A stretch of DNA of 64,000 bases from Prochlorococcus sp. AG-402-O16 (GTDB lineage: Bacteria > Cyanobacteriota > Cyanobacteriia > PCC-6307 > Cyanobiaceae), in contig QCIY01000002.1 in the NCBI GenBank assembly GCA_003216415.1, positions 62,001-126,000 on the forward strand, given 5' to 3'. Positions 1-64,000 of this stretch are shown here, piece by piece. Position numbers and translations under genes: made by a program. Below the pieces are notes generated by a model. It made no database searches, had not been told where the DNA came from, and saw only the letters and a program-made list of their open reading frames with translations. Position 1 is the first letter of the stretch. The number at the start of each line of letters is the position of its first letter.

Positions 1-249
1 TAAACCTTCAATTTCGGATCCTATTTTCCTAAGCTCGTAATCATCTAAATTCTTTCCTGCCCTCTCTTTTATTAATTGATTGAATTTTTGATTTATTTTG
101 TTCAAAGAACCTTCGTTCCAAATAAATTCATTATCCGGATCTAAATCAAGAGTCAGTTTGTTTGGGTGAAATTGTAACTCTTTATCAACTACTTCAGCAG
201 TAAAAATTCTTACATGACGAGTAGTTGATTTTAAAAGCATTTTTTCCAT
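1..249 (-). CDS. ndhM: NAD(P)H-quinone oxidoreductase subunit M (partial, 3' end outside window)
   Basis: The minus strand reads 83 codons from ATG at 249 to the window edge without a stop. It begins MEKMLLKSTTRHVRIFTAEV and continues with LTLDLDPDNEF, which I recognise as NdhM, a peripheral subunit of the cyanobacterial NDH-1 complex. That thylakoid complex carries cyclic electron flow and respiration. A second in-frame ATG at 240 is an alternative start. The gene diverges from phytoene desaturase across a 90-bp spacer. The C-terminal part is missing only because the window ends. Confidence 0.9.
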   Translation of the reverse strand, partial: MEKMLLKSTTRHVRIFTAEVVDKELQFHPNKLTLDLDPDNEFIWNEGSLNKINQKFNQLIKERAGKNLDDYELRKIGSEIEGL

Positions 250-278
250 AATTTTGCGAAATAATCAACGAAAAAAAC

Positions 279-284
279 TATAAT
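279..284 (+). promoter_or_regulatory. candidate -10 box for phytoene desaturase
   Basis: A perfect TATAAT lies 55 bp before the crtP start codon. A weak -35-like TTGCGA lies at 254-259, a spacing of 19 nt. The placement in the divergent ndhM/crtP spacer suits a sigma-70 promoter with a leader of about 50 nt. In DNA this AT-rich such a match can arise by chance, so the call is tentative. Confidence 0.4.
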
Positions 285-297
285 GTTCTAACTTTAA

Positions 298-1737
<1,440 letters not shown>

Positions 1738-1774
1738 TAACATTTAAAGTAATTTAAAATATAATTAAAACTTT

Positions 1775-2683
1775 TTGAATAATTCAATTTCTCAACTAGA
1801 CAAAGCATATGAGATATGCCGTAAAGAAACTCAAAAATGGGCTAAAACTTTCTATTTGGGAACTCTTTTATTACCATTAGAAAAAAGAAAAGCTATTTGG
1901 GCTATTTATGTATGGTGTAGAAGAACAGATGAGATAATGGATAGCTTAGAGGCATCAACTAAATCGCAAAATGAACTTTCAGACAATCTGGATGAATGGG
2001 AAGAAAATACAAAGAATTTATTCCAAGGAAATATTAAAACAGAATTAGACGCAGTTTTAGTAGATACGATCGAAAAATATCCACAAAACATGCAACCTTA
2101 TATCGATATGATAGATGGTCAGCGAATGGATCTTAATAAATTTAGATACAAAGATTTTGAGGAATTAAAACTTTATTGTTATAGAGTCGCAGGGACTGTT
2201 GGTTTAATGACTCAGAATGTCATGGGTATTGACACCGCTTATACATCCGCTCCGTGGAGCGACAAGCCAGACCCCTCAGAAGCAGCAATAGCTTTAGGAA
2301 TAGCCAATCAATTAACAAATATATTGAGAGATGTCGGAGAAGATAGACAAAGAGGTAGAATTTATCTCCCACAAGCAGATATAAAAAGATTTAATTATTC
2401 TGAGGAAGAACTTTTAAAAGGCGAAATCAATAATCAATGGAGAGCGCTGATGAACTTTCAATTAACAAGGGCTCGCGATTGGTTCCAAAAATCTGAAGAT
2501 GGTATTAAGTGGTTATCTTCTGACGCAAGATGGCCAGTTTGGACATCTTTACGACTCTACAGAGGCATATTAAACGCTATTGAAAGGTTAGACTATGATG
2601 TTTTTAATAACAGAGCTTTTGTAAAAAATTCGGTAAAAGCTTTCGAGATTCCAATATCTTTTTTTATTTCTAGGATTAAATAA
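1775..2683 (+). CDS. crtB: phytoene synthase
   Basis: A 302-residue squalene/phytoene synthase that condenses two geranylgeranyl diphosphates to phytoene. Both aspartate-rich metal sites are visible: YVWCRRTDEIMD near residue 50 and NILRDVGEDRQRGRIYLP near residue 190. The reading frame starts with TTG at 1775. No ATG lies close enough to preserve the conserved N-terminus (LDKAYEICR), so TTG is the likely start. It follows crtP and its stop directly abuts the end of the convergent RRM gene. Confidence 0.95.
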   Translation: MNNSISQLDKAYEICRKETQKWAKTFYLGTLLLPLEKRKAIWAIYVWCRRTDEIMDSLEASTKSQNELSDNLDEWEENTKNLFQGNIKTELDAVLVDTIEKYPQNMQPYIDMIDGQRMDLNKFRYKDFEELKLYCYRVAGTVGLMTQNVMGIDTAYTSAPWSDKPDPSEAAIALGIANQLTNILRDVGEDRQRGRIYLPQADIKRFNYSEEELLKGEINNQWRALMNFQLTRARDWFQKSEDGIKWLSSDARWPVWTSLRLYRGILNAIERLDYDVFNNRAFVKNSVKAFEIPISFFISRIK

Positions 2684-3103
2684 TTAAGCAGGTGTCTTCT
2701 GGTTAGCTAATAAATCTTTTAATTTAGATAGTTCTCCAGCCCATCTTGGATCAGGTGCTTCAAGGTTGGGGGCATCACTATGGACAATTTTCTTAAAATC
2801 TTTCCTCTTCTTATTTTTATTTAAGGTTCCGCTATATTTTTTATTTGAAGCAGAATCTTTCTTTTCTGATAACTCTACTCTTAATTTAGAACCATTAAAT
2901 TCAAAACCGTTTAACTTTTGAATTAGCAAATTAGCATTCTCTTCATTATTTGTTGTCGCGAAACCAAACCCCCTAGATTCCTTAGTTTCCTTATCTAAAA
3001 CTGCTTTAAATCTAATCGAGTCAGAGACTGATTTTAAAATCTTATCAAATTCTTTTGGATTAAATCCTTGTGGTAAATTGCCGATGTAAATACGAATGCT
3101 CAT
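2684..3103 (-). CDS. RNA-binding protein with one RRM domain
   Basis: This 139-residue protein carries an N-terminal RNA recognition motif. RNP2 reads IYIGNLP (residues 5-11) and RNP1 reads RGFGFATT (residues 44-51). A lysine-rich linker follows, then a C-terminal segment with PDPRWAGELSKLKDLL. Single-RRM proteins of this kind are common in cyanobacteria and act on mRNA, often under cold or stress; the target here is unknown. It converges with crtB with no intergenic base, so the two transcripts are likely to overlap at their 3' ends. Confidence 0.88.
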   Translation of the reverse strand: MSIRIYIGNLPQGFNPKEFDKILKSVSDSIRFKAVLDKETKESRGFGFATTNNEENANLLIQKLNGFEFNGSKLRVELSEKKDSASNKKYSGTLNKNKKRKDFKKIVHSDAPNLEAPDPRWAGELSKLKDLLANQKTPA

Positions 3104-3161
3104 AAATTTTTAAAAATGATTTTGAAGTCTGAACTGTTAAACAAAACTAAGCTATGTGTAT

Positions 3162-4391
3162 TTAATCACATTTTGGCGCATTTTGTTCAATCCATTGCTT
3201 TGCTTTATAAATAGCTTCATCAAAATTATTCAATCTTTTATACGCAAGCTCCTTTGAAAGGTACTTTAAAAGCTTTCCTAAGAGTGGGCCTTCCTTGATT
3301 TTTAAGTTTTTTTTAATTACATCACCATTCAGTAAATTGGAGGGATGAAATAATTTATCATCCTTATCACGCCATCTTTTTAGCCAATTAAAGCGTAAAT
3401 TTTGAGGTAAATAAAAAATAAAAGATGGAAGTAACATCTCTAATTCTTGATGTAATTCAAATCTATCTAATTCATTTAACTGAGCGATATTTTTGTTCTT
3501 TAAAAAGAAGTGCCATTTTCGCAATAATTTAATTTTTGTAATTTCAACATTACTAAATTTAAATTTCTCAAGAGATGATACATCGAAAATTTGAGAAATA
3601 AAAAATAATGGTAAAAATTTCTTCTTTTCATTCTGATTAAGTAATGCATAATTAATTTCTTTTAAATCCAAAAAAAAAGAATCTTTATTTGAATTACCAG
3701 ACCCAAATATATTAAAATTTTTTATCAAAATAATAGCCTCAAGGGCATTCTTCCCATTTACTATTTTCTTTATTTCATAATTAATCCTTTCTTGAGCAAC
3801 AAGATATAATTTACTTTTATTTTTTTCTATATAGGTAACTAATTTTAAATCAATTTTAAAATTTAACTCTGCAACAAATCGAAAACATCTTAATATTCTT
3901 AAAGGATCACTCAGTAAATTTATTTCTGAATAGGTTCTTAACAAAGATAATTCTATATCTCTTAAGCCATTTAATGGATCAAACAAACACTTCTCATCAA
4001 ATAAAAAAGCAATTGAATTAATAGAAAAATCTCTTCTACTCAAATCTTCTTCAATATTGGGAGACATTTGATTAGCAATATCAATAGATATACGATTAAG
4101 AAAAATTCTTACCACTTCTCTTTTTTCATCTAAAATTATAAATTTAGATTCAATTTTCTCTGAGATCTTTCTCCCAATTTCTATAGCATTTATGGGCACC
4201 ACAAGATCAACATCTACCTCCTCAGTAACTCTTCCCAAAATAATATCCCTTATATAACCACCAACTAAATAAGAACCTTCAGGTAAAAATAATAAAATAG
4301 AATCCCAACTATAAAATTTTATACTTCGTTCTAATTCATCAATTATTAGTGTATGATTTGTAAGATAATTATTATTTCTCATTTTTTTCAT
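3162..4391 (-). CDS. CCA-adding or poly(A) polymerase family tRNA nucleotidyltransferase
   Basis: A 409-residue class II nucleotidyltransferase. The head domain shows YLVGGYIRDIILGR (the G-G/S and R signature), the catalytic acid pair in VDVDLVV, RRDFSINSIAF, and the DPLRILRCFRF motif that begins the neck helices. The family adds or repairs the tRNA 3' CCA end or adds A tails. In cyanobacteria CCA- and A-adding functions can be split between enzymes, so the exact activity is not settled from sequence. ATG at 4391 lies only 5 bp from the divergent Ycf34 start; a second ATG at 4382 is also possible. Confidence 0.85.
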   Translation of the reverse strand: MKKMRNNNYLTNHTLIIDELERSIKFYSWDSILLFLPEGSYLVGGYIRDIILGRVTEEVDVDLVVPINAIEIGRKISEKIESKFIILDEKREVVRIFLNRISIDIANQMSPNIEEDLSRRDFSINSIAFLFDEKCLFDPLNGLRDIELSLLRTYSEINLLSDPLRILRCFRFVAELNFKIDLKLVTYIEKNKSKLYLVAQERINYEIKKIVNGKNALEAIILIKNFNIFGSGNSNKDSFFLDLKEINYALLNQNEKKKFLPLFFISQIFDVSSLEKFKFSNVEITKIKLLRKWHFFLKNKNIAQLNELDRFELHQELEMLLPSFIFYLPQNLRFNWLKRWRDKDDKLFHPSNLLNGDVIKKNLKIKEGPLLGKLLKYLSKELAYKRLNNFDEAIYKAKQWIEQNAPKCD

Positions 4392-4396
4392 TAATT

Positions 4397-4648
4397 ATGT
4401 GCATTTGCATCAACTGTAAATGGGTTGATAGATGTATTACTTACCATGATGTTGAAAATAATCATGGTGTAGATAATATCTGTGATGTTCCTAATTTTAA
4501 AGCAAAAAAACCAATCATTCATGTCAGTATAGTTAAGGATAAGAATGGTGACTATAAAACAGATTGGGATGTTCAATCTTGTGAAAGTTATACGAATGAA
4601 TTTGGTAAATGGTCTAAATGTAACCCAGGTATGGAATTGCCTGTTTAA
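4397..4648 (+). CDS. ycf34: Ycf34 family protein
   Basis: This 83-residue cysteine-rich protein begins MCICINCKWVDRCITYH and ends with a conserved GKWSKCNPGMELPV. It matches the Ycf34 family of cyanobacteria and red-lineage plastids. In Synechocystis the family has been linked to iron-sulfur cluster binding and to photosynthetic electron transport. Four of its cysteines (2, 4, 7 and 13) cluster at the N-terminus and are plausible cluster ligands. The start codon almost abuts that of the divergent nucleotidyltransferase, so its promoter must lie inside that gene. Confidence 0.85.
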   Translation: MCICINCKWVDRCITYHDVENNHGVDNICDVPNFKAKKPIIHVSIVKDKNGDYKTDWDVQSCESYTNEFGKWSKCNPGMELPV

Positions 4649-4657
4649 AGGTAATTT

Positions 4658-5311
4658 ATGAAACATAAACTCAAACCCAGACAAAATTACAATACATTAG
4701 TAATACATAGCACAGACGATTCTTTTGGCTTCGGATATAGAAAAAAAAATAATATTGAATCTGATGAATTATTTATAAAAAAATTTGATAATGACTTATG
4801 TAATAACTTGATTATTGAATTCAACAAATTTATTTCCAAAGAAAATTTACAAAAAGTAAATAAGATATCTGTCAACATAGGGCCAGCAAATTTTAATGCT
4901 TCAAGGCTTATTGTAGTTTTAGCAAGAACTATCTCACAACAAATAAACTGTCCCTTGGACAGTTTTAGTTCATTTAAAATAATTGCGAAGAGAATTGCAT
5001 CAAAAAATAATATTTTCACAAACAAAGAATCATTTTGGATTTACAAAAAATTAAAACGAAATGGATTTATTGCAGGTAAATATGAGATTTATCATGATGA
5101 AGAAAAAAAAGGAGATATTCTCATTCGAGAAACAGTTTTACCAAAAGTTATAAAAGAATTGGAGAGTAAAGAACCTATTTTTGAGGCTAATTATCAGGAT
5201 GAAGAAGACTTAATAGAATTATTAGATTTATCAAATAAAAATTTATTTATTACGAATTTAAATTCATGGCAGAAAGTTTTGCCACTTTACCCTATTTCTC
5301 CAATTAATTAA
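4658..5311 (+). CDS. tsaB: TsaB-like protein (tRNA threonylcarbamoyladenosine synthesis)
   Basis: The 217-residue protein resembles TsaB, the Gcp/Kae1-like partner of TsaD in forming t6A37 on tRNAs that read ANN codons. The family's GPGSFTGLR loop appears here as GPANFNASR (near residue 73), followed by ARTISQQINCPLDSFSSF. The sequence is strongly diverged, as is usual in Prochlorococcus, so the call rests on that loop, the length and the surrounding fold pattern. It starts 9 bp after the ycf34 stop, suggesting one transcript. Confidence 0.72.
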   Translation: MKHKLKPRQNYNTLVIHSTDDSFGFGYRKKNNIESDELFIKKFDNDLCNNLIIEFNKFISKENLQKVNKISVNIGPANFNASRLIVVLARTISQQINCPLDSFSSFKIIAKRIASKNNIFTNKESFWIYKKLKRNGFIAGKYEIYHDEEKKGDILIRETVLPKVIKELESKEPIFEANYQDEEDLIELLDLSNKNLFITNLNSWQKVLPLYPISPIN

Positions 5312-5315
5312 GAAT

Positions 5316-5936
5316 TCATCCAATTAAATTATTAATATCATCTTGAAGATGCATTGTTACAGAATTCAGGTCATTTCTTGATGAGCTTTGTGGAGGTTGA
5401 ACAGGTTTTCCCACTTTAATAACTATTTTTGAAAAGAAAGGAATGCAGAATTTAAATCTTAGTAGTCTATGTGAATTAACTATTGCGACAGGCAATAATA
5501 ATTTCTGATTTTTAAAGGCTAACAATGCAGCCCCTTGTTTGGGCTTATTAACTCGCCCATTTTTCTGACGCGTTCCATCAATAAAAATCCCAATACTTTT
5601 GTTATTCGATAACTTTGTACATGCTATTTTAATAGTATTTTTATCTGCAATTCCTCTTTTTACAGGATAAGCTCCACAAGACTTGATCACAAATCCAAGA
5701 AAAGGTATTTTAAAAAGCTCTGCCTTTGCCATAAAAGATATATTACGCCCAAGAGCATGTCCTAAAAAAGGAGGATCAAGTAAAGATCCATGATTAGATA
5801 CCATTATAAAAGAATCTTTTTGCGGAATATTTTCTCTACCTATTAAATGACCTTTAAAAACAAATTTATAAATCGGAAATACCAAAAAATTACTAACTAA
5901 TTGATAGATTAATTTTTGAAAAACATCATTTTTCAT
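5316..5936 (-). CDS. plsC: 1-acyl-sn-glycerol-3-phosphate acyltransferase
   Basis: A 206-residue membrane-associated acyltransferase that converts lysophosphatidate to phosphatidate. The catalytic H(x4)D motif is NHGSLLD (His49, Asp54). The substrate-binding motif is FIDGTR, a variant of the common EGTR. A hydrophobic N-terminal stretch (residues 10-27) probably anchors it to the membrane. It closes a minus-strand lipid cluster transcribed rpaB, plsX, fabH, fabD, plsC, and lies 6 bp after fabD. Confidence 0.9.
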   Translation of the reverse strand: MKNDVFQKLIYQLVSNFLVFPIYKFVFKGHLIGRENIPQKDSFIMVSNHGSLLDPPFLGHALGRNISFMAKAELFKIPFLGFVIKSCGAYPVKRGIADKNTIKIACTKLSNNKSIGIFIDGTRQKNGRVNKPKQGAALLAFKNQKLLLPVAIVNSHRLLRFKFCIPFFSKIVIKVGKPVQPPQSSSRNDLNSVTMHLQDDINNLIG

Positions 5937-5942
5937 ACGAAA

Positions 5943-6845
5943 TTAATAAGTGATTTGATCAGAAGAAGAAACTTGAGAAAATTTTACATTCTTCAGATGT
6001 CTTTTTCCTAAACCGCTAAGTACATTTGAGGGACCAATTTCAACAATATGAAGATCATTATCTTGTGCCATTAAATCCATAGTTTCTCGCCACCTTACCC
6101 CGTTACACATTTGATTTTCAAATCTAATTTTAAGCTCATTTGGATCGCTACAGAGTGAAGGTTCACAATTACTGATGACTGGAAAAGAAGGATTTTTAAA
6201 TTTAATCTGTTTTAAATAATGTGAAAATTTTAATGAAGGTTCATTCATAAATGGTGAATGAAATGCTCCTGATACATTTAATTTAAGGAATCTTTTACAA
6301 GAAATTTCGCTGGATAAAATATCTAATGCTTCATTAGAACCTGATAAAACAATTTGGGAGGAGCTATTATCATTAGCAATTACAACATCATCAATTTTTT
6401 TTACTAATAAATCCAGTTGATTTCTATCAAAACCAATTACTGCTGCCATAGATCCCTTCCCAGCATTTACCATTAATTGAGATCTTACTTTTATTAGTGA
6501 TACACAATCTTCATATGAAAGAACATCCGCACAATATAGAGCCGTAATTTCACCTAAACTATGACCAGCAACATATGATGGTTTAAAACCATTATCTTTT
6601 AGAGCGTCTAATAAAATCGATTCAACTACAAAAAGACATATTTGTGTATTAATTGTATTATTTAAATCACAAAGAGGATTTTTTGGCTCAGAATTTAAAT
6701 CACAAATTTCAAATAAATTTCTCTCAAATATCTCAGAAGCATAATTAAACCTCTCTTTTGTGTTGGGCAAGGTTTCAATTTGTTTTGCCATTCCAATTTT
6801 TTGCGAACCCTGTCCAGGGAATACCCATGCAACTTTCATAATCAT
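5943..6845 (-). CDS. fabD: malonyl-CoA:acyl carrier protein transacylase
   Basis: This 300-residue enzyme loads malonyl groups onto acyl carrier protein for fatty-acid elongation. The GQGSQ oxyanion loop is at residues 11-15. The nucleophile is Ser96 in GHSLG, and the catalytic histidine is in GAFHSPFM. The length is normal. It sits 12 bp downstream of fabH and 6 bp upstream of plsC. ATG at 6845 gives MIMKVAWVFPGQG; the internal ATG at 6839 is an equally good start. Confidence 0.95.
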   Translation of the reverse strand: MIMKVAWVFPGQGSQKIGMAKQIETLPNTKERFNYASEIFERNLFEICDLNSEPKNPLCDLNNTINTQICLFVVESILLDALKDNGFKPSYVAGHSLGEITALYCADVLSYEDCVSLIKVRSQLMVNAGKGSMAAVIGFDRNQLDLLVKKIDDVVIANDNSSSQIVLSGSNEALDILSSEISCKRFLKLNVSGAFHSPFMNEPSLKFSHYLKQIKFKNPSFPVISNCEPSLCSDPNELKIRFENQMCNGVRWRETMDLMAQDNDLHIVEIGPSNVLSGLGKRHLKNVKFSQVSSSDQITY

Positions 6846-6857
6846 CCAATTTTGTTT

Positions 6858-7865
6858 TTAACCCCATTTAATAAGGGCCGCACCCCAACTTAGCCCAGCA
6901 CCAAAACCACTCATAGCAATAATATCATTTTGTTTAATTCTATTATTTTTAATAGCCTCATCCATCATTAGTGGAATTGTTGCCGCTGAAGTATTACCAT
7001 ATTTTTCTAAATTGCTAAGAATTTTTTCTCTAGGAATTTTCAACCTATCACCTACAGAATCCAATATTCTTTGATTAGCTTGATGTAACAGAAGCCAATC
7101 AACTTCGCCAGAACTATAATTAGTTTTTTTGAACAACTTATCAAGAATTATCGGTACTTCTCTAACTGCAAATTTATAAACTTCTTGACCATTCATCTGG
7201 ATTGGAGAAAAACCTCCACTTAAAAAATCAATATTATCAATTATTGAATCTTTTATATTTTTTGATGGAAGATTAAGAAAAGAACCCCTTTCCCCATCAG
7301 TTTGCATATCAAAACCAATGAAATTATCAAATTCACTTGTAGCTTCAATTGCTAATGCACCTGCACCATCTCCAAAGAGAATGCAACTTCTTCTATCATT
7401 CCAATCAACAAAACTTGATAATTGATCTGCTCCTATAACAATAGCTCTTTTAAAACTGCCCCCTTTTAAAAATTGTGAGGCTGTTATCAAAGCGAATAAA
7501 AAACCACTACATGCTGCAGTTAAATCAAAAGCTACAGCGTTAGAAGCTCCCAATTTAGCTTGAATAGATGGCGCTGAACCAAATAAATCATTAGGAGTAG
7601 AAGTTGCTAAAACAATCAAATCAACAGTTTTAACGTCCCAATCAGTCATTTCAATCGCGGCTAGTGCAGCCCTATAGCCCATCTCAGTGACATCATCTTC
7701 TAAGCTAGAAATTCTTCTCTCAGAAATGCCAGTTCTAGATTTTATCCATTCATCACTTGTATCTACCCTTTGACTAATTTTTTGATTAGTTAATATTTGA
7801 TCGGGCACAAAACTACCAGTTCCTTTAAATGAGACTCCAATCTGATTAACTTTTATGCCTTCCAA
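6858..7865 (-). CDS. fabH: 3-oxoacyl-ACP synthase III
   Basis: A 335-residue beta-ketoacyl-ACP synthase III that starts fatty-acid chains from acetyl-CoA and malonyl-ACP. The catalytic triad is visible: Cys in LTAACSGFLF, His in LLHQANQRI and Asn in YGNTSAATIP. The N-terminal extension MEGIKVNQIG before the thiolase fold is slightly long, and a downstream start is possible. It lies between plsX and fabD, a classic plsX-fabH-fabD order. Confidence 0.95.
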   Translation of the reverse strand: MEGIKVNQIGVSFKGTGSFVPDQILTNQKISQRVDTSDEWIKSRTGISERRISSLEDDVTEMGYRAALAAIEMTDWDVKTVDLIVLATSTPNDLFGSAPSIQAKLGASNAVAFDLTAACSGFLFALITASQFLKGGSFKRAIVIGADQLSSFVDWNDRRSCILFGDGAGALAIEATSEFDNFIGFDMQTDGERGSFLNLPSKNIKDSIIDNIDFLSGGFSPIQMNGQEVYKFAVREVPIILDKLFKKTNYSSGEVDWLLLHQANQRILDSVGDRLKIPREKILSNLEKYGNTSAATIPLMMDEAIKNNRIKQNDIIAMSGFGAGLSWGAALIKWG

Positions 7866-7918
7866 AAGAGTTTTTTAGTTACTTATATAAGTCAAACATA
7901 AATTTGACGCAATATGTT

Positions 7919-9325
7919 TTATGAATTTAAAACTTGAAGCTTTTGAAGTTGATTTAAATTTTCCATCACATCATGATTCACTGCAGAATGAGCCAAGCGA
8001 AGAGCACTAACTACTGACAAAGACTTACTACTGCCATGACCGATGACGCAAATTCCATTTACCCCTAGTAATAAAGCTCCGCCATGTTCTGCATGATCTA
8101 ACCTTTTCTTAATTCTGAGAAGATTACTTTTTAAAAAAGCTGAACCAACTTTTCCCCGCCTTCCTCTTGGAAGCTCAGATCTTAAAATATCCAACAAAAC
8201 ACCCCCCACAGACTCAAGAAATTTTAATAATATATTCCCGGTAAATCCATCACACACAACTACATCGAAACTACCTGATAAAACATCTCTACCTTCACAA
8301 TTACCTCCAAAATTAAAACTTGTTTCGGAAGATAGTAATTCAAATGTTTTGAGAGACAAATCATTACCCTTACATTCTTCTTCTCCAATATTTAAAAGGC
8401 CAATTCTTGGTTTTTTTACTTGTAAGACATCTTTTGCGTAAATATTACCTAAAAGAGCAAACTGATGAAGATAAGAGGGTTTGCAATCAGTATTTGCGCC
8501 AACATCTAAAACTAACACAGGGCGAGTTTGATCCCTTGTTGGAAATAATGCACCAATAGCTGGCCTATCAATCCCTTTCAGTCTACCAATTCTAAATATT
8601 GCAGAAGCCATCATAGCGCCTGAATTACCAGCTGAGTAAACAGCTTGCGCTTTATTATTTCTTACTAAATCCATTGCAACATTTACACTTGCATTTTTCC
8701 TTTTTCTCACTGCAGTAGCTTCTTCATTCATTCCTATAGGATCTCCACTATCAATTAACTCAAGACGATTATTATCTATTTCTTTTTGAAGTAATTCTAG
8801 TAAACCAAACTTTTCAGCTGAATTTTTAACTTTTTCAATTTTACCCACAAATTTTATATTTATAGGAAATCTACTTATAGCTTCAAGGCAACCCTCGAGA
8901 ATTGGGCCAGGAGCATAATCTCCGCCCATACCATCAACTGCGATCCAAATTCTCTTAGATTGCTTGTCTTCAACCTTATCTAAAATATCATCGCTATTTT
9001 GTAATCTTTTTAATGGGTCAAAAACTAATGGCTGTAATGTATTTTTTGCCAACGAACTAGCATTTGAAACCACACTACTAGCAGTATTCACGACAGATTC
9101 AGCACTTGAAACTACATTACCTGCAACATTACTAGCAACATTACTGGCTGTGCTAACGACGGATCCCGCACCAGAAACTACGTTACCTGCCACGTTACTA
9201 GCCGTAACTGCAGAACTAGTTGCTGTATCTACAATTGAAGTTACAGCCGAGTTTCTTTTGTACCAAATAACTAATCTTCTGATAGCTCTGGATTTATTAA
9301 TTTTATGTACAGTATCCTTCCCCAT
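7919..9325 (-). CDS. plsX: phosphate acyltransferase PlsX with a repetitive N-terminal extension
   Basis: The 468-residue protein makes acyl-phosphate from acyl-ACP, the first step of the PlsX/PlsY route to phospholipids. The PlsX core starts near residue 125 (RIWIAVDGMGGDYAPGP) and includes AVYSAGNSGAMMA and VVCDGFTGNILLK. Most PlsX proteins are about 330-350 residues. Here about 124 residues precede the core: a basic segment (residues 8-24), then low-complexity heptad-like repeats of VVS-x-A-x-S type (residues 27-95). The extension is in frame, without an internal stop, from ATG at 9325, one base from rpaB. It may be a membrane-binding amphipathic helix; this is inference. Confidence 0.93.
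   Translation of the reverse strand: MGKDTVHKINKSRAIRRLVIWYKRNSAVTSIVDTATSSAVTASNVAGNVVSGAGSVVSTASNVASNVAGNVVSSAESVVNTASSVVSNASSLAKNTLQPLVFDPLKRLQNSDDILDKVEDKQSKRIWIAVDGMGGDYAPGPILEGCLEAISRFPINIKFVGKIEKVKNSAEKFGLLELLQKEIDNNRLELIDSGDPIGMNEEATAVRKRKNASVNVAMDLVRNNKAQAVYSAGNSGAMMASAIFRIGRLKGIDRPAIGALFPTRDQTRPVLVLDVGANTDCKPSYLHQFALLGNIYAKDVLQVKKPRIGLLNIGEEECKGNDLSLKTFELLSSETSFNFGGNCEGRDVLSGSFDVVVCDGFTGNILLKFLESVGGVLLDILRSELPRGRRGKVGSAFLKSNLLRIKKRLDHAEHGGALLLGVNGICVIGHGSSKSLSVVSALRLAHSAVNHDVMENLNQLQKLQVLNS
9041..9247 (-). repeat. heptad-like coding repeats in the plsX N-terminal extension
   Basis: Residues 27-95 of PlsX are made of Val-, Ala-, Ser- and Asn-rich units. Examples are VVSGAGS, VVSTASN, VVSSAES, VVNTASS and VVSNASS, interspersed with ASNVAGN and ASNVASN. 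The underlying DNA is also repetitive, with recurring gttactagc and cattactagc blocks. Such a tract can expand or contract by slippage, so its length is likely to vary between strains. Confidence 0.8.
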
Positions 9326-10072
9326 TTATTTACCATCAAATGGAGCAATATCTACAATACGCTGAAAAAGATATCCTGTACCTCTTGCTGTTAATATCAA
9401 TTCTGGATTTGCTGGATCAGCCTCAAGTTTTGATCTTAATCTGGATATGTGAACATCAACTACCCTCGTATCTACATGTCTTTCGGGTGTGTAGCCCCAA
9501 ACCTCTTTTAATATCTCTCCTCTGCTAAATGGCTCTCCGGACCTACTTACCAAAAGCTCTAACAGGCTAAATTCCATACCAGTTAATCTAATTCTCTCGT
9601 CGCTTTTAAAAACTTGTCTTCGATTTGTATCAATTTTTATATCAGTGACCAAAATTAATCCTGAATTAGGCATTCCAGGGATTTGTTCTTTGTCAATTCT
9701 TCTTAGAACGCATCTAATTCTTGCTTCTAATTCTTTGGGGCTAAATGGTTTTACGACGTAATCATCTGCCCCTAATTCTAAGCCTGTTATCCTATCTGCA
9801 ACATCTCCTAAAGCAGTTAACATAACAATTGGTACATCAGAATCTTTCCTTAATTCTTGACAAACTCCATAACCATCTAACTTTGGCATCATGACATCGA
9901 GTACTACTAAATCAGGTTCGTAATCTTTAAATAACTTTAGTGCTTCTTTACCATCACTTGCAGTTACAACTTTGTAACCAATCATTGAAAGACGCGTTTC
10001 GAGAATTCTTCTAATACTTGCCTCGTCATCTGCGACTAGGATTGTTTCTTTAGTTTGACTAGATAAAGCCAT
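9326..10072 (-). CDS. rpaB: OmpR-family response regulator RpaB
   Basis: A 248-residue response regulator. The receiver domain covers residues 10-123, with acidic DDE at 15-17, the phospho-acceptor Asp59 in VVLDVMMP and the switch lysine in VVKPFSP. A winged-helix DNA-binding domain follows ([13 protein letters not shown]...DVHISRLRSKLE). The N-terminus and the C-terminal VDIAPFDGK match RpaB (Ycf27). RpaB is the essential cyanobacterial regulator that binds HLR1 sites of light-responsive genes, with NblS/Hik33 as kinase. The plsX start codon lies immediately after its stop, so plsX is probably read through from the rpaB promoter. Confidence 0.93.
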   Translation of the reverse strand: MALSSQTKETILVADDEASIRRILETRLSMIGYKVVTASDGKEALKLFKDYEPDLVVLDVMMPKLDGYGVCQELRKDSDVPIVMLTALGDVADRITGLELGADDYVVKPFSPKELEARIRCVLRRIDKEQIPGMPNSGLILVTDIKIDTNRRQVFKSDERIRLTGMEFSLLELLVSRSGEPFSRGEILKEVWGYTPERHVDTRVVDVHISRLRSKLEADPANPELILTARGTGYLFQRIVDIAPFDGK

Positions 10073-10179
10073 TTGTTTCTATTAGCTAATCAGAAAGAGA
10101 ATTTATTATTATCCTAATCTAACTTGTAGAGGGGCAATATCCCAAACATTCAAGTTCCATTACTTTATTCAAAAACTTA

Positions 10180-11532
10180 ATGTCCAGCAAATTGTCGACT
10201 TTTATTTGTCAAAATTGTGGAACTGAAACTTCTCAATACTTTGGGAAATGTCTTAATTGCAACTCATGGAATTCCATTGTCGAAGAAATTAAAAACAAGA
10301 CTTCTAAGTATAAAGAAGTAAACAATGATAAGAAAGCTATATCCTTTAATGAAATTTCATCTAAAAAAATATCAAGATTTACCAGTGGATTTAAAGAATT
10401 TGATAGAGTGCTTGGAGGTGGAATAGTCCCTGGATCTGTAGTTTTACTTGGAGGAGAGCCAGGTATAGGTAAAAGCACAATCGTTCTTCAATCAGCAGGA
10501 AAAATATCTCTAAATGAGAAGGTTTTATACATTACTGCAGAAGAATCATTAGAACAAGTAAAAATTAGATGGGAAAGATTAAATCAAAAAAGTAATGATT
10601 TAAAAATTTATGCAGAAACAAATTTATTCCTAATTATTGAGGAGATCAAACGTTTAAAACCAAGTTTAGCAATCATTGATAGTATTCAAGCTATTCATAA
10701 TCATGATATGGAAAGTTCGCCAGGATCAGTTTCTCAAGTCAAAGCATGTTCATCTGAATTGCAAAATCTTGCTAAAGAAAATAATATTGGTCTTTTAATA
10801 ATTGGTCATGTTACTAAAGATGGCGCTTTAGCTGGTCCAAAAACCCTTGAGCATTTAGTTGATGTAGTAATAAACTTTGAAGGAGATAATATCTCTTCAC
10901 ATAAATTACTAAGAAGTATAAAAAATAGATTTGGATCGACCTTTGAAATCGGAATTTTTGAAATGCTTGAAGAGGGCCTACGAGAGATAAAAAACCCAAG
11001 TTCAGTCTTTACAAATAAAGAAAATATTTCAGGTGTAACAACTACGATAACTAATGAAGGCACTCGATCATTCGCAGTTGATATACAAGCACTTGTAAAT
11101 AAAACTTTTTACAGTAACCCAAGAAGAACTACAACTGGAATTAGCATTAATAGATTACATCAAATTCTAGCTGTTATTGAAAAACATGTTGGTATTAAAT
11201 TATCTGAATTTGATTGTTATATAGCTACTGGGGGTGGTTTTGAGATAAATGATCCTTCATCTGACTTAGGTGTAGCAATATCAATATTATCAAGTCTGAA
11301 AAATATTCCTCCTTTACCGAGTTGCTCATTTATAGGAGAATTGGGTTTGAGCGGTCAAGTCAGAAAATCAAATAAACTTCGAACAAAAATAGAAGAGGCT
11401 GCAAGGCTAGGGTTTAAAAATATCGTGGTGCCAAAATCTGATGAGAATCTAAAAAAAAATTTTAGAAATTTAATCAATATTAAAGAGATTTCAAATATTC
11501 AAGAGGCAGTTGATTTTTCTTTTTTAGAGTAA
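10180..11532 (+). CDS. radA: DNA repair protein RadA
   Basis: The 450-residue protein assists RecA-mediated strand exchange and branch migration. Domains in order: a four-cysteine zinc finger (Cys10, Cys13, Cys24, Cys27), a RecA-like ATPase with Walker A GGEPGIGKST and the RadA-specific KNRFG motif, then a Lon-protease-like C-terminal domain (GGGFEINDPSSDLGVAISIL). It runs divergently from rpaB across a 107-bp spacer that must hold both promoters. Length and domain order are normal. Confidence 0.96.
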   Translation: MSSKLSTFICQNCGTETSQYFGKCLNCNSWNSIVEEIKNKTSKYKEVNNDKKAISFNEISSKKISRFTSGFKEFDRVLGGGIVPGSVVLLGGEPGIGKSTIVLQSAGKISLNEKVLYITAEESLEQVKIRWERLNQKSNDLKIYAETNLFLIIEEIKRLKPSLAIIDSIQAIHNHDMESSPGSVSQVKACSSELQNLAKENNIGLLIIGHVTKDGALAGPKTLEHLVDVVINFEGDNISSHKLLRSIKNRFGSTFEIGIFEMLEEGLREIKNPSSVFTNKENISGVTTTITNEGTRSFAVDIQALVNKTFYSNPRRTTTGISINRLHQILAVIEKHVGIKLSEFDCYIATGGGFEINDPSSDLGVAISILSSLKNIPPLPSCSFIGELGLSGQVRKSNKLRTKIEEAARLGFKNIVVPKSDENLKKNFRNLINIKEISNIQEAVDFSFLE

Positions 11533-11538
11533 AAAATA

Positions 11539-12060
11539 TTAAAGGTACATATCTATTGAACTCCTTCCTGAGTTTTTGAGCCAATTTTCAATATCAAGAT
11601 ACCCACCAGGATATAATCTCACTGCCTTAGACCAAACTTCAGCAGCTTTATCAAACCAAATATCTCTCTGATCTAAATCACCATTTTGTTCAGCATATCT
11701 TCCCCTTTTTTCATAAATTAAACCTATATTTTTAAGGCATGATGGTTGTTTTGGATTTTCTACTAACGCTTTTTCATAAGTTTCAATAGATAAATCTTCT
11801 TCACCATTACTCATATAAATTATTGCCATATTTTTAAGAGTCTCACCCCTATCGATTTTATTTTCTTCAAGCAATAAGCTCTCTTTATAATACTCTAATG
11901 CTTCCGAATAATCTCCATTATTTTGGGCTGCTAATCCATCTCTATAGTAGATATAAGCTTTTTTTTCTTTCTCTGCAATAGGCATTATTTTAACAATAGA
12001 TTCAGCAATTACTGTAAAAGCTTTATCAATAAAATTGTCTCTGTTTTGATTACTGGGCAC
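11539..12060 (-). CDS. ycf3: photosystem I assembly protein Ycf3
   Basis: A TPR protein needed to assemble photosystem I on the thylakoid membrane. I set the start at GTG 12060, giving [20 protein letters not shown] and 173 residues, the normal Ycf3 length. A longer in-frame extension to ATG 12153 adds hydrophobic, unconserved residues and would leave only 28 bp to the copper ATPase. Three TPR units follow (from [26 protein letters not shown]). It ends 6 bp from the convergent end of radA. Confidence 0.93.
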
Positions 12061-12181
12061 TGCTTTGAATCTAATAAATTTAATATAGTAATTTAAAAAA
12101 TAACTATTTAAAAAGTCTATAACATTTATTATTATAGTTAAAAATGAAGTCAATCATTAATTTGATACTATCGAGAAAAAT

Positions 12182-14476
12182 ATGAAGAGTATTCAATTAA
12201 GCATTACAGGAATGAAATGTGGAGGTTGTGTTAGCACAGTTGAAAAAATATTGAAAAACTCTGATGGTATTCAAAATGTTTCTGTTAACTTACTAACTGA
12301 AAGTGCATATTTTGAAATTAGCCAGAAACATATAGAAATAGAAACTGTTCTAAAAAACCTTAAAGAAAATGGGTTCCCATCAAAGATTTACATAAATGAT
12401 TTATCAAAAAAAATAAATCAGGCAGAATTAGAAAAAAAAAAGAAATGGAATAATCAATGGCAAAAACTAACTTTTGCATTATTACTTTTACTATTTTCGG
12501 GTTTAGGTCATCTCGCAGAAGGAAAGTATATAAATTTTCCAATATTAGGTAATATATTTTTTCACGCTTCTTTAGCAACATTAGCCTTACTTTTCCCTGG
12601 AAGAGGAATAATTGTTAATGGCTTTAAATCATTTGCAAAGAGCCGTCCGGATATGGATTCTTTAGTAGCTCTTGGAGTAACTAGCGCATATACAACAAGT
12701 CTTCTATCCTTATTATTTCCTAGCACTGGCTTTCCTTGTTTTTTTAATGAGCCAGTTATGCTTTTAGGTTTTATCCTAATTGGGCGTTTCTTAGAAGAAA
12801 GAGCTAGATATCAGACTGGTTCATCCATTGGTGAGTTATTAGATCTTCAACCTGAAATGGCAAATATCTACACAAAAGATAATCAAATAAAGTCAATAAG
12901 AGTAAACACTTTAATACCTGATCAAGAGATTCAAGTTTTAGCAGGAGATAGAGTACCTGCTGACTGCATTGTTACTCGAGGTAATTCATATGTTGATGTT
13001 TCACATATTACTGGAGAATCCAAACCTATCGAAGTAAAAGAAGGCCAAAATCTATCTAGTGGGTCTTTAAATCTTAATTCAACTCTTAGACTTAAAGTAC
13101 AAAAGGTCGGAGGAGATTCTTCTCTTGCAAAACTAGTAAATCTTATTGAGTCTGTAAACGCTAGAAAACCTCGCATTCAAAGAATTGCTGATGAAATTGC
13201 AGGAAAATTTACTTACTTTGTACTTGTTTTTGCTACTTTAACCTTCTTCTTTTGGTGGAAGGGAGCAAGAAACATTTGGCCTGATTTATTAATTCATAAT
13301 CATCAATTCATTAGTCACTCAAGCCATACACTTCATAGTTCGCTTGGTATTAATGCTGAGAATTTCCTGAGTTTAGCAATTCAATTGTCAATTGCTGTTT
13401 TAGTAATAGCTTGTCCTTGTGCATTGGGTTTAGCCACCCCAACAGTAATAACTGTCGCATCAGGTAAAGCAGCAAAAAAAGGGGTTTTATTTAAAGGCGG
13501 GGACAAAATAGAAATGGCTTCAAAAATTAATCATATCATTTTTGACAAGACAGGTACTTTAACAAAAGGCAAGCCTTTTATTGTTGATTACAAAAATAAT
13601 AATGATCATTCATTTTTATTAAGAATAGCTGCCAGTTTAGAAAAAGAAAGCAGACATCCAATCGCGGATGCCTTAATTCAAGAGGCAAAAAAACAAAATT
13701 TAAGTTTATTTCCAATAAAAAAAATTATTACTCATTCAGGTCGAGGTATTTCTGGAGAACTTGATTCAATTGATGGACTTATTAATATTGGTAATATTGA
13801 ATGGCTACTAAGCAAAGGATTAATTATTGATAGTGATGCAAAAAAAGTCATTGAAAATGAAGAAACAAAAACGAACACTATCATTGGAGTAAGTATCAAA
13901 GATAAATTATTAGGCTTTATCTTGCTAGGAGATTTACTCAGAGATGATTCAATTAAAACAGTTCAAAATTTGAGAGAAAACAAATTTAAAATTAATATTT
14001 TAAGTGGAGATAGAAAACAAACAGTTTTAGCTTTAGCAAAAAAAATTGGTTGTAAACAATCAGAAGTAAAATGGGATCTTCTTCCTGAAATGAAGCTAAA
14101 GACTATAGAAAATTTAAAAATTAATAATAAAGTAGCAATGATTGGTGATGGTATTAATGATGTCCCTGCCTTAGCATCCTCAGACTTAGGAATTGCGGTG
14201 GGATCAGGTACTCAAATAGCCAAGGCAAATGCTGACATAGTATTAATGGGAGATCAACTAAATGGACTACCCTACGCCTTAAATCTTGCAAAAAAAACTA
14301 TAAGAAAAATAAAGCAAAATTTATTATGGGCTTTTGGATACAACTTACTAGCTATACCTTTAGCTGCCGGCATTTTATTCCCTAAATACGGCATTCTTCT
14401 TACTCCCTCAATAGCAGCATTATTGATGGCTATTAGCTCTATTACAGTTGTAATTAATGCTTTATCTTTGGATTAA
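12182..14476 (+). CDS. copper-transporting P1B-type ATPase
   Basis: This 764-residue heavy-metal ATPase has one N-terminal HMA domain with the metal-binding CGGC (Cys13, Cys16). About eight membrane helices follow, with the ion-path motif CPC in ACPCALGLATPT. The phosphorylation site is DKTGT, the P1B histidine is in SRHPIADAL, and the hinge is GDGIND. CPC with an HMA domain of this type indicates Cu(I). Cyanobacteria have PacS and CtaA, which feed copper to plastocyanin and cytochrome oxidase in the thylakoid; which one this is I cannot decide. tmk follows directly without a spacer. Confidence 0.9.
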   Translation: MKSIQLSITGMKCGGCVSTVEKILKNSDGIQNVSVNLLTESAYFEISQKHIEIETVLKNLKENGFPSKIYINDLSKKINQAELEKKKKWNNQWQKLTFALLLLLFSGLGHLAEGKYINFPILGNIFFHASLATLALLFPGRGIIVNGFKSFAKSRPDMDSLVALGVTSAYTTSLLSLLFPSTGFPCFFNEPVMLLGFILIGRFLEERARYQTGSSIGELLDLQPEMANIYTKDNQIKSIRVNTLIPDQEIQVLAGDRVPADCIVTRGNSYVDVSHITGESKPIEVKEGQNLSSGSLNLNSTLRLKVQKVGGDSSLAKLVNLIESVNARKPRIQRIADEIAGKFTYFVLVFATLTFFFWWKGARNIWPDLLIHNHQFISHSSHTLHSSLGINAENFLSLAIQLSIAVLVIACPCALGLATPTVITVASGKAAKKGVLFKGGDKIEMASKINHIIFDKTGTLTKGKPFIVDYKNNNDHSFLLRIAASLEKESRHPIADALIQEAKKQNLSLFPIKKIITHSGRGISGELDSIDGLINIGNIEWLLSKGLIIDSDAKKVIENEETKTNTIIGVSIKDKLLGFILLGDLLRDDSIKTVQNLRENKFKINILSGDRKQTVLALAKKIGCKQSEVKWDLLPEMKLKTIENLKINNKVAMIGDGINDVPALASSDLGIAVGSGTQIAKANADIVLMGDQLNGLPYALNLAKKTIRKIKQNLLWAFGYNLLAIPLAAGILFPKYGILLTPSIAALLMAISSITVVINALSLD

Positions 14477-15115
14477 ATGAAAGGAAAATTTATAGTTATT
14501 GAGGGTATTGATGGTTGTGGTAAAACTACCCAAATAGATGAACTATCTAATTGGCTACCTAATAGTGGTCTAATAAAGAAAGGGTCTAAATTAATCAAAA
14601 CTAGAGAGCCAGGAGGCAGTCTTTTAGGAAAAAAACTTAGAGGACTGATTCTGGATAATAATGAAAATAACAAGCCTTCATCTCTTGCCGAATTATTGCT
14701 TTATTCAGCGGATAGAGCTGAACACGTTTCCAAAATTATTTCACCTGCATTAAATAACAATGATTGGGTAATAAGTGATAGATTTTCCGATTCCACTTTG
14801 GCTTATCAAGGTTATGGAAGAAATATAAATTTAGAAATAATAAAAAATATTGAATCTATTGTGTGTCAAGGAGAATCTCCTGATCTAACTTTCTTCTTAG
14901 AAATTTCTCCAGAAGAGAGCATATTCCGAAGAAAAAATCAAATTCCAGATAGAATAGAATCAGAAGGTATTAGATTTTTAGAAAAAGTAAATGAAGGCTT
15001 CAAACTAATTGCCAAACAAAAAAACTGGAAAGTAATATCTGCGTCACAAAATATTAAAACTATTTCTAATCAAATTAAAGAGACTGTAATAAATAATTTT
15101 TCTAATAACAAATGA
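14477..15115 (+). CDS. tmk: thymidylate kinase
   Basis: A 212-residue dTMP kinase that makes dTDP for DNA synthesis. The P-loop is [10 protein letters not shown] (residues 9-18). The DR motif is present in [14 protein letters not shown], and the LID region contains [11 protein letters not shown]. It begins one base after the copper ATPase stop and overlaps holB by 4 bp (ATGA). This argues for one transcript and coupled translation with holB. The tmk-holB pairing is common in bacteria. Confidence 0.95.
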
Positions 15116-16074
15116 TTGAGGTTAAAAAAAATAATTTTTTATTGAATGAAGAAGTAAATAACTGTCTTAACAACATAATTAAAAACAAATCATTTGCTAA
15201 TGGTTATATATTTTATGGTTCTGAAGGCGTAGGGAAAAAGCAAACTGCTCTTCAATTTATAAAAAAGATTTTCAAACAATCTTCACCAAGCGATAATGTT
15301 GAAGAGAAAATTACGAACAATAACCATCCTGATTTTTTAATTATCGAACCTGATTATCTTTTGGCAACTAAAAGTTCTGGAAGTTCCGATCTTGAAAAAA
15401 CAATAAAAAGTGGATCTGAGATTATTAAAATTGCTCAAATACGAAATATCAAAACTTTTCTTAGTCAAAAATCAATAAACTCAGAAAAAAAAATTGTTTT
15501 AATTATTGATGCACACCTCTTAAACGAATCAGCCTCAAATTGCCTTTTAAAAACCTTAGAAGAACCTAGTAACGGTATTTTCATTTTACTAACATCTAAA
15601 TTAAATCTTCTCTTAGATACGATCATCTCAAGATGTCAAATCGTTAGATTTCGATCCTTTTCTAGTAAAGAGATGAAGTCTATTTTGAAAGAATATTTAG
15701 ATACTTCTAAATTAAATATTAATACAAAGTTAAAATTTGAAGATTTAATAAACTCTGCAAATGGATCTCCAAATCAATTATTGAAAAATATTGAAATTTG
15801 GAATGATTTCTCAGATGAAATTATAAGCAAATTAGATTCTCCAATAAAAAATAGTCTGGAAATATTAGAAATATCTAAATCAATTTCTGAAAAATTAGAA
15901 ATTTATCAACAGATTTGTTTAGTAAATTTAATTCAAACTATTTGGTGGCGCACGACAAAAAATATTGGTTTAGTTAGAAAACTTGAAAGTTTAAAATATC
16001 TCTTAAGAAAAAACATTCAACCAAGGTTGGCATGGGAAATTACTTTTTTAAAAATTTCAATGGAAGATAAATGA
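15112..16074 (+). CDS. holB: DNA polymerase III delta' subunit
   Basis: A 320-residue clamp-loader subunit. It has an AAA+ fold with a P-loop-like [14 protein letters not shown], a [18 protein letters not shown] segment and the SRC motif in [10 protein letters not shown]. The zinc-binding cysteines seen in E. coli delta' are not apparent, which is common in diverged homologues. The ATGA overlap with tmk supports the start. It converges with rpaA, with 2 bp between the stops. Confidence 0.88.
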
Positions 16075-16076
16075 GG

Positions 16077-16859
16077 TTAATCTACCGCAGAATTTATCAA
16101 ATCAGGATTTCTTGCTTGAATAAAATCTTGCCGAGCAGTTTCCACTTGAGATCCTATAGGTAACTCAAGACAATATCCAGCACCATATACAGTTTTTATA
16201 TAAATAGGTTTACGTGGATCGGGTTCAAGTTTAGTGCGTAAATGTCTAATATGAACTCTTATTGTCTCAATATCATCATCAGGTTCATATCCCCATACTT
16301 CTTTCAGAATTAATGCTGGCGATACAGTTTGACCATGCCTCTGCAAAAGACAATGAAGAAGTTCAAATTCAAGATGCGTTAATCTAACAGGAGATTCAAA
16401 CCAGATAGCTTCAAATCTTTCTGGAACAAGAGTTAAAGGTCCATAATTTAATATTTCTTGCTGGTTACTAGAATTCAATTGTGCTCTGTTGGTTCTTCTT
16501 AATAAAGCTTTTATGCGTACATGTAGTTCTTCTAGATCGAATGGTTTAGTAATGTAATCATCTGCCCCAGAATTAAACCCAGTTACTTTATCTTTAAGGC
16601 CACCTAATGCAGTGATCATCAAAATTGGGATATTGGATGTTCTTTCATCTCTTCTAAGTCGCTGGCATAAAGTTAATCCATCAACATTTGGCAGCATTAA
16701 ATCTAGGAGTATTATATCTGGTGAATATTGAAGAGCTAGTGCTTGTCCTTTGATACCGTCTTCAGCTTTTTGGACATCAAAACCAGAATGTTCTAAATGC
16801 CTTGCCACCAAATCACGCATATCACGATCATCTTCAATTAAAAGGATTGAAATTTTCAT
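16077..16859 (-). CDS. rpaA: OmpR-family response regulator RpaA
   Basis: A 260-residue response regulator. The receiver covers residues 3-118, with phospho-acceptor Asp53 in [11 protein letters not shown] and lysine in [11 protein letters not shown] winged-helix domain follows ([25 protein letters not shown] is the recognition region). The tail [17 protein letters not shown] and the [10 protein letters not shown] segment identify RpaA. RpaA is the main output regulator of the circadian clock, phosphorylated by SasA in cyanobacteria. Its upstream region is unusually long and borders the accessory region. Confidence 0.92.
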
Positions 16860-17261
16860 ATTGTATAGACTATTAAATTAAAATTAAGTTTCAGTATTAT
16901 GATTCTCTCAAGATTTTATAAAGATTGCTGGATTAGTGTAAACAATTTTATCAATTAGATTTATCAATTAACCTAGTAATAGCAGGGTATTAGAGAGAAA
17001 TTGCAAATTTTTAAAAAGTATAAATTTTACAATTTCTTTCGATTTTATTTACTTTTTCTTAATAATCAAGAGGATATTAGAAAAAATAATGATTTAATTT
17101 GAAAAAATATCTAACTTCAATTAACGTAGTAAGATCTGTGAAAATGAAATTAAATGGTGATTCTCAGTTTTCAAAGATGATTTAACCGAGTTTAAAGTTT
17201 TTGATTTATTTTGAGCATTTAAAGTAATAATTTTGTATATATTAGAAAAATTTAAGTATCT
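16860..17261. other. 402-bp intergenic region between rpaA and a divergent small gene
   Basis: This very AT-rich spacer is long for this genome. It must contain the rpaA promoter (minus strand) and probably a promoter for the gene at 17262. I see no convincing reading frame, tRNA or strong terminator in it. A weak inverted repeat around 17000-17035 (attgcaaat ... attttacaat) is the only structure noticed. A small regulatory RNA cannot be excluded by eye. Confidence 0.6.
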
Positions 17262-17621
17262 ATGAAAAAGAAGTCTATTATTTATTCTGATTTATCAAAA
17301 AAACAACTAGAAAATCTTAAAGAATTTTACATTCAAAAAAAAGTTGAATCGATGAGTCATCAAGAGCTAAAAGAATATGTACTAGAAATTATTGCTCATC
17401 AGATAAACGATACTATTGGTAAAGAAGAAGAAATGGAAGCATGGAGAGAAATGTCAGATTTTTTTGGAGAACAATTTGAAATAATTATCTTAGAAGTACA
17501 ATCGAAATACATTGACGATAAAAACATTCTTGAAAAAGAAATAGATCCTCAGAAACAAAGAATAGAATTACTCGAAAGGAATAATTTAGATCAAGAGAAA
17601 AAGGATATGTGGGATGACTAG
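17262..17621 (+). CDS. hypothetical charged helical protein of the accessory region
   Basis: A 119-residue protein rich in Lys, Glu and Gln, predicted almost entirely helical. It has SDLSKKQLENLKEFYIQKKVESMSHQELKEYV near the N-terminus and a coiled-coil-like tail (KEIDPQKQRIELLERNN). It has no signal peptide, membrane segment or known catalytic motif. Its layout resembles small proteins I associate with Prochlorococcus genomic islands, but I cannot name a family. It stands alone just outside the left end of the tRNA-linked element, followed by 19-bp direct repeats. Confidence 0.65.
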   Translation: MKKKSIIYSDLSKKQLENLKEFYIQKKVESMSHQELKEYVLEIIAHQINDTIGKEEEMEAWREMSDFFGEQFEIIILEVQSKYIDDKNILEKEIDPQKQRIELLERNNLDQEKKDMWDD

Positions 17622-17882
17622 AATGACCTTCAAGATGTAATTTTTACCATACAAAAAGGAAATATTTCTAGATTTTATAGAATGAAAAAATTAATTAAAG
17701 AACGTATTTTTTTTATGTGGAGAATTGGCTAATTGTTCTATTTACTGTTCTAAAAATACTGCAATTTTATTTTTTAAAAGTTATCCTTAAGTAGTTCTAA
17801 TTAATTTTTTTTGTTCTATTTACTGTTCTTAATAATACACCAAAATTTTTAGAGTATATTTTTGGCTAATCAATTTCTAACA
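17622..17882. other. AT-rich spacer with direct repeats, no gene
   Basis: The stretch after the hypothetical gene holds no supported reading frame. It contains the 19-bp direct repeats listed separately, several additional GTTCT-like words, and long T runs. It leads into the stranded terminator at 17883. Confidence 0.6.
17733..17829. repeat. two 19-bp direct repeats built from GTTCT units
   Basis: The 19-mer TTGTTCTATTTACTGTTCT occurs exactly at 17733-17751 and again at 17811-17829, 78 bp apart. Each copy contains two GTTCT words 12 bp apart, and an AGTTCTAA lies between the copies at 17793-17800. Repeated short sites near an integration locus resemble protein-binding sites, such as recombinase arm sites of an older element. 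Their role is unknown. Confidence 0.85.
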
Positions 17883-17907
17883 AAAAAAGCCCATATGGGC
17901 CTTTTTG
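17883..17907 (-). terminator. stranded rho-independent terminator, probably the original tRNA-Asn terminator
   Basis: The perfect 12-bp palindrome GCCCATATGGGC (17889-17900) is flanked by seven A on the left and a T run on the right. On the minus strand it reads as a GC hairpin followed by seven T. No minus-strand gene now ends just upstream of it. If the element at 17941-21612 is removed, it falls about 34 nt behind the 3' end of tRNA-Asn, as expected for that gene's terminator. Confidence 0.75.
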
Positions 17908-17940
17908 AGCTTATGAGCGTTCATACTGTTTCAAATAAAG

Positions 17941-17951
17941 CTCCCCGGGCG
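17941..17951 (+). repeat. distal att copy (11 bp of the tRNA-Asn 3' end)
   Basis: CTCCCCGGGCG is identical and in the same orientation to 21613-21623, the last 11 bases of tRNA-Asn read on the plus strand. Similarity stops abruptly after the eleventh base. GC content is far above the surroundings, so a chance match is unlikely. It marks the end of the element away from the tRNA. Confidence 0.75.
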
Positions 17952-18019
17952 AAAGTCGGGTAGACCTTTCCTGATAGTGCCTGACTGAAGTTGATATAAA
18001 AATTCCATGAGTTTGAGAT
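17952..18019. other. left-end arm of the element (GC-rich, CCTGA direct repeats)
   Basis: The 68 bp between the distal att copy and the iterons are clearly richer in G+C than the flanks. They contain CCTGA twice at 10-bp spacing (17970-17974 and 17980-17984). A short stem, CCCG...CGGG, can form at 17944-17960. No reading frame is supported. It may hold recombination-protein sites or be a fragment of a structured RNA; I cannot decide. Confidence 0.4.
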
Positions 18020-18041
18020 ATATTCCCAACATATTACCAAC
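18020..18041 (+). repeat. left iterons: two 11-bp units overlapping the regulator's ribosome-binding region
   Basis: The units ATATTCCCAAC (18020-18030) and ATATTACCAAC (18031-18041) are followed directly by AT of the start codon at 18042. They differ by one and two bases from the ATTTTCCCAAC unit repeated four times near the other end. The location over the translation start suggests that whatever binds here could also control expression of the regulator. Confidence 0.8.
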
Positions 18042-18236
18042 ATGATCAATCAAGAAAACCGTCCCTTTCTAACTATTAAAGAAGTCTCAAAGTTAATTGG
18101 AATTTCAATATCAACAATAAATCGGTTAATAAAAAAAGGAGATTTTCCTGACAAAATAAAATTATCCCCTAGAAGAACAGTTTTAATGAAGTATGAAATA
18201 CAGGAATGGATCAATAAGAAAAAAATTAGGGACTGA
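18042..18236 (+). CDS. AlpA/excisionase-like helix-turn-helix regulator
   Basis: A 64-residue protein with the AlpA/MerR-type winged helix-turn-helix layout. FLTIKEVSKLIGISISTINRLIKKG (residues 9-33) is followed by FP...KLSPRRTVLMKYEIQEWINKK. This family includes phage P4-type regulators that activate integrase genes and small excisionases that direct recombination. Here it is the first gene inside the left end of the element, and its start codon touches the iterons. It plausibly binds those repeats to control excision or its own expression; that role is inferred. Confidence 0.82.
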   Translation: MINQENRPFLTIKEVSKLIGISISTINRLIKKGDFPDKIKLSPRRTVLMKYEIQEWINKKKIRD

Positions 18237-18328
18237 AAGATTGCATGATTATTATTAAAAAATATACAACAATCATCAATTTGCATAAGTTCGATACACT
18301 TTAGGTTTTTGAATTACTTCTAGAATTC

Positions 18329-21300
18329 TTAATTACTTTTTTTCAAGTTAATTCCAATACTACTTAAAAGATCAATCCTTTCCTGTGATAATCTATTTTT
18401 TTGGTTTGCTCTTTTCTGCGTTCGAATCCATTCGGCAAGAACTCTGTTGGTTTTTGGAGTTGGGAGAGTCTCATTTTTGGTAATAAAGTCTTTTAAATCT
18501 TCAAAACTTTGCAACCAATTTTCATTTAAAGGGTCCCAACTCCAATTGGGGGTACTTTCAAGTTTATCTATTTCATATTTTTCAAGATATTTTTTAGCAT
18601 ATCTTGCCCTCTGATCTCTCCTCCAACCTAATATATTTTTTATAGTATCTTCGTCTAGTAAATCCTTTTCTTCTAAATATATTAAATAAATATCAAATTT
18701 TTTATTCCATTTATATCTTTCTAAACTATCCCAATTCCAATGCTCAACTGCTTCAAGCATCTTTATACGCTCTGCAGTTAGCAAAATATTTTTTTCCCTA
18801 TATTGTTTCCTTTGTGTATATACCCATGATTTTAATGGTGGTTTTTCAGGGTAGGTATGTTTGTTTTTATGAGAAAACTTCTTTAACTCTTTAATATTAT
18901 TTTTAAAATCTAAATCTTTTTTATATTCCCAATGCCAATAAGTTAGTGATTCAAGTTTCTCAATTCTAATTTCTTCAAGATCACCATTTGAGTATATTGT
19001 TCTTTGCCTTTTACACCAACCACCCAAAGGCGTATTTTGAGGTGGATAGGTATGATGATTTTTCCCCTCATACTTTTTTAAATCAAAATAATTCTCATAC
19101 CATTCAGATTCTTCTTTATCCCACATCCACTCAGAAAGACTATTTAATTTATCAATTCTTTTTTGGTCTAATTCTCCATTTTTATATAATTGCCTTTGTG
19201 CTGTAACCCATGGACCTAATTTACTTTTATTTTGATGAGGACAAGCATGTCCATTATTAACTATAAAAGTTTTAAGTAATTCAAACTTTTGATTCCACTG
19301 AAAATCTTTTTCATCCCATATCCACTCAGGTATTTTATTTAACAACGAAATTCTATCTTCTGATAATTTATTTAATTTAAAGTTATATCTTTGTATTCCA
19401 ACCCATCTTCCAAACTCAAGATGAGAAATATTTCTTCCTTCATTATCTGCTAAGAATTTTTGAAATTTTCCATAATTTTCTAACCAATCATCTGATGTAT
19501 TCTCGATCAGTAAAGTATAAAGAGAATCATAAAATTCAGGATTAATATTATCTGGCAAATCGAAATAAATTTTTTCTAATCCTTTTTTTGTAATTTTTGT
19601 GATTTTCCTTCTTCCTAATTGAATTCTTAGTTCATCTATCTTCTCGAGCAGTTCATCATCTTGTGCTTTTAATGCAAGAATTACACTCCATACTGTTTGA
19701 AACTTAGTTGCGAGTATCTGTTTATCTAAATTCTTAATTTCATCCAAAAACACAGGGACAATTATAATTCCTTCTTTTTTATTGTCTGATTTTCTTATTG
19801 CTCTCCCTACTGCCTGAACGATATCAATAGCACTATGTTTTGGATCTACAAATGCAACACCATCGAGAGTTGGCACATCAACCCCCTCAGATAAACATCT
19901 TGCATTGGATAAAATAAAACAACTATTTTTTCCTACTGAATTAAGTTGTTGAATTTTTTCATCTTTTTCTGTGGCATTCATCTTACCTTCCACAAAGGAA
20001 GATGAGATTTTAAATCCCTCATCTAAATCTTGATTAAAGTTATCTAATACTCTTGGGAGATTATCAGCAAATACTTCTGCATGTTTAATTCGATTATGGA
20101 ATGAAATTAATTTTTGTATCTTATAGTTTTTTATTGATTTGATTATGGCAATAAAGGTTGCAAGACTCTCAGAGTCAAAAATATATTCTCCATTTGTTGA
20201 AATCAGATCTCTTTTAGAAATTTTTTGCTTAATTTCCTCATTATCAACTCCTACAATAATGACCTTATAGTTTGACAGAATATCTCCTTTTATAGCATCT
20301 GAGAAACTCAATCTATGCAGTACTTCTCCAAACAAATTTTTATCATCCATTGATGCAACAGCAATATTTTTTTCTTTAGATTTAGATTTAATTCTTGTAG
20401 ACAAAATTTTTGGAGTTGCTGTAAAAAATAGTTTCTTTGTTGTATTTATTTTTTTATCATCAAGAATATTTCCAAAATAACTTTCTTTTCTGCCACTACA
20501 GTTGTGTGCCTCATCTGCAATAGTTAAATCAAACTTAAACCCGTCAATTAATTTATGTGCATCACAAATCAATTTAGATGATTGATAAGTGGAGAAAACT
20601 ACCTTACATCCTGACTGAAGAAGAAATTCTTTTATATTTGATAAATCACTAGTAACGGAAATACCTAATTCAGAGGTATTTGTGATCCATTCATCTTTAT
20701 TTTTTTTATCTCTCGCAACAGTCTGATCTGAACAAATACATAACCATTTGAAAGTTTGTGATTTATGAGTGTTCCAATTCTTGACTGTTTGCCTTACAAG
20801 ACTTAATGAAGGTAGTAATACTAAAGTATTTTTAGCAAATAACTTTTCTTTAATCCAAAGCGCAGTAAGAGTTTTTCCAGAACCACATGCCATTATTACT
20901 TGTCCCTTATTAACTTTTTTTAGTCTCTTCAATACATCCTTAATCGCTTCCTTTTGATGAGGTTTAGCATCATATTTTTTGAGTGGCGAACCCAAATACA
21001 GGTTTTTAATAGAGGAAGGATAATTTATATCTGAATCTCTTAAGTCTTTTAATAAAATCCTTACGACTTTATGCCTTTTTAAAAGTTTATCGGCGTTGGG
21101 TCCAATTTTGTTCGTGCTAGAAATTAATAATTTTCCCTGAAATCTATCATCACTTGATTCTGCTATAAAACTGTTCAATTCATCCTTATTCAAATAATTT
21201 TCTGGAGAAAAGCATTTTGCCTGAACTGCCCACCTTTCACCATTTCTATGATGAAGGATTATGTCTACTCCACAATCAGTTCCCCACTCAGATCTTTTTG

Positions 21301-21451
21301 GGTAATCATCCCATCTCCATACTCCTTCAACTTGACTTGCCCATGTTGGATCAGTTTTTAGGAACCATAATGCGAACTTTTTTTCAAATTGATCTCCTCT
21401 GACATTACTATCAGCGTCTAACGAAGCATAAAATTCATCAAAGGTTGCCAA
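18329..21451 (-). CDS. nuclease-helicase with six helicase-associated repeats (candidate defence protein)
   Basis: A 1,040-residue protein. Residues 17-130 resemble a restriction-endonuclease-like fold, with GVD (Asp63) and QAK (77-79) as a Mrr-type D...QxK active site. Residues 160-560 are an SF2 helicase: Walker A ACGSGKT (188-194), DEAH (313-316), TATP (344-347) and QAVGRAIR (546-553). Residues about 654-1030 hold six 63-residue helicase-associated repeats (pattern W...F..L..F...LG.WV..QR..Y...L...RI..L). The architecture recalls type I/ISP or Mrr-like restriction enzymes, but no methylase or specificity subunit is adjacent. It is the main cargo of the element. Substrate and role are inferred. 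Confidence 0.85.
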   Translation of the reverse strand: MATFDEFYASLDADSNVRGDQFEKKFALWFLKTDPTWASQVEGVWRWDDYPKRSEWGTDCGVDIILHHRNGERWAVQAKCFSPENYLNKDELNSFIAESSDDRFQGKLLISSTNKIGPNADKLLKRHKVVRILLKDLRDSDINYPSSIKNLYLGSPLKKYDAKPHQKEAIKDVLKRLKKVNKGQVIMACGSGKTLTALWIKEKLFAKNTLVLLPSLSLVRQTVKNWNTHKSQTFKWLCICSDQTVARDKKNKDEWITNTSELGISVTSDLSNIKEFLLQSGCKVVFSTYQSSKLICDAHKLIDGFKFDLTIADEAHNCSGRKESYFGNILDDKKINTTKKLFFTATPKILSTRIKSKSKEKNIAVASMDDKNLFGEVLHRLSFSDAIKGDILSNYKVIIVGVDNEEIKQKISKRDLISTNGEYIFDSESLATFIAIIKSIKNYKIQKLISFHNRIKHAEVFADNLPRVLDNFNQDLDEGFKISSSFVEGKMNATEKDEKIQQLNSVGKNSCFILSNARCLSEGVDVPTLDGVAFVDPKHSAIDIVQAVGRAIRKSDNKKEGIIIVPVFLDEIKNLDKQILATKFQTVWSVILALKAQDDELLEKIDELRIQLGRRKITKITKKGLEKIYFDLPDNINPEFYDSLYTLLIENTSDDWLENYGKFQKFLADNEGRNISHLEFGRWVGIQRYNFKLNKLSEDRISLLNKIPEWIWDEKDFQWNQKFELLKTFIVNNGHACPHQNKSKLGPWVTAQRQLYKNGELDQKRIDKLNSLSEWMWDKEESEWYENYFDLKKYEGKNHHTYPPQNTPLGGWCKRQRTIYSNGDLEEIRIEKLESLTYWHWEYKKDLDFKNNIKELKKFSHKNKHTYPEKPPLKSWVYTQRKQYREKNILLTAERIKMLEAVEHWNWDSLERYKWNKKFDIYLIYLEEKDLLDEDTIKNILGWRRDQRARYAKKYLEKYEIDKLESTPNWSWDPLNENWLQSFEDLKDFITKNETLPTPKTNRVLAEWIRTQKRANQKNRLSQERIDLLSSIGINLKKSN

Positions 21452-21500
21452 TTTATATCTCTGATCAAATTAATATGACAATTTTACAGATTTTTAATGA

Positions 21501-21544
21501 ATTTTCCCAACATTTTCCCAACATTTTCCCAACATTTTCCCAAC
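21501..21544 (+). repeat. right iterons: four perfect 11-bp tandem units
   Basis: ATTTTCCCAAC is repeated four times without a break at 21501-21511, 21512-21522, 21523-21533 and 21534-21544. The array lies 49-93 bp upstream of the helicase start codon and 68 nt from the tRNA-Asn 3' end. It matches the left iterons in sequence, period and orientation. This is typical of binding sites for a recombinase or a directionality factor, and it could also act as an operator for the helicase gene. Confidence 0.9.
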
Positions 21545-21565
21545 ATTTATAAAAGAAAACATAAA

Positions 21566-21599
21566 AAAAGACCTCTAATGTATTTTCCTGAGGTCTTTT
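21566..21599 (-). terminator. rho-independent terminator carried by the element, downstream of tRNA-Asn
   Basis: GACCTC (21570-21575) pairs with GAGGTC (21590-21595), extended by flanking A/T pairs, with a 14-nt loop. On the minus strand the hairpin is followed by seven T. It lies 13 nt behind the tRNA-Asn 3' end and inside the right end of the element. It would therefore replace the terminator displaced by the insertion. On the plus strand it also ends in TTTT and may work both ways. Confidence 0.8.
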
Positions 21600-21612
21600 A
21601 TTTAAAATTGAA

Positions 21613-21684
<72 letters not shown>

Positions 21685-21733
21685 ATATAAAATGAATTTA
21701 ACTCTTTAAAGTGCCTTATGACAAGTAAAAGAA

Positions 21734-22408
21734 TTAATTATATTGAAATTTTGATGGTTCTTGCCAGCTAGATAAAAAACCATTTTTCAACTCTGCTACT
21801 GAATCAGCGTAAGTTAATTCTTCATAACGATGTGTAATCCATAAAGCGGATAAAGGTTTTTTATGGTCACTTGTAAGATTTTTAATAGTGTTTAAAACTT
21901 TTACTTGGCTGGTTTGATCAAGTAAAGCTGTAGGCTCATCTAAAAGAATAAAATTTCTATTACTAATAAGAACGCATGCAATAGTTAAGCGTTGTTTTTG
22001 CCCACCGCTTAACGTGTGTACTGGCCTTTTTTCAAAACCATTCAATCCAACCTGATCAAGGACATATTCAATTTTTTTATTAATTTCATAATCACTTATA
22101 TTTTGTTTAATATTAATCAGAAGTTCACTCCTACAATTTGGCATCAATATTTGATGATCAGGGTTTTGAAATACCATCCCTATATCTGCTTGAGAATTAA
22201 TGACTCCATTTTTGGGTTTAATGATTCCATTAATTAATTTTAAAAGGGTACTTTTTCCACTCCCGTTTTTGCCGACGACCATCCAGAATCCAGGTTTTTT
22301 TATTGATAAATTACATTTAAAAAGTAAATTTTCTTTTTTTCCAGGATATGAAAAAGAAACATCTTTGAAATGAATATGAGGTATTTCAGTTGATACGGAA
22401 TCTCGCAT
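21734..22408 (-). CDS. ABC transporter ATP-binding protein (CbiO/EcfA type)
   Basis: A 224-residue single ABC domain. Walker A is GKNGSGKST, the Q loop is in GMVFQNPDHQ, the signature is LSGGQKQR, and Walker B is FILLDEPTALLD. The VFQNPDHQ Q-loop is typical of energy-coupling-factor and cobalt/nickel importers. No permease gene is adjacent, so the substrate is unknown. It is 49 bp from the tRNA-Asn 5' end and 8 bp downstream of the UPF0367 gene. Confidence 0.85.
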   Translation of the reverse strand: MRDSVSTEIPHIHFKDVSFSYPGKKENLLFKCNLSIKKPGFWMVVGKNGSGKSTLLKLINGIIKPKNGVINSQADIGMVFQNPDHQILMPNCRSELLINIKQNISDYEINKKIEYVLDQVGLNGFEKRPVHTLSGGQKQRLTIACVLISNRNFILLDEPTALLDQTSQVKVLNTIKNLTSDHKKPLSALWITHRYEELTYADSVAELKNGFLSSWQEPSKFQYN

Positions 22409-22416
22409 TAATTCAA

Positions 22417-22689
22417 TTAATCTATATTGAGAGAAAATCCTGGTCTTTTAGATCCTCCTGCTACTGATGATTTTTCATATATCTGAATAGAAATTATTTC
22501 TTTGGTTCTAACAGCAATTAATTTATCTTGCACTTTGTCACACGTTAATTCAATTAAGTTTGAAGATTCTAAAGTTTCATTCATAGAACTTTTTATTTCA
22601 TCATAGATTCGTTTAACATCCTCAAATTCTTTCTTCTGAATTGACAGTGGAAAAGGTGAATATCTTAGACTGAGTTCGAGCGAATACAT
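22417..22689 (-). CDS. UPF0367 family protein
   Basis: A small conserved cyanobacterial protein of 90 residues when started at ATG 22689 (MYSLELSLRYSPFPLSIQKKE). An upstream in-frame ATG at 22695 would add two residues. The pattern of ELSLRYSPFPLSIQ, LIELTCD and the C-terminal PGFSLNID matches UPF0367, whose function is not known. It lies upstream of the ABC ATPase and is probably in the same transcript. Confidence 0.8.
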   Translation of the reverse strand: MYSLELSLRYSPFPLSIQKKEFEDVKRIYDEIKSSMNETLESSNLIELTCDKVQDKLIAVRTKEIISIQIYEKSSVAGGSKRPGFSLNID

Positions 22690-22842
22690 AATCATTATAA
22701 AAACTTCCTTTTATAATAATAAATATTTTTACTGAGAAAGTTATTATTAATTAAATTCTTTTGAGAAAATTATATAAAAGATCTTTAAATACAATTATTA
22801 TGGAAATATGAGATTTAATTTTTCAACTTAAATAATCATTTC

Positions 22843-23811
22843 ATGGAAATAGCAAATGATATAACTTCTCTAGTTGGAAATACCCCTTTGGTTAAATTAA
22901 ATAGAATCAGAAAGTATTTTAATTGTTACCCAGAAATAATTGCCAAACTAGAAAGTTTTAATCCATCAGCATCAGTTAAGGATCGCATCGCTTATTCAAT
23001 GTTATGTAAAGCTGAAAAAGAGGGATTGATAACACCAGATAAAACAACATTAATTGAAGCAACAAGTGGAAATACTGGTATCGCATTAGCGATGGTTGCT
23101 GCGGCAAAAGGCTATAAATTGATATTAACTATGCCTGACACGATGAGTATTGAAAGAAGGGCAATGTTGAGAGCCTATGGAGCTGAATTACAGTTAACGC
23201 CAGGGCAAGAAGGAATGAAAGGAGCCTTAGATTTAGCTAATGAATTGTCTTCAAGCATTGCAAATAGCTATCAATTTAATCAATTTGAAAACTTTGCTAA
23301 TCCAGATATTCATGAAAGAACAACGGCTCAAGAAATATGGGCCCAATCCAACAACAATTTAGATGGACTAGTTACGGGAGTAGGCACAGGAGGGACAATT
23401 ACTGGTTGCGCACGTTTTTTGAAAAAAGTAAATCCAAATTGCAAAATTTATGCTGTAGAGCCCAAAAAAAGTGCTGTAATTTCCGGAGAAAAAGCAGGAT
23501 CTCATTCGATTCAAGGAATAGGAGCAGGTTTCGTACCGAAAGTCCTGAATACTAAATTAATTGATGAAATTATAAAAATAGATGACGACGAAGCATTCCA
23601 TTATGGGCGTTTATTAGCTCGATTGGAAGGTCTTTTATCAGGCATCAGCAGCGGAGCGGCTTTAGCTGCAACGATAAAAATCGGTGAAAGGAAAGAACTA
23701 ATGAATAAAAGATTGATAGTAATTCTTCCAAGTTTTGGAGAAAGATATTTATCAACCGCAATGTTTGAATCCAATACCTCAATTCAAGCCAGAAAAGATG
23801 GTTATCTTTAA
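22843..23811 (+). CDS. cysK: cysteine synthase A (O-acetylserine sulfhydrylase)
   Basis: A 322-residue PLP enzyme that makes cysteine from O-acetylserine and sulfide. The PLP lysine is Lys46 in PSASVKDRIA. The substrate loop TSGNTGIALAM and the phosphate-binding GTGGTITG are intact, and SGISSGAALAA follows. Length is normal. The dnaJ-like gene starts 16 bp downstream. The PAPS reductase needed upstream in the same pathway is at 57808. Confidence 0.95.
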   Translation: MEIANDITSLVGNTPLVKLNRIRKYFNCYPEIIAKLESFNPSASVKDRIAYSMLCKAEKEGLITPDKTTLIEATSGNTGIALAMVAAAKGYKLILTMPDTMSIERRAMLRAYGAELQLTPGQEGMKGALDLANELSSSIANSYQFNQFENFANPDIHERTTAQEIWAQSNNNLDGLVTGVGTGGTITGCARFLKKVNPNCKIYAVEPKKSAVISGEKAGSHSIQGIGAGFVPKVLNTKLIDEIIKIDDDEAFHYGRLLARLEGLLSGISSGAALAATIKIGERKELMNKRLIVILPSFGERYLSTAMFESNTSIQARKDGYL

Positions 23812-23827
23812 TTCCTAATTTATAAAA

Positions 23828-24505
23828 ATGGAAAAGAATTTATATGAAGAATTAGGCCTCAAACAAAATGCAACCAAAAGTGAAATTAAATCTTCATATC
23901 GTTCTTTAGTTAAGCAACATCATCCTGATGCAGGTGGAGAAAAAGAACGATTTCTTGCAATACAAAATGCCTGGGAGATTCTAAATAACCCTATAAAAAA
24001 AGAACAATATGATAGAAATTTCTTCTCTTCCAGTTCATCATTTGATTCATTAAATGAAAATTGGGAAAAGAAATTTAATTCAAAAAAATATAATTCGTCA
24101 ATTAAAGACAAAGAAGTTGAAACATGGATTAGAGAAATTTATACTCCGATCAATAGATTAATTAGCCAAATAATTAAACCTCTTAACAACGAAATCAAAG
24201 AACTTTCTGCAGATCCATATGATGACCAACTAATGGAAAATTTTTGCATTTATATAAGTCTTTCTCAAAAGAAAATTGAAAAAATTGAAAAAATTTATAA
24301 CAAGAAAATAGTTCCAAAGTCTATTACTGCTTTAGGCCTAGATCTGTATCATTGTTTTTCTCAAGTTAAAGATGCATTATCAGAATTTGATAGATATACA
24401 CAAGGATACGTAGATGATTATTTATTTGATGGTAAAGAAATGATTAAGGGAGCAAAAAGAATTCAATCGAAGATGTCTGCAGAGAAAAAAAATAAAAACT
24501 TTTAG
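23828..24505 (+). CDS. DnaJ-domain protein
   Basis: A 225-residue protein with an N-terminal J domain (residues 3-65) that includes the HPD motif in KQHHPDAGGEKE. It would stimulate an Hsp70 (DnaK). The glycine/phenylalanine and zinc-finger regions of full DnaJ are absent. The rest is charged and helical, with a serine-rich link near residues 66-75, and matches no domain I recognise. This is a type III J protein with unknown client. Confidence 0.88.
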   Translation: MEKNLYEELGLKQNATKSEIKSSYRSLVKQHHPDAGGEKERFLAIQNAWEILNNPIKKEQYDRNFFSSSSSFDSLNENWEKKFNSKKYNSSIKDKEVETWIREIYTPINRLISQIIKPLNNEIKELSADPYDDQLMENFCIYISLSQKKIEKIEKIYNKKIVPKSITALGLDLYHCFSQVKDALSEFDRYTQGYVDDYLFDGKEMIKGAKRIQSKMSAEKKNKNF

Positions 24506-24515
24506 ATATAAAAAT

Positions 24516-24752
24516 TTATTGAATATATTCTTTAAGTTGATCCAATTTCAACCAAACATCTGGCACAGGCCTGCGCCATCGAACCTGCGCATATTCGTCT
24601 TTAACTGAAAGAATCTCTCCAGGACCATCAAAGACATAATTAGGTAGATCATTATCACTGGCTAACGCCTCGATACTTTTTATATAATTTTCTCTATCGA
24701 CAAAAACTAAGGCTCCTTTCTTGAGAGGTTTCTTTGGAATAGAATCTGTCAT
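24516..24752 (-). CDS. ndhO: NAD(P)H-quinone oxidoreductase subunit O
   Basis: A 78-residue protein starting MTDSIPKKPLKKGALVFVDR at ATG 24752 and ending WLKLDQLKEYIQ. It matches NdhO, a small stromal/cytoplasmic subunit of cyanobacterial NDH-1. An in-frame extension to 24944 is not conserved in character and would overlap the divergent gene at 24887, so I reject it. It converges with the dnaJ-like gene. Confidence 0.92.
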   Translation of the reverse strand: MTDSIPKKPLKKGALVFVDRENYIKSIEALASDNDLPNYVFDGPGEILSVKDEYAQVRWRRPVPDVWLKLDQLKEYIQ

Positions 24753-24886
24753 AATTAAGTCAAAAAAGCTATTTGATATATTATACAAAAACTTGTTTGA
24801 TAAATATTTAAAAAAATTGATAACAGAATAATAATTACAAACGCCTAAAAAATTTAATAGCCTTAAATGATAAATATCTCTAAAAT

Positions 24887-25813
24887 ATGCGTCTTTTACT
24901 ACTTGGCTGCACAGGATTTGTTGGCAAAGAATTAGTACCAACACTACTCAATAAAAATCACACAATATATATCGTAAGTAGAAAACCCATAAGTAAATTA
25001 AAGCTTGATTTAGATTTCAATAAATTTAAATTTTTTCAAATAGATTTATCAAAAGAAAAAAACTGGAATAACGAAAATCTTCTCAATATTTTAAGAGAGA
25101 CTGATGGAATCATTAACTTAATGGGAGAACCCATAGCAGAAAAAAAATGGACTTCTGAACAAAAACAGGAGATTAAAAATAGTCGTATTAACACTACGAA
25201 ATTTATGATGAAGACACTTAAAAATTTCAAAATCAACCCAAAAGTCATTATAAATGGATCAGCAATAGGTTATTACGGTACAAGTTTGTCGGGTGAATTC
25301 ACTGAAAATAGTATTGGAGGAAGGGATTTTTTAGCTAATCTTTGCAAAAATTGGGAAGCGGTAGCTACTGAAAAACCATTTTTCTCAAGATTAGTTATTT
25401 TTAGAATTGGAATTGTTCTAGAGGCAGATGGAGGCGCATTAGGAAAAATGCTCCCAATATTTAAAGTTGGATTAGGAGGGCCAATTGGAGATGGTAAGCA
25501 ATGGATGAGTTGGATTCATAGGAGTGATTTATGCGCATTAATTACTCAGGGATTAGTTGATAAAAAGTATTCAGGAGTATTTAATGCTGTTGCACCAAAT
25601 CCAGTATTAATGAGAGAATTTTCTGAGACTTTAGGCAAATGTCTGAATAGACCTAATTTACTTCCAGTACCTGGAGCGGTTTTAAAAATATTGTTAGGAG
25701 ATGGAGCAAAAGTTGTATTAGAAGGACAAAAAGTAATCAGCAGTAAACTCAAAAATTATAATTTTAAATATCCTCTTCTTGAGAATGCAATTTACGCCTC
25801 CACCAAGAATTAA
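24887..25813 (+). CDS. TIGR01777-type NAD(P)-dependent epimerase (SulA-homologue family)
   Basis: A 308-residue short-chain dehydrogenase-like protein. The Rossmann motif is GCTGFVGKELVPTLL (residues 8-22), and NGSAIGYYG holds the family's tyrosine region. The C-terminal FEFXXLXXAL-like end is typical of TIGR01777. Members are often labelled cell-division inhibitor SulA or YfcH; the biochemical role is unsettled. Its last 50 bp overlap the convergent small membrane protein gene. Confidence 0.85.
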   Translation: MRLLLLGCTGFVGKELVPTLLNKNHTIYIVSRKPISKLKLDLDFNKFKFFQIDLSKEKNWNNENLLNILRETDGIINLMGEPIAEKKWTSEQKQEIKNSRINTTKFMMKTLKNFKINPKVIINGSAIGYYGTSLSGEFTENSIGGRDFLANLCKNWEAVATEKPFFSRLVIFRIGIVLEADGGALGKMLPIFKVGLGGPIGDGKQWMSWIHRSDLCALITQGLVDKKYSGVFNAVAPNPVLMREFSETLGKCLNRPNLLPVPGAVLKILLGDGAKVVLEGQKVISSKLKNYNFKYPLLENAIYASTKN

Positions 25814-26033
25814 TCCCGTTTACTAAAGCACCAATAATAAGAATTGTTATTAATGGGACTATAAGAGGATTCCAAACTATCTGTATAAAATTAATAAATA
25901 TAAATATTCCATTTAACTGCATGATAATTGCAAAAATAAAAAATATTGCAAAAAAAATTACTGTAAATAAATTAACTAATAACAAATTTTCAATTATTTG
26001 TTTTAGATAATTTTGATTATTTTCCTTAATCAT
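25764..26033 (-). CDS. small conserved membrane protein
   Basis: An 89-residue protein with two strongly hydrophobic segments (about residues 14-40 and 52-72) and a charged tail WWRRKLHSQEEDI. Its start overlaps the stop of the upstream LpxB-like gene by 8 bp, supporting coupled translation. Its end overlaps the epimerase gene by 50 bp on the opposite strand. No family name is recognised. Confidence 0.7.
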   Translation of the reverse strand: MIKENNQNYLKQIIENLLLVNLFTVIFFAIFFIFAIIMQLNGIFIFINFIQIVWNPLIVPLITILIIGALVNGINSWWRRKLHSQEEDI

Positions 26034-27228
26034 TTTTTAATACAATATTCATATCATTAACCATCTTAAGACAAGCTTTATTTTCACCAAGTCTTTTTTT
26101 GGCATTTTCATTACATGAGATCATAAACCTCTTATTTAGCTTTATTAGATATATTACTTTTATGATCAATTTTATTGTCTGATTTATTTGATCATTCTTA
26201 TCTTTATAATTACTGACACAAAAAACATATTTTCCAAGCAAACGTCTTTGCGCTTCTGCAAAAGATTTTGTAAATTGTGGACCTTTACCTTCAATCTGAA
26301 TAACCGGTTTTCCTAATCCAATCGCTTGCTCTGCTACAGTTCCTGCCATGCTGATACAGCATCTACTTTTCAATAATATTTTTTCAAAATTATTCCAATA
26401 TATATTCACTTCTAGAGATTTATATTGAAATTTCAAGACATAATTCTCTTTTGTTTTTTCTTGGTATAACCATCTTCTATTTTGAAATATCTCCTTTATT
26501 TTTGATGATGATAAAGCATTAACTATTGCAAAATTAAATTGAATTTTTTGAAAATATCTTAAATCTGACAGAGCCTCCAATACCTCCAATATCAAAACAA
26601 AATTATCTAAAATCTCGGGGAATCTACTTCCTGGAAATATACCAATACTAAATTTAGATTTATTTAATTCTTTATTTTTAGGAAAAAACTTATCCATAAA
26701 TGGATTGCCCAAAAAAGATACTTTCTTTTTTAATTGCAAAGTTAAATCATTAGCTGTAAGAGAATCTCTTGTGTATATCTTTTTTGCCTTTTGTGAAAGC
26801 AAAAAAAATTTAGTAGGCCATGGTAATTTTAACTTCCCTTCATAATGACTGGAATAAGCAACTAAATATGTAAAAAAATCTTTTTTACAAATCCATGCAA
26901 AAAAAACTGGCACAATATCTCCAACTACAAAAAAATAATCATATTTTTTTCTTAGTTTATAAGTTAAATATAATCTTTTTAGAATATAAAATATTTCTCC
27001 TCCAAATATCTCAGTTAGTCTTCCCTTAAAAGAATTATAGCCAATTCCTCCAGTACTAAATTCTTTAGTTTTTCCAATAATCTTAATTTTTTCTTGCTTG
27101 TAATGGTTTCCTTTACCAACAATTGGCAAAGCATTAACAGAATAACCAATTTTTACGAATTGCTTAGCTATTAAACTTCCAGATAGATCTTCTCCATGCC
27201 CATTACTTAATATTAAAATTTTAGACAA
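26026..27228 (-). CDS. lipid-A-disaccharide-synthase-related glycosyltransferase (TIGR03492-like)
   Basis: A 400-residue GT-B fold protein. It starts with SNGHGEDLSGSLIAKQF, a donor/acceptor loop like LpxB's, and contains IGIFPGSRFPE and CISMAGTVAEQAIGLGKPVIQIEGKGPQ. Cyanobacteria have a family related to, but distinct from, LpxB. The other lipid A genes are not in this window, so the substrate is uncertain; a cell-envelope or glycolipid sugar is plausible. It is followed by a small membrane protein and preceded by a TPR protein at 1-bp spacing. Confidence 0.78.
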   Translation of the reverse strand: MSKILILSNGHGEDLSGSLIAKQFVKIGYSVNALPIVGKGNHYKQEKIKIIGKTKEFSTGGIGYNSFKGRLTEIFGGEIFYILKRLYLTYKLRKKYDYFFVVGDIVPVFFAWICKKDFFTYLVAYSSHYEGKLKLPWPTKFFLLSQKAKKIYTRDSLTANDLTLQLKKKVSFLGNPFMDKFFPKNKELNKSKFSIGIFPGSRFPEILDNFVLILEVLEALSDLRYFQKIQFNFAIVNALSSSKIKEIFQNRRWLYQEKTKENYVLKFQYKSLEVNIYWNNFEKILLKSRCCISMAGTVAEQAIGLGKPVIQIEGKGPQFTKSFAEAQRRLLGKYVFCVSNYKDKNDQINQTIKLIIKVIYLIKLNKRFMISCNENAKKRLGENKACLKMVNDMNIVLKND

Positions 27229-27229
27229 T

Positions 27230-27658
27230 TTAAAATTCCAACCATTTTTTAACTTTGGTTAACTCAGGCCAATCTGGATATCTACTTAATCCATCTTCAA
27301 CAGATTCTTTCAACTCACTTTTCACATCTGGCATCATCAGAGACATTTTTTTTATTAGCTCAATATGATCCCTGACACCTTTATTATTAGTTGCCAAAAG
27401 AGCTAAAGACAAATTCATTCTTGCTTGTGGATCTTGCTGATTTAACCGAACAGCTTGTCTGGCAGCTGCCAAAGCTTCCTCATTATTGTTCAAAAGTAAT
27501 TGAAGCCATGATAGACAAGTCCATGCAGCAAAATGATTTGGTACTTGCTGTATAATTTTTTGAAAATCTTGAACGATAGGAATTAAATCTTGCCCAGCTT
27601 TATATCTCGATAGAGCTGCATTAAAATCCTCTTCAATAGGATTAATTTCGTTATTCAT
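27230..27658 (-). CDS. TPR-repeat protein
   Basis: A 142-residue helical protein with tetratricopeptide pattern (FAAWTCLSWLQLLLNNNEEALAA and ARQAVRLNQQDPQARMNLSLALLA). Such proteins are adaptors. It has no signal sequence. It lies one base upstream of the LpxB-like gene and 6 bp downstream of the iron-sulfur scaffold gene, so it is probably part of that transcript. Partner unknown. Confidence 0.8.
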   Translation of the reverse strand: MNNEINPIEEDFNAALSRYKAGQDLIPIVQDFQKIIQQVPNHFAAWTCLSWLQLLLNNNEEALAAARQAVRLNQQDPQARMNLSLALLATNNKGVRDHIELIKKMSLMMPDVKSELKESVEDGLSRYPDWPELTKVKKWLEF

Positions 27659-27664
27659 TATTAT

Positions 27665-28057
27665 TTAAACTGCAAAAGAGCTTCCACATCCACAAGTTTG
27701 AGAAGCATTAGGGTTTACAAAATTAAAGCCCCCTCCAATTAATTCCTTACTAAAATCTAATTGCATTCCATATATATATAGGAGACTTTTAGGATCACAA
27801 ACAACTTGAAAGTTTTGATCAGCATTTAGTGAATAATCATAAACTTTATCATCTGGATTTATTTCACTATTTACTATAAAATCCATCGTATAACTCATCC
27901 CACTACAACCCCCCGATCTTACGCCTACCCTAAGTGCTTTTTTATCACTTTGACCTTTTAATAAATTTGAGATCTGCTCTATAGCATCATTCGTAATTAA
28001 GATACCTTTGCCATCATCAGAATTCTTAATTTCCTGTTTAACTTTTACATTTTCCAT
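27665..28057 (-). CDS. A-type iron-sulfur carrier (HesB/IscA/SufA family)
   Basis: A 130-residue protein starting at ATG 28057 (MENVKVKQEIKNSDDGKG). The three conserved cysteines are present: one in GGCSGMSY and two in the C-terminal TCGCGSSF. It would carry or deliver Fe-S clusters. An upstream in-frame extension to 28117 is unconserved in character and overlaps the likely promoter, so I use the shorter form. It diverges from crtQ. Confidence 0.92.
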   Translation of the reverse strand: MENVKVKQEIKNSDDGKGILITNDAIEQISNLLKGQSDKKALRVGVRSGGCSGMSYTMDFIVNSEINPDDKVYDYSLNADQNFQVVCDPKSLLYIYGMQLDFSKELIGGGFNFVNPNASQTCGCGSSFAV

Positions 28058-28157
28058 AAACAATGATCTCCTACTACATATAATATAAAAACTTAATCGA
28101 TAGGTTGCATAGAACAAACAATATCCAAACTTGATTTGTTATAATTTTAAGAAAAAA

Positions 28158-29612
28158 GTGAAAATTGCGATAGTTGGTTCAGGATTAGCTGGTCTTACAG
28201 CAGCGGTCAATTTAGTTGATGAGGGACACGAAGTAGAAATTTACGAGAGCAGGTCTTTTTGGGGAGGTAAAGTAGGAAGTTGGGAAGATAAGGATGGCAA
28301 CCACATAGAAATGGGTTTACATGTATTTTTCTACAATTATGCAAATCTTTTTAAATTAATGAAAAAAGTGGGAGCTTTAAATAATTTACTCCCCAAAGAT
28401 CATACTCATCTGTTCATCAATAATGGTGGGAATTTGAAATCTTTAGATTTCAGATTCCCCTTGGGTGCTCCATTCAATGGACTAAAAGCTTTTTTTACGA
28501 CTGAACAACTTACGTGGGTAGATAAGTTAAGCAATGCCTTAGCTTTAGGCACAAGCCCAATAGTTAGAGGATTGATAGACTATGAAGGCGCAATGAAAAT
28601 AATTAGAAATCTTGATAGGATGAGTTTTAAAGAATGGTTTTTAAACCATGGTGGAAGTGAAAAAAGCTTAGAAAGAATGTGGGATCCTATCGCATATGCT
28701 TTGGGTTTTATAAATTGCAAAGATATTTCTGCAAGATGTATGCTAACTATCTTCATGATGTTTGCCTCAAAAACAGAAGCCTCAAAACTAAATCTTTTAA
28801 AAGGTTCTCCTCATAAGTGGTTAACTCAACCTATTGTCGACTACATCACAAACAAAGGAGCAAAAATACACCTTAATCATAAAGTAGAAGAAATTATTTA
28901 TGAAAAGAAATCTTCCTCTTACTCAGTTAATCAGTTAAAAATATCTTCTCCTGAAGGGATTAAGGCAGTTTTTGCAGATAAATTTCTAGCTGCCTGTGAT
29001 GTTCCTGGAATAAAAAAAATAATTCCAAAAGAATGGTATCAATTTAAAGAATTTGAAGGTTTAAAAAAACTTAGAGCAGTTGCTGTTGCCACAATCCAAT
29101 TAAGATACGACGGTTGGGTGACCGAATTACAAAAAGATAATACTGGAAACGCTCCAACTGGTCTAGATAACCTTCTTTATTCTGCTGATGCTTCTTTCAG
29201 TTGTTTTGCTGATTTAGCACTAGCAAGTCCAGCAGATTATAGAAAAAAAGATATGGGATCACTCCTCCAATGCGTTTTAACTCCAGGCGATAAATGGATG
29301 GGAAGATCTACGGAAAGAATTACAAAAGAAATAGATAAAGAGGTTCGCCGTCTATTCCCATCTTCAGAAAACCTAAAATTGCTTTGGAGTAATGTAGTAC
29401 AAATTCCACAATCACTCTATAGAGAATCTCCGGGAATGGAACCTTTCAGACCCGATCAAAGAACATCTATATCTAATTTCTTCATGGCTGGTAGTTACAC
29501 GAAACAAGATTACATAGACTCTATGGAGGGAGCTACTATGAGTGGTCATTTAGCTGCTGCTGCCATCTTAGAGAAGAGAGCAGAATTAGCAAAAAATCTT
29601 GCTGTAAGTTAA
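28158..29612 (+). CDS. crtQ: zeta-carotene desaturase (plant type)
   Basis: A 484-residue FAD enzyme that turns zeta-carotene into poly-cis lycopene. I take GTG 28158 as start because it places the dinucleotide-binding [18 protein letters not shown] at the N-terminus, as in relatives. A TTG at 28131 would add nine residues. [22 protein letters not shown] and the C-terminal [19 protein letters not shown] are hallmark segments. It is a paralogue of crtP at 340. An SRPBCC protein follows after 3 bp. Confidence 0.95.
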
Positions 29613-29615
29613 TTG

Positions 29616-30086
29616 ATGGGTACTTGGCTAAAACATGACGTAATAACAGTTGTTAATGCGCCTCTTGAAAATGTTTGGAATACATGGAGCGATTTAGACT
29701 CAATGTCACTTTGGATGAGCTGGATTGAATCTGTAAAAACAGTTGATGAAGAAACTAATACGTTACCAGATTTAACAGAATGGACTTTAGCGGCAAATGG
29801 CTTTAGGTTTAAATGGAAAGCTCAAATTACAGAAAGAGTCGAAAAAAGCAAACTTAAATGGAAATCAATTGGAGGTTTACCAACTGAGGGATCAGTAGTT
29901 TTCGAAAGTAAAAATGATCAAATCACAACGGTTAATTTAGCCATAACGTATGAGCTACCTAAAATGATTGCGCGGTTTATGGAAGAAAACATTTTAGGCA
30001 AAATGGTTACAAAAGAATTGCAAGCCAATCTTGATAGGTTCAAAGATTTAGTTGAAAAGAACTATGCAAAAGATCTTTCTAGCTAA
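29616..30086 (+). CDS. SRPBCC/START-like lipid-binding protein
   Basis: A 156-residue protein from ATG 29616 (MGTWLKHDVITVVNAPLENVW). The fold pattern is that of the polyketide-cyclase/START family: VNAPLENVWNTWSDLDSMSLWMSWI, a central WKAQITERVEKSKLKWKSIGG and a C-terminal helix. Such proteins bind hydrophobic ligands in a deep cavity. It directly follows crtQ, which hints at a carotenoid or other isoprenoid ligand, but this is inferred from position only. Its 3' end overlaps hemD by 8 bp. Confidence 0.82.
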   Translation: MGTWLKHDVITVVNAPLENVWNTWSDLDSMSLWMSWIESVKTVDEETNTLPDLTEWTLAANGFRFKWKAQITERVEKSKLKWKSIGGLPTEGSVVFESKNDQITTVNLAITYELPKMIARFMEENILGKMVTKELQANLDRFKDLVEKNYAKDLSS

Positions 30087-30891
30087 AAATATTAATTGCT
30101 ACTTCTAATAGTCCTTCAAAAGTATATTTTTGTGCCTGACTATCAACTCTTCCAAAAATCTTGTTACATATTTTTGTTGTCTGGGGTCCAATAGTTAACA
30201 ACTTAATTTGATCAAAATATTCTAACCATTGTTTACCAAGTTTTTTTTCTAGTAAAAAAGCAGAATTTGATACGGTTTTGCCACTTGAGAAAATAATTGC
30301 ATCTACTTTTCGATCAGAAATAATATCAATTGTTTCCTCTGGAATTGAGTCAGGACATCTAGTTTCATATGCAGCAACATCAAATACACGGGAACCAGCC
30401 TTCCTAAATTGATCTGCAATTAGATCCCTACCACCTGTTTGGACTCTTGGTACAAAGACTCGAAGTCCGTAACCAGAGACTGGGAAATTATCAATCAAAC
30501 TTTCAGCAACAAATTCTGGAGGTATGAAATCAGCCTTAATCCCAAAATCATCAAGAGTTTTTGAGGTTTTTTCTCCGACTACAGCGATTTTTACTTTTTT
30601 AGAACATTCTCTTAATGAACTATCAAAATATCTAAGTCGTTTATCCACAAATTTGATTCCATTACTACTGGAAAAAATAATCCAATGAAAATCATTTATT
30701 TGATTTAATGCTTCGTCAAGAGGATTCAAATCATCAGGATCACCAATACTTATTGCAGGCAAATCAAATACATTAGCGCCCTTGCTTGTAAATATCTTTT
30801 TTATATCCAATATCCCTTCTTTTGATCGAGTGATAATTATATTTCTTTGATCAAGGGGTAGATCAAATATTGGCATCCTTACCCTCATCAT
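30079..30891 (-). CDS. hemD: uroporphyrinogen-III synthase
   Basis: A 270-residue HemD-type protein that closes hydroxymethylbilane to uroporphyrinogen III, needed for heme, chlorophyll and corrins. IIITRSKEG near residue 18, WIIFSSSNGIKFV, and the second-domain IIFSSGKTV are typical. ATG 30891 overlaps rbfA by 29 bp; an in-frame ATG at 30876 gives a shorter overlap and begins MPIFDLPLDQRNIIITRS. HemD is poorly conserved, so recognition rests on these motifs. Confidence 0.87.
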   Translation of the reverse strand: MMRVRMPIFDLPLDQRNIIITRSKEGILDIKKIFTSKGANVFDLPAISIGDPDDLNPLDEALNQINDFHWIIFSSSNGIKFVDKRLRYFDSSLRECSKKVKIAVVGEKTSKTLDDFGIKADFIPPEFVAESLIDNFPVSGYGLRVFVPRVQTGGRDLIADQFRKAGSRVFDVAAYETRCPDSIPEETIDIISDRKVDAIIFSSGKTVSNSAFLLEKKLGKQWLEYFDQIKLLTIGPQTTKICNKIFGRVDSQAQKYTFEGLLEVAINIFS

Positions 30892-31255
30892 TATTATCTT
30901 GATTTTTATTTTTTAATTCATCGAGAAGTTTTAAAACTGATAATCCTTTATTAAGAACAATATCGTCTTTAAAAATTATCTCTGGAACTCTTCTCATCTC
31001 TATTCTTTTTCCTAAAATGCGCCTTATGGAGCTTTTAGCAGTATTCAAATTTGCCACAATCTCTTTCATCACTTTATCTTGAGCAGTTGAAGTTACGTAA
31101 ATTTTACAGTGTTGCAAATCACCTGATAAATCAATTTTAGAAATATTGATGAAATGATCTCTAATAAGATCATTTTCCAAATTATTTTGCAAAATAAGGG
31201 TTATTTCTTTCTTCAAAAGAGCAGAAACTTTTGCAATACGGTAATTGTTTGGCAT
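30863..31255 (-). CDS. rbfA: ribosome-binding factor A
   Basis: A 130-residue RbfA, which binds free 30S subunits and helps 16S rRNA maturation, especially in the cold. RIAKVSALLKKEITLIL and VPEIIFKDDIVLNKGLSVLKLLDEL are family segments. Its ATG overlaps the stop of the upstream DUF751 gene (TAATG), and its tail overlaps hemD. The three genes are therefore probably one translationally coupled operon. Confidence 0.93.
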   Translation of the reverse strand: MPNNYRIAKVSALLKKEITLILQNNLENDLIRDHFINISKIDLSGDLQHCKIYVTSTAQDKVMKEIVANLNTAKSSIRRILGKRIEMRRVPEIIFKDDIVLNKGLSVLKLLDELKNKNQDNNDEGKDANI

Positions 31256-31473
31256 TATGGTTGTAAATTTATTGGATTTGTCATCGCTTGCAAGACAAAA
31301 TAAACAGTTATGAAAGCACTTAAGACAGAAGATATCAAACCTACTATTGTTAGTGGATTTGATCTATTTTTGAATAAAGGTTCAAGCAATGCAACAAGTC
31401 CTCCAACAATGATGGATATTAAATACTTGGGATATCTTGCAACATTAGAGAAAAATTCGCCCATCAGCTCCAC
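31255..31473 (-). CDS. DUF751 (Ycf33) family membrane protein
   Basis: A 72-residue protein with two predicted membrane helices (ISIIVGGLVALLEPL and VGLISSVLSAFITVYFVL). FFSNVARYPKYLI before the first helix is typical of DUF751/Ycf33 of cyanobacteria and plastids. Function is unknown. ATG 31473 or the in-frame ATG at 31464 (MGEFFSNVARYP) may be used. Coupled to rbfA by a TAATG overlap. Confidence 0.82.
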   Translation of the reverse strand: MELMGEFFSNVARYPKYLISIIVGGLVALLEPLFKNRSNPLTIVGLISSVLSAFITVYFVLQAMTNPINLQP

Positions 31474-31518
31474 AAATAGATTACTTTTTTAGCTAAGTTT
31501 TAACAAACATTAAACAGC

Positions 31519-32244
31519 ATGATTACATTATATCAATTTAGGCATAGTGCTTTTTGTTTAAAAACAAGAATGGCTCTTCATGCAAAAAAACTTCAATATC
31601 GAGTTGAAGAAGTAACACCTGGAATAGGTCAATTTGAAATATTTAAATTATCAGGTCAAAAAAAGGTACCTGTAATAGTCGATAGTAATGATCAAATTAT
31701 TAATGACTCTTCAACTATTTGTGAATATATAGATAAAAAAAATGATAACAATCCACTCTTTCCTGAGGACCCAATATTATTCGCACAATGCAAACTAATT
31801 GAAGACTGGGCAGATACTACAATGGCTACGACTTGTAGAAAAGCTTTAATAAAATCTGCAATAGAAAGTCCACAGCTAAGAACTGCATTACTTCCAGATG
31901 AAATACCTTCCTCAGTTAAAAGTATTGTTGATAAATTACCTTTTAAAAATCTAAGTAAAATCTCTAATGTAGTTTTGTCTTCTAAAGATAATTTAGAACT
32001 CCAAAAATTACTGGAAGCTTTATCAAAATCCTTAATCAACAAACAATATTTAGTTGGGGATAGTTTATCAATTGCAGATATTTCAATTGCAGCTCAATTA
32101 TCCCTTCTTAAATTTCCAAAGTCTGCAGGGCCAATTCTTTCAGGAGAGGGGAGTCAAGAATTCATAAATAACCCTTATCTAGAAAATCTTTTCATGTGGA
32201 GGAACAATTTAGAAGAATATCTTTTTAGTGCTAACTCTCAATAA
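31519..32244 (+). CDS. glutathione S-transferase family protein
   Basis: A 241-residue protein. The N-terminal thioredoxin-like domain shows YQFRHSAFCLKTRMAL and KVPVIVDSNDQIINDSSTICEYID, the glutathione-binding VPxI and DSxxI pattern. The C-terminal domain is all helical. Substrate is unknown. The last 14 bp overlap the convergent secreted-protein gene. Confidence 0.87.
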   Translation: MITLYQFRHSAFCLKTRMALHAKKLQYRVEEVTPGIGQFEIFKLSGQKKVPVIVDSNDQIINDSSTICEYIDKKNDNNPLFPEDPILFAQCKLIEDWADTTMATTCRKALIKSAIESPQLRTALLPDEIPSSVKSIVDKLPFKNLSKISNVVLSSKDNLELQKLLEALSKSLINKQYLVGDSLSIADISIAAQLSLLKFPKSAGPILSGEGSQEFINNPYLENLFMWRNNLEEYLFSANSQ

Positions 32245-32938
32245 ATTCAAAAGTCAATTTATATTTATTTGTTTTAACAGCATGAATAGAAGGATCACCA
32301 ACTTTTGAACCATAAGAAGCAACATATTGCACTCCACAAATTGCTGGTTTGATTGAATTATTAACTTCAAATATTTCTTCAGAACATTTTTGAAATTTAC
32401 TAATTGTCTCTACCTGATTAATCCTAGAAGCACCTGGTTTATGGGCTGTTTGTATAACTAGCTCATCTGCGAAAAAAATATTATCATCTTGGATCTGATT
32501 TCTCCCTTTAATTCTTGATTCAATATAAAAATCATCTTTTAAATAAGTGATTTGATTATTAATTGATTTAGGATCATTTACAACCTTTATTAAGGTGTCA
32601 CCAAATATTGCTTTTCCAATAGATTCAGAATTTTTTGCACGATTACCGACAATTAAATCTGAATCATTCTTAAAAAAATTTACTTTATAAATAACTGGTT
32701 CTTCTGAATCATTAATTATATTTTGAGAGGTAACAAGCCAACTCCCCTCGAACCACTTAGGATAAATTAAATCTTTAGAGGTATCAGATAATTTAAAATT
32801 TGGCAAATATAATTCTGGCCATTGATTTACACGATTTTGCAAAAACTCACGTACGTTAGAATCTACTAGAGCAAAAGAACTTTCTAAAAAAATTACTTGA
32901 AAAGTCAAGCAAAGAATTAATCCAAGAAGAATTTTCAT
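32231..32938 (-). CDS. secreted or lumenal conserved cyanobacterial protein (DUF6816-like)
   Basis: A 235-residue protein with a clear signal peptide (hydrophobic residues 3-15, likely cleavage after SFA, residues 21-23). The mature part has WFEGSWLVTSQ and a beta-rich pattern. I associate it with a conserved cyanobacterial/plant lumenal family (DUF6816), with moderate certainty. Its start codon is separated by a single base from the divergent start of the CRR7 gene. Confidence 0.7.
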   Translation of the reverse strand: MKILLGLILCLTFQVIFLESSFALVDSNVREFLQNRVNQWPELYLPNFKLSDTSKDLIYPKWFEGSWLVTSQNIINDSEEPVIYKVNFFKNDSDLIVGNRAKNSESIGKAIFGDTLIKVVNDPKSINNQITYLKDDFYIESRIKGRNQIQDDNIFFADELVIQTAHKPGASRINQVETISKFQKCSEEIFEVNNSIKPAICGVQYVASYGSKVGDPSIHAVKTNKYKLTFEFIES

Positions 32939-32939
32939 T

Positions 32940-33197
32940 ATGTCAAATCCACTAATAAGAGCATCAGATCATTATGTATTATTTGAGCCAGATTCAAAAG
33001 AAAAAATCGTATCAAAGCAAGAAGCAATTTTATGGCTAAAGAATTGGCTTAGTAAAACAGAAACACAAACAATATATCAAAATATAGAAGATCCTGATCA
33101 GGAATTTTTTGAAGAATTATTGGAAAGCACTTATGAATTAGAAATCAAATTAGGATACGTTATCAAATGGTTTGCAGTAAGAATTGAACCAGATTAA
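32940..33197 (+). CDS. CRR7-family protein (NDH-1 biogenesis)
   Basis: An 85-residue acidic protein. HYVLFEPDSKEKIVSKQEAILWLK and the C-terminal LESTYELEIKLGYVIKWFAVRIEPD fit the chlororespiratory reduction 7 family. In plants that protein is needed to accumulate the chloroplast NDH complex. It begins one base from the divergent start at 32938 and overlaps aroK by 4 bp at its end. Cyanobacterial function is inferred from the plant family. Confidence 0.75.
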   Translation: MSNPLIRASDHYVLFEPDSKEKIVSKQEAILWLKNWLSKTETQTIYQNIEDPDQEFFEELLESTYELEIKLGYVIKWFAVRIEPD

Positions 33198-33751
33198 ATA
33201 ATTATTTCTTTTTGAATTGCATTGATTATTTTCATGGCAACTTCTTCAATATTTTCTTTTTTTACCTGAATTCTTAAATCTGCTTGAGAATATAAATTTT
33301 CTCTAGATTGAAAAATGCTCATATATAAATCATTTAGATTCTTTCCCTGAAGTAGTGGCCTGTTTTCAATTTCATTTTTTAATCTTTCAATTGCTATATC
33401 TTTATCTAGATCTATCCAAGCAATGATTCCCTGTCTTAAGATTCCCCAGTTTTCCGATTTGGTCACTATCCCTCCGCCAGTTGCTATAACTAATGAAGGA
33501 ATTTTGATAGTTTCTTTGAGGCAGTTTGATTCTAATTCACGGAAATTCTCTTCTCCTTCATCTTTAAAAATTTGATTGATAGATTTTTTTGCCAACTTCT
33601 CTATTAATGAATCTAAATCAATGTATTTATACTTCAATAATTCAGCCAGTTTTAAACCTGTTTGTGACTTACCACAACCCATCATACCTATTAAAAATAT
33701 GCTTCTGCCCTTGATAGCCTTAACTGTTTTTTCGATAATGGATTGTTCCAT
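33194..33751 (-). CDS. aroK: shikimate kinase
   Basis: A 185-residue enzyme of aromatic amino acid synthesis. The P-loop is GMMGCGKSQTG, the shikimate-binding aspartate is in YIDLDSLIE, and the conserved ATGGGIV and ENRPLLQG segments are present. Normal length. It overlaps the CRR7 gene by 4 bp tail to tail and diverges from the PTPS gene over 50 bp. Confidence 0.95.
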   Translation of the reverse strand: MEQSIIEKTVKAIKGRSIFLIGMMGCGKSQTGLKLAELLKYKYIDLDSLIEKLAKKSINQIFKDEGEENFRELESNCLKETIKIPSLVIATGGGIVTKSENWGILRQGIIAWIDLDKDIAIERLKNEIENRPLLQGKNLNDLYMSIFQSRENLYSQADLRIQVKKENIEEVAMKIINAIQKEIII

Positions 33752-33801
33752 AAAGACAAAAGCGTATATAAAACCTTAAGATAGTATTATCGCAGAAAGG
33801 T

Positions 33802-34728
33802 ATGACTTCTACACAATCCAAACCATTACATGGAAAAGGTCGTGAATGCGTCATAACTCGACGTGCCTGCTTTAGTTCTAGTCACCGTTATTGGCTTCCT
33901 GAAAAAAGTCCAGAAGAAAATTTATCTCTTTTTGGAAAGTGCAGTTTTGCACCAGGTCATGGTCATAATTATGAACTCATTGTATCAATGGGGGGAGAAC
34001 TAGACTCTGATGGAATGGTCCTAAATCTCTCTGATGTAAAACACTCTATTAAAGATAAGGTCACTGGACAATTAGATTTTCGTTTTTTAAATGATGTCTG
34101 GCCTGAATTTAATGTTAATAATCAAGAGGGTATTCTCCCTACAACTGAAGCATTAGTGAAGGTCATTTGGAGTCGTCTAAAAAACGATTTACCTCTTACA
34201 AATCTAAGGCTTTACGAAAACCCAAATTTATGGGCAGATTATTTTGGAAAAAACATGGAAGCATTTTTAACAGTCCAAACTCATTTTGCAGCCGCTCATA
34301 GACTCGCAAAAGAAGAGATATCCTTTGAAGAAAATAAAAAAATCTATGGGAAATGTGCCAGAGTTAATGGACATGGTCATAACTATCTTGTCGATATAAC
34401 TGTAAAAGGAGACATTAATAGTAGAACTGGTATGGTATGTGACTTATCTGCTCTCCAAGAAATAATTAATGATTTAGTTGTTGAACAATTAGATCATACT
34501 TTTCTAAATAAAGACATCAAATTTTTCCAAAGTTGCGTTCCGACTGCTGAAAATATTGCTTTATATATTTCTGATATTCTGAAAAAACCGATTCATGCAC
34601 TGGGCGCAACTTTGCACAAAATAAGACTCCAAGAAAGCCCAAACAATGCAGCAGAAATTTATGTTGATCAAAAGTTAACCAATTCATTAAAGTTGAAATT
34701 AGAAAATAATTTAGTTACACAAACTTGA
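33802..34728 (+). CDS. tandem 6-pyruvoyl-tetrahydropterin/6-carboxytetrahydropterin synthase-like protein
   Basis: The 308-residue protein holds two PTPS domains in one chain (about residues 15-148 and 155-295). Each has zinc-binding histidines: SSSHRYW plus GHGHNY, and AAAHRL plus GHGHNY. Each also has a cysteine (Cys47 and Cys185). Domain 2 keeps the catalytic LDHTFLN (Asp231, His232), whereas domain 1 reads LDFRFLN (91-97), so the histidine is lost. Domain 1 may be structural, as PTPS enzymes assemble as multimers. It may act in queuosine, pterin or folate synthesis. The RibD-like gene overlaps its stop by 4 bp. Confidence 0.88.
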   Translation: MTSTQSKPLHGKGRECVITRRACFSSSHRYWLPEKSPEENLSLFGKCSFAPGHGHNYELIVSMGGELDSDGMVLNLSDVKHSIKDKVTGQLDFRFLNDVWPEFNVNNQEGILPTTEALVKVIWSRLKNDLPLTNLRLYENPNLWADYFGKNMEAFLTVQTHFAAAHRLAKEEISFEENKKIYGKCARVNGHGHNYLVDITVKGDINSRTGMVCDLSALQEIINDLVVEQLDHTFLNKDIKFFQSCVPTAENIALYISDILKKPIHALGATLHKIRLQESPNNAAEIYVDQKLTNSLKLKLENNLVTQT

Positions 34729-35375
34729 GTATTCCAAGAGTAACAATAGTTATAGCATCTAGTCTTGATGGGAGAATTGCATTTCCTGAAGGTGGAGAGT
34801 CACATCTTGGAAGCGAAGAAGATAGAAAAATGTTAAATCAAAACTTATCATTGGTAGATGCCACTATTTTTGGTTTAGGGACTTTAAAAGCTCATCAATC
34901 AACATACCTAATTAAAAATCTCAATAAAAATAACGAAGCAAAAATATCAAAAAGCCAACCAATTTCTATAGTTGCTTCAAATAGCATGAAATTTAACAGT
35001 GCTTGGAAATACTTTCGACAACCAATAAGAAGGTGGCTAATAAGCTCAAGTAAAGTTGATAATTTGTCGAATAATGACTTCGAGAAAAAACTCTTTTTCG
35101 AAAATTCATGGGAAAAAACTTTAATTTCACTCAAAAAAAAAGGTATAAATAATCTAGCTCTTTTAGGAGGAGCAAAACTTATAAATTCATTTATAAAAGA
35201 GGATTTAATAACAGATATAAAAATTACAATAATTCCGCGAATTATTGGAGGTAGATATACATGGATCGCTCCAGAACAATCAAATGAAATTTTTAATCTA
35301 AAAAGACTATGGGAAATAAAATCAATTAAAAATTTAATGAATAATGAAATCCATGTCCATTACAAAAAAATTTAG
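34725..35375 (+). CDS. RibD C-terminal (riboflavin reductase/DHFR-like) domain protein
   Basis: A 216-residue protein consisting only of the RibD C-terminal reductase fold. VTIVIASSLDGRIAFPEGGESHLGS is the NADPH/substrate loop and LALLGGAKLINSFI the second signature. No deaminase domain is present. It starts with TTG at 34725, overlapping the stop of the tandem PTPS gene (TTGA), so the two are coupled. A dihydropterin or riboflavin-intermediate reductase is plausible given the neighbour. Confidence 0.85.
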   Translation: MSIPRVTIVIASSLDGRIAFPEGGESHLGSEEDRKMLNQNLSLVDATIFGLGTLKAHQSTYLIKNLNKNNEAKISKSQPISIVASNSMKFNSAWKYFRQPIRRWLISSSKVDNLSNNDFEKKLFFENSWEKTLISLKKKGINNLALLGGAKLINSFIKEDLITDIKITIIPRIIGGRYTWIAPEQSNEIFNLKRLWEIKSIKNLMNNEIHVHYKKI

Positions 35376-35392
35376 AATAGATTAAACAATAT

Positions 35393-36547
35393 ATGAAAAA
35401 AAATATATATAAAGTTGAAGTCAAATTGTCCATTAAGGAAATCCCCAGAAAGATATGGAATGAATTAACAAATGAAATCAAAAATCCATTTTTTGAATGG
35501 AATTGGCTTAAAAACCTTGAAATATCAAAAAGTGTTTCTAGAGAAACTGGTTGGCAGCCTCTATATTTTGTTGCTTATCAAGATGAAGAGATATTAGGTA
35601 TTGCTCCACTTTTTTTAAAAAATCATAGTTATGGAGAATTTATTTTTGATCAATCATTTGTAAGATTAGCCCAAGAGCTGAATTTAAATTATTATCCCAA
35701 ATTAATTGGAATGAGTCCTTATAGTCCTGTGAATGGATATCAATTTCTTTATAAAACAAACAACGATAAAAAAGAAATTACAAATTTGCTGATAAACCAT
35801 ATCGAAAGTTTTGCAATTACAAACAAAATTTTAAGTTGTAATTTTTTATATACTGACGAAAGCTGGGGAAAACATCTTAAATCTTTGGGATACCATGAAT
35901 GGATAAATGCAAGCAGTGAATGGAGGAGTAATGGCGAAAAAACATTTGATGATTTTCTTTCTAGATTTAACTCTAATCAGCGAAAAAATATAAAAAAAGA
36001 AAGAAAATCAATTAGTAAACAAGATATTAAAGTAGACATTTTTGAGGAGCAAAATATTAACCAAGAAATCCTCAAAAAAATGCATAATTTTTATGAAGAG
36101 CATTGTTTAAGGTGGGGAGTCTGGGGAAGTAAATATCTAACATCTACATTTTTCGAAAATATTTTGGATAATAAAAAAAATCTTTTACTTTTTAGCGCAG
36201 CAAAAAAAGACTCTGATGATATTTGTGCGATGTCAATGTGCGTAAAAAATAAAAATTATTTATGGGGTCGATATTGGGGCAGTCAAGAAGAAATATCTAA
36301 TTTACATTTTGAATTATGCTATTACCAGCCAATTGAATGGGCAATAAAAAATAGTATTCATTTTTTTGATCCTGGTGCTGGAGGCAAACATAAAAGAAGA
36401 AGAGGATTTTTTGCAAAAGGCACCATAAGCCTTCACAAGTGGTTTGATAAAAATATGGCAAATATAATTAATCCTTGGCTAAATGAAGTGAATAGACAAA
36501 CCGAAAGGGAAATTGAATTTGAAAATAATTCTATACCCTTCAAATAA
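35393..36547 (+). CDS. GNAT/FemAB-like N-acyltransferase (DUF482, COG3146)
   Basis: A 384-residue protein with EWNWLKNLEISKSVSRETGWQP at the start, LSRFNSNQRKNIKKERKSI in the middle and a C-terminal FDPGAGGKHKRRRGF. This set marks the COG3146 family, predicted acyltransferases related to FemAB and GNAT. The substrate is unknown, and peptidoglycan or peptide acylation has been suggested for relatives. It begins 17 bp after the RibD-like gene. Confidence 0.85.
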   Translation: MKKNIYKVEVKLSIKEIPRKIWNELTNEIKNPFFEWNWLKNLEISKSVSRETGWQPLYFVAYQDEEILGIAPLFLKNHSYGEFIFDQSFVRLAQELNLNYYPKLIGMSPYSPVNGYQFLYKTNNDKKEITNLLINHIESFAITNKILSCNFLYTDESWGKHLKSLGYHEWINASSEWRSNGEKTFDDFLSRFNSNQRKNIKKERKSISKQDIKVDIFEEQNINQEILKKMHNFYEEHCLRWGVWGSKYLTSTFFENILDNKKNLLLFSAAKKDSDDICAMSMCVKNKNYLWGRYWGSQEEISNLHFELCYYQPIEWAIKNSIHFFDPGAGGKHKRRRGFFAKGTISLHKWFDKNMANIINPWLNEVNRQTEREIEFENNSIPFK

Positions 36548-36607
36548 AAATTATTTAGCTTTACCAAATATTATATTAGTAATGTAGTGTTTCATTAACT
36601 GAACAAT

Positions 36608-36994
36608 ATGAATTCTAATGAAAGTCTCGAAGAAAAAATAAAGATTGATAATGATCTATCCAAGAGATATATAGACCTAGATCCAAACGGTTATTTTATT
36701 ATAAAAGTAGATTTAGAAGAAAAAAAAATAATTCTAGAGCACTTTTTAAATAATATTAATGATGAGGGATATGCCATTGACCCAGAAACAAATGAACCTA
36801 TCAAATGCGACTCTCAAAGTAAAAGGGTTAGTAATGCAGTTTTTGAAGGTATTAGTGCTAAACAACTTGGAATATTGATCACTGAAGAGAGAAATGACTT
36901 AATTACGAGATTTGATCATGCTCTATATTTAGGCCGGGAATTACAAAAAGCGGAAGAATGTTTACACAAAAAATTACCATATATTCAAGATTAA
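36608..36994 (+). CDS. DUF4346 family protein
   Basis: A 128-residue acidic protein. DPNGYFIIKVDLEEKKIILEHF and the C-terminal RFDHALYLGRELQKAEECLHKKLPYIQD match DUF4346, conserved in cyanobacteria. In other cyanobacteria the domain can be fused to larger proteins, and its role is unknown. It stands between the acyltransferase and petL. Confidence 0.8.
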   Translation: MNSNESLEEKIKIDNDLSKRYIDLDPNGYFIIKVDLEEKKIILEHFLNNINDEGYAIDPETNEPIKCDSQSKRVSNAVFEGISAKQLGILITEERNDLITRFDHALYLGRELQKAEECLHKKLPYIQD

Positions 36995-37031
36995 GAAATT
37001 AAACGAAAAAATCTTATTCTTTGATCTGATG

Positions 37032-37051
37032 TTAAATTAAATTAAATTAAA
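37032..37051 (+). repeat. four tandem TTAAA units upstream of petL
   Basis: TTAAA is repeated four times at 37032-37051, ending 7 nt before the petL start codon. It lies in the leader where the ribosome binds. No better Shine-Dalgarno is visible. Pentanucleotide tracts can change copy number by slippage. Confidence 0.8.
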
Positions 37052-37058
37052 AAAATTA

Positions 37059-37151
37059 ATGAACGTCATTTTCTACTTTGCATTTCTAGGTTTTGGTTTT
37101 GGAGCTGCTTTCGCACTAGATAAAATCTTAAGGGCAGTTAAATTAATCTAA
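37059..37151 (+). CDS. petL: cytochrome b6f complex subunit PetL
   Basis: A 30-residue protein: a single membrane helix (FYFAFLGFGFGAAFAL) followed by a basic end RAVKLI. It resembles PetL of other cyanobacteria in length, in the FYxxF start of the helix and in the KLI C-terminus. PetL is a small peripheral subunit that stabilises the cytochrome b6f dimer. It is distinct from PetM, which ends LLLKxQ. It ends 4 bp from the convergent rimO stop. Confidence 0.7.
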   Translation: MNVIFYFAFLGFGFGAAFALDKILRAVKLI

Positions 37152-37155
37152 AAAA

Positions 37156-38520
37156 CTACAAAAATTTAATAGTCTCTCCGTACAAATCATATTCATCAGC
37201 ATAACAAATAATTGCTTCAACGAATTTACCGATATAATTTTTCAAATCACTGTTATCTTTAATAGATAAAATTACAGTTCCATCAATTTCAGGTGCAAAA
37301 TGAAAAGAACGACCTATTAATTCCTTATTATCAGATATTTTTTCTACCAAAATCTTCATTTTTGAACCAATATATGACTGATTTTTATCTTTAGAGATAT
37401 TTTGTTGAACTGAAATAACGTTATCTTTTCTTGCTTCTGCGACCTCTGAGGATACTCTATTTGGTAAATCAAAAGCTGAAGTTCCTTCTTCAGGAGAAAA
37501 AATAAACACTCCTACATGATCAAACTTATGGCTTTCCAAAAATTTAAGAAGGTGTTCAAAATGTTCTCTTTTCTCTCCTGGGAAACCCACAATAAGACTG
37601 GTTCTTAATACAGCAGATGGAATTTCTTCTCTAATTTTGCTCAAAATTGATTCATTCAAAGAAGCCTGCCAAGGTCTATTCATACTCTTCAACACATCTG
37701 GATGACTATGCTGAAGTGGTAAATCAAAATAAGGTACTATATTTTTTGAATCTTTGAAAGCTTTAATCACTTCATCAGTTAAACCAGTTGGATAAGCATA
37801 ATGTATCCTTATCCAAGGAATTGGAACTTTTGAAAGCTCATTCAAAAGTTTTGCTAATGAAGGTTTTCCATAAATATCTTGTCCATAATTAGTTGTTATT
37901 TGACTAATTAGTATGATTTCTTGAATACCCTGTTTTGCAAGACTTTTAGCTTCTGAAATTATAGATTCTATTGTTCTACTTCTTTGAGGACCTCTCAACT
38001 TGGGAATGATACAAAAAGCGCAGTTATAATTACAGCCCTCAGCAATACGAAGATAAGCAACAAATTTTTTTTTATCTACAAATCGAGGCATTACTTCATC
38101 TGCAATAAATTCCGGAATTTTTGAAACTTCATTAACAATTTCGCCTTTTTCTACTCTATTCAAAACCTTGGCTATCTTTTGATAATCTCCTGTTCCAATC
38201 AAACCTTTTATTTCGGGTATTTCTTTAAAAAGTTCTTCTTTAAAATGCTGAGCCATACAGCCTGCAACAATTACTTCCTTTCCTTGATTTGTATATTCTA
38301 GAATTTGTCTAACTGATTCCTCTCTTGCTGTTTCAATAAAACTGCAAGTATTTACAACAACAACATTTGCATCTTTTGTATTACTATCAATTTCATAGCC
38401 CTCTTTATCTAATAATCCTTGCATATGTTCAGTATCAACAAGATTTTTCTCACAACCAACATGACTAAATGCAATCTTAGGAAGTTTTTTTTCTTTAACA
38501 TTGAGATTTTTTTTATTCAC
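37156..38520 (-). CDS. rimO: ribosomal protein S12 methylthiotransferase RimO
   Basis: A 454-residue radical SAM enzyme that methylthiolates an aspartate of S12. The N-terminal UPF0004 domain has cysteines in HVGCEKN and VVNTCSFI plus AGCMAQ. The radical SAM motif is CNYNCAFC, and a C-terminal TRAM domain follows. [14 protein letters not shown] distinguishes RimO from MiaB. I use GTG 38520 ([11 protein letters not shown]); the frame stays open to ATG 38565 but the extra residues are hydrophobic and unlikely. Confidence 0.94.
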
Positions 38521-38622
38521 AAATTTTAAAAAAATTAAAAATTTTAAACAGCATTTCGTATGCAACTCTCATGCCAAGATAATATTAGGATAGATTATGT
38601 AAATAACAAACTTTCATTGTTT

Positions 38623-39558
38623 ATGGCGCTTAAGACTTTTAAAAGTAGAAATAATAAAGATTTGAAATGGCCAAAAATCATAATCGCAATTCTTAGTACT
38701 ATAGGCTTAGTTGATACAGGTTCGATTACTTTAAAAAACTGGGGATTATTTACTTCGCTTTCATGCCCAGGTATAGAAAATGGTTGTGAAACAGTTTTAA
38801 ATAGTCCTTGGGGTACTTTATTTAAAAATAATCAAATTAATATACCTCTCTCATTAGCTGGATTTATAACTTACTTATCAATATTAGTTATCACAATAAT
38901 ACTTTCACTAAATTTAATTTCTCCGAGAGAAAAGCTAAACAAGTTTTTGTGGTGGTTAATATTTCTAATTTCTTGTGCTTCCTCTACATTTAGCTTTTTA
39001 TTAATCAATATAATGTTTTTAAAAATTCAAGCATATTGTTTTTTTTGTATACTTTCAGCAATTATATCTTTTTCTATCTTTATAACTTCTATGATTGGAG
39101 CAAAGTTTGAAAGTAGAGAACCTATGATTTTCCGAGGTTTTATAGTAGCCATAAGTATCCTGCTGGGTGGCCTAATTTGGTCAACTAACGTTGACCCCTC
39201 CAATGCTATTGATGTTATAAGACCTACCGAAAATGTATCACCGATAATTACCACTTCAAGCTCTCCCCAGAAGGTAAATTTTGCAAAATTTTTAAAAAAA
39301 AGCAATATTATTATGTACAGTGCGTATTGGTGTCCTCATTGCCATGATCAAAAACAACTATTTGGTAAGGAAGCAGTTAAAGAATTAAAAGTAGTTGAAT
39401 GTGCTAAAGATGGTAAAGATAATGAGTATGAGCTATGCCAAATGAAAGGAATTAGTGGATTTCCCTCTTGGGAAATAAATGGAGAAATCATTAGTGGTGC
39501 TAGGGACTTAAATGAATTAGCGATCAAGGCCGGTTATCAAGGAGAAACTAATTTTTAA
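38623..39558 (+). CDS. vitamin K epoxide reductase-thioredoxin fusion (disulfide formation)
   Basis: A 311-residue protein from ATG 38623 (MALKTFKSRNNKDLKW). Several membrane helices carry the VKOR cysteines, with CPGIENGC on a loop and the CXXC in YCFFC. A C-terminal thioredoxin-like domain has CPHC (YWCPHCHDQ). The cyanobacterial and plant fusion (LTO1 in plants) makes disulfides in the periplasm or thylakoid lumen using quinone. An upstream in-frame ATG at 38560 would add 21 polar residues. It overlaps nadB by 11 bp tail to tail. Confidence 0.92.
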   Translation: MALKTFKSRNNKDLKWPKIIIAILSTIGLVDTGSITLKNWGLFTSLSCPGIENGCETVLNSPWGTLFKNNQINIPLSLAGFITYLSILVITIILSLNLISPREKLNKFLWWLIFLISCASSTFSFLLINIMFLKIQAYCFFCILSAIISFSIFITSMIGAKFESREPMIFRGFIVAISILLGGLIWSTNVDPSNAIDVIRPTENVSPIITTSSSPQKVNFAKFLKKSNIIMYSAYWCPHCHDQKQLFGKEAVKELKVVECAKDGKDNEYELCQMKGISGFPSWEINGEIISGARDLNELAIKAGYQGETNF

Positions 39559-41215
39559 TAAATCTTTTATGGATTTTTTGATCTAATTGTTGTCGAGTAT
39601 GGCATAGCCAATTTTTATCTTTTTCTGGAAAATCATATCTATAATGACCTCCTCTACTCTCTTCTCTAAATAGGCAAGCTTTTAATAAAATTAAAGTTGT
39701 TATTTGTCTATTCTTTAAGTCAAGTAAAAGATTAAGAACCCTTCTATTGCGTTCACTAAGTTTAATTTGTTGATCAAATTTTATTTTTTCAAGACTATCG
39801 AGTAAAGGATTATTTTGTAATTGAACAATATCATCTTGAATATAATTTAGAAATTTGCTCATATTGACTTTATTTCGAGATACGCCTAGATTCGACCAAC
39901 AAAGTTTTCTTAATTCATCAATTTTTTCAGCAATTTTTGAAATTTGATCTTCTTTCGGATCTTCAATAGCAAACTCTTGAAATGATCTATCAAATTGTAC
40001 AAATTTGGAAAGATCATTTAAAACAATTGAAGACATTTTTCTAGCAAAAACGAGACATTCCATCAGTGAATTACTTGCCAATCTATTAGCTCCATGCACG
40101 CCTGTAGAAGCAACTTCTCCTACAGCGTATAATCCTTTCCTTGTAGAAGAAGCATTTAGATCAGTTTTAACACCTCCCATCCAATAGTGAGCTGCAGGAG
40201 CTACAGGAATAACCTCATTTAAAGGATTAACACCATAATCCAAACATCTACTTAAGATAGTAGGAAATCTCTCTACAATTTTCTCAGGATCAATATACCT
40301 GAGATCTAGACCAACATGATCAACATTATTATCATGCATATTCTTCATAATTGCTCTACTAACCTGATCTCTTGAAGCTAAATCACGATTTTGAAGATTT
40401 TTAACTGGGCTCTCACCATTTTTATCAATTAAAATAGCACCTTCGCCCCTAAGTGCCTCTGAGATTAGAAAACAAGGTGCGCCATAAAATTTTAAAGCAG
40501 TTGGATGAAATTGAACAAACTCTAAATCTTCGATAGCAGCGCCTGCTTTCCAAGCAAGAGCGATCCCTTCTCCAGAGGATTGAGCGGGATTTGTTGTATT
40601 AGTAAATAAATGCCCACCCCCACCTGTAGCTAAAACAACAGCTCTCGATTGAATCCAATATAAATTTGCCCCATCAAGAACCTGAACTCCTCTACATTCT
40701 TGATTTTCAATAAGAAGTTCAGTTACCCTTACGCCCCTACAGTGAAGAATATTTTTTTTATTCTCAATATGGTCTTCTAAAACTTCAACTAATGCTCTTC
40801 CAGTACGATCTTTAACATGTAATACTCTTCTGCGAGAATGGGCTGCTTCTAAAGTAGTAGATAGTTGATCAGAACTTTGATCAAAAATCATCCCTAAATT
40901 TTGCAACCTGTCTACACAACCTGGGGCTTCTTTAACCAGCATTTCTACAGCTTGAAGATCACATAGTCCATCTCCTGCTTTTAAAGTATCATCAGCATGA
41001 AGATCATATGAATCATCTTGTCTAACAACAGATGCAATTCCTCCCTGAGCCCATCTGCTTGAAGATACCTTACTAGTGTTCCGATTTAAAAGAAGCACTT
41101 TTAAATTTGCGGGTAATTCGAGGCAAGTCATAAGGCCAGCAGCTCCAGCACCTACAACGATTACATCCCAATTATTAATTGGTATCGTTTGATGCGAAAA
41201 TGGAGGCCTCAGCAT
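39548..41215 (-). CDS. nadB: L-aspartate oxidase
   Basis: A 555-residue flavoenzyme that oxidises aspartate to iminoaspartate, the first step of NAD synthesis. The FAD motif is DVIVVGAGAAGLMTCLELP (residues 18-36). SSRWAQGGIASV, ATGGGGHLFTNTTNP, QFHPTALKFYGAP and HYWMGGVKTD...GLYAVGEVASTGVHGANRLASNSL are all family hallmarks, recorded here in short pieces. Its ATG overlaps the stop of the upstream DUF3120 gene (TAATG). Confidence 0.95.
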   Translation of the reverse strand: MLRPPFSHQTIPINNWDVIVVGAGAAGLMTCLELPANLKVLLLNRNTSKVSSSRWAQGGIASVVRQDDSYDLHADDTLKAGDGLCDLQAVEMLVKEAPGCVDRLQNLGMIFDQSSDQLSTTLEAAHSRRRVLHVKDRTGRALVEVLEDHIENKKNILHCRGVRVTELLIENQECRGVQVLDGANLYWIQSRAVVLATGGGGHLFTNTTNPAQSSGEGIALAWKAGAAIEDLEFVQFHPTALKFYGAPCFLISEALRGEGAILIDKNGESPVKNLQNRDLASRDQVSRAIMKNMHDNNVDHVGLDLRYIDPEKIVERFPTILSRCLDYGVNPLNEVIPVAPAAHYWMGGVKTDLNASSTRKGLYAVGEVASTGVHGANRLASNSLMECLVFARKMSSIVLNDLSKFVQFDRSFQEFAIEDPKEDQISKIAEKIDELRKLCWSNLGVSRNKVNMSKFLNYIQDDIVQLQNNPLLDSLEKIKFDQQIKLSERNRRVLNLLLDLKNRQITTLILLKACLFREESRGGHYRYDFPEKDKNWLCHTRQQLDQKIHKRFIKN

Positions 41216-41982
41216 TAAACCAATCCACTAAAAGTTGGTTGAAGAATTGCTAAAAAAATAAAAATACCGTCAACAATTAATGTAGTTTGTATTACATAAC
41301 TAGAAACCAAGAGAGCTTTACCATGAGTCGTATTAATAGTTGCAGAATCAAAAATTTCTTTTGAAATAAGCCAAAGTATCAAAGCAGTAAAAAAAATTAT
41401 TGATAATGATTTGATTTGAATAAGATTTTCTGAGGTTTTTTGTAGAATAAGAGGTGCATTTTCAGAATCTGCAGTTATGACCTCTCTCCATTGATCCATT
41501 ATTCCGATCAAAAATATTGAAATGTCAGTAACAGCAGTTCCAAACAAAGAAGAGATATAAAAACTAGATCCAATTTTCCAATTAGTACCAAGGCCAATTA
41601 AAGCTAATGGAAGAACTACAGCTTCAACAGGTATGTGTAGGATAGGAAATGGACTTAACCATCCCCAGAACAAACATCCACCAAGCCAACTCCCTGATAC
41701 GCCAAGTAATAATGAACTGACTATAAACCATTTATTTGGTTGTTTCTTGTACAAAAAATAAGCCCCCAAGAGGATTATAAAGGTAAAACAAAGAGCACTA
41801 ATTGGTTCTAATCTCACCCAAGGGGCTTGAACAAATATAGGTAAAATTACAAGAAAAGAAGACCACAATCTTAAAGAAATAGGTCTTGATAAAAAAGTAC
41901 TTTCGTATGAATCAACTATTTTATGCAATTCATAGTTCGATTTATTTTTCACTTCTAATTTTTTTGTAATTAATTCTTTCAA
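41215..41982 (-). CDS. DUF3120 family membrane protein
   Basis: A 255-residue protein with about seven hydrophobic segments and a basic cytoplasmic N-terminus. SGSWLGGCLFWGWLSPFPILHIPVE is the distinctive conserved stretch of the cyanobacterial DUF3120 family, whose function is unknown. It is translationally coupled to nadB by a TAATG overlap, but a functional link to NAD synthesis is not shown by sequence. Confidence 0.82.
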   Translation of the reverse strand: MKELITKKLEVKNKSNYELHKIVDSYESTFLSRPISLRLWSSFLVILPIFVQAPWVRLEPISALCFTFIILLGAYFLYKKQPNKWFIVSSLLLGVSGSWLGGCLFWGWLSPFPILHIPVEAVVLPLALIGLGTNWKIGSSFYISSLFGTAVTDISIFLIGIMDQWREVITADSENAPLILQKTSENLIQIKSLSIIFFTALILWLISKEIFDSATINTTHGKALLVSSYVIQTTLIVDGIFIFLAILQPTFSGLV

Positions 41983-42168
41983 TGAACAAATTTATTTATC
42001 TATTTTAATTAATTTAAATCGTGTTTTAAAAAACTGCGAATGCTATATTCTAATAAATGAAAGGCACTTAATTTCACATTTTCATTTGGTATTTTAAAAG
42101 TATTTAATACACTTTGAGTCATATATGAGTTTAGAATAAAAATTAAGCAGAATATTTGGAATTTAATT

Positions 42169-43569
42169 GTGTGGCAAGAAATTAATTATAAAGAAGATTC
42201 TAATGATCTTCTTGTTCCCAATATTACTTATAAAATTAACCCTGCAGAAATTGAAAGTATTGATGCTAATTCCATAGCGCAAGAGATAGGATTTGAATCA
42301 GGTGATTCCATAATTACTATTAACGGTAAAAAACCAAGAGATTTAATTGATTATCAGATTCTCATTAGTGAAGAAATTGTTGATATATCAGTTTTAGATA
42401 AAAATCATGAAATTCATAATGTAAGTATTGAAAAAGATCAAGACGTCAATTTAGGTATTAATTTTAAAGATGCATTATTTGATTCAATCAAACAATGCAA
42501 TAATAAATGTCCATTTTGTTTTATAGACCAACAGCCAAGCGGCAAAAGAAAAAGCCTTTACGTAAAAGATGATGATTATAGATTAAGTTTCCTATATGGC
42601 TCATATCTAACTCTTACGAATTTAAAAAAAGAAGACTGGGATAGAATCTCTGCGCAAAGACTTTCCCCACTTTTTATTTCTGTTCATGCGACAGATCCTA
42701 CTACTCGAGAAAAATTATTAAAAAATAAAAAAGCAGGAGTAATTCTTGATCAAATTTCATGGTTTGAAAAGAACTCTATTCAAATACATGCGCAAATTGT
42801 TGTATGCCCGAACATAAATGACGGAAAGATTCTTGAGAAATCAATTTTAGAACTTGCTAAATTTTACAAAAAAACTTTTCAAACAGTACTTTCAGTTGCA
42901 ATAGTTCCTGTTGGACTTACAAAATTTAGACCTGAAAATGATGGATTAAAATCAATAGGCTCAGAATACGCAAAAAAAATTATTAAACAAGTCGAAAAAA
43001 TTCAAGCCTCTTTACAGATTAATCTTGGGACTCGTTTTTGTTGGCTAGCAGACGAATGGTATTTAATAGCCGGTATAAATTTACCTAGTTACAAAACCTA
43101 CGAAAATATGCCACAAGAATCTAACGGAGTAGGATCAATTAGATTCTTTCTCAAAACATTGAGTGAGAAAACAAAAAACCTACCACAAAAATTAGAACAT
43201 CCTAAAAAAGTTAGTTGGATTGTTGGTAAATTAGTTTATGAAGCCCTAATTCCTACAGTTAAAAAATTAAACTTAATTGATGGATTGAAAATTAATTTAT
43301 ATGGTTTACCAAGCATTTATTGGGGCCAAGAACAAGTTGTTACAGGACTTTTAACTGGAAAAGATCTAATTTACGGGCTGAAAAATGAGGATTTAGGAGA
43401 AGCTATTTACATTCCATCAATTATGTTAAAACTCAACTCTGATTTATTTTTAGATGATAAAAATATTAAAGAAGTGGAAAATCAATTAAATACCAAAATT
43501 CACGTTCTTGATGATTCAAATGATATTATAAATACTCTGATTGGAAAATCGAATAACAACGATACTTAA
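42169..43569 (+). CDS. DUF512 radical-SAM/PDZ-type FeS protein (TIGR03279)
   Basis: A 466-residue protein. Residues 15-60 resemble a PDZ loop (DANSIAQEIGFESGDSIITINGK). CNNKCPFCFIDQ is a CxxxCxxC radical-SAM-type cluster motif. The C-terminal DUF512 part follows. The family is conserved in cyanobacteria and some clostridia, with unknown substrate. It starts with GTG 42169 after a 186-bp spacer and precedes tolC by 2 bp. Confidence 0.85.
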   Translation: MWQEINYKEDSNDLLVPNITYKINPAEIESIDANSIAQEIGFESGDSIITINGKKPRDLIDYQILISEEIVDISVLDKNHEIHNVSIEKDQDVNLGINFKDALFDSIKQCNNKCPFCFIDQQPSGKRKSLYVKDDDYRLSFLYGSYLTLTNLKKEDWDRISAQRLSPLFISVHATDPTTREKLLKNKKAGVILDQISWFEKNSIQIHAQIVVCPNINDGKILEKSILELAKFYKKTFQTVLSVAIVPVGLTKFRPENDGLKSIGSEYAKKIIKQVEKIQASLQINLGTRFCWLADEWYLIAGINLPSYKTYENMPQESNGVGSIRFFLKTLSEKTKNLPQKLEHPKKVSWIVGKLVYEALIPTVKKLNLIDGLKINLYGLPSIYWGQEQVVTGLLTGKDLIYGLKNEDLGEAIYIPSIMLKLNSDLFLDDKNIKEVENQLNTKIHVLDDSNDIINTLIGKSNNNDT

Positions 43570-43571
43570 AA

Positions 43572-44999
43572 ATGCTTAGAAGAGTATTAAATCCTATCTT
43601 ATTTTTGCCCCTTGCCATATGTCTGAACTCTATAAATGTACTTTCGAGCGAAAGAAAAGATAATATAGATAATGTTTTAGAGGAGAAATCAAATAAGCCT
43701 TTTATTAGTCATCAAGAGATAGAAAAAATTATATTAAATAATCAAGAGTTAAAATCATTAGAAAATTTAGTATCCTCTGCAAGCTTCAATCTTTCAAGTC
43801 AAATTGCTAAAAGATACCCATCCTTAGATTTTCAAGCCAATGGGTTGCCAAAATATGTTTCAGGTAAAAAGTACAGTGGGAATTCACCGACTTTAAAAAC
43901 ATCACAATTTACAGCTAATCCTTCTCTAAATATAAAGTGGGATTTAATTGAACCCATTAGAGTCTCCGAGATTAAAATTGCCAAAGAAAATTACAAAATT
44001 GCAGAAAATAATTATGAGATCAAGAAAAAAGATTTAATTCAAGAGGCAAGAATTAGGTATCACAAATACCAAAAATCAAATCAAGAAATCCAAAATAAAC
44101 GAGAAACACTTGATTTATCAATTACAAGTTTAAATAATGCGATAGCAAAGTTAGATGCTGGAATTGGAACAAAATTTGAAGTTCTCGAAGCAGAAGCTCA
44201 ATTATCTCGAGATAAACAATCTCTTAATGAAAAGAAAATAGAGCATGAGATTAATAAAATTTCACTTAAAGAGATTCTTAACATTAAGGAAACTTTCGAA
44301 ACTAATGAAGTGCAAAATTTAATTGGTTTCTGGAATCACAGATTGAATAAAAATATTAAGGAAGGTCTAGATAAAAATCTTTCCTTAAAAAACCTTCTTC
44401 TCCAAAAATCAATCAAAAAGAACCAAGCAAATAGTTTTTTAGCTCAAAATAAGCCTAATATTTACATTAGTAACACATTCTCAAGTACATTTTCCAAGGG
44501 TGACTCTCTATCCACCGAAATTGACCCTGAAGAATCTGGATCTAACTATACAAATACAATAAGTCTAAATTTCGCATGGAGTATTTTTAATGGCGGACAG
44601 AATAAGAAATCTTACAAATCAAAAATAGCAGATGCAAAAGCTGAAGAAAATGCTTATCAAAATCTAAAAAATATTTTGACCACAAACATTAGTAAAGCCT
44701 ATTTGAATCTTAAATTAAATGAAGAGAAAATAATTTCTTCTCTTAAAGAAATTGAATCTAGTAAAGAGTCTGTAAGGCTTTCCAGACTTAGATATGATGT
44801 TGGAATATCCACTCTCAAAGATGTACTTGTAAGACAAAGTGAATTAAGTAATGCAAAATCAAAAAATATTAATGCTATTTATAATTACAACTTGAATTTA
44901 GATGAATTAGAAAGATTAACTTTTCTTGAAATAAGTAAAAATTGTTTGGAAAATAATATTAATAAAATTAATGATATAGAATCTATCTGCAATATTTGA
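43572..44999 (+). CDS. TolC-family outer membrane efflux protein
   Basis: A 475-residue outer membrane channel protein with an N-terminal signal peptide (ILFLPLAICLNSINVLS). Two OEP-type halves follow, each with long helices and a beta segment (SLNIKWDLIEPIRVSEIKIAKENYKIA and ISLNFAWSIFNGGQNKKSYKS in pieces). TolC proteins work with ABC or RND exporters, none of which is adjacent. In cyanobacteria TolC also exports S-layer and toxin-like proteins. It is followed by an inositol-phosphatase gene with a 2-bp gap. Confidence 0.87.
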   Translation: MLRRVLNPILFLPLAICLNSINVLSSERKDNIDNVLEEKSNKPFISHQEIEKIILNNQELKSLENLVSSASFNLSSQIAKRYPSLDFQANGLPKYVSGKKYSGNSPTLKTSQFTANPSLNIKWDLIEPIRVSEIKIAKENYKIAENNYEIKKKDLIQEARIRYHKYQKSNQEIQNKRETLDLSITSLNNAIAKLDAGIGTKFEVLEAEAQLSRDKQSLNEKKIEHEINKISLKEILNIKETFETNEVQNLIGFWNHRLNKNIKEGLDKNLSLKNLLLQKSIKKNQANSFLAQNKPNIYISNTFSSTFSKGDSLSTEIDPEESGSNYTNTISLNFAWSIFNGGQNKKSYKSKIADAKAEENAYQNLKNILTTNISKAYLNLKLNEEKIISSLKEIESSKESVRLSRLRYDVGISTLKDVLVRQSELSNAKSKNINAIYNYNLNLDELERLTFLEISKNCLENNINKINDIESICNI

Positions 45000-45001
45000 A
45001 G

Positions 45002-45802
45002 ATGAATAACCTAAATTTAACCAATGAACAATTAAGTAAATTAGATTCTTTATTTGAATTAGTTAGTCAACGTCAAATAAAAGATTTCGGTAATATCAGT
45101 GCTAGCAACAAAGCAGATGGATCATTAATAACAAGTTGTGATTTATGGAGTGACAAAACAATCGTAGAAGGTCTAGCTTCAATAGCGCCAAATGAAGGTG
45201 TCCTTAGTGAAGAAGGTGGAAAGTCCATTCCCAATACAAAAGCATATTGGGTGGTCGATCCACTTGATGGGACAACTAATTTTGCTGCTGGTATTCCATA
45301 CTGGTCCATATCAGTGGCGAGGTTTGTAGATGGTAGACCTCAATCTTCTTTTTTAATAATCCCTACATTGAAAAAACAATTTGTATCCATTAAAGGTGAG
45401 GGTGTTTGGTTAAATAATCATAAATTAAATCCTAACCAAAATAATTACGAAAGTGAGTGCATTTCTTTATGTAGTAGATCTATTAAAATTCTACAAAAAA
45501 AACCAAATTCAATATTTCCTGGGAAAATAAGACTCTTAGGTGTATCAAGTTTAAATTTAACAAGTGTAGCCATGGGACAAACTTTTGGAGCAATTGAATC
45601 AACCCCAAAAATATGGGACATTGCAGCTGCCTGGCTTTTATTAGAAGAACTAAATTGTTCTATAGAGTGGTTAGAAACAGATCCTTTGAATTTAGTTTCA
45701 GGACAAAACTTAAGCGATGTTAATTTTCCATTAATTGCTTGTAGATCAATAGAAAAAATTGAACTATTAAAGCCATGGGGTAATTTATTATTAGAAAAAT
45801 AG
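45002..45802 (+). CDS. inositol monophosphatase family protein (possible histidinol-phosphatase)
   Basis: A 266-residue Mg-dependent phosphatase from ATG 45002. An in-frame TTG at 44996 overlaps the tolC stop. The metal motifs are EEGGKS, WVVDPLDGTTNF and the C-terminal WDIAAAWLLLEE. Relatives act on inositol phosphates, fructose-1,6-bisphosphate, PAP or histidinol phosphate; the family alone does not settle the substrate. Confidence 0.85.
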   Translation: MNNLNLTNEQLSKLDSLFELVSQRQIKDFGNISASNKADGSLITSCDLWSDKTIVEGLASIAPNEGVLSEEGGKSIPNTKAYWVVDPLDGTTNFAAGIPYWSISVARFVDGRPQSSFLIIPTLKKQFVSIKGEGVWLNNHKLNPNQNNYESECISLCSRSIKILQKKPNSIFPGKIRLLGVSSLNLTSVAMGQTFGAIESTPKIWDIAAAWLLLEELNCSIEWLETDPLNLVSGQNLSDVNFPLIACRSIEKIELLKPWGNLLLEK

Positions 45803-45890
45803 TTGCATTATAAATAAATCTTTGCTTGAAAATATCTTAATTAGATACAATTAAAAAAATATATAAGATAAATATTTGAAGAAAATCAAT

Positions 45891-46805
45891 ATGCAACGCA
45901 GTTCAACTTGGATACTGAAAAGTTTGTGGGGAGCGTGTGAAAGATGGAGCAAATCTGATTGCATTGATCTAAGTGCTGCATTCGCGTACTACACCCTACA
46001 ATCATTTTTTCCTATTCTTTTAATTTCTCTTTCAATAGCATCATGGTTCCTAGGCAAACAAGAAGGATTAGATCAAGAAATTATTTCTATTGCGGCCCAA
46101 ATTTTACCCCCTTCAGTAGTTGAATTAGTAGAAACAACATTATTTAAATTAATTGATCAAGGTTTTGGAGCAGGAATTCTTGGGGCTATGTTTTTACTTT
46201 TTACAGCAGGAAATGCATATTTATCTCTTCAAAGAGGTGCAGATAGACTTTGGGAGGACGAAATCCCTTCAAAAAAAATTAATGCTGCTTGGCGAGAGCA
46301 AGCTTCGAGGTTTCTCCGAAATAGAGTTGAAGCTTTTTTGATAGTTTTCTTTATAGGTTTTTTAATGGTACTAGATCAGATTAGTGCGAATCTCAGAATG
46401 ATACCAAGTAACGTTTTGGAAAATCTTGCAGAATCAAATAATTTAATTTCTGAGTTATTACGAAAATTACCGTTATTACAAGTTGGTCAATTCGTAATAC
46501 CACTATTTGGATTTTCTCTGATGGCTCTTTTATTACAAGCACTCTTACCTAGCAGAAAAGTTCCATTAAAACCACTTTTGCCTGGATCTTTTCTTATTGG
46601 AATTGGCTTAACGACTTTGAACCTAGCGGTAAGTAAAAGTATTCTATCCCTTGGTGCACGATTTCAAGCATATGGCTTTATTGGAGGTTTTCTTGTACTT
46701 ACTCTGTGGGTCTGGCTACTAGGTGTAATTTTATATTTTGGACAATGTTGGAGTGTTGTTATTGCTAGCATGTCTTTAGTTCATAAAAAAAGACAAAAGG
46801 GATAA
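45891..46805 (+). CDS. YihY/BrkB-family inner membrane protein
   Basis: A protein of about 304 residues with six hydrophobic segments. CIDLSAAFAYYTLQSFFPILLI and AGNAYLSLQRGADRLWEDE are typical of YihY (once mislabelled ribonuclease BN). I choose ATG 45891 (MQRSSTWILKSLWG); a TTG at 45876 would add five residues. The function of the family is unknown. A short zinc-ribbon protein follows after 9 bp. Confidence 0.87.
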   Translation: MQRSSTWILKSLWGACERWSKSDCIDLSAAFAYYTLQSFFPILLISLSIASWFLGKQEGLDQEIISIAAQILPPSVVELVETTLFKLIDQGFGAGILGAMFLLFTAGNAYLSLQRGADRLWEDEIPSKKINAAWREQASRFLRNRVEAFLIVFFIGFLMVLDQISANLRMIPSNVLENLAESNNLISELLRKLPLLQVGQFVIPLFGFSLMALLLQALLPSRKVPLKPLLPGSFLIGIGLTTLNLAVSKSILSLGARFQAYGFIGGFLVLTLWVWLLGVILYFGQCWSVVIASMSLVHKKRQKG

Positions 46806-46814
46806 AAAACTACT

Positions 46815-47156
46815 ATGAATTATTTTCTTAATGCTAATAAAAATTTACTTATTTATTCATTACTAATAATGATAGTAGTTCCCCTTTTTGGAATTAACTT
46901 TTTTATAAGCTTTCTTGGAAATATCCTTCTTTTATTATTTCTAATTCCCCTTCTTTTATTACTGCTATTATTTATAGGTTTAAATTTTTACAAGTCAAAA
47001 ATTAATATTTGTAGTAATTGTGGTGCAATATCATATGGTTTAAGTGAAACCTGCAGTAATTGTGGCACAAACTTAGAGAATTTTAGTAATATCAACCAAT
47101 TAGACAAAAACCCGAGTGAAAGTACGATAGAAGTAAAAGCTGAAGAAATCAAATAA
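46815..47156 (+). CDS. small membrane protein with a zinc-ribbon tail
   Basis: A 113-residue protein with two hydrophobic stretches (residues 11-36 and 35-57) followed by a rubredoxin-like knuckle pair, CSNCGAISYGLSETCSNCG. A polar acidic tail ends EVKAEEIK. The four cysteines suggest structural zinc. Conservation outside picocyanobacteria is unclear and no function is known. It converges with the hli gene with a 3-bp gap. Confidence 0.75.
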   Translation: MNYFLNANKNLLIYSLLIMIVVPLFGINFFISFLGNILLLLFLIPLLLLLLLFIGLNFYKSKINICSNCGAISYGLSETCSNCGTNLENFSNINQLDKNPSESTIEVKAEEIK

Positions 47157-47159
47157 AAT

Positions 47160-47306
47160 CTAACCTATCCCTATCTGTCGAAGAATACTTTGTCCAGTAA
47201 TTAATTCAGTTCCCAAACCAATCAAAATGCCCATCATTGCCATACGACCATTCCAAGTTTCAGCAAAATTTACAAAGCCAAACCTTTGTTGATTTTCATC
47301 ATTCAT
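47160..47306 (-). CDS. hli: high-light-inducible protein (Hlip)
   Basis: A 48-residue single-helix chlorophyll a/b-binding-like protein. The family core is present: RFGFVNFAETWNGRMAMMG, with ExxNGRxAM giving the glutamate and asparagine that bind chlorophyll, then ILIGLGTELITGQSIL. Hlips protect photosystem assembly under high light, and Prochlorococcus carries many copies. Start ATG 47306 and stop 47160-47162. I see no clear HLR1 box upstream. Confidence 0.94.
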   Translation of the reverse strand: MNDENQQRFGFVNFAETWNGRMAMMGILIGLGTELITGQSILRQIGIG

Positions 47307-47375
47307 AGTTAACTACACTATCTAACTTTATATTTTAACCTTTCGTGGCAAAATTTATGATAAATAATCAATTAA

Positions 47376-47759
47376 TTATTTCACATGTCTAACACCATCC
47401 ACAGGTCGATACTCATCTCCAGTTAATTCTTCATATATAATTGCTGGCAAGCCTGTATCAAACATTGTTTGCAAAGCTTCCTTTAGCATAGGATTCCAGC
47501 CTCCAGTACTTACTTTCCCATGTCTTACCGTCCAATCCCAAGTACCCTGTAAATCCCGAGGTATTCTTCCCTCTCTATCTCTACGAGCGACTAAATCTAA
47601 AGATTCAACTAAACCAACAATAATTGGATTTTTACCATAAGAAGGAGTAAGGCTTAGCTCAAGTCTTACAGGATCTTCTTTAACCATTTTCAAACGAAAC
47701 CTTGGTGGCAACTTAAGAGATCTTATGACCGCTGAAACAATTTTTGTTCTTAATTCCAA
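47376..47759 (-). CDS. conserved cyanobacterial protein of unknown function
   Basis: A 127-residue, basic, soluble protein (MELRTKIVSAVIRSLKLPPR). Distinctive stretches are SLTPSYGKNPIIVGLVESLDLVARRD, DLQGTWDWTVRHGK and the C-terminal YEELTGDEYRPVDGVRHVK. It has no signal peptide, no cysteine and no motif I can name. It lies between hli and a DUF2973 gene on the same strand. Confidence 0.8.
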   Translation of the reverse strand: MELRTKIVSAVIRSLKLPPRFRLKMVKEDPVRLELSLTPSYGKNPIIVGLVESLDLVARRDREGRIPRDLQGTWDWTVRHGKVSTGGWNPMLKEALQTMFDTGLPAIIYEELTGDEYRPVDGVRHVK

Positions 47760-47786
47760 TTTTTTTTACCTTAAATTTTAAAAATA

Positions 47787-48062
47787 CTAATCAGTTGTTG
47801 AACCCCTTTCTTCTATTGTAGAGTCATTATCATTTGAAAATCTCACTGTTAGTAATTCCTCTTCTGTTATATTTCCTGATTTATCAAGAAGTTCAGGGTG
47901 TATAGTGTATTTTTTTTGTTTAAAATTTGATTTGTAAATATGTTTTTTTTCGGTGCCAGAAATACCCCAACCATTGGACATTACTTTAAAAGCTTTCCAG
48001 ACTAGATAAGTTAAAGCAGCTGAATATATAATAGGAAAAAGGATAGTCATCAAACTTATCAA
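47787..48062 (-). CDS. DUF2973 family protein
   Basis: A 91-residue protein with an N-terminal membrane segment (ILFPIIYSAALTYLVWKAF). The soluble part has IHPELLDKSGNITEEELLTVRFSND, the hallmark of the cyanobacterial DUF2973 family. Function unknown. It precedes the 47376 gene by 27 bp. Confidence 0.82.
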   Translation of the reverse strand: MISLMTILFPIIYSAALTYLVWKAFKVMSNGWGISGTEKKHIYKSNFKQKKYTIHPELLDKSGNITEEELLTVRFSNDNDSTIEERGSTTD

Positions 48063-48226
48063 TTAATTAGATATATGATTAACATCATAGCCCGAAAAAA
48101 AGAAAATTAGCTAATTTAAGGTAATAAATTCTTCTCTTGATTAAATTTAATTTTTTTAGTAGTTATATTAAAACTACATTAATAATATGAACTTAATCTT
48201 TTTAAAAAAACATAAGAAATTCAAAA

Positions 48227-49348
48227 TTGAAAAGTTACAACCACAAGCTATTATTATTAACTTCCGCAATTACAATGGCTATTATATGCCCTACAAATGT
48301 AATATCACAAACATACACTAAACCAAAAATTAATGAAGTTAATATATATTCAAAGAAATCTTTCATAACTAAAGCTGTAGAAAGAACTGGTGCTTCTGTT
48401 GTGACAATTGATACTCAAAGATATGTTAAAAAAAGAATATTTCCAAGAAATTCTCAACCGTTTCTAGACCCATATTTTGAAAGATTTTTTGGATTAGATT
48501 TACCTAACGAAAATCAGCCAAGGATAGAGCAAAACCAAGGAAGTGGATTTATATTCGCAGATGGACTTGTAATGACTAATGCTCATGTTGTAAATGGATC
48601 GGATAAGGTAACTGTTGGTCTAACCAATGGCAAAAAATTAAACGCAAAACTTATAGGGCAAGATTTTTTTACCGATATAGCTGTTCTTAAGATTGAAGGA
48701 AAAGGACCATGGCCAAAAGCGAAACTGGGTGATTCAGCAAAAATTAAAGTTGGTGATTGGGCAATAGCAGTTGGAAATCCATTCGGTCTTGAAAACACAG
48801 TTACGCTTGGTATCATTAGCAATCTAAATAGAAACGTCAATCAATTAGGAATATACGATAAAAAACTTGACCTAATACAAACAGATGCTGCTATAAATCC
48901 TGGAAATTCTGGAGGTCCACTTTTGAATAGTTATGGCGAAGTCATTGGTATTAATACCTTGATCAGATCAGGTCCAGGAGCAGGTTTAAGTTTCGCAATC
49001 CCAATAAATAAAGCTAAGGAAATTGCTTATCAACTAATAAATAATGGGAAAGTAGTACATCCTATGATTGGAATTAGCCTAATAGATGTAGGAGATTCTC
49101 AAACAAACAATAATAGCGTAAAAGTTGGTTATGTAGTACCAAATAGTCCAGCTCAAAAGAGTGGAATTATGGTAAATGACATAATCATAAAAGTTGGTAA
49201 TAAAGATATTGAAACAGCTTCAGACATTATTAGTCAAATAAGCAAAAATGGTATTAATAAACAAATAAATATATTGTTGAAGCGTAGAAATAAATTGATT
49301 AAGTTAAAAGTTAAACCAATTGATATTACTAAATTACAAAATAACTAA
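48227..49348 (+). CDS. HtrA/Deg-type serine protease with PDZ domain
   Basis: A 373-residue secreted protease. A signal peptide (LLLLTSAITMAIICPTNVIS) is followed by a trypsin-like domain with the triad in MTNAHVV (His), DIAVLKIEG (Asp) and NPGNSGGPLLN (Ser). One C-terminal PDZ domain follows (VVPNSPAQKSGIMVNDIIIKVG). Cyanobacteria have HtrA, HhoA and HhoB, and I cannot say which this is. It starts with TTG 48227. The N-terminal half of the mature protein has a proline-rich linker typical of cyanobacterial Deg proteases. Confidence 0.93.
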   Translation: MKSYNHKLLLLTSAITMAIICPTNVISQTYTKPKINEVNIYSKKSFITKAVERTGASVVTIDTQRYVKKRIFPRNSQPFLDPYFERFFGLDLPNENQPRIEQNQGSGFIFADGLVMTNAHVVNGSDKVTVGLTNGKKLNAKLIGQDFFTDIAVLKIEGKGPWPKAKLGDSAKIKVGDWAIAVGNPFGLENTVTLGIISNLNRNVNQLGIYDKKLDLIQTDAAINPGNSGGPLLNSYGEVIGINTLIRSGPGAGLSFAIPINKAKEIAYQLINNGKVVHPMIGISLIDVGDSQTNNNSVKVGYVVPNSPAQKSGIMVNDIIIKVGNKDIETASDIISQISKNGINKQINILLKRRNKLIKLKVKPIDITKLQNN

Positions 49349-49353
49349 AAGTC

Positions 49354-49497
49354 TCAACAGTCGTTCTGTTTAAGTATTTCCACACACATAGAAATACAAT
49401 TACCATCATGTATATCACAGGTTGAAATACATTCAAAATAACTTTCAATAGGATCAGCAATTTTATACTGTTTTTCTTGGAAATCGAAATTTTTCAT
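49354..49497 (-). CDS. 47-residue cysteine-rich small protein (twin Cx3C)
   Basis: The minus strand encodes 47 residues from ATG 49497 to TGA 49354. Cysteines fall at 23, 27, 34, 38 and 47, giving C-x3-C-x6-C-x3-C plus a terminal Cys. No other gene occupies the space between htrA and the ABC-F gene. The start FDFQEKQY and the spacing look protein-like, but I do not recognise a family. Conservation in related genomes would decide whether it is real. Confidence 0.6.
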   Translation of the reverse strand: MKNFDFQEKQYKIADPIESYFECISTCDIHDGNCISMCVEILKQNDC

Positions 49498-49660
49498 ATA
49501 AATTTTTAAAACTTATTTTGTATTTTTAAGATTAAACAAGGACCGTAAAATTTGTAAAGTGAAATAAGTGATCTTGCCTAGCCAAATGTAAACATTGTTA
49601 AAATAAACCAAACTTTCAGCAACGATAATTATTTATTAATTACTAAATTTTTTGTGCTTT

Positions 49661-51271
49661 TTATTTTTTTTCTAAAAAGTATTCGTAATTGCCATCATAT
49701 GAAAATAACTTTGAATCCTTAATTTCAACAATTCGATTTGCAACCTTTGAAATAAAATATCGATCATGAGAAATGATTAATAACGAACCTTTATAATTAT
49801 TAATTGCTAATTCTAGATTTTCTTTAGATTGCAGATCCAAATGATTAGTTGGCTCGTCCAATAGCAGAAAATTACTCGGATTCATAATAATAAGAGCCAA
49901 TGCTAATCTTGCCTTTTCTCCACCACTGAGTTGTTTAATATATTTAAAAACAGTTTCATCGTAAAAACCAAAACCTCCTAAAAACGTTCTTACTTTTTTT
50001 TGTGGCCATTCAGGAGATTTATTACATATTAAATCAATAACCCTTTCCTCTTGTGAAAGTGCTTCAGCCTGGTTCTGTTCATAATAACTAGTTTTTATAT
50101 TATGTTTACCAAGATTAATTTCTCCAATTTCAGGAGATATTTTTTTCATAATAATTTGAAGCAATGTAGATTTACCACAACCATTAGGTCCTAATATTGC
50201 TATTTTCTCACCCGATGAAATCTTTAGATTAACATCTAAAAAAAGAATCTTATCATCATAACTATGCGATAAATTTCTGATATTTAGAACTGATTTTCCA
50301 GAGCGTGGACATTCTGGAAAATCAAAAGAAGGACTTTTTGATTTTGTTATGGGAGCTTCAATTTTAGAAATTTTTTTTAATTGTTTTTCTCTACTCTTTG
50401 CCTGAGAACTTCTAGTTGCACTAGCTCTAAATCTATCTATATACTTCTTCTGAATCTCAATTTCTTTTTGTTGTAATTGATATGCCTTATTTTGTGATTC
50501 TTCATTTAAAGATTTCTGCTCAATAAAAAAAGTATAATTTCCATTATATATTTCGGATATTCCTCTATCTATAAAAATTATTTTTTTACATAATTTGTCT
50601 AAAAAATATCTATCGTGGCTAATAATTATTATTGCAATCTTAAGAGACGATAGATATTCCTCCAGCCAAAAAATAGTATCTAAATCTAAATGATTGGTTG
50701 GTTCATCAAGTAAAAGTAAATCAGGTTTTTGTAGAATTATTTTTCCAAGTGCAATTTTCATCTGCCAGCCACCTGAAAAATTTCCAACTAATTTATCGGC
50801 ATCTTCTGTAGAAAAACCTAATTTTGGTAATATTTTTTCTACATCAGATTGCATTTTATACCCGCCTAAAGCTTCAAATTTTAATTGATATTTTGCTAGT
50901 TGATTTACTAATTTTTCAAGTTCATCAGAATGTTTTTTAGTATCCAATGATTTCATTTTATTCTCAATCTCTAAAAGTTTGATGGCAATAATTTGAATAT
51001 CTTTGAAAGAACTTTCTAATTCCTCTCTAACTGAATGATTTAAGTTGCAATCAAACTCTTGTTTTAAATAGGCAATTTTAGGATTACCTTCTTTGATGAT
51101 TACTCCACTTGTTTGTTCTTCCTCTCCAATTAAAATCTTAAATTGGGTTGACTTACCTGCACCATTTGAACCAACTAAGCCAACTTTTTCTCCCTTCCTA
51201 ATTTCCCAATTAATATTTTTTAAAACAACGTCAGTAGCATAAATTTTGCTTACTCCTTCGAATCTAATCAC
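49661..51271 (-). CDS. ABC-F family ATPase (Uup/EttA/YbiT-like)
   Basis: A 536-residue protein with two ABC domains and no membrane part. Walker A motifs are GSNGAGKST and GPNGCGKST. Signatures are FSGGWQMKIALG and LSGGEKARLAL, and both Walker B motifs are LLLDEPTNHLDL. The linker between the domains contains RFRASATRSSQAKSREKQ. ABC-F proteins bind the ribosomal E site and rescue or gate translation. The subgroup cannot be set by eye. Confidence 0.92.
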   Translation of the reverse strand: MIRFEGVSKIYATDVVLKNINWEIRKGEKVGLVGSNGAGKSTQFKILIGEEEQTSGVIIKEGNPKIAYLKQEFDCNLNHSVREELESSFKDIQIIAIKLLEIENKMKSLDTKKHSDELEKLVNQLAKYQLKFEALGGYKMQSDVEKILPKLGFSTEDADKLVGNFSGGWQMKIALGKIILQKPDLLLLDEPTNHLDLDTIFWLEEYLSSLKIAIIIISHDRYFLDKLCKKIIFIDRGISEIYNGNYTFFIEQKSLNEESQNKAYQLQQKEIEIQKKYIDRFRASATRSSQAKSREKQLKKISKIEAPITKSKSPSFDFPECPRSGKSVLNIRNLSHSYDDKILFLDVNLKISSGEKIAILGPNGCGKSTLLQIIMKKISPEIGEINLGKHNIKTSYYEQNQAEALSQEERVIDLICNKSPEWPQKKVRTFLGGFGFYDETVFKYIKQLSGGEKARLALALIIMNPSNFLLLDEPTNHLDLQSKENLELAINNYKGSLLIISHDRYFISKVANRIVEIKDSKLFSYDGNYEYFLEKK

Positions 51272-51342
51272 TGTTAAAAAATAGAATTTACAAAATTTGA
51301 GGCTTATTTACTAAAAAATATTTTGTGGAATAAAATTGAATT

Positions 51343-51519
51343 ATGAAAAGAATAGAACAAATTGTAGTAATTTTCATAGCTGCAGCTCTTGCAATTCCAA
51401 GTTATTGGTTTTTTTGGACTTTAGCTGGTGGAGGTGGCTATAACAAAAGAATAAAACCGATCACTAACCAAAACAATGATTATTCGAAACCTTTACCTAA
51501 AGACCTCCTCGAGCCTTAA
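51343..51519 (+). CDS. 58-residue small membrane protein
   Basis: From ATG 51343: MKRIEQIVVIFIAAALAIPS, one membrane helix, then YWFFWTLAGGGGYNKR and a polar C-terminus ending KPLPKDLLEP. It fills the gap between two minus-strand genes and overlaps the end of the 51497 gene by 23 bp on the opposite strand. The sequence has the look of a conserved small thylakoid or inner-membrane protein, but I know no family. Confidence 0.65.
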   Translation: MKRIEQIVVIFIAAALAIPSYWFFWTLAGGGGYNKRIKPITNQNNDYSKPLPKDLLEP

Positions 51520-51727
51520 CTAACCACATTTTAGTTGCATCATCGTCAATAGTACTCAAATATTCAATAACCTCTTCTTTAGTTACAGAAATATTTAAAT
51601 CATTGCCAATATCACATATTTTATCCAAGGCCTTTTTTGGATTAGTCAAAGCTGTCATAAACAAACTTTGTTTTTTTATGGAGTCGTTTGCTATTAACTT
51701 ATAAAGCTTTTCAGCATTACTAGACAT
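51497..51727 (-). CDS. 76-residue protein with Nif11-like features
   Basis: A small helical protein (MSSNAEKLYKLIANDSIKKQ). The middle has NPKKALDKICDIGNDLNISVTKEEVIEYL and the end is KMWLVKARGGL. This order (helical N-terminus, acidic region before a Gly-Gly near the C-terminus) recalls Nif11 leader-type proteins common in marine picocyanobacteria. Only one residue follows the GG, so no core peptide is visible. The similarity is weak and by eye. Confidence 0.6.
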   Translation of the reverse strand: MSSNAEKLYKLIANDSIKKQSLFMTALTNPKKALDKICDIGNDLNISVTKEEVIEYLSTIDDDATKMWLVKARGGL

Positions 51728-51762
51728 GTTGTTTAAAATCTATTTAATAATAGGTTATTACT

Positions 51763-52101
51763 TCAAGCTACATTTTGTTCATTATATTTATTAATAGATA
51801 AATCATTATCTGTATCTTTTATTTCTTTTGCTGATGCATCTGCCATACTTCTTGCGTCCAAACATAAAACCTTTCTTAGTTTCGCAAAGTTAGCTGCATG
51901 AGATTTTCTACCATCTTTTTGTGCATAATATTCAGATTGTTGAAGAATATGGTGAAGATGAGTTAACAAATATGGACTAATTACTGCTGATACCAAAACA
52001 TCACTATTTTCTTTATCTTGAGATTCAGAATTAACTAGTCTTTTTTTCTTTTTATCAATTATCGACCTTTTAGGTGAATCAAGTTTTCTTGAATTTTTCA
52101 T
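51763..52101 (-). CDS. conserved hypothetical protein
   Basis: A 112-residue basic protein from ATG 52101 (MKNSRKLDSPKRSIIDKKKKR). The C-terminal half has LLTHLHHILQQSEYYAQKDGRKSHAANFAKLRKVLCLDARSMADASA, helical with paired histidines. An in-frame extension to 52161 contains a TTG/ATG-rich hydrophobic stretch that I consider unlikely. No domain recognised. Confidence 0.72.
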   Translation of the reverse strand: MKNSRKLDSPKRSIIDKKKKRLVNSESQDKENSDVLVSAVISPYLLTHLHHILQQSEYYAQKDGRKSHAANFAKLRKVLCLDARSMADASAKEIKDTDNDLSINKYNEQNVA

Positions 52102-52219
52102 GGTGCAATAAAAACAATTAATTGATACGGGCATATATTTCCTTACTAATAATATACACAAAGATAGTATCCTTGACTAACTGTGTATACTAATAAGTAA
52201 CAGTTATTCACTTTGACTC

Positions 52220-52522
52220 ATGGCTACCCGTCAAAATTCAACAAATGGGAAGCCTAAATCTCCCAGAATTCAAGTAGTTCTTCCGGAATTAATTTGTAAG
52301 CAGCTGTCTATTTTAGCCACGAAAGAATCTAGGACAGTTAGTAATATGGCTAAAGTATTAATTCAAGAAGGTTTAAAAGAATACTTTGAGAAAGAGGGCA
52401 AAGGAATCGTCCCAGATAATAATTTAAATACAGATAAATTTAGAGACGAACTTGAAAAACAAAGTGTCAGAAGATTAAAAAGAACTCCTCAAAGGATTAG
52501 ATACTATAAAAAATCTGATTAA
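52220..52522 (+). CDS. ribbon-helix-helix (CopG/Arc-like) putative DNA-binding protein
   Basis: A 100-residue basic protein. PRIQVVLPELICKQLSILATKESRTVSNMAKVLIQEGLKEYF has the beta strand plus two helices of CopG/Arc-type regulators (about residues 15-56). The tail is basic (SVRRLKRTPQRIRYYKK). No adjacent toxin gene is visible, so it is more likely a chromosomal regulator than an antitoxin. It diverges from the 51763 gene and converges with ktrA. Confidence 0.78.
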   Translation: MATRQNSTNGKPKSPRIQVVLPELICKQLSILATKESRTVSNMAKVLIQEGLKEYFEKEGKGIVPDNNLNTDKFRDELEKQSVRRLKRTPQRIRYYKKSD

Positions 52523-52528
52523 AAATGA

Positions 52529-53233
52529 TCAATCTTGAGGTAATTTCTGTAAATCTACAGTTTTGCCCATGACTACCAAAATATTTCCTCTTTCCAAAAT
52601 ATATTTTGCAGGAGGATTAACTGTTAACTCTTCCGCGGGTCCTGCTGCAAGAACATTTACTAAATAATTTTTTCTCAAATTTAAATCTCTCAAGGATCTT
52701 CCGATAAATTCCTCTGGAACAGTTATTTCATCTATACCAGTTTGGTTATCTAGTTCTAATCTCTCAATTAGGTTTGGTCTAACCAATTCTAAACCTAATC
52801 TTTCTCCTTGCATTCTAGAAGGGAAGACAACTTTATCTGCACCTACCCTTTTTAACATTTTTTCGTGCAAATCACTCGTAGCTCTTGCTATTACTCTTTT
52901 CACTTTGCTACCTTCACTATCCTTAGCAATAAGTGTTGTAGTTATACTTGCTTCAATAGGTTCACTTATACCTACTACAACAGTATTCATTTCAAGTATC
53001 CCAGATTCCCTCATAGACTCTTCATCAGTACAATCTACAACTCTAGCTTCTATTGAAGGCTCCAATTGTCTCAAATCATCAATAGCTTTTTCCGAATAGT
53101 CTGCAGCCAAAACATCTGCACCATTACTTATTAGTTCTCTACAAACTGCGGTTCCAAATCTTCCAACGCCTACAACTGCAAAAGTGAGGGTTTCCTTTTC
53201 TTTATTTTGAGACCACTGCCACCAATCAGCCAT
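52529..53233 (-). CDS. ktrA: potassium uptake regulatory subunit KtrA/TrkA family
   Basis: A 234-residue protein. The RCK-N Rossmann domain shows TFAVVGVGRFGTAVCREL. A C-terminal RCK-C domain follows (ITVPEEFIGRSLRDLNLRKNYLVNVLAAG). It binds nucleotides and gates the KtrB channel at the cytoplasmic face. It is the last gene of a cluster with ktrB (18 bp upstream) and an SLC13-type transporter. Confidence 0.93.
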   Translation of the reverse strand: MADWWQWSQNKEKETLTFAVVGVGRFGTAVCRELISNGADVLAADYSEKAIDDLRQLEPSIEARVVDCTDEESMRESGILEMNTVVVGISEPIEASITTTLIAKDSEGSKVKRVIARATSDLHEKMLKRVGADKVVFPSRMQGERLGLELVRPNLIERLELDNQTGIDEITVPEEFIGRSLRDLNLRKNYLVNVLAAGPAEELTVNPPAKYILERGNILVVMGKTVDLQKLPQD

Positions 53234-53251
53234 AATAAAATTAAGTGAATC

Positions 53252-54655
53252 CTAAACATAAAGATCAGCCTTAGGATAGCCGATTCTCTTTTGTCTATCT
53301 ATTCTACTCTTATAAAGAGCCTGCCAAAGTGCACTTAATAGCAAAAGTATACCAAGTCTGCCCACAAACATACCGATAATAAGAATAAATTGGCCAAAAT
53401 GATTTAATTTTGCAGTTAAACCAATATCAAAACCAACTGTCGCAAATGCAGATATGCAAGTGAACAAAATTTCTAGGAATGTAAAAGATTCTTTTTTAAC
53501 AAACGTATTAGTGGTACTTAGCAGCATTGCCATTAAAAGAACGAAAAGCATAGATCCTACAGTGATTCCAACTGCCTTAAGAATAACTTTATCTGAAATT
53601 AATCTATTGCTAATAATTACATCTTTCTGACCTCTCAAAGTTGATCTAGTTGCAGCCATTAAAGCGATAAATGTAGTTGTTTTTATACCTCCACCAGTAC
53701 CGCCAGTACTTGCTCCAATAAACATCAGTGTCATTAATAATAAGAGACCGGTATCTGAGATAGAGGTCAAAGAGATCGGATAATTTGTGAAGCCTGCAGT
53801 TCTTGCGCTCACTGTTTCAAAGATTGATGATAATAATCTTTCAAACAAATTCAAATTATCGAAAAATTGACTATTTAATAATGATTCCGTGATAAAAAAT
53901 CCTAATGATCCGAATAATATTAGAGATAAACTTGTCCTAATAACCAATCTAGAATGAAGACTTAATTTGTTGTATGAAAGATTTTTTTTGTTACTCCAAA
54001 TATCATCAATAACCCGCCATCCCAGTCCGCCCATAACAATGAGAAAAACAAACACACTATTAACCAGAAAATTTGTTCTATAGTCTTGAAGACTATTTGA
54101 CAATAAAGAAAAACCTGCATTGTTATAAGCAGATATGCTGTGAAAAATTGAGGACCAAAGTCTTTCCCAATTATTTTGAATATCTACAAATCCAAAAGAA
54201 TATAAAATAATTGCACCAAAAGATATGATACATATCGCAGTTATAGCAATGCTTTGGAAAGTTCGACCAATTCCTCCAACTCCAAATTCATCTAGAGTCT
54301 TCCCTTTATCTAATCTAGTTCTAAGCTTTGTCCCCTTTACAACAAAACCTTGTAAAAATGTGGTAATAGCCATTAATCCTAAACCACCTGATAAGAGCAT
54401 AAATGCCAGAAAAACTTGGCCAAAGAAATTTAAATCAACACCAATGTCTATTATGGTTAAGCCAGTAACGGTTATAGCAGAAGTAGATGTAAAAAATGCT
54501 TCCCACAAACCTACTTTTGAAGATGAACATAAAGGGGAACTCAAAATTAAAGTTCCAATGAAAATAATAAACAACCCTGTAACAATAGTAAATTGAGGAA
54601 CTGATAGCTTTCTGTAAGCATCTTTTAACCTATAAACAAAACTTGTGAATTTCAC
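53252..54655 (-). CDS. ktrB: potassium transporter membrane subunit KtrB
   Basis: A 467-residue membrane protein of the Trk/Ktr/HKT superfamily, which evolved from K channels by fourfold repeat. All four selectivity-filter loops with their glycine are visible: SAITVTGLT, SAYNNAGFS, SARTAGFT and SAFATVGFD. It forms the K+ (Na+-dependent) pore regulated by KtrA. It is 5 bp downstream of the SLC13-type gene and 18 bp upstream of ktrA. Confidence 0.93.
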   Translation of the reverse strand: MKFTSFVYRLKDAYRKLSVPQFTIVTGLFIIFIGTLILSSPLCSSSKVGLWEAFFTSTSAITVTGLTIIDIGVDLNFFGQVFLAFMLLSGGLGLMAITTFLQGFVVKGTKLRTRLDKGKTLDEFGVGGIGRTFQSIAITAICIISFGAIILYSFGFVDIQNNWERLWSSIFHSISAYNNAGFSLLSNSLQDYRTNFLVNSVFVFLIVMGGLGWRVIDDIWSNKKNLSYNKLSLHSRLVIRTSLSLILFGSLGFFITESLLNSQFFDNLNLFERLLSSIFETVSARTAGFTNYPISLTSISDTGLLLLMTLMFIGASTGGTGGGIKTTTFIALMAATRSTLRGQKDVIISNRLISDKVILKAVGITVGSMLFVLLMAMLLSTTNTFVKKESFTFLEILFTCISAFATVGFDIGLTAKLNHFGQFILIIGMFVGRLGILLLLSALWQALYKSRIDRQKRIGYPKADLYV

Positions 54656-54660
54656 TTTAT

Positions 54661-56469
54661 TTATCTGAAGTTTAAAATTATCAAGGCTGGTACCGTAAAT
54701 GACATTATAAGTGTTAATCCAGCTCCATATTTTGCGATATCAAAAAATCTATATCTTCCAGGACCATAAACCATTAAATTTGTTTGATAACCCATTGGAG
54801 TCAAGAAAGATTGACTTGCACCGAATAAAACAAGCATTATTAATGCGCTTGGTGAAACGCCTAAAACATTTGAGAATTCAATAGCCACAGGCAAAATCAA
54901 AGCAACCGAAGCAGCATTACTTATAAATTGTGTAAGAATAACTGTCGATACAAAAATTACGACTAGTGCAAAATAAAGAGGCATTCCATTAAGAGCAAAG
55001 TTTAGATTGACTGCTATTAAATCTGCTAATCCTGTTACTTGCATAGCTACACTAAAGCATGATAAAGATCCCAATAATAAAATGACGTCTAACCTAATTG
55101 ATTTTTGTATCTCTGCAGGTCTTAAACATCCGCAAGCAACCATGGCAATAACTGCTAAAAGGACTGAACCTACTAATGGAATATTGGAAACCGAAGGTAA
55201 AACCACCATGCCGATTGCAATTGCAATCGATATAGGTTTTTTTATCAAGAAAGGTAAATCATCTTCGAATTGATCTAAAATAAGCAAATCATTACTAGCT
55301 TGCAAACCTCTTATTGAATCTAACGGTGCTTGCAATAATAAAACATCTCCAGCCCTTAAAACAGCTTGGCCTAATCTCTCCTGAACAGTTTGTTGACCTC
55401 TTCTTAGTGCCAAAACTGTTGCATTATGACGCTGCCTAAATCTTAATTCTCTCAAACTAGCCCCAGCCAGAGTTGAGCCCGAGGGTAACAGGGCTTCAAA
55501 GGTCTTAGTACCTTCATCATCTGAGAAAACATTAGCTCCATCGAAAGATGTTTTATTTTCGCCTAACAGTATGGTGTGTTCCTGCTGCAGCCTAAATAAG
55601 TCGGCCCTTGTAACGCGTATTATTAATCTATCGTCAGGTTCAATCTTTCTATCAGCCAAAGGAGGAAGAATAACTTTTCCATTTCGTTGCAATTCCAGAA
55701 CATCAACGTCAAATCGTCTTTGCAATCTACTATTTCTGACAGATTGTCCAACTAATTCTGAAGTAGAGGGAATAGTAATTTCAGTAAAATATATATTCAT
55801 ATCACCATTTTTAATAAATTCCTTATCTCTCCCTCTATCTGGCAAAAGGACGTCAGAAACTAGAATCATATAGGTTGTACCTATAAGCCATACAGGAATT
55901 CCGATAGAAGTCAAACTAAATAATTCCAAAGCTCCATAACCTAATTGCTGACTAATATCACTTACAAGAAGATTTACTGAGCTACCTAATAATGTCAGAG
56001 TTCCACCTAGTAAAGTTGCAAAAGAAAGAGGTAATAAAACTTTTGATGGTGATACATTTCTCCGCTCGCACCAACCTTCAATTAAGGGTAACAAAGATGC
56101 TACTACTGGTGTATTAGGTACAATTCCAGATATTGGAGCAATCAAAAAAGCTATTAGAGAAATTAATTTCCTTGGAGTTCTAATATTTTCAGAAGAAATC
56201 AATTCTCTTACTCTGTCTAAAGCACCACTTTTAAATAATGCAGAAGAAACTGCAAATAAACCCATAAGGGTAATTAAGGATGGGCTACCAAATCCAGCTA
56301 AAGCTTTTTCAGGAGAAAGAACCCCTGTAGCTATAAATATTCCAACACATAACAAACCAGTCAATTCTGGCGCAATAGTATTTTTAATAAACAAAATTAT
56401 TGACATTATTAAAACAACTACCGTTATAAACGCATCAAAGTTATTACTAACTACTGAAATTAAATTCAT
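54661..56469 (-). CDS. SLC13/ArsB-like ion transporter with two RCK-C domains
   Basis: A 602-residue membrane carrier of the divalent-anion:Na+ symporter/ArsB group. VSLITLMGLFAVSSALF-like helices flank LIALIAPISGIVPNTPVVA in the N-half and a matching C-half. Between the halves (about residues 220-370) are two RCK-C/TrkA-C domains: STSELVGQSVRNSRLQRRF and SGSTLAGASLRELRFRQRH. These domains are shared with ktrA. Sulfate, dicarboxylate or another anion is possible. It is first in a cluster with ktrB and ktrA. Confidence 0.85.
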   Translation of the reverse strand: MNLISVVSNNFDAFITVVVLIMSIILFIKNTIAPELTGLLCVGIFIATGVLSPEKALAGFGSPSLITLMGLFAVSSALFKSGALDRVRELISSENIRTPRKLISLIAFLIAPISGIVPNTPVVASLLPLIEGWCERRNVSPSKVLLPLSFATLLGGTLTLLGSSVNLLVSDISQQLGYGALELFSLTSIGIPVWLIGTTYMILVSDVLLPDRGRDKEFIKNGDMNIYFTEITIPSTSELVGQSVRNSRLQRRFDVDVLELQRNGKVILPPLADRKIEPDDRLIIRVTRADLFRLQQEHTILLGENKTSFDGANVFSDDEGTKTFEALLPSGSTLAGASLRELRFRQRHNATVLALRRGQQTVQERLGQAVLRAGDVLLLQAPLDSIRGLQASNDLLILDQFEDDLPFLIKKPISIAIAIGMVVLPSVSNIPLVGSVLLAVIAMVACGCLRPAEIQKSIRLDVILLLGSLSCFSVAMQVTGLADLIAVNLNFALNGMPLYFALVVIFVSTVILTQFISNAASVALILPVAIEFSNVLGVSPSALIMLVLFGASQSFLTPMGYQTNLMVYGPGRYRFFDIAKYGAGLTLIMSFTVPALIILNFR

Positions 56470-56518
56470 ACGAAACTTATTTAACTCAATATACCCAAAA
56501 ACAATATTTCAAAAAAGT

Positions 56519-57712
56519 TTAATTGGAATTATCTTTTTTATGAAACTTTTTAAAAATAGATTTTTTTTGGAATATCCAAGAAGATACAGATTTTAAGCTT
56601 TCAGTAATATTAGGCAACTTAGAAGAATATATAAGTCTTCTTGCCTCAAAAGCCAATTTCCCAGATAAAGTAACCCCAAGCCCAGAAATTGAAGCTTCAC
56701 CTATTCCTAAGCTAATCATTTCACCATTTTCTTTAAATTCAAAGGGCAAAGGATCCTTTCCTTGAATTAAAAGTTCTAAATTATTAGCCAGATGATTTCC
56801 TTGCTGCATAGCGACTTGAGCAGTTATGGGCAAATCCTCCATTCCTTCAATAACTGAAATATCGCCAATAGCAAAACAGTTTTTATGGTTTTCTATTTGT
56901 AAATTATTATCAACTAAAATTCGTCCAAATTTTTTTGTTATTTCGTCAGTTTCTAAATAAGACAAATTAGGTTTAACACCTGCAGTCCAAATAACAATAT
57001 CTTTATCCAAAGAAGTTATTCCAACCTCACTAGAAATACTAATTTTAGTTTCTGAGACTTCTTGAACTATGGAATTCAAAAGAACGTTGATTTTTCTTTT
57101 TTCTAATGCCTTCTCTGCTTGTTCTCTATTAAAAATTTTGTTTTTATTAAGGATTTGATTTGATTTTTCTATTACATTAATTTCAAATTGGTCTGTAAAT
57201 ATATCTTTAATTTTGCATGCTAACTCGATGCCAGAGGGACCACCTCCAACTATGAATAACTTTTTATGAAAAGCAGTTTCTTGTGATTTTTTTAAAAAAG
57301 AATTTAATTTATTTAGATCGTGAAAATCATTAAAAAAATAACAATTTTCATTTACACCTTTTATTAAAAAACTATTTGGAATAGATCCTGTACAGATAAC
57401 TAGATAATGATAACTTAATTTTAAATCGTCACTAAATTCAAGAATATTTTCTTTGAAGACAATCTTGGTTAAACAATTTTTTAAGAAAGTGATACCCGCA
57501 TCAGAAAAAATATTTGCAAATTTTGGGGTGGCTTCCCAACTTCTTATTTCTTTACTTAAAACTTCGTACATTAAAGGTTTAAATATAAAGTTAGTTTCAG
57601 AATCAACCACGAGAATCGGTAAAGAGGGATTAAGACTCTTTAAATTCAAAGCGAATGTCATACCTGCAAAACCTGCTCCAACTATTACTAATGGTTTTTG
57701 TATTGGATTCAT
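56519..57712 (-). CDS. type II NAD(P)H dehydrogenase (NDH-2)
   Basis: A 397-residue flavoprotein with two Rossmann motifs: VIVGAGFAGMTFALNL (FAD) and KLFIVGGGPSGIELACKI (NADH). FAIGDISVI is the FAD-closing motif. It oxidises NAD(P)H to a membrane quinone without pumping protons. The C-terminal end is a basic, amphipathic segment (FQKKSIFKKFHKK) that may attach it to the membrane. It is on the minus strand, diverging from cysH. Confidence 0.88.
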   Translation of the reverse strand: MNPIQKPLVIVGAGFAGMTFALNLKSLNPSLPILVVDSETNFIFKPLMYEVLSKEIRSWEATPKFANIFSDAGITFLKNCLTKIVFKENILEFSDDLKLSYHYLVICTGSIPNSFLIKGVNENCYFFNDFHDLNKLNSFLKKSQETAFHKKLFIVGGGPSGIELACKIKDIFTDQFEINVIEKSNQILNKNKIFNREQAEKALEKRKINVLLNSIVQEVSETKISISSEVGITSLDKDIVIWTAGVKPNLSYLETDEITKKFGRILVDNNLQIENHKNCFAIGDISVIEGMEDLPITAQVAMQQGNHLANNLELLIQGKDPLPFEFKENGEMISLGIGEASISGLGVTLSGKLAFEARRLIYSSKLPNITESLKSVSSWIFQKKSIFKKFHKKDNSN

Positions 57713-57807
57713 TAGAGAAATATTGTTATGCGTAAATGTATTATTAAACTATAGGAATAATTTTTAAATTGAGCGAAATAACATTAAACTCATAACCGAA
57801 TTGAAGA

Positions 57808-58530
57808 ATGATTGAAAACATCCACAAAGATATTCAAACTAACTTAAGGAAATATAATCAAGAGCTAGTAGATATGAAACCGCAAGGAATACTCACATGG
57901 GGTTATGAAAAGTTTGATAATCAATTTGCTATTACAACAAGTTTTGGTATACATTCATCAGTTCTTTTAAATATGGTCAGCAAATTATGTCTACAAAAAA
58001 AAATCAAAATATTTTGGATAGATACAGGTTACCTACCTCCAGAAACATACCATTACGCTGAAAAGCTTATTGAAGATTTATCCTTAGAAGTAGAAATTCT
58101 GCAAAGTGAATTATCTCCAGCAAGAATGGAGGCTAAATACGGAAAACTTTGGGAAACGAATAAAGAGAGTGATTTAGATAAGTATCATGAATTAAGAAAG
58201 ATAAAACCTTTAGAAAATGGTCTAGAAAAATATAATATTTCCTGTTGGGCAAGCGGTGTTAGATCAAGTCAAACAGAAAATAGAACCAAAATGAAATCCT
58301 TAGACGTAATTCGTCAAAGACTTTCTTTAAGACCTTTATTAAATTGGACAAATAAAGATATTTTTTCTTATATGGAAGAGAATAATTTACCTGACCATCC
58401 ACTTTTTATCAAAGGTTATTCTTCTGTAGGCGATTGGCATTCAAGCGGTCCCGATGGTATTGAAACAAAAGGCAGAGATACAAGATTTGGCGGGATTAAA
58501 CAAGAATGTGGAATACACACTAATAATTAA
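57808..58530 (+). CDS. cysH: phosphoadenosine phosphosulfate (PAPS) reductase
   Basis: A 240-residue reductase that makes sulfite from PAPS, with thioredoxin as donor. TTSFGIHSSVLLN is the PP-loop, and the C-terminal ECGIHTNN holds the catalytic cysteine. The double-cysteine iron-sulfur motif of APS reductases is missing (ISCWASGVRSSQT has a single Cys), so this is the PAPS-specific type. coaX follows after 15 bp. Confidence 0.93.
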   Translation: MIENIHKDIQTNLRKYNQELVDMKPQGILTWGYEKFDNQFAITTSFGIHSSVLLNMVSKLCLQKKIKIFWIDTGYLPPETYHYAEKLIEDLSLEVEILQSELSPARMEAKYGKLWETNKESDLDKYHELRKIKPLENGLEKYNISCWASGVRSSQTENRTKMKSLDVIRQRLSLRPLLNWTNKDIFSYMEENNLPDHPLFIKGYSSVGDWHSSGPDGIETKGRDTRFGGIKQECGIHTNN

Positions 58531-58545
58531 ATTGATCATAAAAAA

Positions 58546-59229
58546 ATGGTCTCAGATATAAATTTTTTATTAGTAGGCAATAGTAGGCTTCATTGGGCAA
58601 GATGTTCTAAAAATCATTCTAAATTCTTTCATACGAAAAAAGATCAAAAAGTACCTGAAAATATAGATCTTGATCAATTAATTTGGGCTTCAGTAGGAAA
58701 ACTACCAAATTTCTTGCTGAAAAAAGACAATGAAATAAAAACTAAAGATATTCAGTTATCAAATCTTCCTGATTATTTTGGAGTTGATAGAGCTTTTGCC
58801 TGTATTGCAGCTTTAAAAATTATTGAAAACCCTTTCAAAAAAGATTTGCTAATTGCAGATTTTGGGACAATATTATCAATAACAAAATTGAATTCAAATG
58901 GATCTATTATTGGAGGTCAACTTATTCCAGGTTTTCTAACACAATTAAAATCAATGGAACAAAATACAAAAAATCTTAAAGTTCCCAAAAAATATGATAT
59001 TCCGATCAAAGATTTTTTAATTAATACAGAAGAAGCAATTTTAAAAGGAGTAATCAACTCTCTTACTGGAGTGATTAATACTTTATTTAATCCCGCAAAG
59101 GATATTTTAGTAATCTGTGGAGGAGACTCTGAATTCATTACAAAATCTCTAAAGACTCAAAAAGAAAATATTATCAATGCTCCTAATTTAGTTATGGAGG
59201 GGATGATTATTCACCACTTGTCCTTATAA
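58546..59229 (+). CDS. coaX: type III pantothenate kinase
   Basis: A 227-residue CoaX-type kinase that makes 4'-phosphopantothenate for coenzyme A. The N-terminal phosphate loop is LLVGNSRLHWA, a variant of DxGNT. DFGTILSITKL and GGQLIPGF follow, with ICGGDSEF near the end. It is shorter and more diverged than typical CoaX, as is usual in marine picocyanobacteria. Follows cysH. Confidence 0.87.
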   Translation: MVSDINFLLVGNSRLHWARCSKNHSKFFHTKKDQKVPENIDLDQLIWASVGKLPNFLLKKDNEIKTKDIQLSNLPDYFGVDRAFACIAALKIIENPFKKDLLIADFGTILSITKLNSNGSIIGGQLIPGFLTQLKSMEQNTKNLKVPKKYDIPIKDFLINTEEAILKGVINSLTGVINTLFNPAKDILVICGGDSEFITKSLKTQKENIINAPNLVMEGMIIHHLSL

Positions 59230-59232
59230 AAA

Positions 59233-59700
59233 TTATTTTAACCCAAGGTCTGCAATTATATGATCAGCCATTATTGCTGCTTTTACCTTTAAGTAAACTT
59301 TTTCGATGTTACCATCAGTATCAATCAAATAAGTATTTCTCATCATTCCCATATATTCTTTTCCCATGAATTTCTTAAGTCCATAGCTATCGTAATCAGA
59401 AGAAACTTTAAAAGGTTCAGGATCAGTTAAAAGAATAAAAGGTAAATCAAATTTTTCTATAAACTTCTGATGAGAGGAGGCATTATCTTTACTAATACCA
59501 AGCACAACAATATTATTTTTTTGGAGTAAATCCCAATTCTCTTTAAAATTACAGGCTTCTTTAGTACACCCTGGAGTATTATCTTTTGGATAAAAATATA
59601 GTATTATTCTTTTACCTTTAAAATCACTAAGAGAAACTTCTTTCTCAAAAGAATCTTTTAATTTAAATTCTGGTGCTTTGTCGCCAACCTTAAGAGCCAT
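59233..59700 (-). CDS. bcp: peroxiredoxin Q/bacterioferritin comigratory protein
   Basis: A 155-residue thiol peroxidase from ATG 59700 (MALKVGDKAPEFKLKDSFEK). The peroxidatic Cys45 and resolving Cys50 are in TPGCTKEACNF, a PrxQ-type spacing. It detoxifies peroxides with thioredoxin as donor. An upstream in-frame start at 59736 is not supported. Its start codon shares bases with the TTG start proposed for the divergent phosphopantetheinyl transferase. Confidence 0.95.
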   Translation of the reverse strand: MALKVGDKAPEFKLKDSFEKEVSLSDFKGKRIILYFYPKDNTPGCTKEACNFKENWDLLQKNNIVVLGISKDNASSHQKFIEKFDLPFILLTDPEPFKVSSDYDSYGLKKFMGKEYMGMMRNTYLIDTDGNIEKVYLKVKAAIMADHIIADLGLK

Positions 59701-60356
59701 TGAAATTATTAAATGAGTATAAATATAAAATACCAAAAATTTGGTTTTATGAAATTAAAGGTGTGCAAGATGTCGCAACGGTAGAAGAAATTAAAACTGC
59801 AAAAAATCTATCAAGTTTAAGATCAAAGATTTTTTTAGAAACAAGAGCTTATTTACGACAATCACTTTCAACGCTTTTTGATTTAGATCCCCTAAAAATT
59901 CCGATTAATGCTCATCCTGGAGAACCTCCAAGCTTACCATCTGGCATGGGAAATATAAGTTTAAGTCATTGTAAAGATGCCATCATTATAGTCTGGCATA
60001 AAAGCAAAATAGGGATTGATATTGAGAGAACAGATCGAGATTTTAACCATGTAAAATTTGCAGAAAAATATTTTTTTCATACTAATAAATCAATCCATAA
60101 TAATTATTTGACGAAGCATATGATATTAAATCAATGGTGTGCAGTTGAAGCGGCTATAAAATGGGATCATGGAAAATTATCTAAAGACATAAACCATTGG
60201 CAATATTTTGAAAAGCCAAAAGAGTTAATTCATAAGAAGAAAAACATACATTTAAATTATTCAAAGATTAACTTCCATAATTGGACTATTGCTTTAGCCT
60301 ACGAAAAAAAAACTTCTTTTAATCCTGAGATGATTTGTTGTTCGAAAAATTTTTAG
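59700..60356 (+). CDS. 4'-phosphopantetheinyl transferase (Sfp/HetI type)
   Basis: A 218-residue enzyme that attaches the pantetheine arm to carrier proteins. GIDIERTDRDF carries the Mg-binding aspartate and glutamate, and WCAVEAAIKW is the WxxKEA-like motif. The start is uncertain: TTG 59700 is the farthest possible before an in-frame stop, and it overlaps the bcp start codon. Later GTG starts near 59760 are possible. The 3' end overlaps rarA by 4 bp. Confidence 0.85.
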   Translation: MKLLNEYKYKIPKIWFYEIKGVQDVATVEEIKTAKNLSSLRSKIFLETRAYLRQSLSTLFDLDPLKIPINAHPGEPPSLPSGMGNISLSHCKDAIIIVWHKSKIGIDIERTDRDFNHVKFAEKYFFHTNKSIHNNYLTKHMILNQWCAVEAAIKWDHGKLSKDINHWQYFEKPKELIHKKKNIHLNYSKINFHNWTIALAYEKKTSFNPEMICCSKNF

Positions 60357-61642
60357 TTTTCTTTTCTTCGAAGCAGTTCTTCATATTTAGTTTTCTCCCA
60401 TCCATTATTATTTGGTTCCCATATTTTTAAACCTATTAAAGATTTAGGAAGATATTCTTGTGCAACCCAATTGCCTGGATAATTATGAGGATTGACATAA
60501 CTATTAGAATTATTTTTTAAATGCAATGGTACATCAAAAGCATTGGTAAATTTGATTGTTTCAATTGCTTTAAAAATGCTTTTCGTACTATTACTTTTTG
60601 GAGACATGGCTAAATATAAAGAAGCCTGCGTTAAAAAATATAATCCTTCTGGAAAACCAACTCTATCAAAAGCATCACAACAAGATTTTACTACTACTAT
60701 GGCATTAGGATCAGCCATACCAATATCTTCACTAGCAGATATAAGTAGTCTTCTAAAAATAAAATTAGGATCTTCACCAGCCTCCAGCATATTCGCAAGC
60801 CAGAATAAAGTTGCATCCGGATCAGAACCTCTTATGGACTTGATAAAGGCGCTTATTACATCGTAATGATTTTGACCATTTTTATCGTAAACAATATTTT
60901 TCTCTTGAATTGCATCCTCTGCTATTGAGAGATTAATATTGATTTCTTTAGCATCATTTTCAGCAGTTGTTTCTATGGCCATCTCTAAGGCGTTGATTAA
61001 TGTTCTTGCATCTCCGCCAGAAAATTTAATTAAATGACTTTTTGCATCCTGGGTTAAAGAAACCTTTTTTGAATCTTTTTGTTTTGAATAGTGAGTTATA
61101 ACTTTTTGTATTATTTTCTGCAAATCATTTTCAGCCAAAGGAAGTAATGTAAAAATACGCGACCTACTAACAAGCGCTTTATTAACAGCAAAGAAAGGGT
61201 TTTCAGTTGTAGCACCAATAAAAGTTATTGTTCCATTTTCTATTGAAGGTAATAATGCATCTTGCTGAACTGATGTAAATCTATGAACTTCATCGATAAA
61301 TAAAATTGTTTTTCTTTTTGAATTTATTAATCTATCTTTTGCATTAGCGATTTCATTTCTTAATTCTTTAACACTTGATAATACTGCATTTAACTTTATT
61401 AATTTTGAACGCGTATTAAAAGAAATAATTTCAATTAGAGTAGTTTTTCCAACTCCAGGAGGGCCAGAAAAAATAAAATTACTAATCTTATCTTTTAAAA
61501 TTGCACTTCTTAAGAGCGAGTTCTCATTCAAGATTGGTTGTTGACCAAAAAAATCGTCCAAATCCTTTGGTCTTAATTTATCTGCCAAAGGTGCATTATT
61601 TTCTATTTGAGAATAATTAGTAAATAAATTTTCAGAATGCAT
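60353..61642 (-). CDS. rarA: replication-associated recombination protein RarA (MgsA)
   Basis: A 429-residue AAA+ ATPase. Walker A is GPPGVGKTTL, Walker B ILFIDEVHRF, and sensor 1 is FIGATTENPFF. The C-terminal part (DPNFIFRRLLISASEDIGMADP) is the MgsA_C domain that drives tetramerisation. RarA acts at stalled or damaged replication forks. Normal length for the family. Followed upstream by pgm with 33 bp. Confidence 0.93.
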   Translation of the reverse strand: MHSENLFTNYSQIENNAPLADKLRPKDLDDFFGQQPILNENSLLRSAILKDKISNFIFSGPPGVGKTTLIEIISFNTRSKLIKLNAVLSSVKELRNEIANAKDRLINSKRKTILFIDEVHRFTSVQQDALLPSIENGTITFIGATTENPFFAVNKALVSRSRIFTLLPLAENDLQKIIQKVITHYSKQKDSKKVSLTQDAKSHLIKFSGGDARTLINALEMAIETTAENDAKEININLSIAEDAIQEKNIVYDKNGQNHYDVISAFIKSIRGSDPDATLFWLANMLEAGEDPNFIFRRLLISASEDIGMADPNAIVVVKSCCDAFDRVGFPEGLYFLTQASLYLAMSPKSNSTKSIFKAIETIKFTNAFDVPLHLKNNSNSYVNPHNYPGNWVAQEYLPKSLIGLKIWEPNNNGWEKTKYEELLRRKEN

Positions 61643-61675
61643 ATAAATAAAATCAACAAATCATTACTTTCAAGT

Positions 61676-63313
61676 CTATGTAATTACTGTAGGAGTTTCC
61701 ATTTGAGTAAGTTTTGAAATATTTAATAAAGCATCTAAATCATTTATTAGAGGTTTCAAAGCGACCTGAGGATTTAACGAAAGATTTAATTGAGGATTGA
61801 AAAATTTTTCAAAGTAAAGTCTTAATGTTGCACCCTTAGTTCCAGTTCCAGAAAGGCGCACAATTACTCGAGAATTATCATCAAGCACCAACCTTAAACC
61901 TTGATTTTCACTTGTAGAATTATCAACGGGATCTAAATATGAAAAATTATCTGCATTTTTAACTAAATGACCAGCAAAATTAGTTCCTTTTAAATTTTCG
62001 AGCATAGAGGTTAGATTACCAAAAATTTGATTAGCAATATTTAAGGGGATTGCCTCATAATCATGCCTTGAATAATAATTCCTACCAAATTGTTTCCAAT
62101 GATTCTGCATCAAATCACTTACCGAACATTTTTTCTCAGCTAAAACTTGTAACCAATACAAAACTGCCCATAATCCATCTTTCTCTCTTACATGATTACT
62201 ACCTGTTCCAAAACTTTCTTCTCCACATAAAGTAATTAAATTAGAATCCAAAAGATTTCCAAAAAACTTCCAGCCAGTAGGTGTCTCGAAACAAGGTATA
62301 TTTAATGCTCGAGCAACATTATCAACCGCTGAGCTAGTTGGCATGGATCGTGCTACACCTGAAATACCATTTTTATATCCCGGGACACATTTAGTGTTAG
62401 CAGTTATAACTGCAAGGCTATCACTAGGATTTACAAAGCATCCACTTCCTAAAATCATATTCCTATCTCCATCTCCATCGCAAGCAGCACCAAAACTATA
62501 AGATTTTTTATTTAATAACAAATCAGCTAAATGGGAAGCGTAAGTAAGATTAGGATCAGGATGTAAACCTCCAAAATCTTTTAACGGGTTACCATTCATA
62601 ACACAATCACTTGCAAGACCCATTTTTTCAACAAAAATATTTTTTGCATATGGGCCTGTAACAGCATTCATTGCATCAAAGATTAACGAGAAGTCTTTTT
62701 TTAAAAAATCACTAATTTGATCAAAATCAAAAATTTTCTCCATCAAATTAGAATAATCTTTCAATCCATCAATTATTTCTAAGGTAGTTTCACCGTAAGA
62801 ATAAGTTCCATATTCATTAAAATCAGGTAATTGAATTTTACAAATTTTATATTTAGTTAGTAATTGTGAAGCCTTGAAAATCCTATTAGTAATTATCTCA
62901 GGAGCTGGACCACCATTAGAGATATTCAATTTCACTCCAAAGTCACCATCAATCCCACCAGGATTATGGCTTGCAGAAAGAATAATTCCCCCAATAGCGT
63001 TTTCTTTTCTAATTAAATGCGATGTAGCAGGAGTAGATAATAAACCGTATTTTGGAACAATAACCTTTTGAACTTTATGAGCAACGCATATTTGCACAAT
63101 TTTTTCTATTGCTTCAATATTGCCATATCTACCATCACCACCAACTACTAATGTTGAACCTTGTAAATCTTCCAATGATTGTAAGATTGCTTCAATAAAA
63201 ATTTCTAGATAATGTTCTTCCTGAAACTGTAAAGTACTTTTTCTTAAACCAGAAGTTCCTGGTTTTTGATCTAAAAAAGGAGAATTTATATTAATTTCAT
63301 TAACTTGAGTCAT
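61676..63313 (-). CDS. pgm: phosphoglucomutase (alpha-D-glucose phosphate specific)
   Basis: A 545-residue enzyme linking glucose-1-P and glucose-6-P for glycogen and sugar-nucleotide synthesis. The active serine is in SASHNPGG, the metal loop is DGDGDRN, and the sugar-binding loop is CGEESFGTGSNH. The C-terminal SGTGTKGATLRLY holds the phosphate-binding loop. All four domains are present at expected length. Confidence 0.95.
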   Translation of the reverse strand: MTQVNEININSPFLDQKPGTSGLRKSTLQFQEEHYLEIFIEAILQSLEDLQGSTLVVGGDGRYGNIEAIEKIVQICVAHKVQKVIVPKYGLLSTPATSHLIRKENAIGGIILSASHNPGGIDGDFGVKLNISNGGPAPEIITNRIFKASQLLTKYKICKIQLPDFNEYGTYSYGETTLEIIDGLKDYSNLMEKIFDFDQISDFLKKDFSLIFDAMNAVTGPYAKNIFVEKMGLASDCVMNGNPLKDFGGLHPDPNLTYASHLADLLLNKKSYSFGAACDGDGDRNMILGSGCFVNPSDSLAVITANTKCVPGYKNGISGVARSMPTSSAVDNVARALNIPCFETPTGWKFFGNLLDSNLITLCGEESFGTGSNHVREKDGLWAVLYWLQVLAEKKCSVSDLMQNHWKQFGRNYYSRHDYEAIPLNIANQIFGNLTSMLENLKGTNFAGHLVKNADNFSYLDPVDNSTSENQGLRLVLDDNSRVIVRLSGTGTKGATLRLYFEKFFNPQLNLSLNPQVALKPLINDLDALLNISKLTQMETPTVIT

Positions 63314-63345
63314 ATTTTTAAGAAACTTCCAAAAATCTAACTAAA

Positions 63346-63516
63346 TTAATGAGGCATTTCGGAAGTTCTTAACATAGCGATAAACCATAATGAAGAAATT
63401 AATAATGCACTCAGAATTCCATAGTTGACACCAAATTTAGAGATTGTAATTGGAACTATTAGTGGAAATGTTAATGCTCCAAACAAGGGAGTAAAAGCTA
63501 CAATTTTTTTAAGCAT
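63346..63516 (-). CDS. 56-residue small membrane protein
   Basis: Minus strand, ATG 63516 to stop 63346: MLKKIVAFTPLFGALTFPLI, then VPITISKFG and a second hydrophobic segment (YGILSALLISSLWFIAML), ending RTSEMPH. Two membrane helices with a short loop are predicted. It sits between pgm and the DUF4912 gene with 12 bp to the latter. I do not recognise a family, but the space and the amphipathic layout favour a real gene. Confidence 0.65.
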   Translation of the reverse strand: MLKKIVAFTPLFGALTFPLIVPITISKFGVNYGILSALLISSLWFIAMLRTSEMPH

Positions 63517-63528
63517 TAATTTAATTCA

Positions 63529-64000
63529 TTAAAACCATTCTGTCTCAGCTTTATCTTTTTCATTAGTGTCGTCAAGTGGTGTAATTCTATCAAACTTCAT
63601 TGATATACTTTTTTCTTGCTCCCCAGATAAATCAACAGCTTTAATATCATATTTTTGAGTCCCGTCTCTAAATGGAACTTGAATTCTAAAGGTACCGTCT
63701 GCAGCAAGGGGTACATCTTCTCCACCTATTGTCAGTTTTGCAGAAGGGTCTGTAGCTCCATAAACAATTAATTCTGCATCAGCAACGAGCCAAAAAGATC
63801 TATTTTTAATAATTCCACTTCCAGAATCATTTATACCTGATGACCATTTACCAGCCCCTGAATCTGTAAGATTATTATTGAGATTTGTTGAATTTAAATT
63901 TTCCATAAATTCTTCAGAACCAACTTTTCTTCTTAGAGGAATGTTAATTGCTGCTTGATATAACCTTTCATGCATACCATTTTGTTCTGAAATAACAGGA
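63529..64000 (-). CDS. DUF4912 family protein (partial, 5' end outside window)
   Basis: The frame is open from the window edge (..PVISEQNGMHERLYQ) to a stop at 63529, about 157 residues visible. SFWLVADAELIVYGATDPSAKLTIGGEDVPL is the DUF4912 pattern, a domain found in cyanobacteria and some Firmicutes, often in DNA- or envelope-associated proteins of unknown function. The ATG at 63975 is internal to the longer frame, so the real start lies upstream of the window. Confidence 0.85.
   Translation of the reverse strand, partial: PVISEQNGMHERLYQAAINIPLRRKVGSEEFMENLNSTNLNNNLTDSGAGKWSSGINDSGSGIIKNRSFWLVADAELIVYGATDPSAKLTIGGEDVPLAADGTFRIQVPFRDGTQKYDIKAVDLSGEQEKSISMKFDRITPLDDTNEKDKAETEWF

What the first reader, a model, noticed from the sequence alone, without database searches (positions are those of the whole stretch)
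17941..21623. Small integrative element at tRNA-Asn, apparently without its own recombinase
Seen: an 11-bp copy of the tRNA-Asn 3' end (CTCCCCGGGCG) flanks a 3.67-kb segment in direct orientation. The segment has only two genes, an AlpA/excisionase-like regulator and a nuclease-helicase. No integrase, transposase or phage structural gene is inside. Known: tyrosine recombinases commonly target tRNA 3' ends, and Prochlorococcus carries tRNA-linked elements called tycheposons. Inferred: this is a minimal, trans-mobilised or decaying element of that kind, possibly a phage satellite.
Basis: partly seen in the sequence, partly recalled or inferred. Interest (0 to 1): 0.88.

Follow-up and report, generated by a model that had tools for sequence, protein, structure and literature searches.

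The report
Integrase-less mobile cassette at tRNA-Asn
A 3.7-kb piece of Prochlorococcus DNA carrying a likely anti-virus enzyme sits between two copies of the end of a tRNA gene; it keeps the docking sites of a mobile element but not the enzyme that moves it, and it belongs to a large group of such small elements that seem to borrow that enzyme from bigger relatives.

Summary
An exact 11-bp copy of the tRNA-Asn 3' end brackets a 3,672-bp unit with two genes: an AlpA-type regulator and an Mrr nuclease/helicase with five HA repeats. Integrase-bearing elements at this locus in two other genomes (G034, G110) have the same repeats and about 93 bp of similar distal att sequence. The repeats look like integrase arm sites. 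The window's genome has no such integrase.

Of 73 complete core-to-core units read at this locus across the genus (this one included), 69 lack an integrase. Two pairs of integrase-less units are 95-98% identical exactly core to core with unlike neighbours on both sides. Empty sites exist. AlpA is under purifying selection.

Best reading: a non-autonomous, trans-mobilisable relative of tycheposon-like elements, with one defence-type cargo gene, moved by a helper integrase that reads its arm repeats. Decay alone fits poorly. A phage-satellite role found no support. Excision was not shown, and the main tycheposon paper was not readable here, so novelty is provisional.

The parts
17941..17951 (+). 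distal attachment core, an exact copy of the tRNA-Asn 3' end
17952..18022 (.). distal att flank, shared with integrase-bearing elements of G034 and G110 (about 93 bp including the arms, 84-85% identical)
18023..18042 (+). distal arm repeats: TTCCCAACA (18023-18031) and TTACCAACA (18034-18042, one mismatch), 11-bp spacing, ending on the first base of alpA
18042..18236 (+). alpA: 64-aa AlpA/excisionase-family HTH protein, likely recombination directionality factor
   Evidence: PF05930 3.7e-11; NCBIfam excise 1.5e-6, just under its cut-off; dN/dS 0.07-0.28 against five relatives
18329..21451 (-). cargo: 1040-aa Mrr-type nuclease (QAK motif at 77-79), SF2 helicase (GSGKT 190, DEAH 313, TAT 344), five C-terminal HA repeats; TTG start also used in the homologous ORFs of G058, G143 and G238
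21504..21545 (+). proximal arm repeats: four tandem TTCCCAACA at 11-bp spacing
21563..21599 (-). hairpin plus T-run after the tRNA end, read by eye as a terminator brought by the element
   Evidence: similar hairpins after the core in other elements
21613..21623 (+). proximal attachment core, inside the tRNA-Asn 3' end
21612..21685 (-). tRNA-Asn(gtt), the integration target
17262..17621 (+). DUF7326 host gene: the fixed flank that closely follows the tRNA core in empty sites of relatives

Best explanation
17941-21623 is a non-autonomous integrative element. SHOWN: it is a discrete unit between two 11-bp copies of the tRNA-Asn 3' end; it carries arm-like direct repeats at both ends, an intact alpA whose start lies 91 bp from the distal core, and one restriction-type cargo gene; it and its genome lack the cognate integrase; integrase-bearing elements at the same locus in other genomes carry the same repeat unit; some sibling integrase-less units recur as exact core-to-core blocks in unlike surroundings. 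INFERRED: a helper's tyrosine integrase binds the arm repeats (the element's 'code') and the two cores, excises the unit as a circle with the element's own AlpA as directionality factor, and reinserts it at a tRNA-Asn 3' end. Each insertion restores the tRNA end and supplies a new terminator. The helper need not stay in the genome. How the DNA passes between cells is unknown. The cargo most likely acts as a restriction-type defence against phage.
For: The arm motif lies only at the two ends of the element in the own genome. The repeat pair (up to 2 mismatches) occurs in 5 of 266 genus genomes; the reversed-pattern control gave none. In G034 and G110 it marks elements with a 436-aa integrase that by my reading keeps R-H-R-H-Y and matches an NCBIfam integrase model, 2.5e-14, below that model's curated cut-off. 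End repeats are general: 49 of 62 elements share a 9-mer between their two ends, against 565 of 3750 pairs of ends from different elements. Tandem units lie in 43 of 61 distal ends and 12 of 643 internal windows. A 3+2 copy pattern occurs in 17 units, 3 with and 14 without integrase. 12 of 69 integrase-less units carry two or more copies of the arm unit of a sampled tRNA-Asn integrase, 5 of them at one end only; 0 of 207 internal windows do. Recurrence: 623/644 bp at 95.4% in G049/G265 and 986/976 bp at 97.6% in G003/G143, core to core, with no match in 500 bp on either side. G265, G003 and G143 have no such integrase. Empty sites. AlpA purifying selection.
Against: No excision or circle was observed. 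The window's own element has no near-identical copy among the loci fetched; its distal module is at most about 82% like others, so recent movement of this copy is not shown. Its second distal arm has one mismatch. About 60 bp just outside its distal core differ from relatives' empty sites, so earlier insertions there are possible. 57 of 69 integrase-less units do not carry the arm unit of a sampled tRNA-Asn integrase. AlpA-bearing units, the window's own kind, share end repeats less often: 15 of 27 by 9-mers and 9 of 23 by tandem unit, against 26 of 34 units without AlpA. 26 of 73 units fail the three-copy test. Only 5 of 55 genomes with integrase-less units hold a related integrase, though many are incomplete single-cell assemblies. 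Counting complete units on one contig favours short units, so integrase elements are under-counted. Arms could instead be AlpA sites, although 26 of the 39 units with a unit shared between ends have no alpA.
Confidence: 0.74

Rival explanations
1. A CIME-type relic: a larger integrase-bearing element lost its integrase and is now immobile or moves only in cis with a neighbour.
For: Integrase-less tandem islands are classically read this way (PMC5704250, PMC3146451; passages). Units of 169-257 bp with fused arms look like deletion products. An integrase remnant with a stop exists in G021.
Against: Five integrase-linked AlpAs form one clade (100/100) that holds none of the 36 integrase-less AlpAs, so the window's AlpA is not a recent leftover of those; but that clade nests in a larger group with 12 integrase-less rows, on 65 columns, so who came from whom is open. 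alpA, cores and arms are kept. Exact core-to-core copies lie among unlike neighbours.
Confidence: 0.15
2. A stable genomic-island segment spread by homologous recombination of shared flanks; the 11-bp repeats are traces of old insertions.
For: The 45 best-matching loci printed have flanks of about 85-93% identity to the window's. One pair of similar units, G182/G091, also matches on its left side.
Against: In three pairs, similar units end exactly at the cores and the next 500 bp do not match on either side. Element identity can far exceed flank identity (95.4% against 66.9%, G049/G265).
Confidence: 0.06
3. A phage satellite packaged by a cyanophage, with AlpA as the helper-sensing regulator.
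For: AlpA-type regulators and tRNA sites are usual in satellites (recalled). The review PMC11389934 lists tycheposons among marine satellite families (passages).
Against: The two genes are not packaging, capsid or replication genes. No DNA match in 50,697 phage records. The cargo protein has only partial matches there, in 95 records, all under 60% identity and none covering 80% of it. No related att junction, integrase or close AlpA in IMG/VR; the one junction hit lies in a 64% GC contig and is read as chance. Absence from these collections is weak evidence.
Confidence: 0.05

Closest known systems
Tycheposons of Prochlorococcus (Hackl et al. 2023, recalled; paper not held)
   Same: tRNA-anchored, tyrosine-recombinase type att sites, cargo carrying; integrase-bearing elements at the same locus are probably of this kind (from recall)
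   Different: no recombinase of its own; 3.67 kb against the 4-200 kb quoted in PMC10872708 (passages); one cargo gene
CIMEs (cis-mobilizable elements; PMC5704250 passages) and module-less ssrA islands of Dehalococcoides (PMC3146451 passages)
   Same: retain both att sites without integration or transfer genes; tandem arrays at an RNA gene
   Different: keeps arm repeats and an AlpA gene; some sibling units recur as single units among unlike neighbours, which argues for action in trans
MITEs and CALINs, helper-dependent units (PMC11389934 passages)
   Same: small units mobilised in trans by another element's recombinase
   Different: tyrosine-integrase att sites with arms at a tRNA, not transposon ends or attC sites; carries its own likely directionality factor
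AlpA/VefA-type recombination directionality factors (VefA 37% identical to AlpA: PMC3014918 passages)
   Same: same HTH family; in relatives an AlpA ORF lies directly upstream of the integrase
   Different: here without its integrase
Single-chain restriction enzymes of the type ISP / IIG-like kind
   Same: Mrr nuclease plus helicase half (PADLOC REase_MTase_IIG 5.6e-131 over residues 14-621)
   Different: no methyltransferase or specificity domain found; five HA repeats instead

Membership tests
Tycheposon | own deep-branching tyrosine recombinase | tested here: not met
   no integrase in the element nor a homologue in the genome
Tycheposon | integration at a tRNA 3' end with duplicated core | tested here: met
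Tycheposon | size 4-200 kb (as quoted in PMC10872708) | tested here: not met
   3,672 bp
Tycheposon | hallmark replication or packaging genes | tested here: not met
   only alpA and the nuclease-helicase; that such hallmarks exist is recalled
CIME | att sites kept, integration and transfer genes absent | tested here: met
   whether att sites still work is not tested
CIME | moves only with a neighbour (in cis) | tested here: inconclusive
   some sibling integrase-less units occur singly among unlike neighbours; not tested for this copy
Trans-mobilised att element | recognition sites matching a helper integrase's element | tested here: met
   same arm unit, similar distal flank and same core as G034/G110
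Trans-mobilised att element | excision when the helper integrase is supplied | not testable with these tools
   needs an experiment
Phage satellite | packaging genes or presence in virion-derived sequence | tested here: not met
   absence from the collections is weak evidence
Integron cassette / CALIN | attC sites | not tested
   no attC search was run; the flanking repeats are tRNA-derived

The most novel reading that the evidence does not exclude
At this tRNA-Asn, Prochlorococcus hosts a large pool of 'integrase hitchhikers': att units of about 0.2-7 kb, some with their own AlpA, each labelled with an arm-repeat code that fixes which passing integrase can move it. They are a tyrosine-integrase counterpart of MITEs and integron cassettes, outnumber integrase-bearing units 69 to 5 among the complete units read, and often carry one defence system at a time.
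Probability: 0.5. Interest if true: 0.82.

Novelty: new variant of a known kind. Interest (0 to 1): 0.66.

Why it matters
It gives a concrete, testable route for how a streamlined ocean bacterium can swap single defence genes without keeping a recombinase. The arm code is a sequence-level prediction of which helper moves which cargo. It would make many 'integrase-less' tRNA islands, usually filed as relics, candidates for live mobile units, and allow one to list them by sequence.

Tried and rejected
Viral origin: IMG/VR scans for att junctions, arm repeats, integrase and AlpA, and phage-record searches. Arm-pattern hits: 3 stretches; the two whose ORFs I listed (L159, L160) look by eye like phage genes unrelated to these elements and I read them as chance; L158 was not inspected. 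The att-junction hit L239 lies in a 64% GC contig. The 8 AlpA hits were 33-38% identical.

Host recombinase as mover: the single PF00589 gene is a widely conserved chromosomal gene, and one enzyme is unlikely to read the many arm codes seen; not tested directly.

Arms as AlpA sites only: disfavoured, since 34 of 57 integrase-less units of at least 600 bp have no alpA and 26 of these 34 share a tandem unit between ends.

Profile search of solved structures: no match at E <= 1. PHROGs library: not searched (one search failed).

Literature. None of the listings and passages I saw describes an arm-coded, integrase-less class, but the central tycheposon paper is not held, so I make no claim that it is unpublished.

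After the filing check I mended counts and wording, added adverse results (AlpA-bearing units share end repeats less often; nesting of the AlpA clade; contig-length bias) and lowered the main confidence from 0.75 to 0.74.
Full report
OBSERVATION. The 11-bp copies of the tRNA-Asn 3' end are exact, direct and 3,672 bp apart, and they are the only two in the assembly. The unit holds an AlpA-type gene (18042-18236) and a 1040-aa Mrr nuclease/SF2 helicase with five HA repeats (18329-21451). Helicase motifs (GSGKT, DEAH, TAT) and a nuclease-like QAK motif are present. There is no integrase inside.

MISSED FEATURE. At both ends, between core and genes, are direct repeats of TTCCCAACA at 11-bp spacing: four tandem copies at 21504-21545 and two, one with a mismatch, at 18023-18042. 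The 17-bp motif pair, up to 2 mismatches, occurs only at these two ends in the 1.49-Mb genome. In the joined (circular) form they would flank the core on both sides, as arm-type sites do in lambda-like attP (analogy from general knowledge).

HELPERS. The repeat pair (up to 2 mismatches) occurs in 5 of 266 genus genomes, the window's included; the reversed-pattern control had none. In G034 and G110 it marks elements with a 436-aa integrase; G034's lies at tRNA-Asn, and G110's is placed by core and DUF7326 flank since the tRNA end is off its contig. In G128 it marks a 1.3-kb integrase-less sibling with alpA and a PD-(D/E)XK-type nuclease. In G020 it lies just outside the distal core of an integrase-bearing unit that has another code. 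The integrase has weak Pfam integrase domains, matches an NCBIfam integrase model below its cut-off and by my reading of alignment A2 keeps R274, H371, R374, H401 and Y409. Homologues occur in 24 of 266 genomes. Five (G034, the query, and G110, G189, G020, G049 at 84, 74, 68 and 66%) each have 11-bp-spaced repeats beside them. The window genome has none. In the named-genome scan the AlpA query found only Prochlorococcus, 30 of 30 loci.

THE LOCUS ACROSS THE GENUS. The core is found in 216 of 266 genomes; by my count of that table 66 of 266 have two or more copies. From 90 fetched loci, chosen mostly for multiple copies, 73 complete core-to-core units were read, the window's included; 4 hold an integrase (G049, G179, G081, G020) and 69 do not. 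A fifth integrase unit (G034, 14.6 kb) spans two overlapping loci and is counted apart. Complete units on one contig favour short ones, so the ratio is biased. Integrase-less units run from 169 bp to 7.2 kb, median 1,498 bp; 23 of the 69 carry alpA, and the called alpA start lies 91-94 or 104-105 bp from the distal core in 19 of 23, the others being 30, 40, 117 and 169 bp. Nine single-core loci have the DUF7326 gene within 360 bp of the core and are read as empty sites (G119, G023, G170, G146, G108, G201, G022, G155, G054). Aligned to the window's joined flanks they are 74-81% identical; a tenth, G203, is 61.5%. G054, the closest by the sum of both flanks (about 91% each), keeps an arm-like remnant.

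ARM CODES. 49 of 62 elements share a 9-mer with at least three G or C between their own two ends, against 565 of 3750 pairs of ends from different elements; in the AlpA-bearing subset it is 15 of 27. Tandem units are in 43 of 61 distal and 29 of 61 proximal ends, 39 of 61 share the unit between ends (4 of 4 with integrase, 9 of 23 with AlpA only, 26 of 34 with neither), and 12 of 643 internal windows have one. A pattern of three proximal and two distal copies is seen in 17 units, 3 with and 14 without integrase; 26 of 73 units fail a three-copy test, and 20 of 274 control pairs pass it. Integrase units have their own codes: TGTTGGGAA (G034/G110), TGGTCGGGA (G049/G189), TGGTGGGGA (G020), GTTCTGGT (G179) and TAGTCCA (G081, only; no tandem was seen near its integrase). 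12 of 69 integrase-less units carry at least two copies of one of these, 5 of the 12 at one end only and one of them (169 bp) counted from overlapping ends; 0 of 207 internal windows do. The other codes have no sampled integrase; this is a gap in the argument.

RECURRENCE OF INTEGRASE-LESS UNITS. G049/G265 (623/644 bp) are 95.4% identical over the whole unit, G003/G143 (986/976 bp) 97.6%, G094/G143 88.7%; in each pair the 500 bp on both sides do not match. Host DNA upstream of the tRNA in these pairs is 66.9%, 88.0% and 72.1% identical. A fourth pair, G182/G091, matches over most of the unit (92.6%) and also on its left side. These are other units, not the window's.

ORIGIN. Five integrase-linked AlpAs form one clade (100/100); 36 integrase-less AlpAs lie outside it, but the clade nests in a group with 12 of them, on only 65 columns, and the sixth integrase-linked AlpA is a long branch. 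Integrase-less units share up to ~275 bp of att-arm-alpA sequence with the window (about 71-82%), while G034 and G110 share only the first ~93 bp. AlpA dN/dS against five relatives is 0.07-0.28, with dS above 1.5 in two. So the window unit is better read as one of a lasting integrase-less lineage than as a fresh deletion.

CARGO. I searched the cargo proteins of twelve integrase-less units' ORFs, mostly long ones. Nine hit restriction or defence-type families: window; G128 nuclease; G111 type ISP enzyme; G147 type I restriction R subunit; two from G258; G103 Z1 protein; G238 cytosine methylase; G127 McrB-N/NOV protein. Three did not: beta-propeller proteins in G033 and G212, an acyltransferase in G249. 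Homologues of the window's helicase are the cargo in G058 and G238 (with alpA), and in G143 in opposite orientation with another arm code. Many other units hold small proteins that were not searched.

LITERATURE. I saw passages of PMC10872708, PMC11389934, PMC5704250, PMC10187409, PMC3146451, PMC3014918 and PMC12416821, and the abstract and outline of PMC9745183. Hackl et al. 2023 was not held; what I say of it is recalled.

Noticed in passing
window 18329-21451; L026, L027, L031, L033: Homologues of the nuclease-helicase differ in length (905-1341 aa, the shortest possibly cut by contig ends); the difference seems to lie in the HA-repeat part, which may set DNA specificity. Not measured.
   Followed up: partly
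L074, L084, L089, L178 and other units of 169-257 bp: 'Naked' att units with no evident gene: two cores, a terminator-like hairpin and, in several, adjoining arm repeats, as if cargo was lost by recombination between the end repeats.
   Followed up: partly
L029 7713-11155: Homologous helicase cargo to the window's but in opposite orientation and with a different arm code (TTAGTGTAA), and no alpA found: cargo seems to pass between att modules.
   Followed up: partly
L115, L116, L117, L127: Integrases of other lineages have repeats at 12-bp rather than 11-bp spacing (TCCCAACA) about 500 bp upstream.
   Followed up: no
L055 11014-11592; L058 10492-11097; L070: Integrase-bearing elements at tRNA-Asn also carry a small gene that looks by eye like a serine recombinase (GYWRCSTDAQDQERQIR or similar).
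   Followed up: no
L080, L079; perhaps L056, L057: Large beta-propeller-repeat (SBBP/DUF5122) proteins as cargo of integrase-less units; similar-looking long ORFs in L056 and L057 were not searched.
   Followed up: partly
L001 823-1992: A conserved chromosomal tyrosine recombinase, by eye upstream of a cobO-like gene and pyrH, with 42-47% identical relatives in 9 of 15 other cyanobacterial genomes sampled; role unknown to me.
   Followed up: partly
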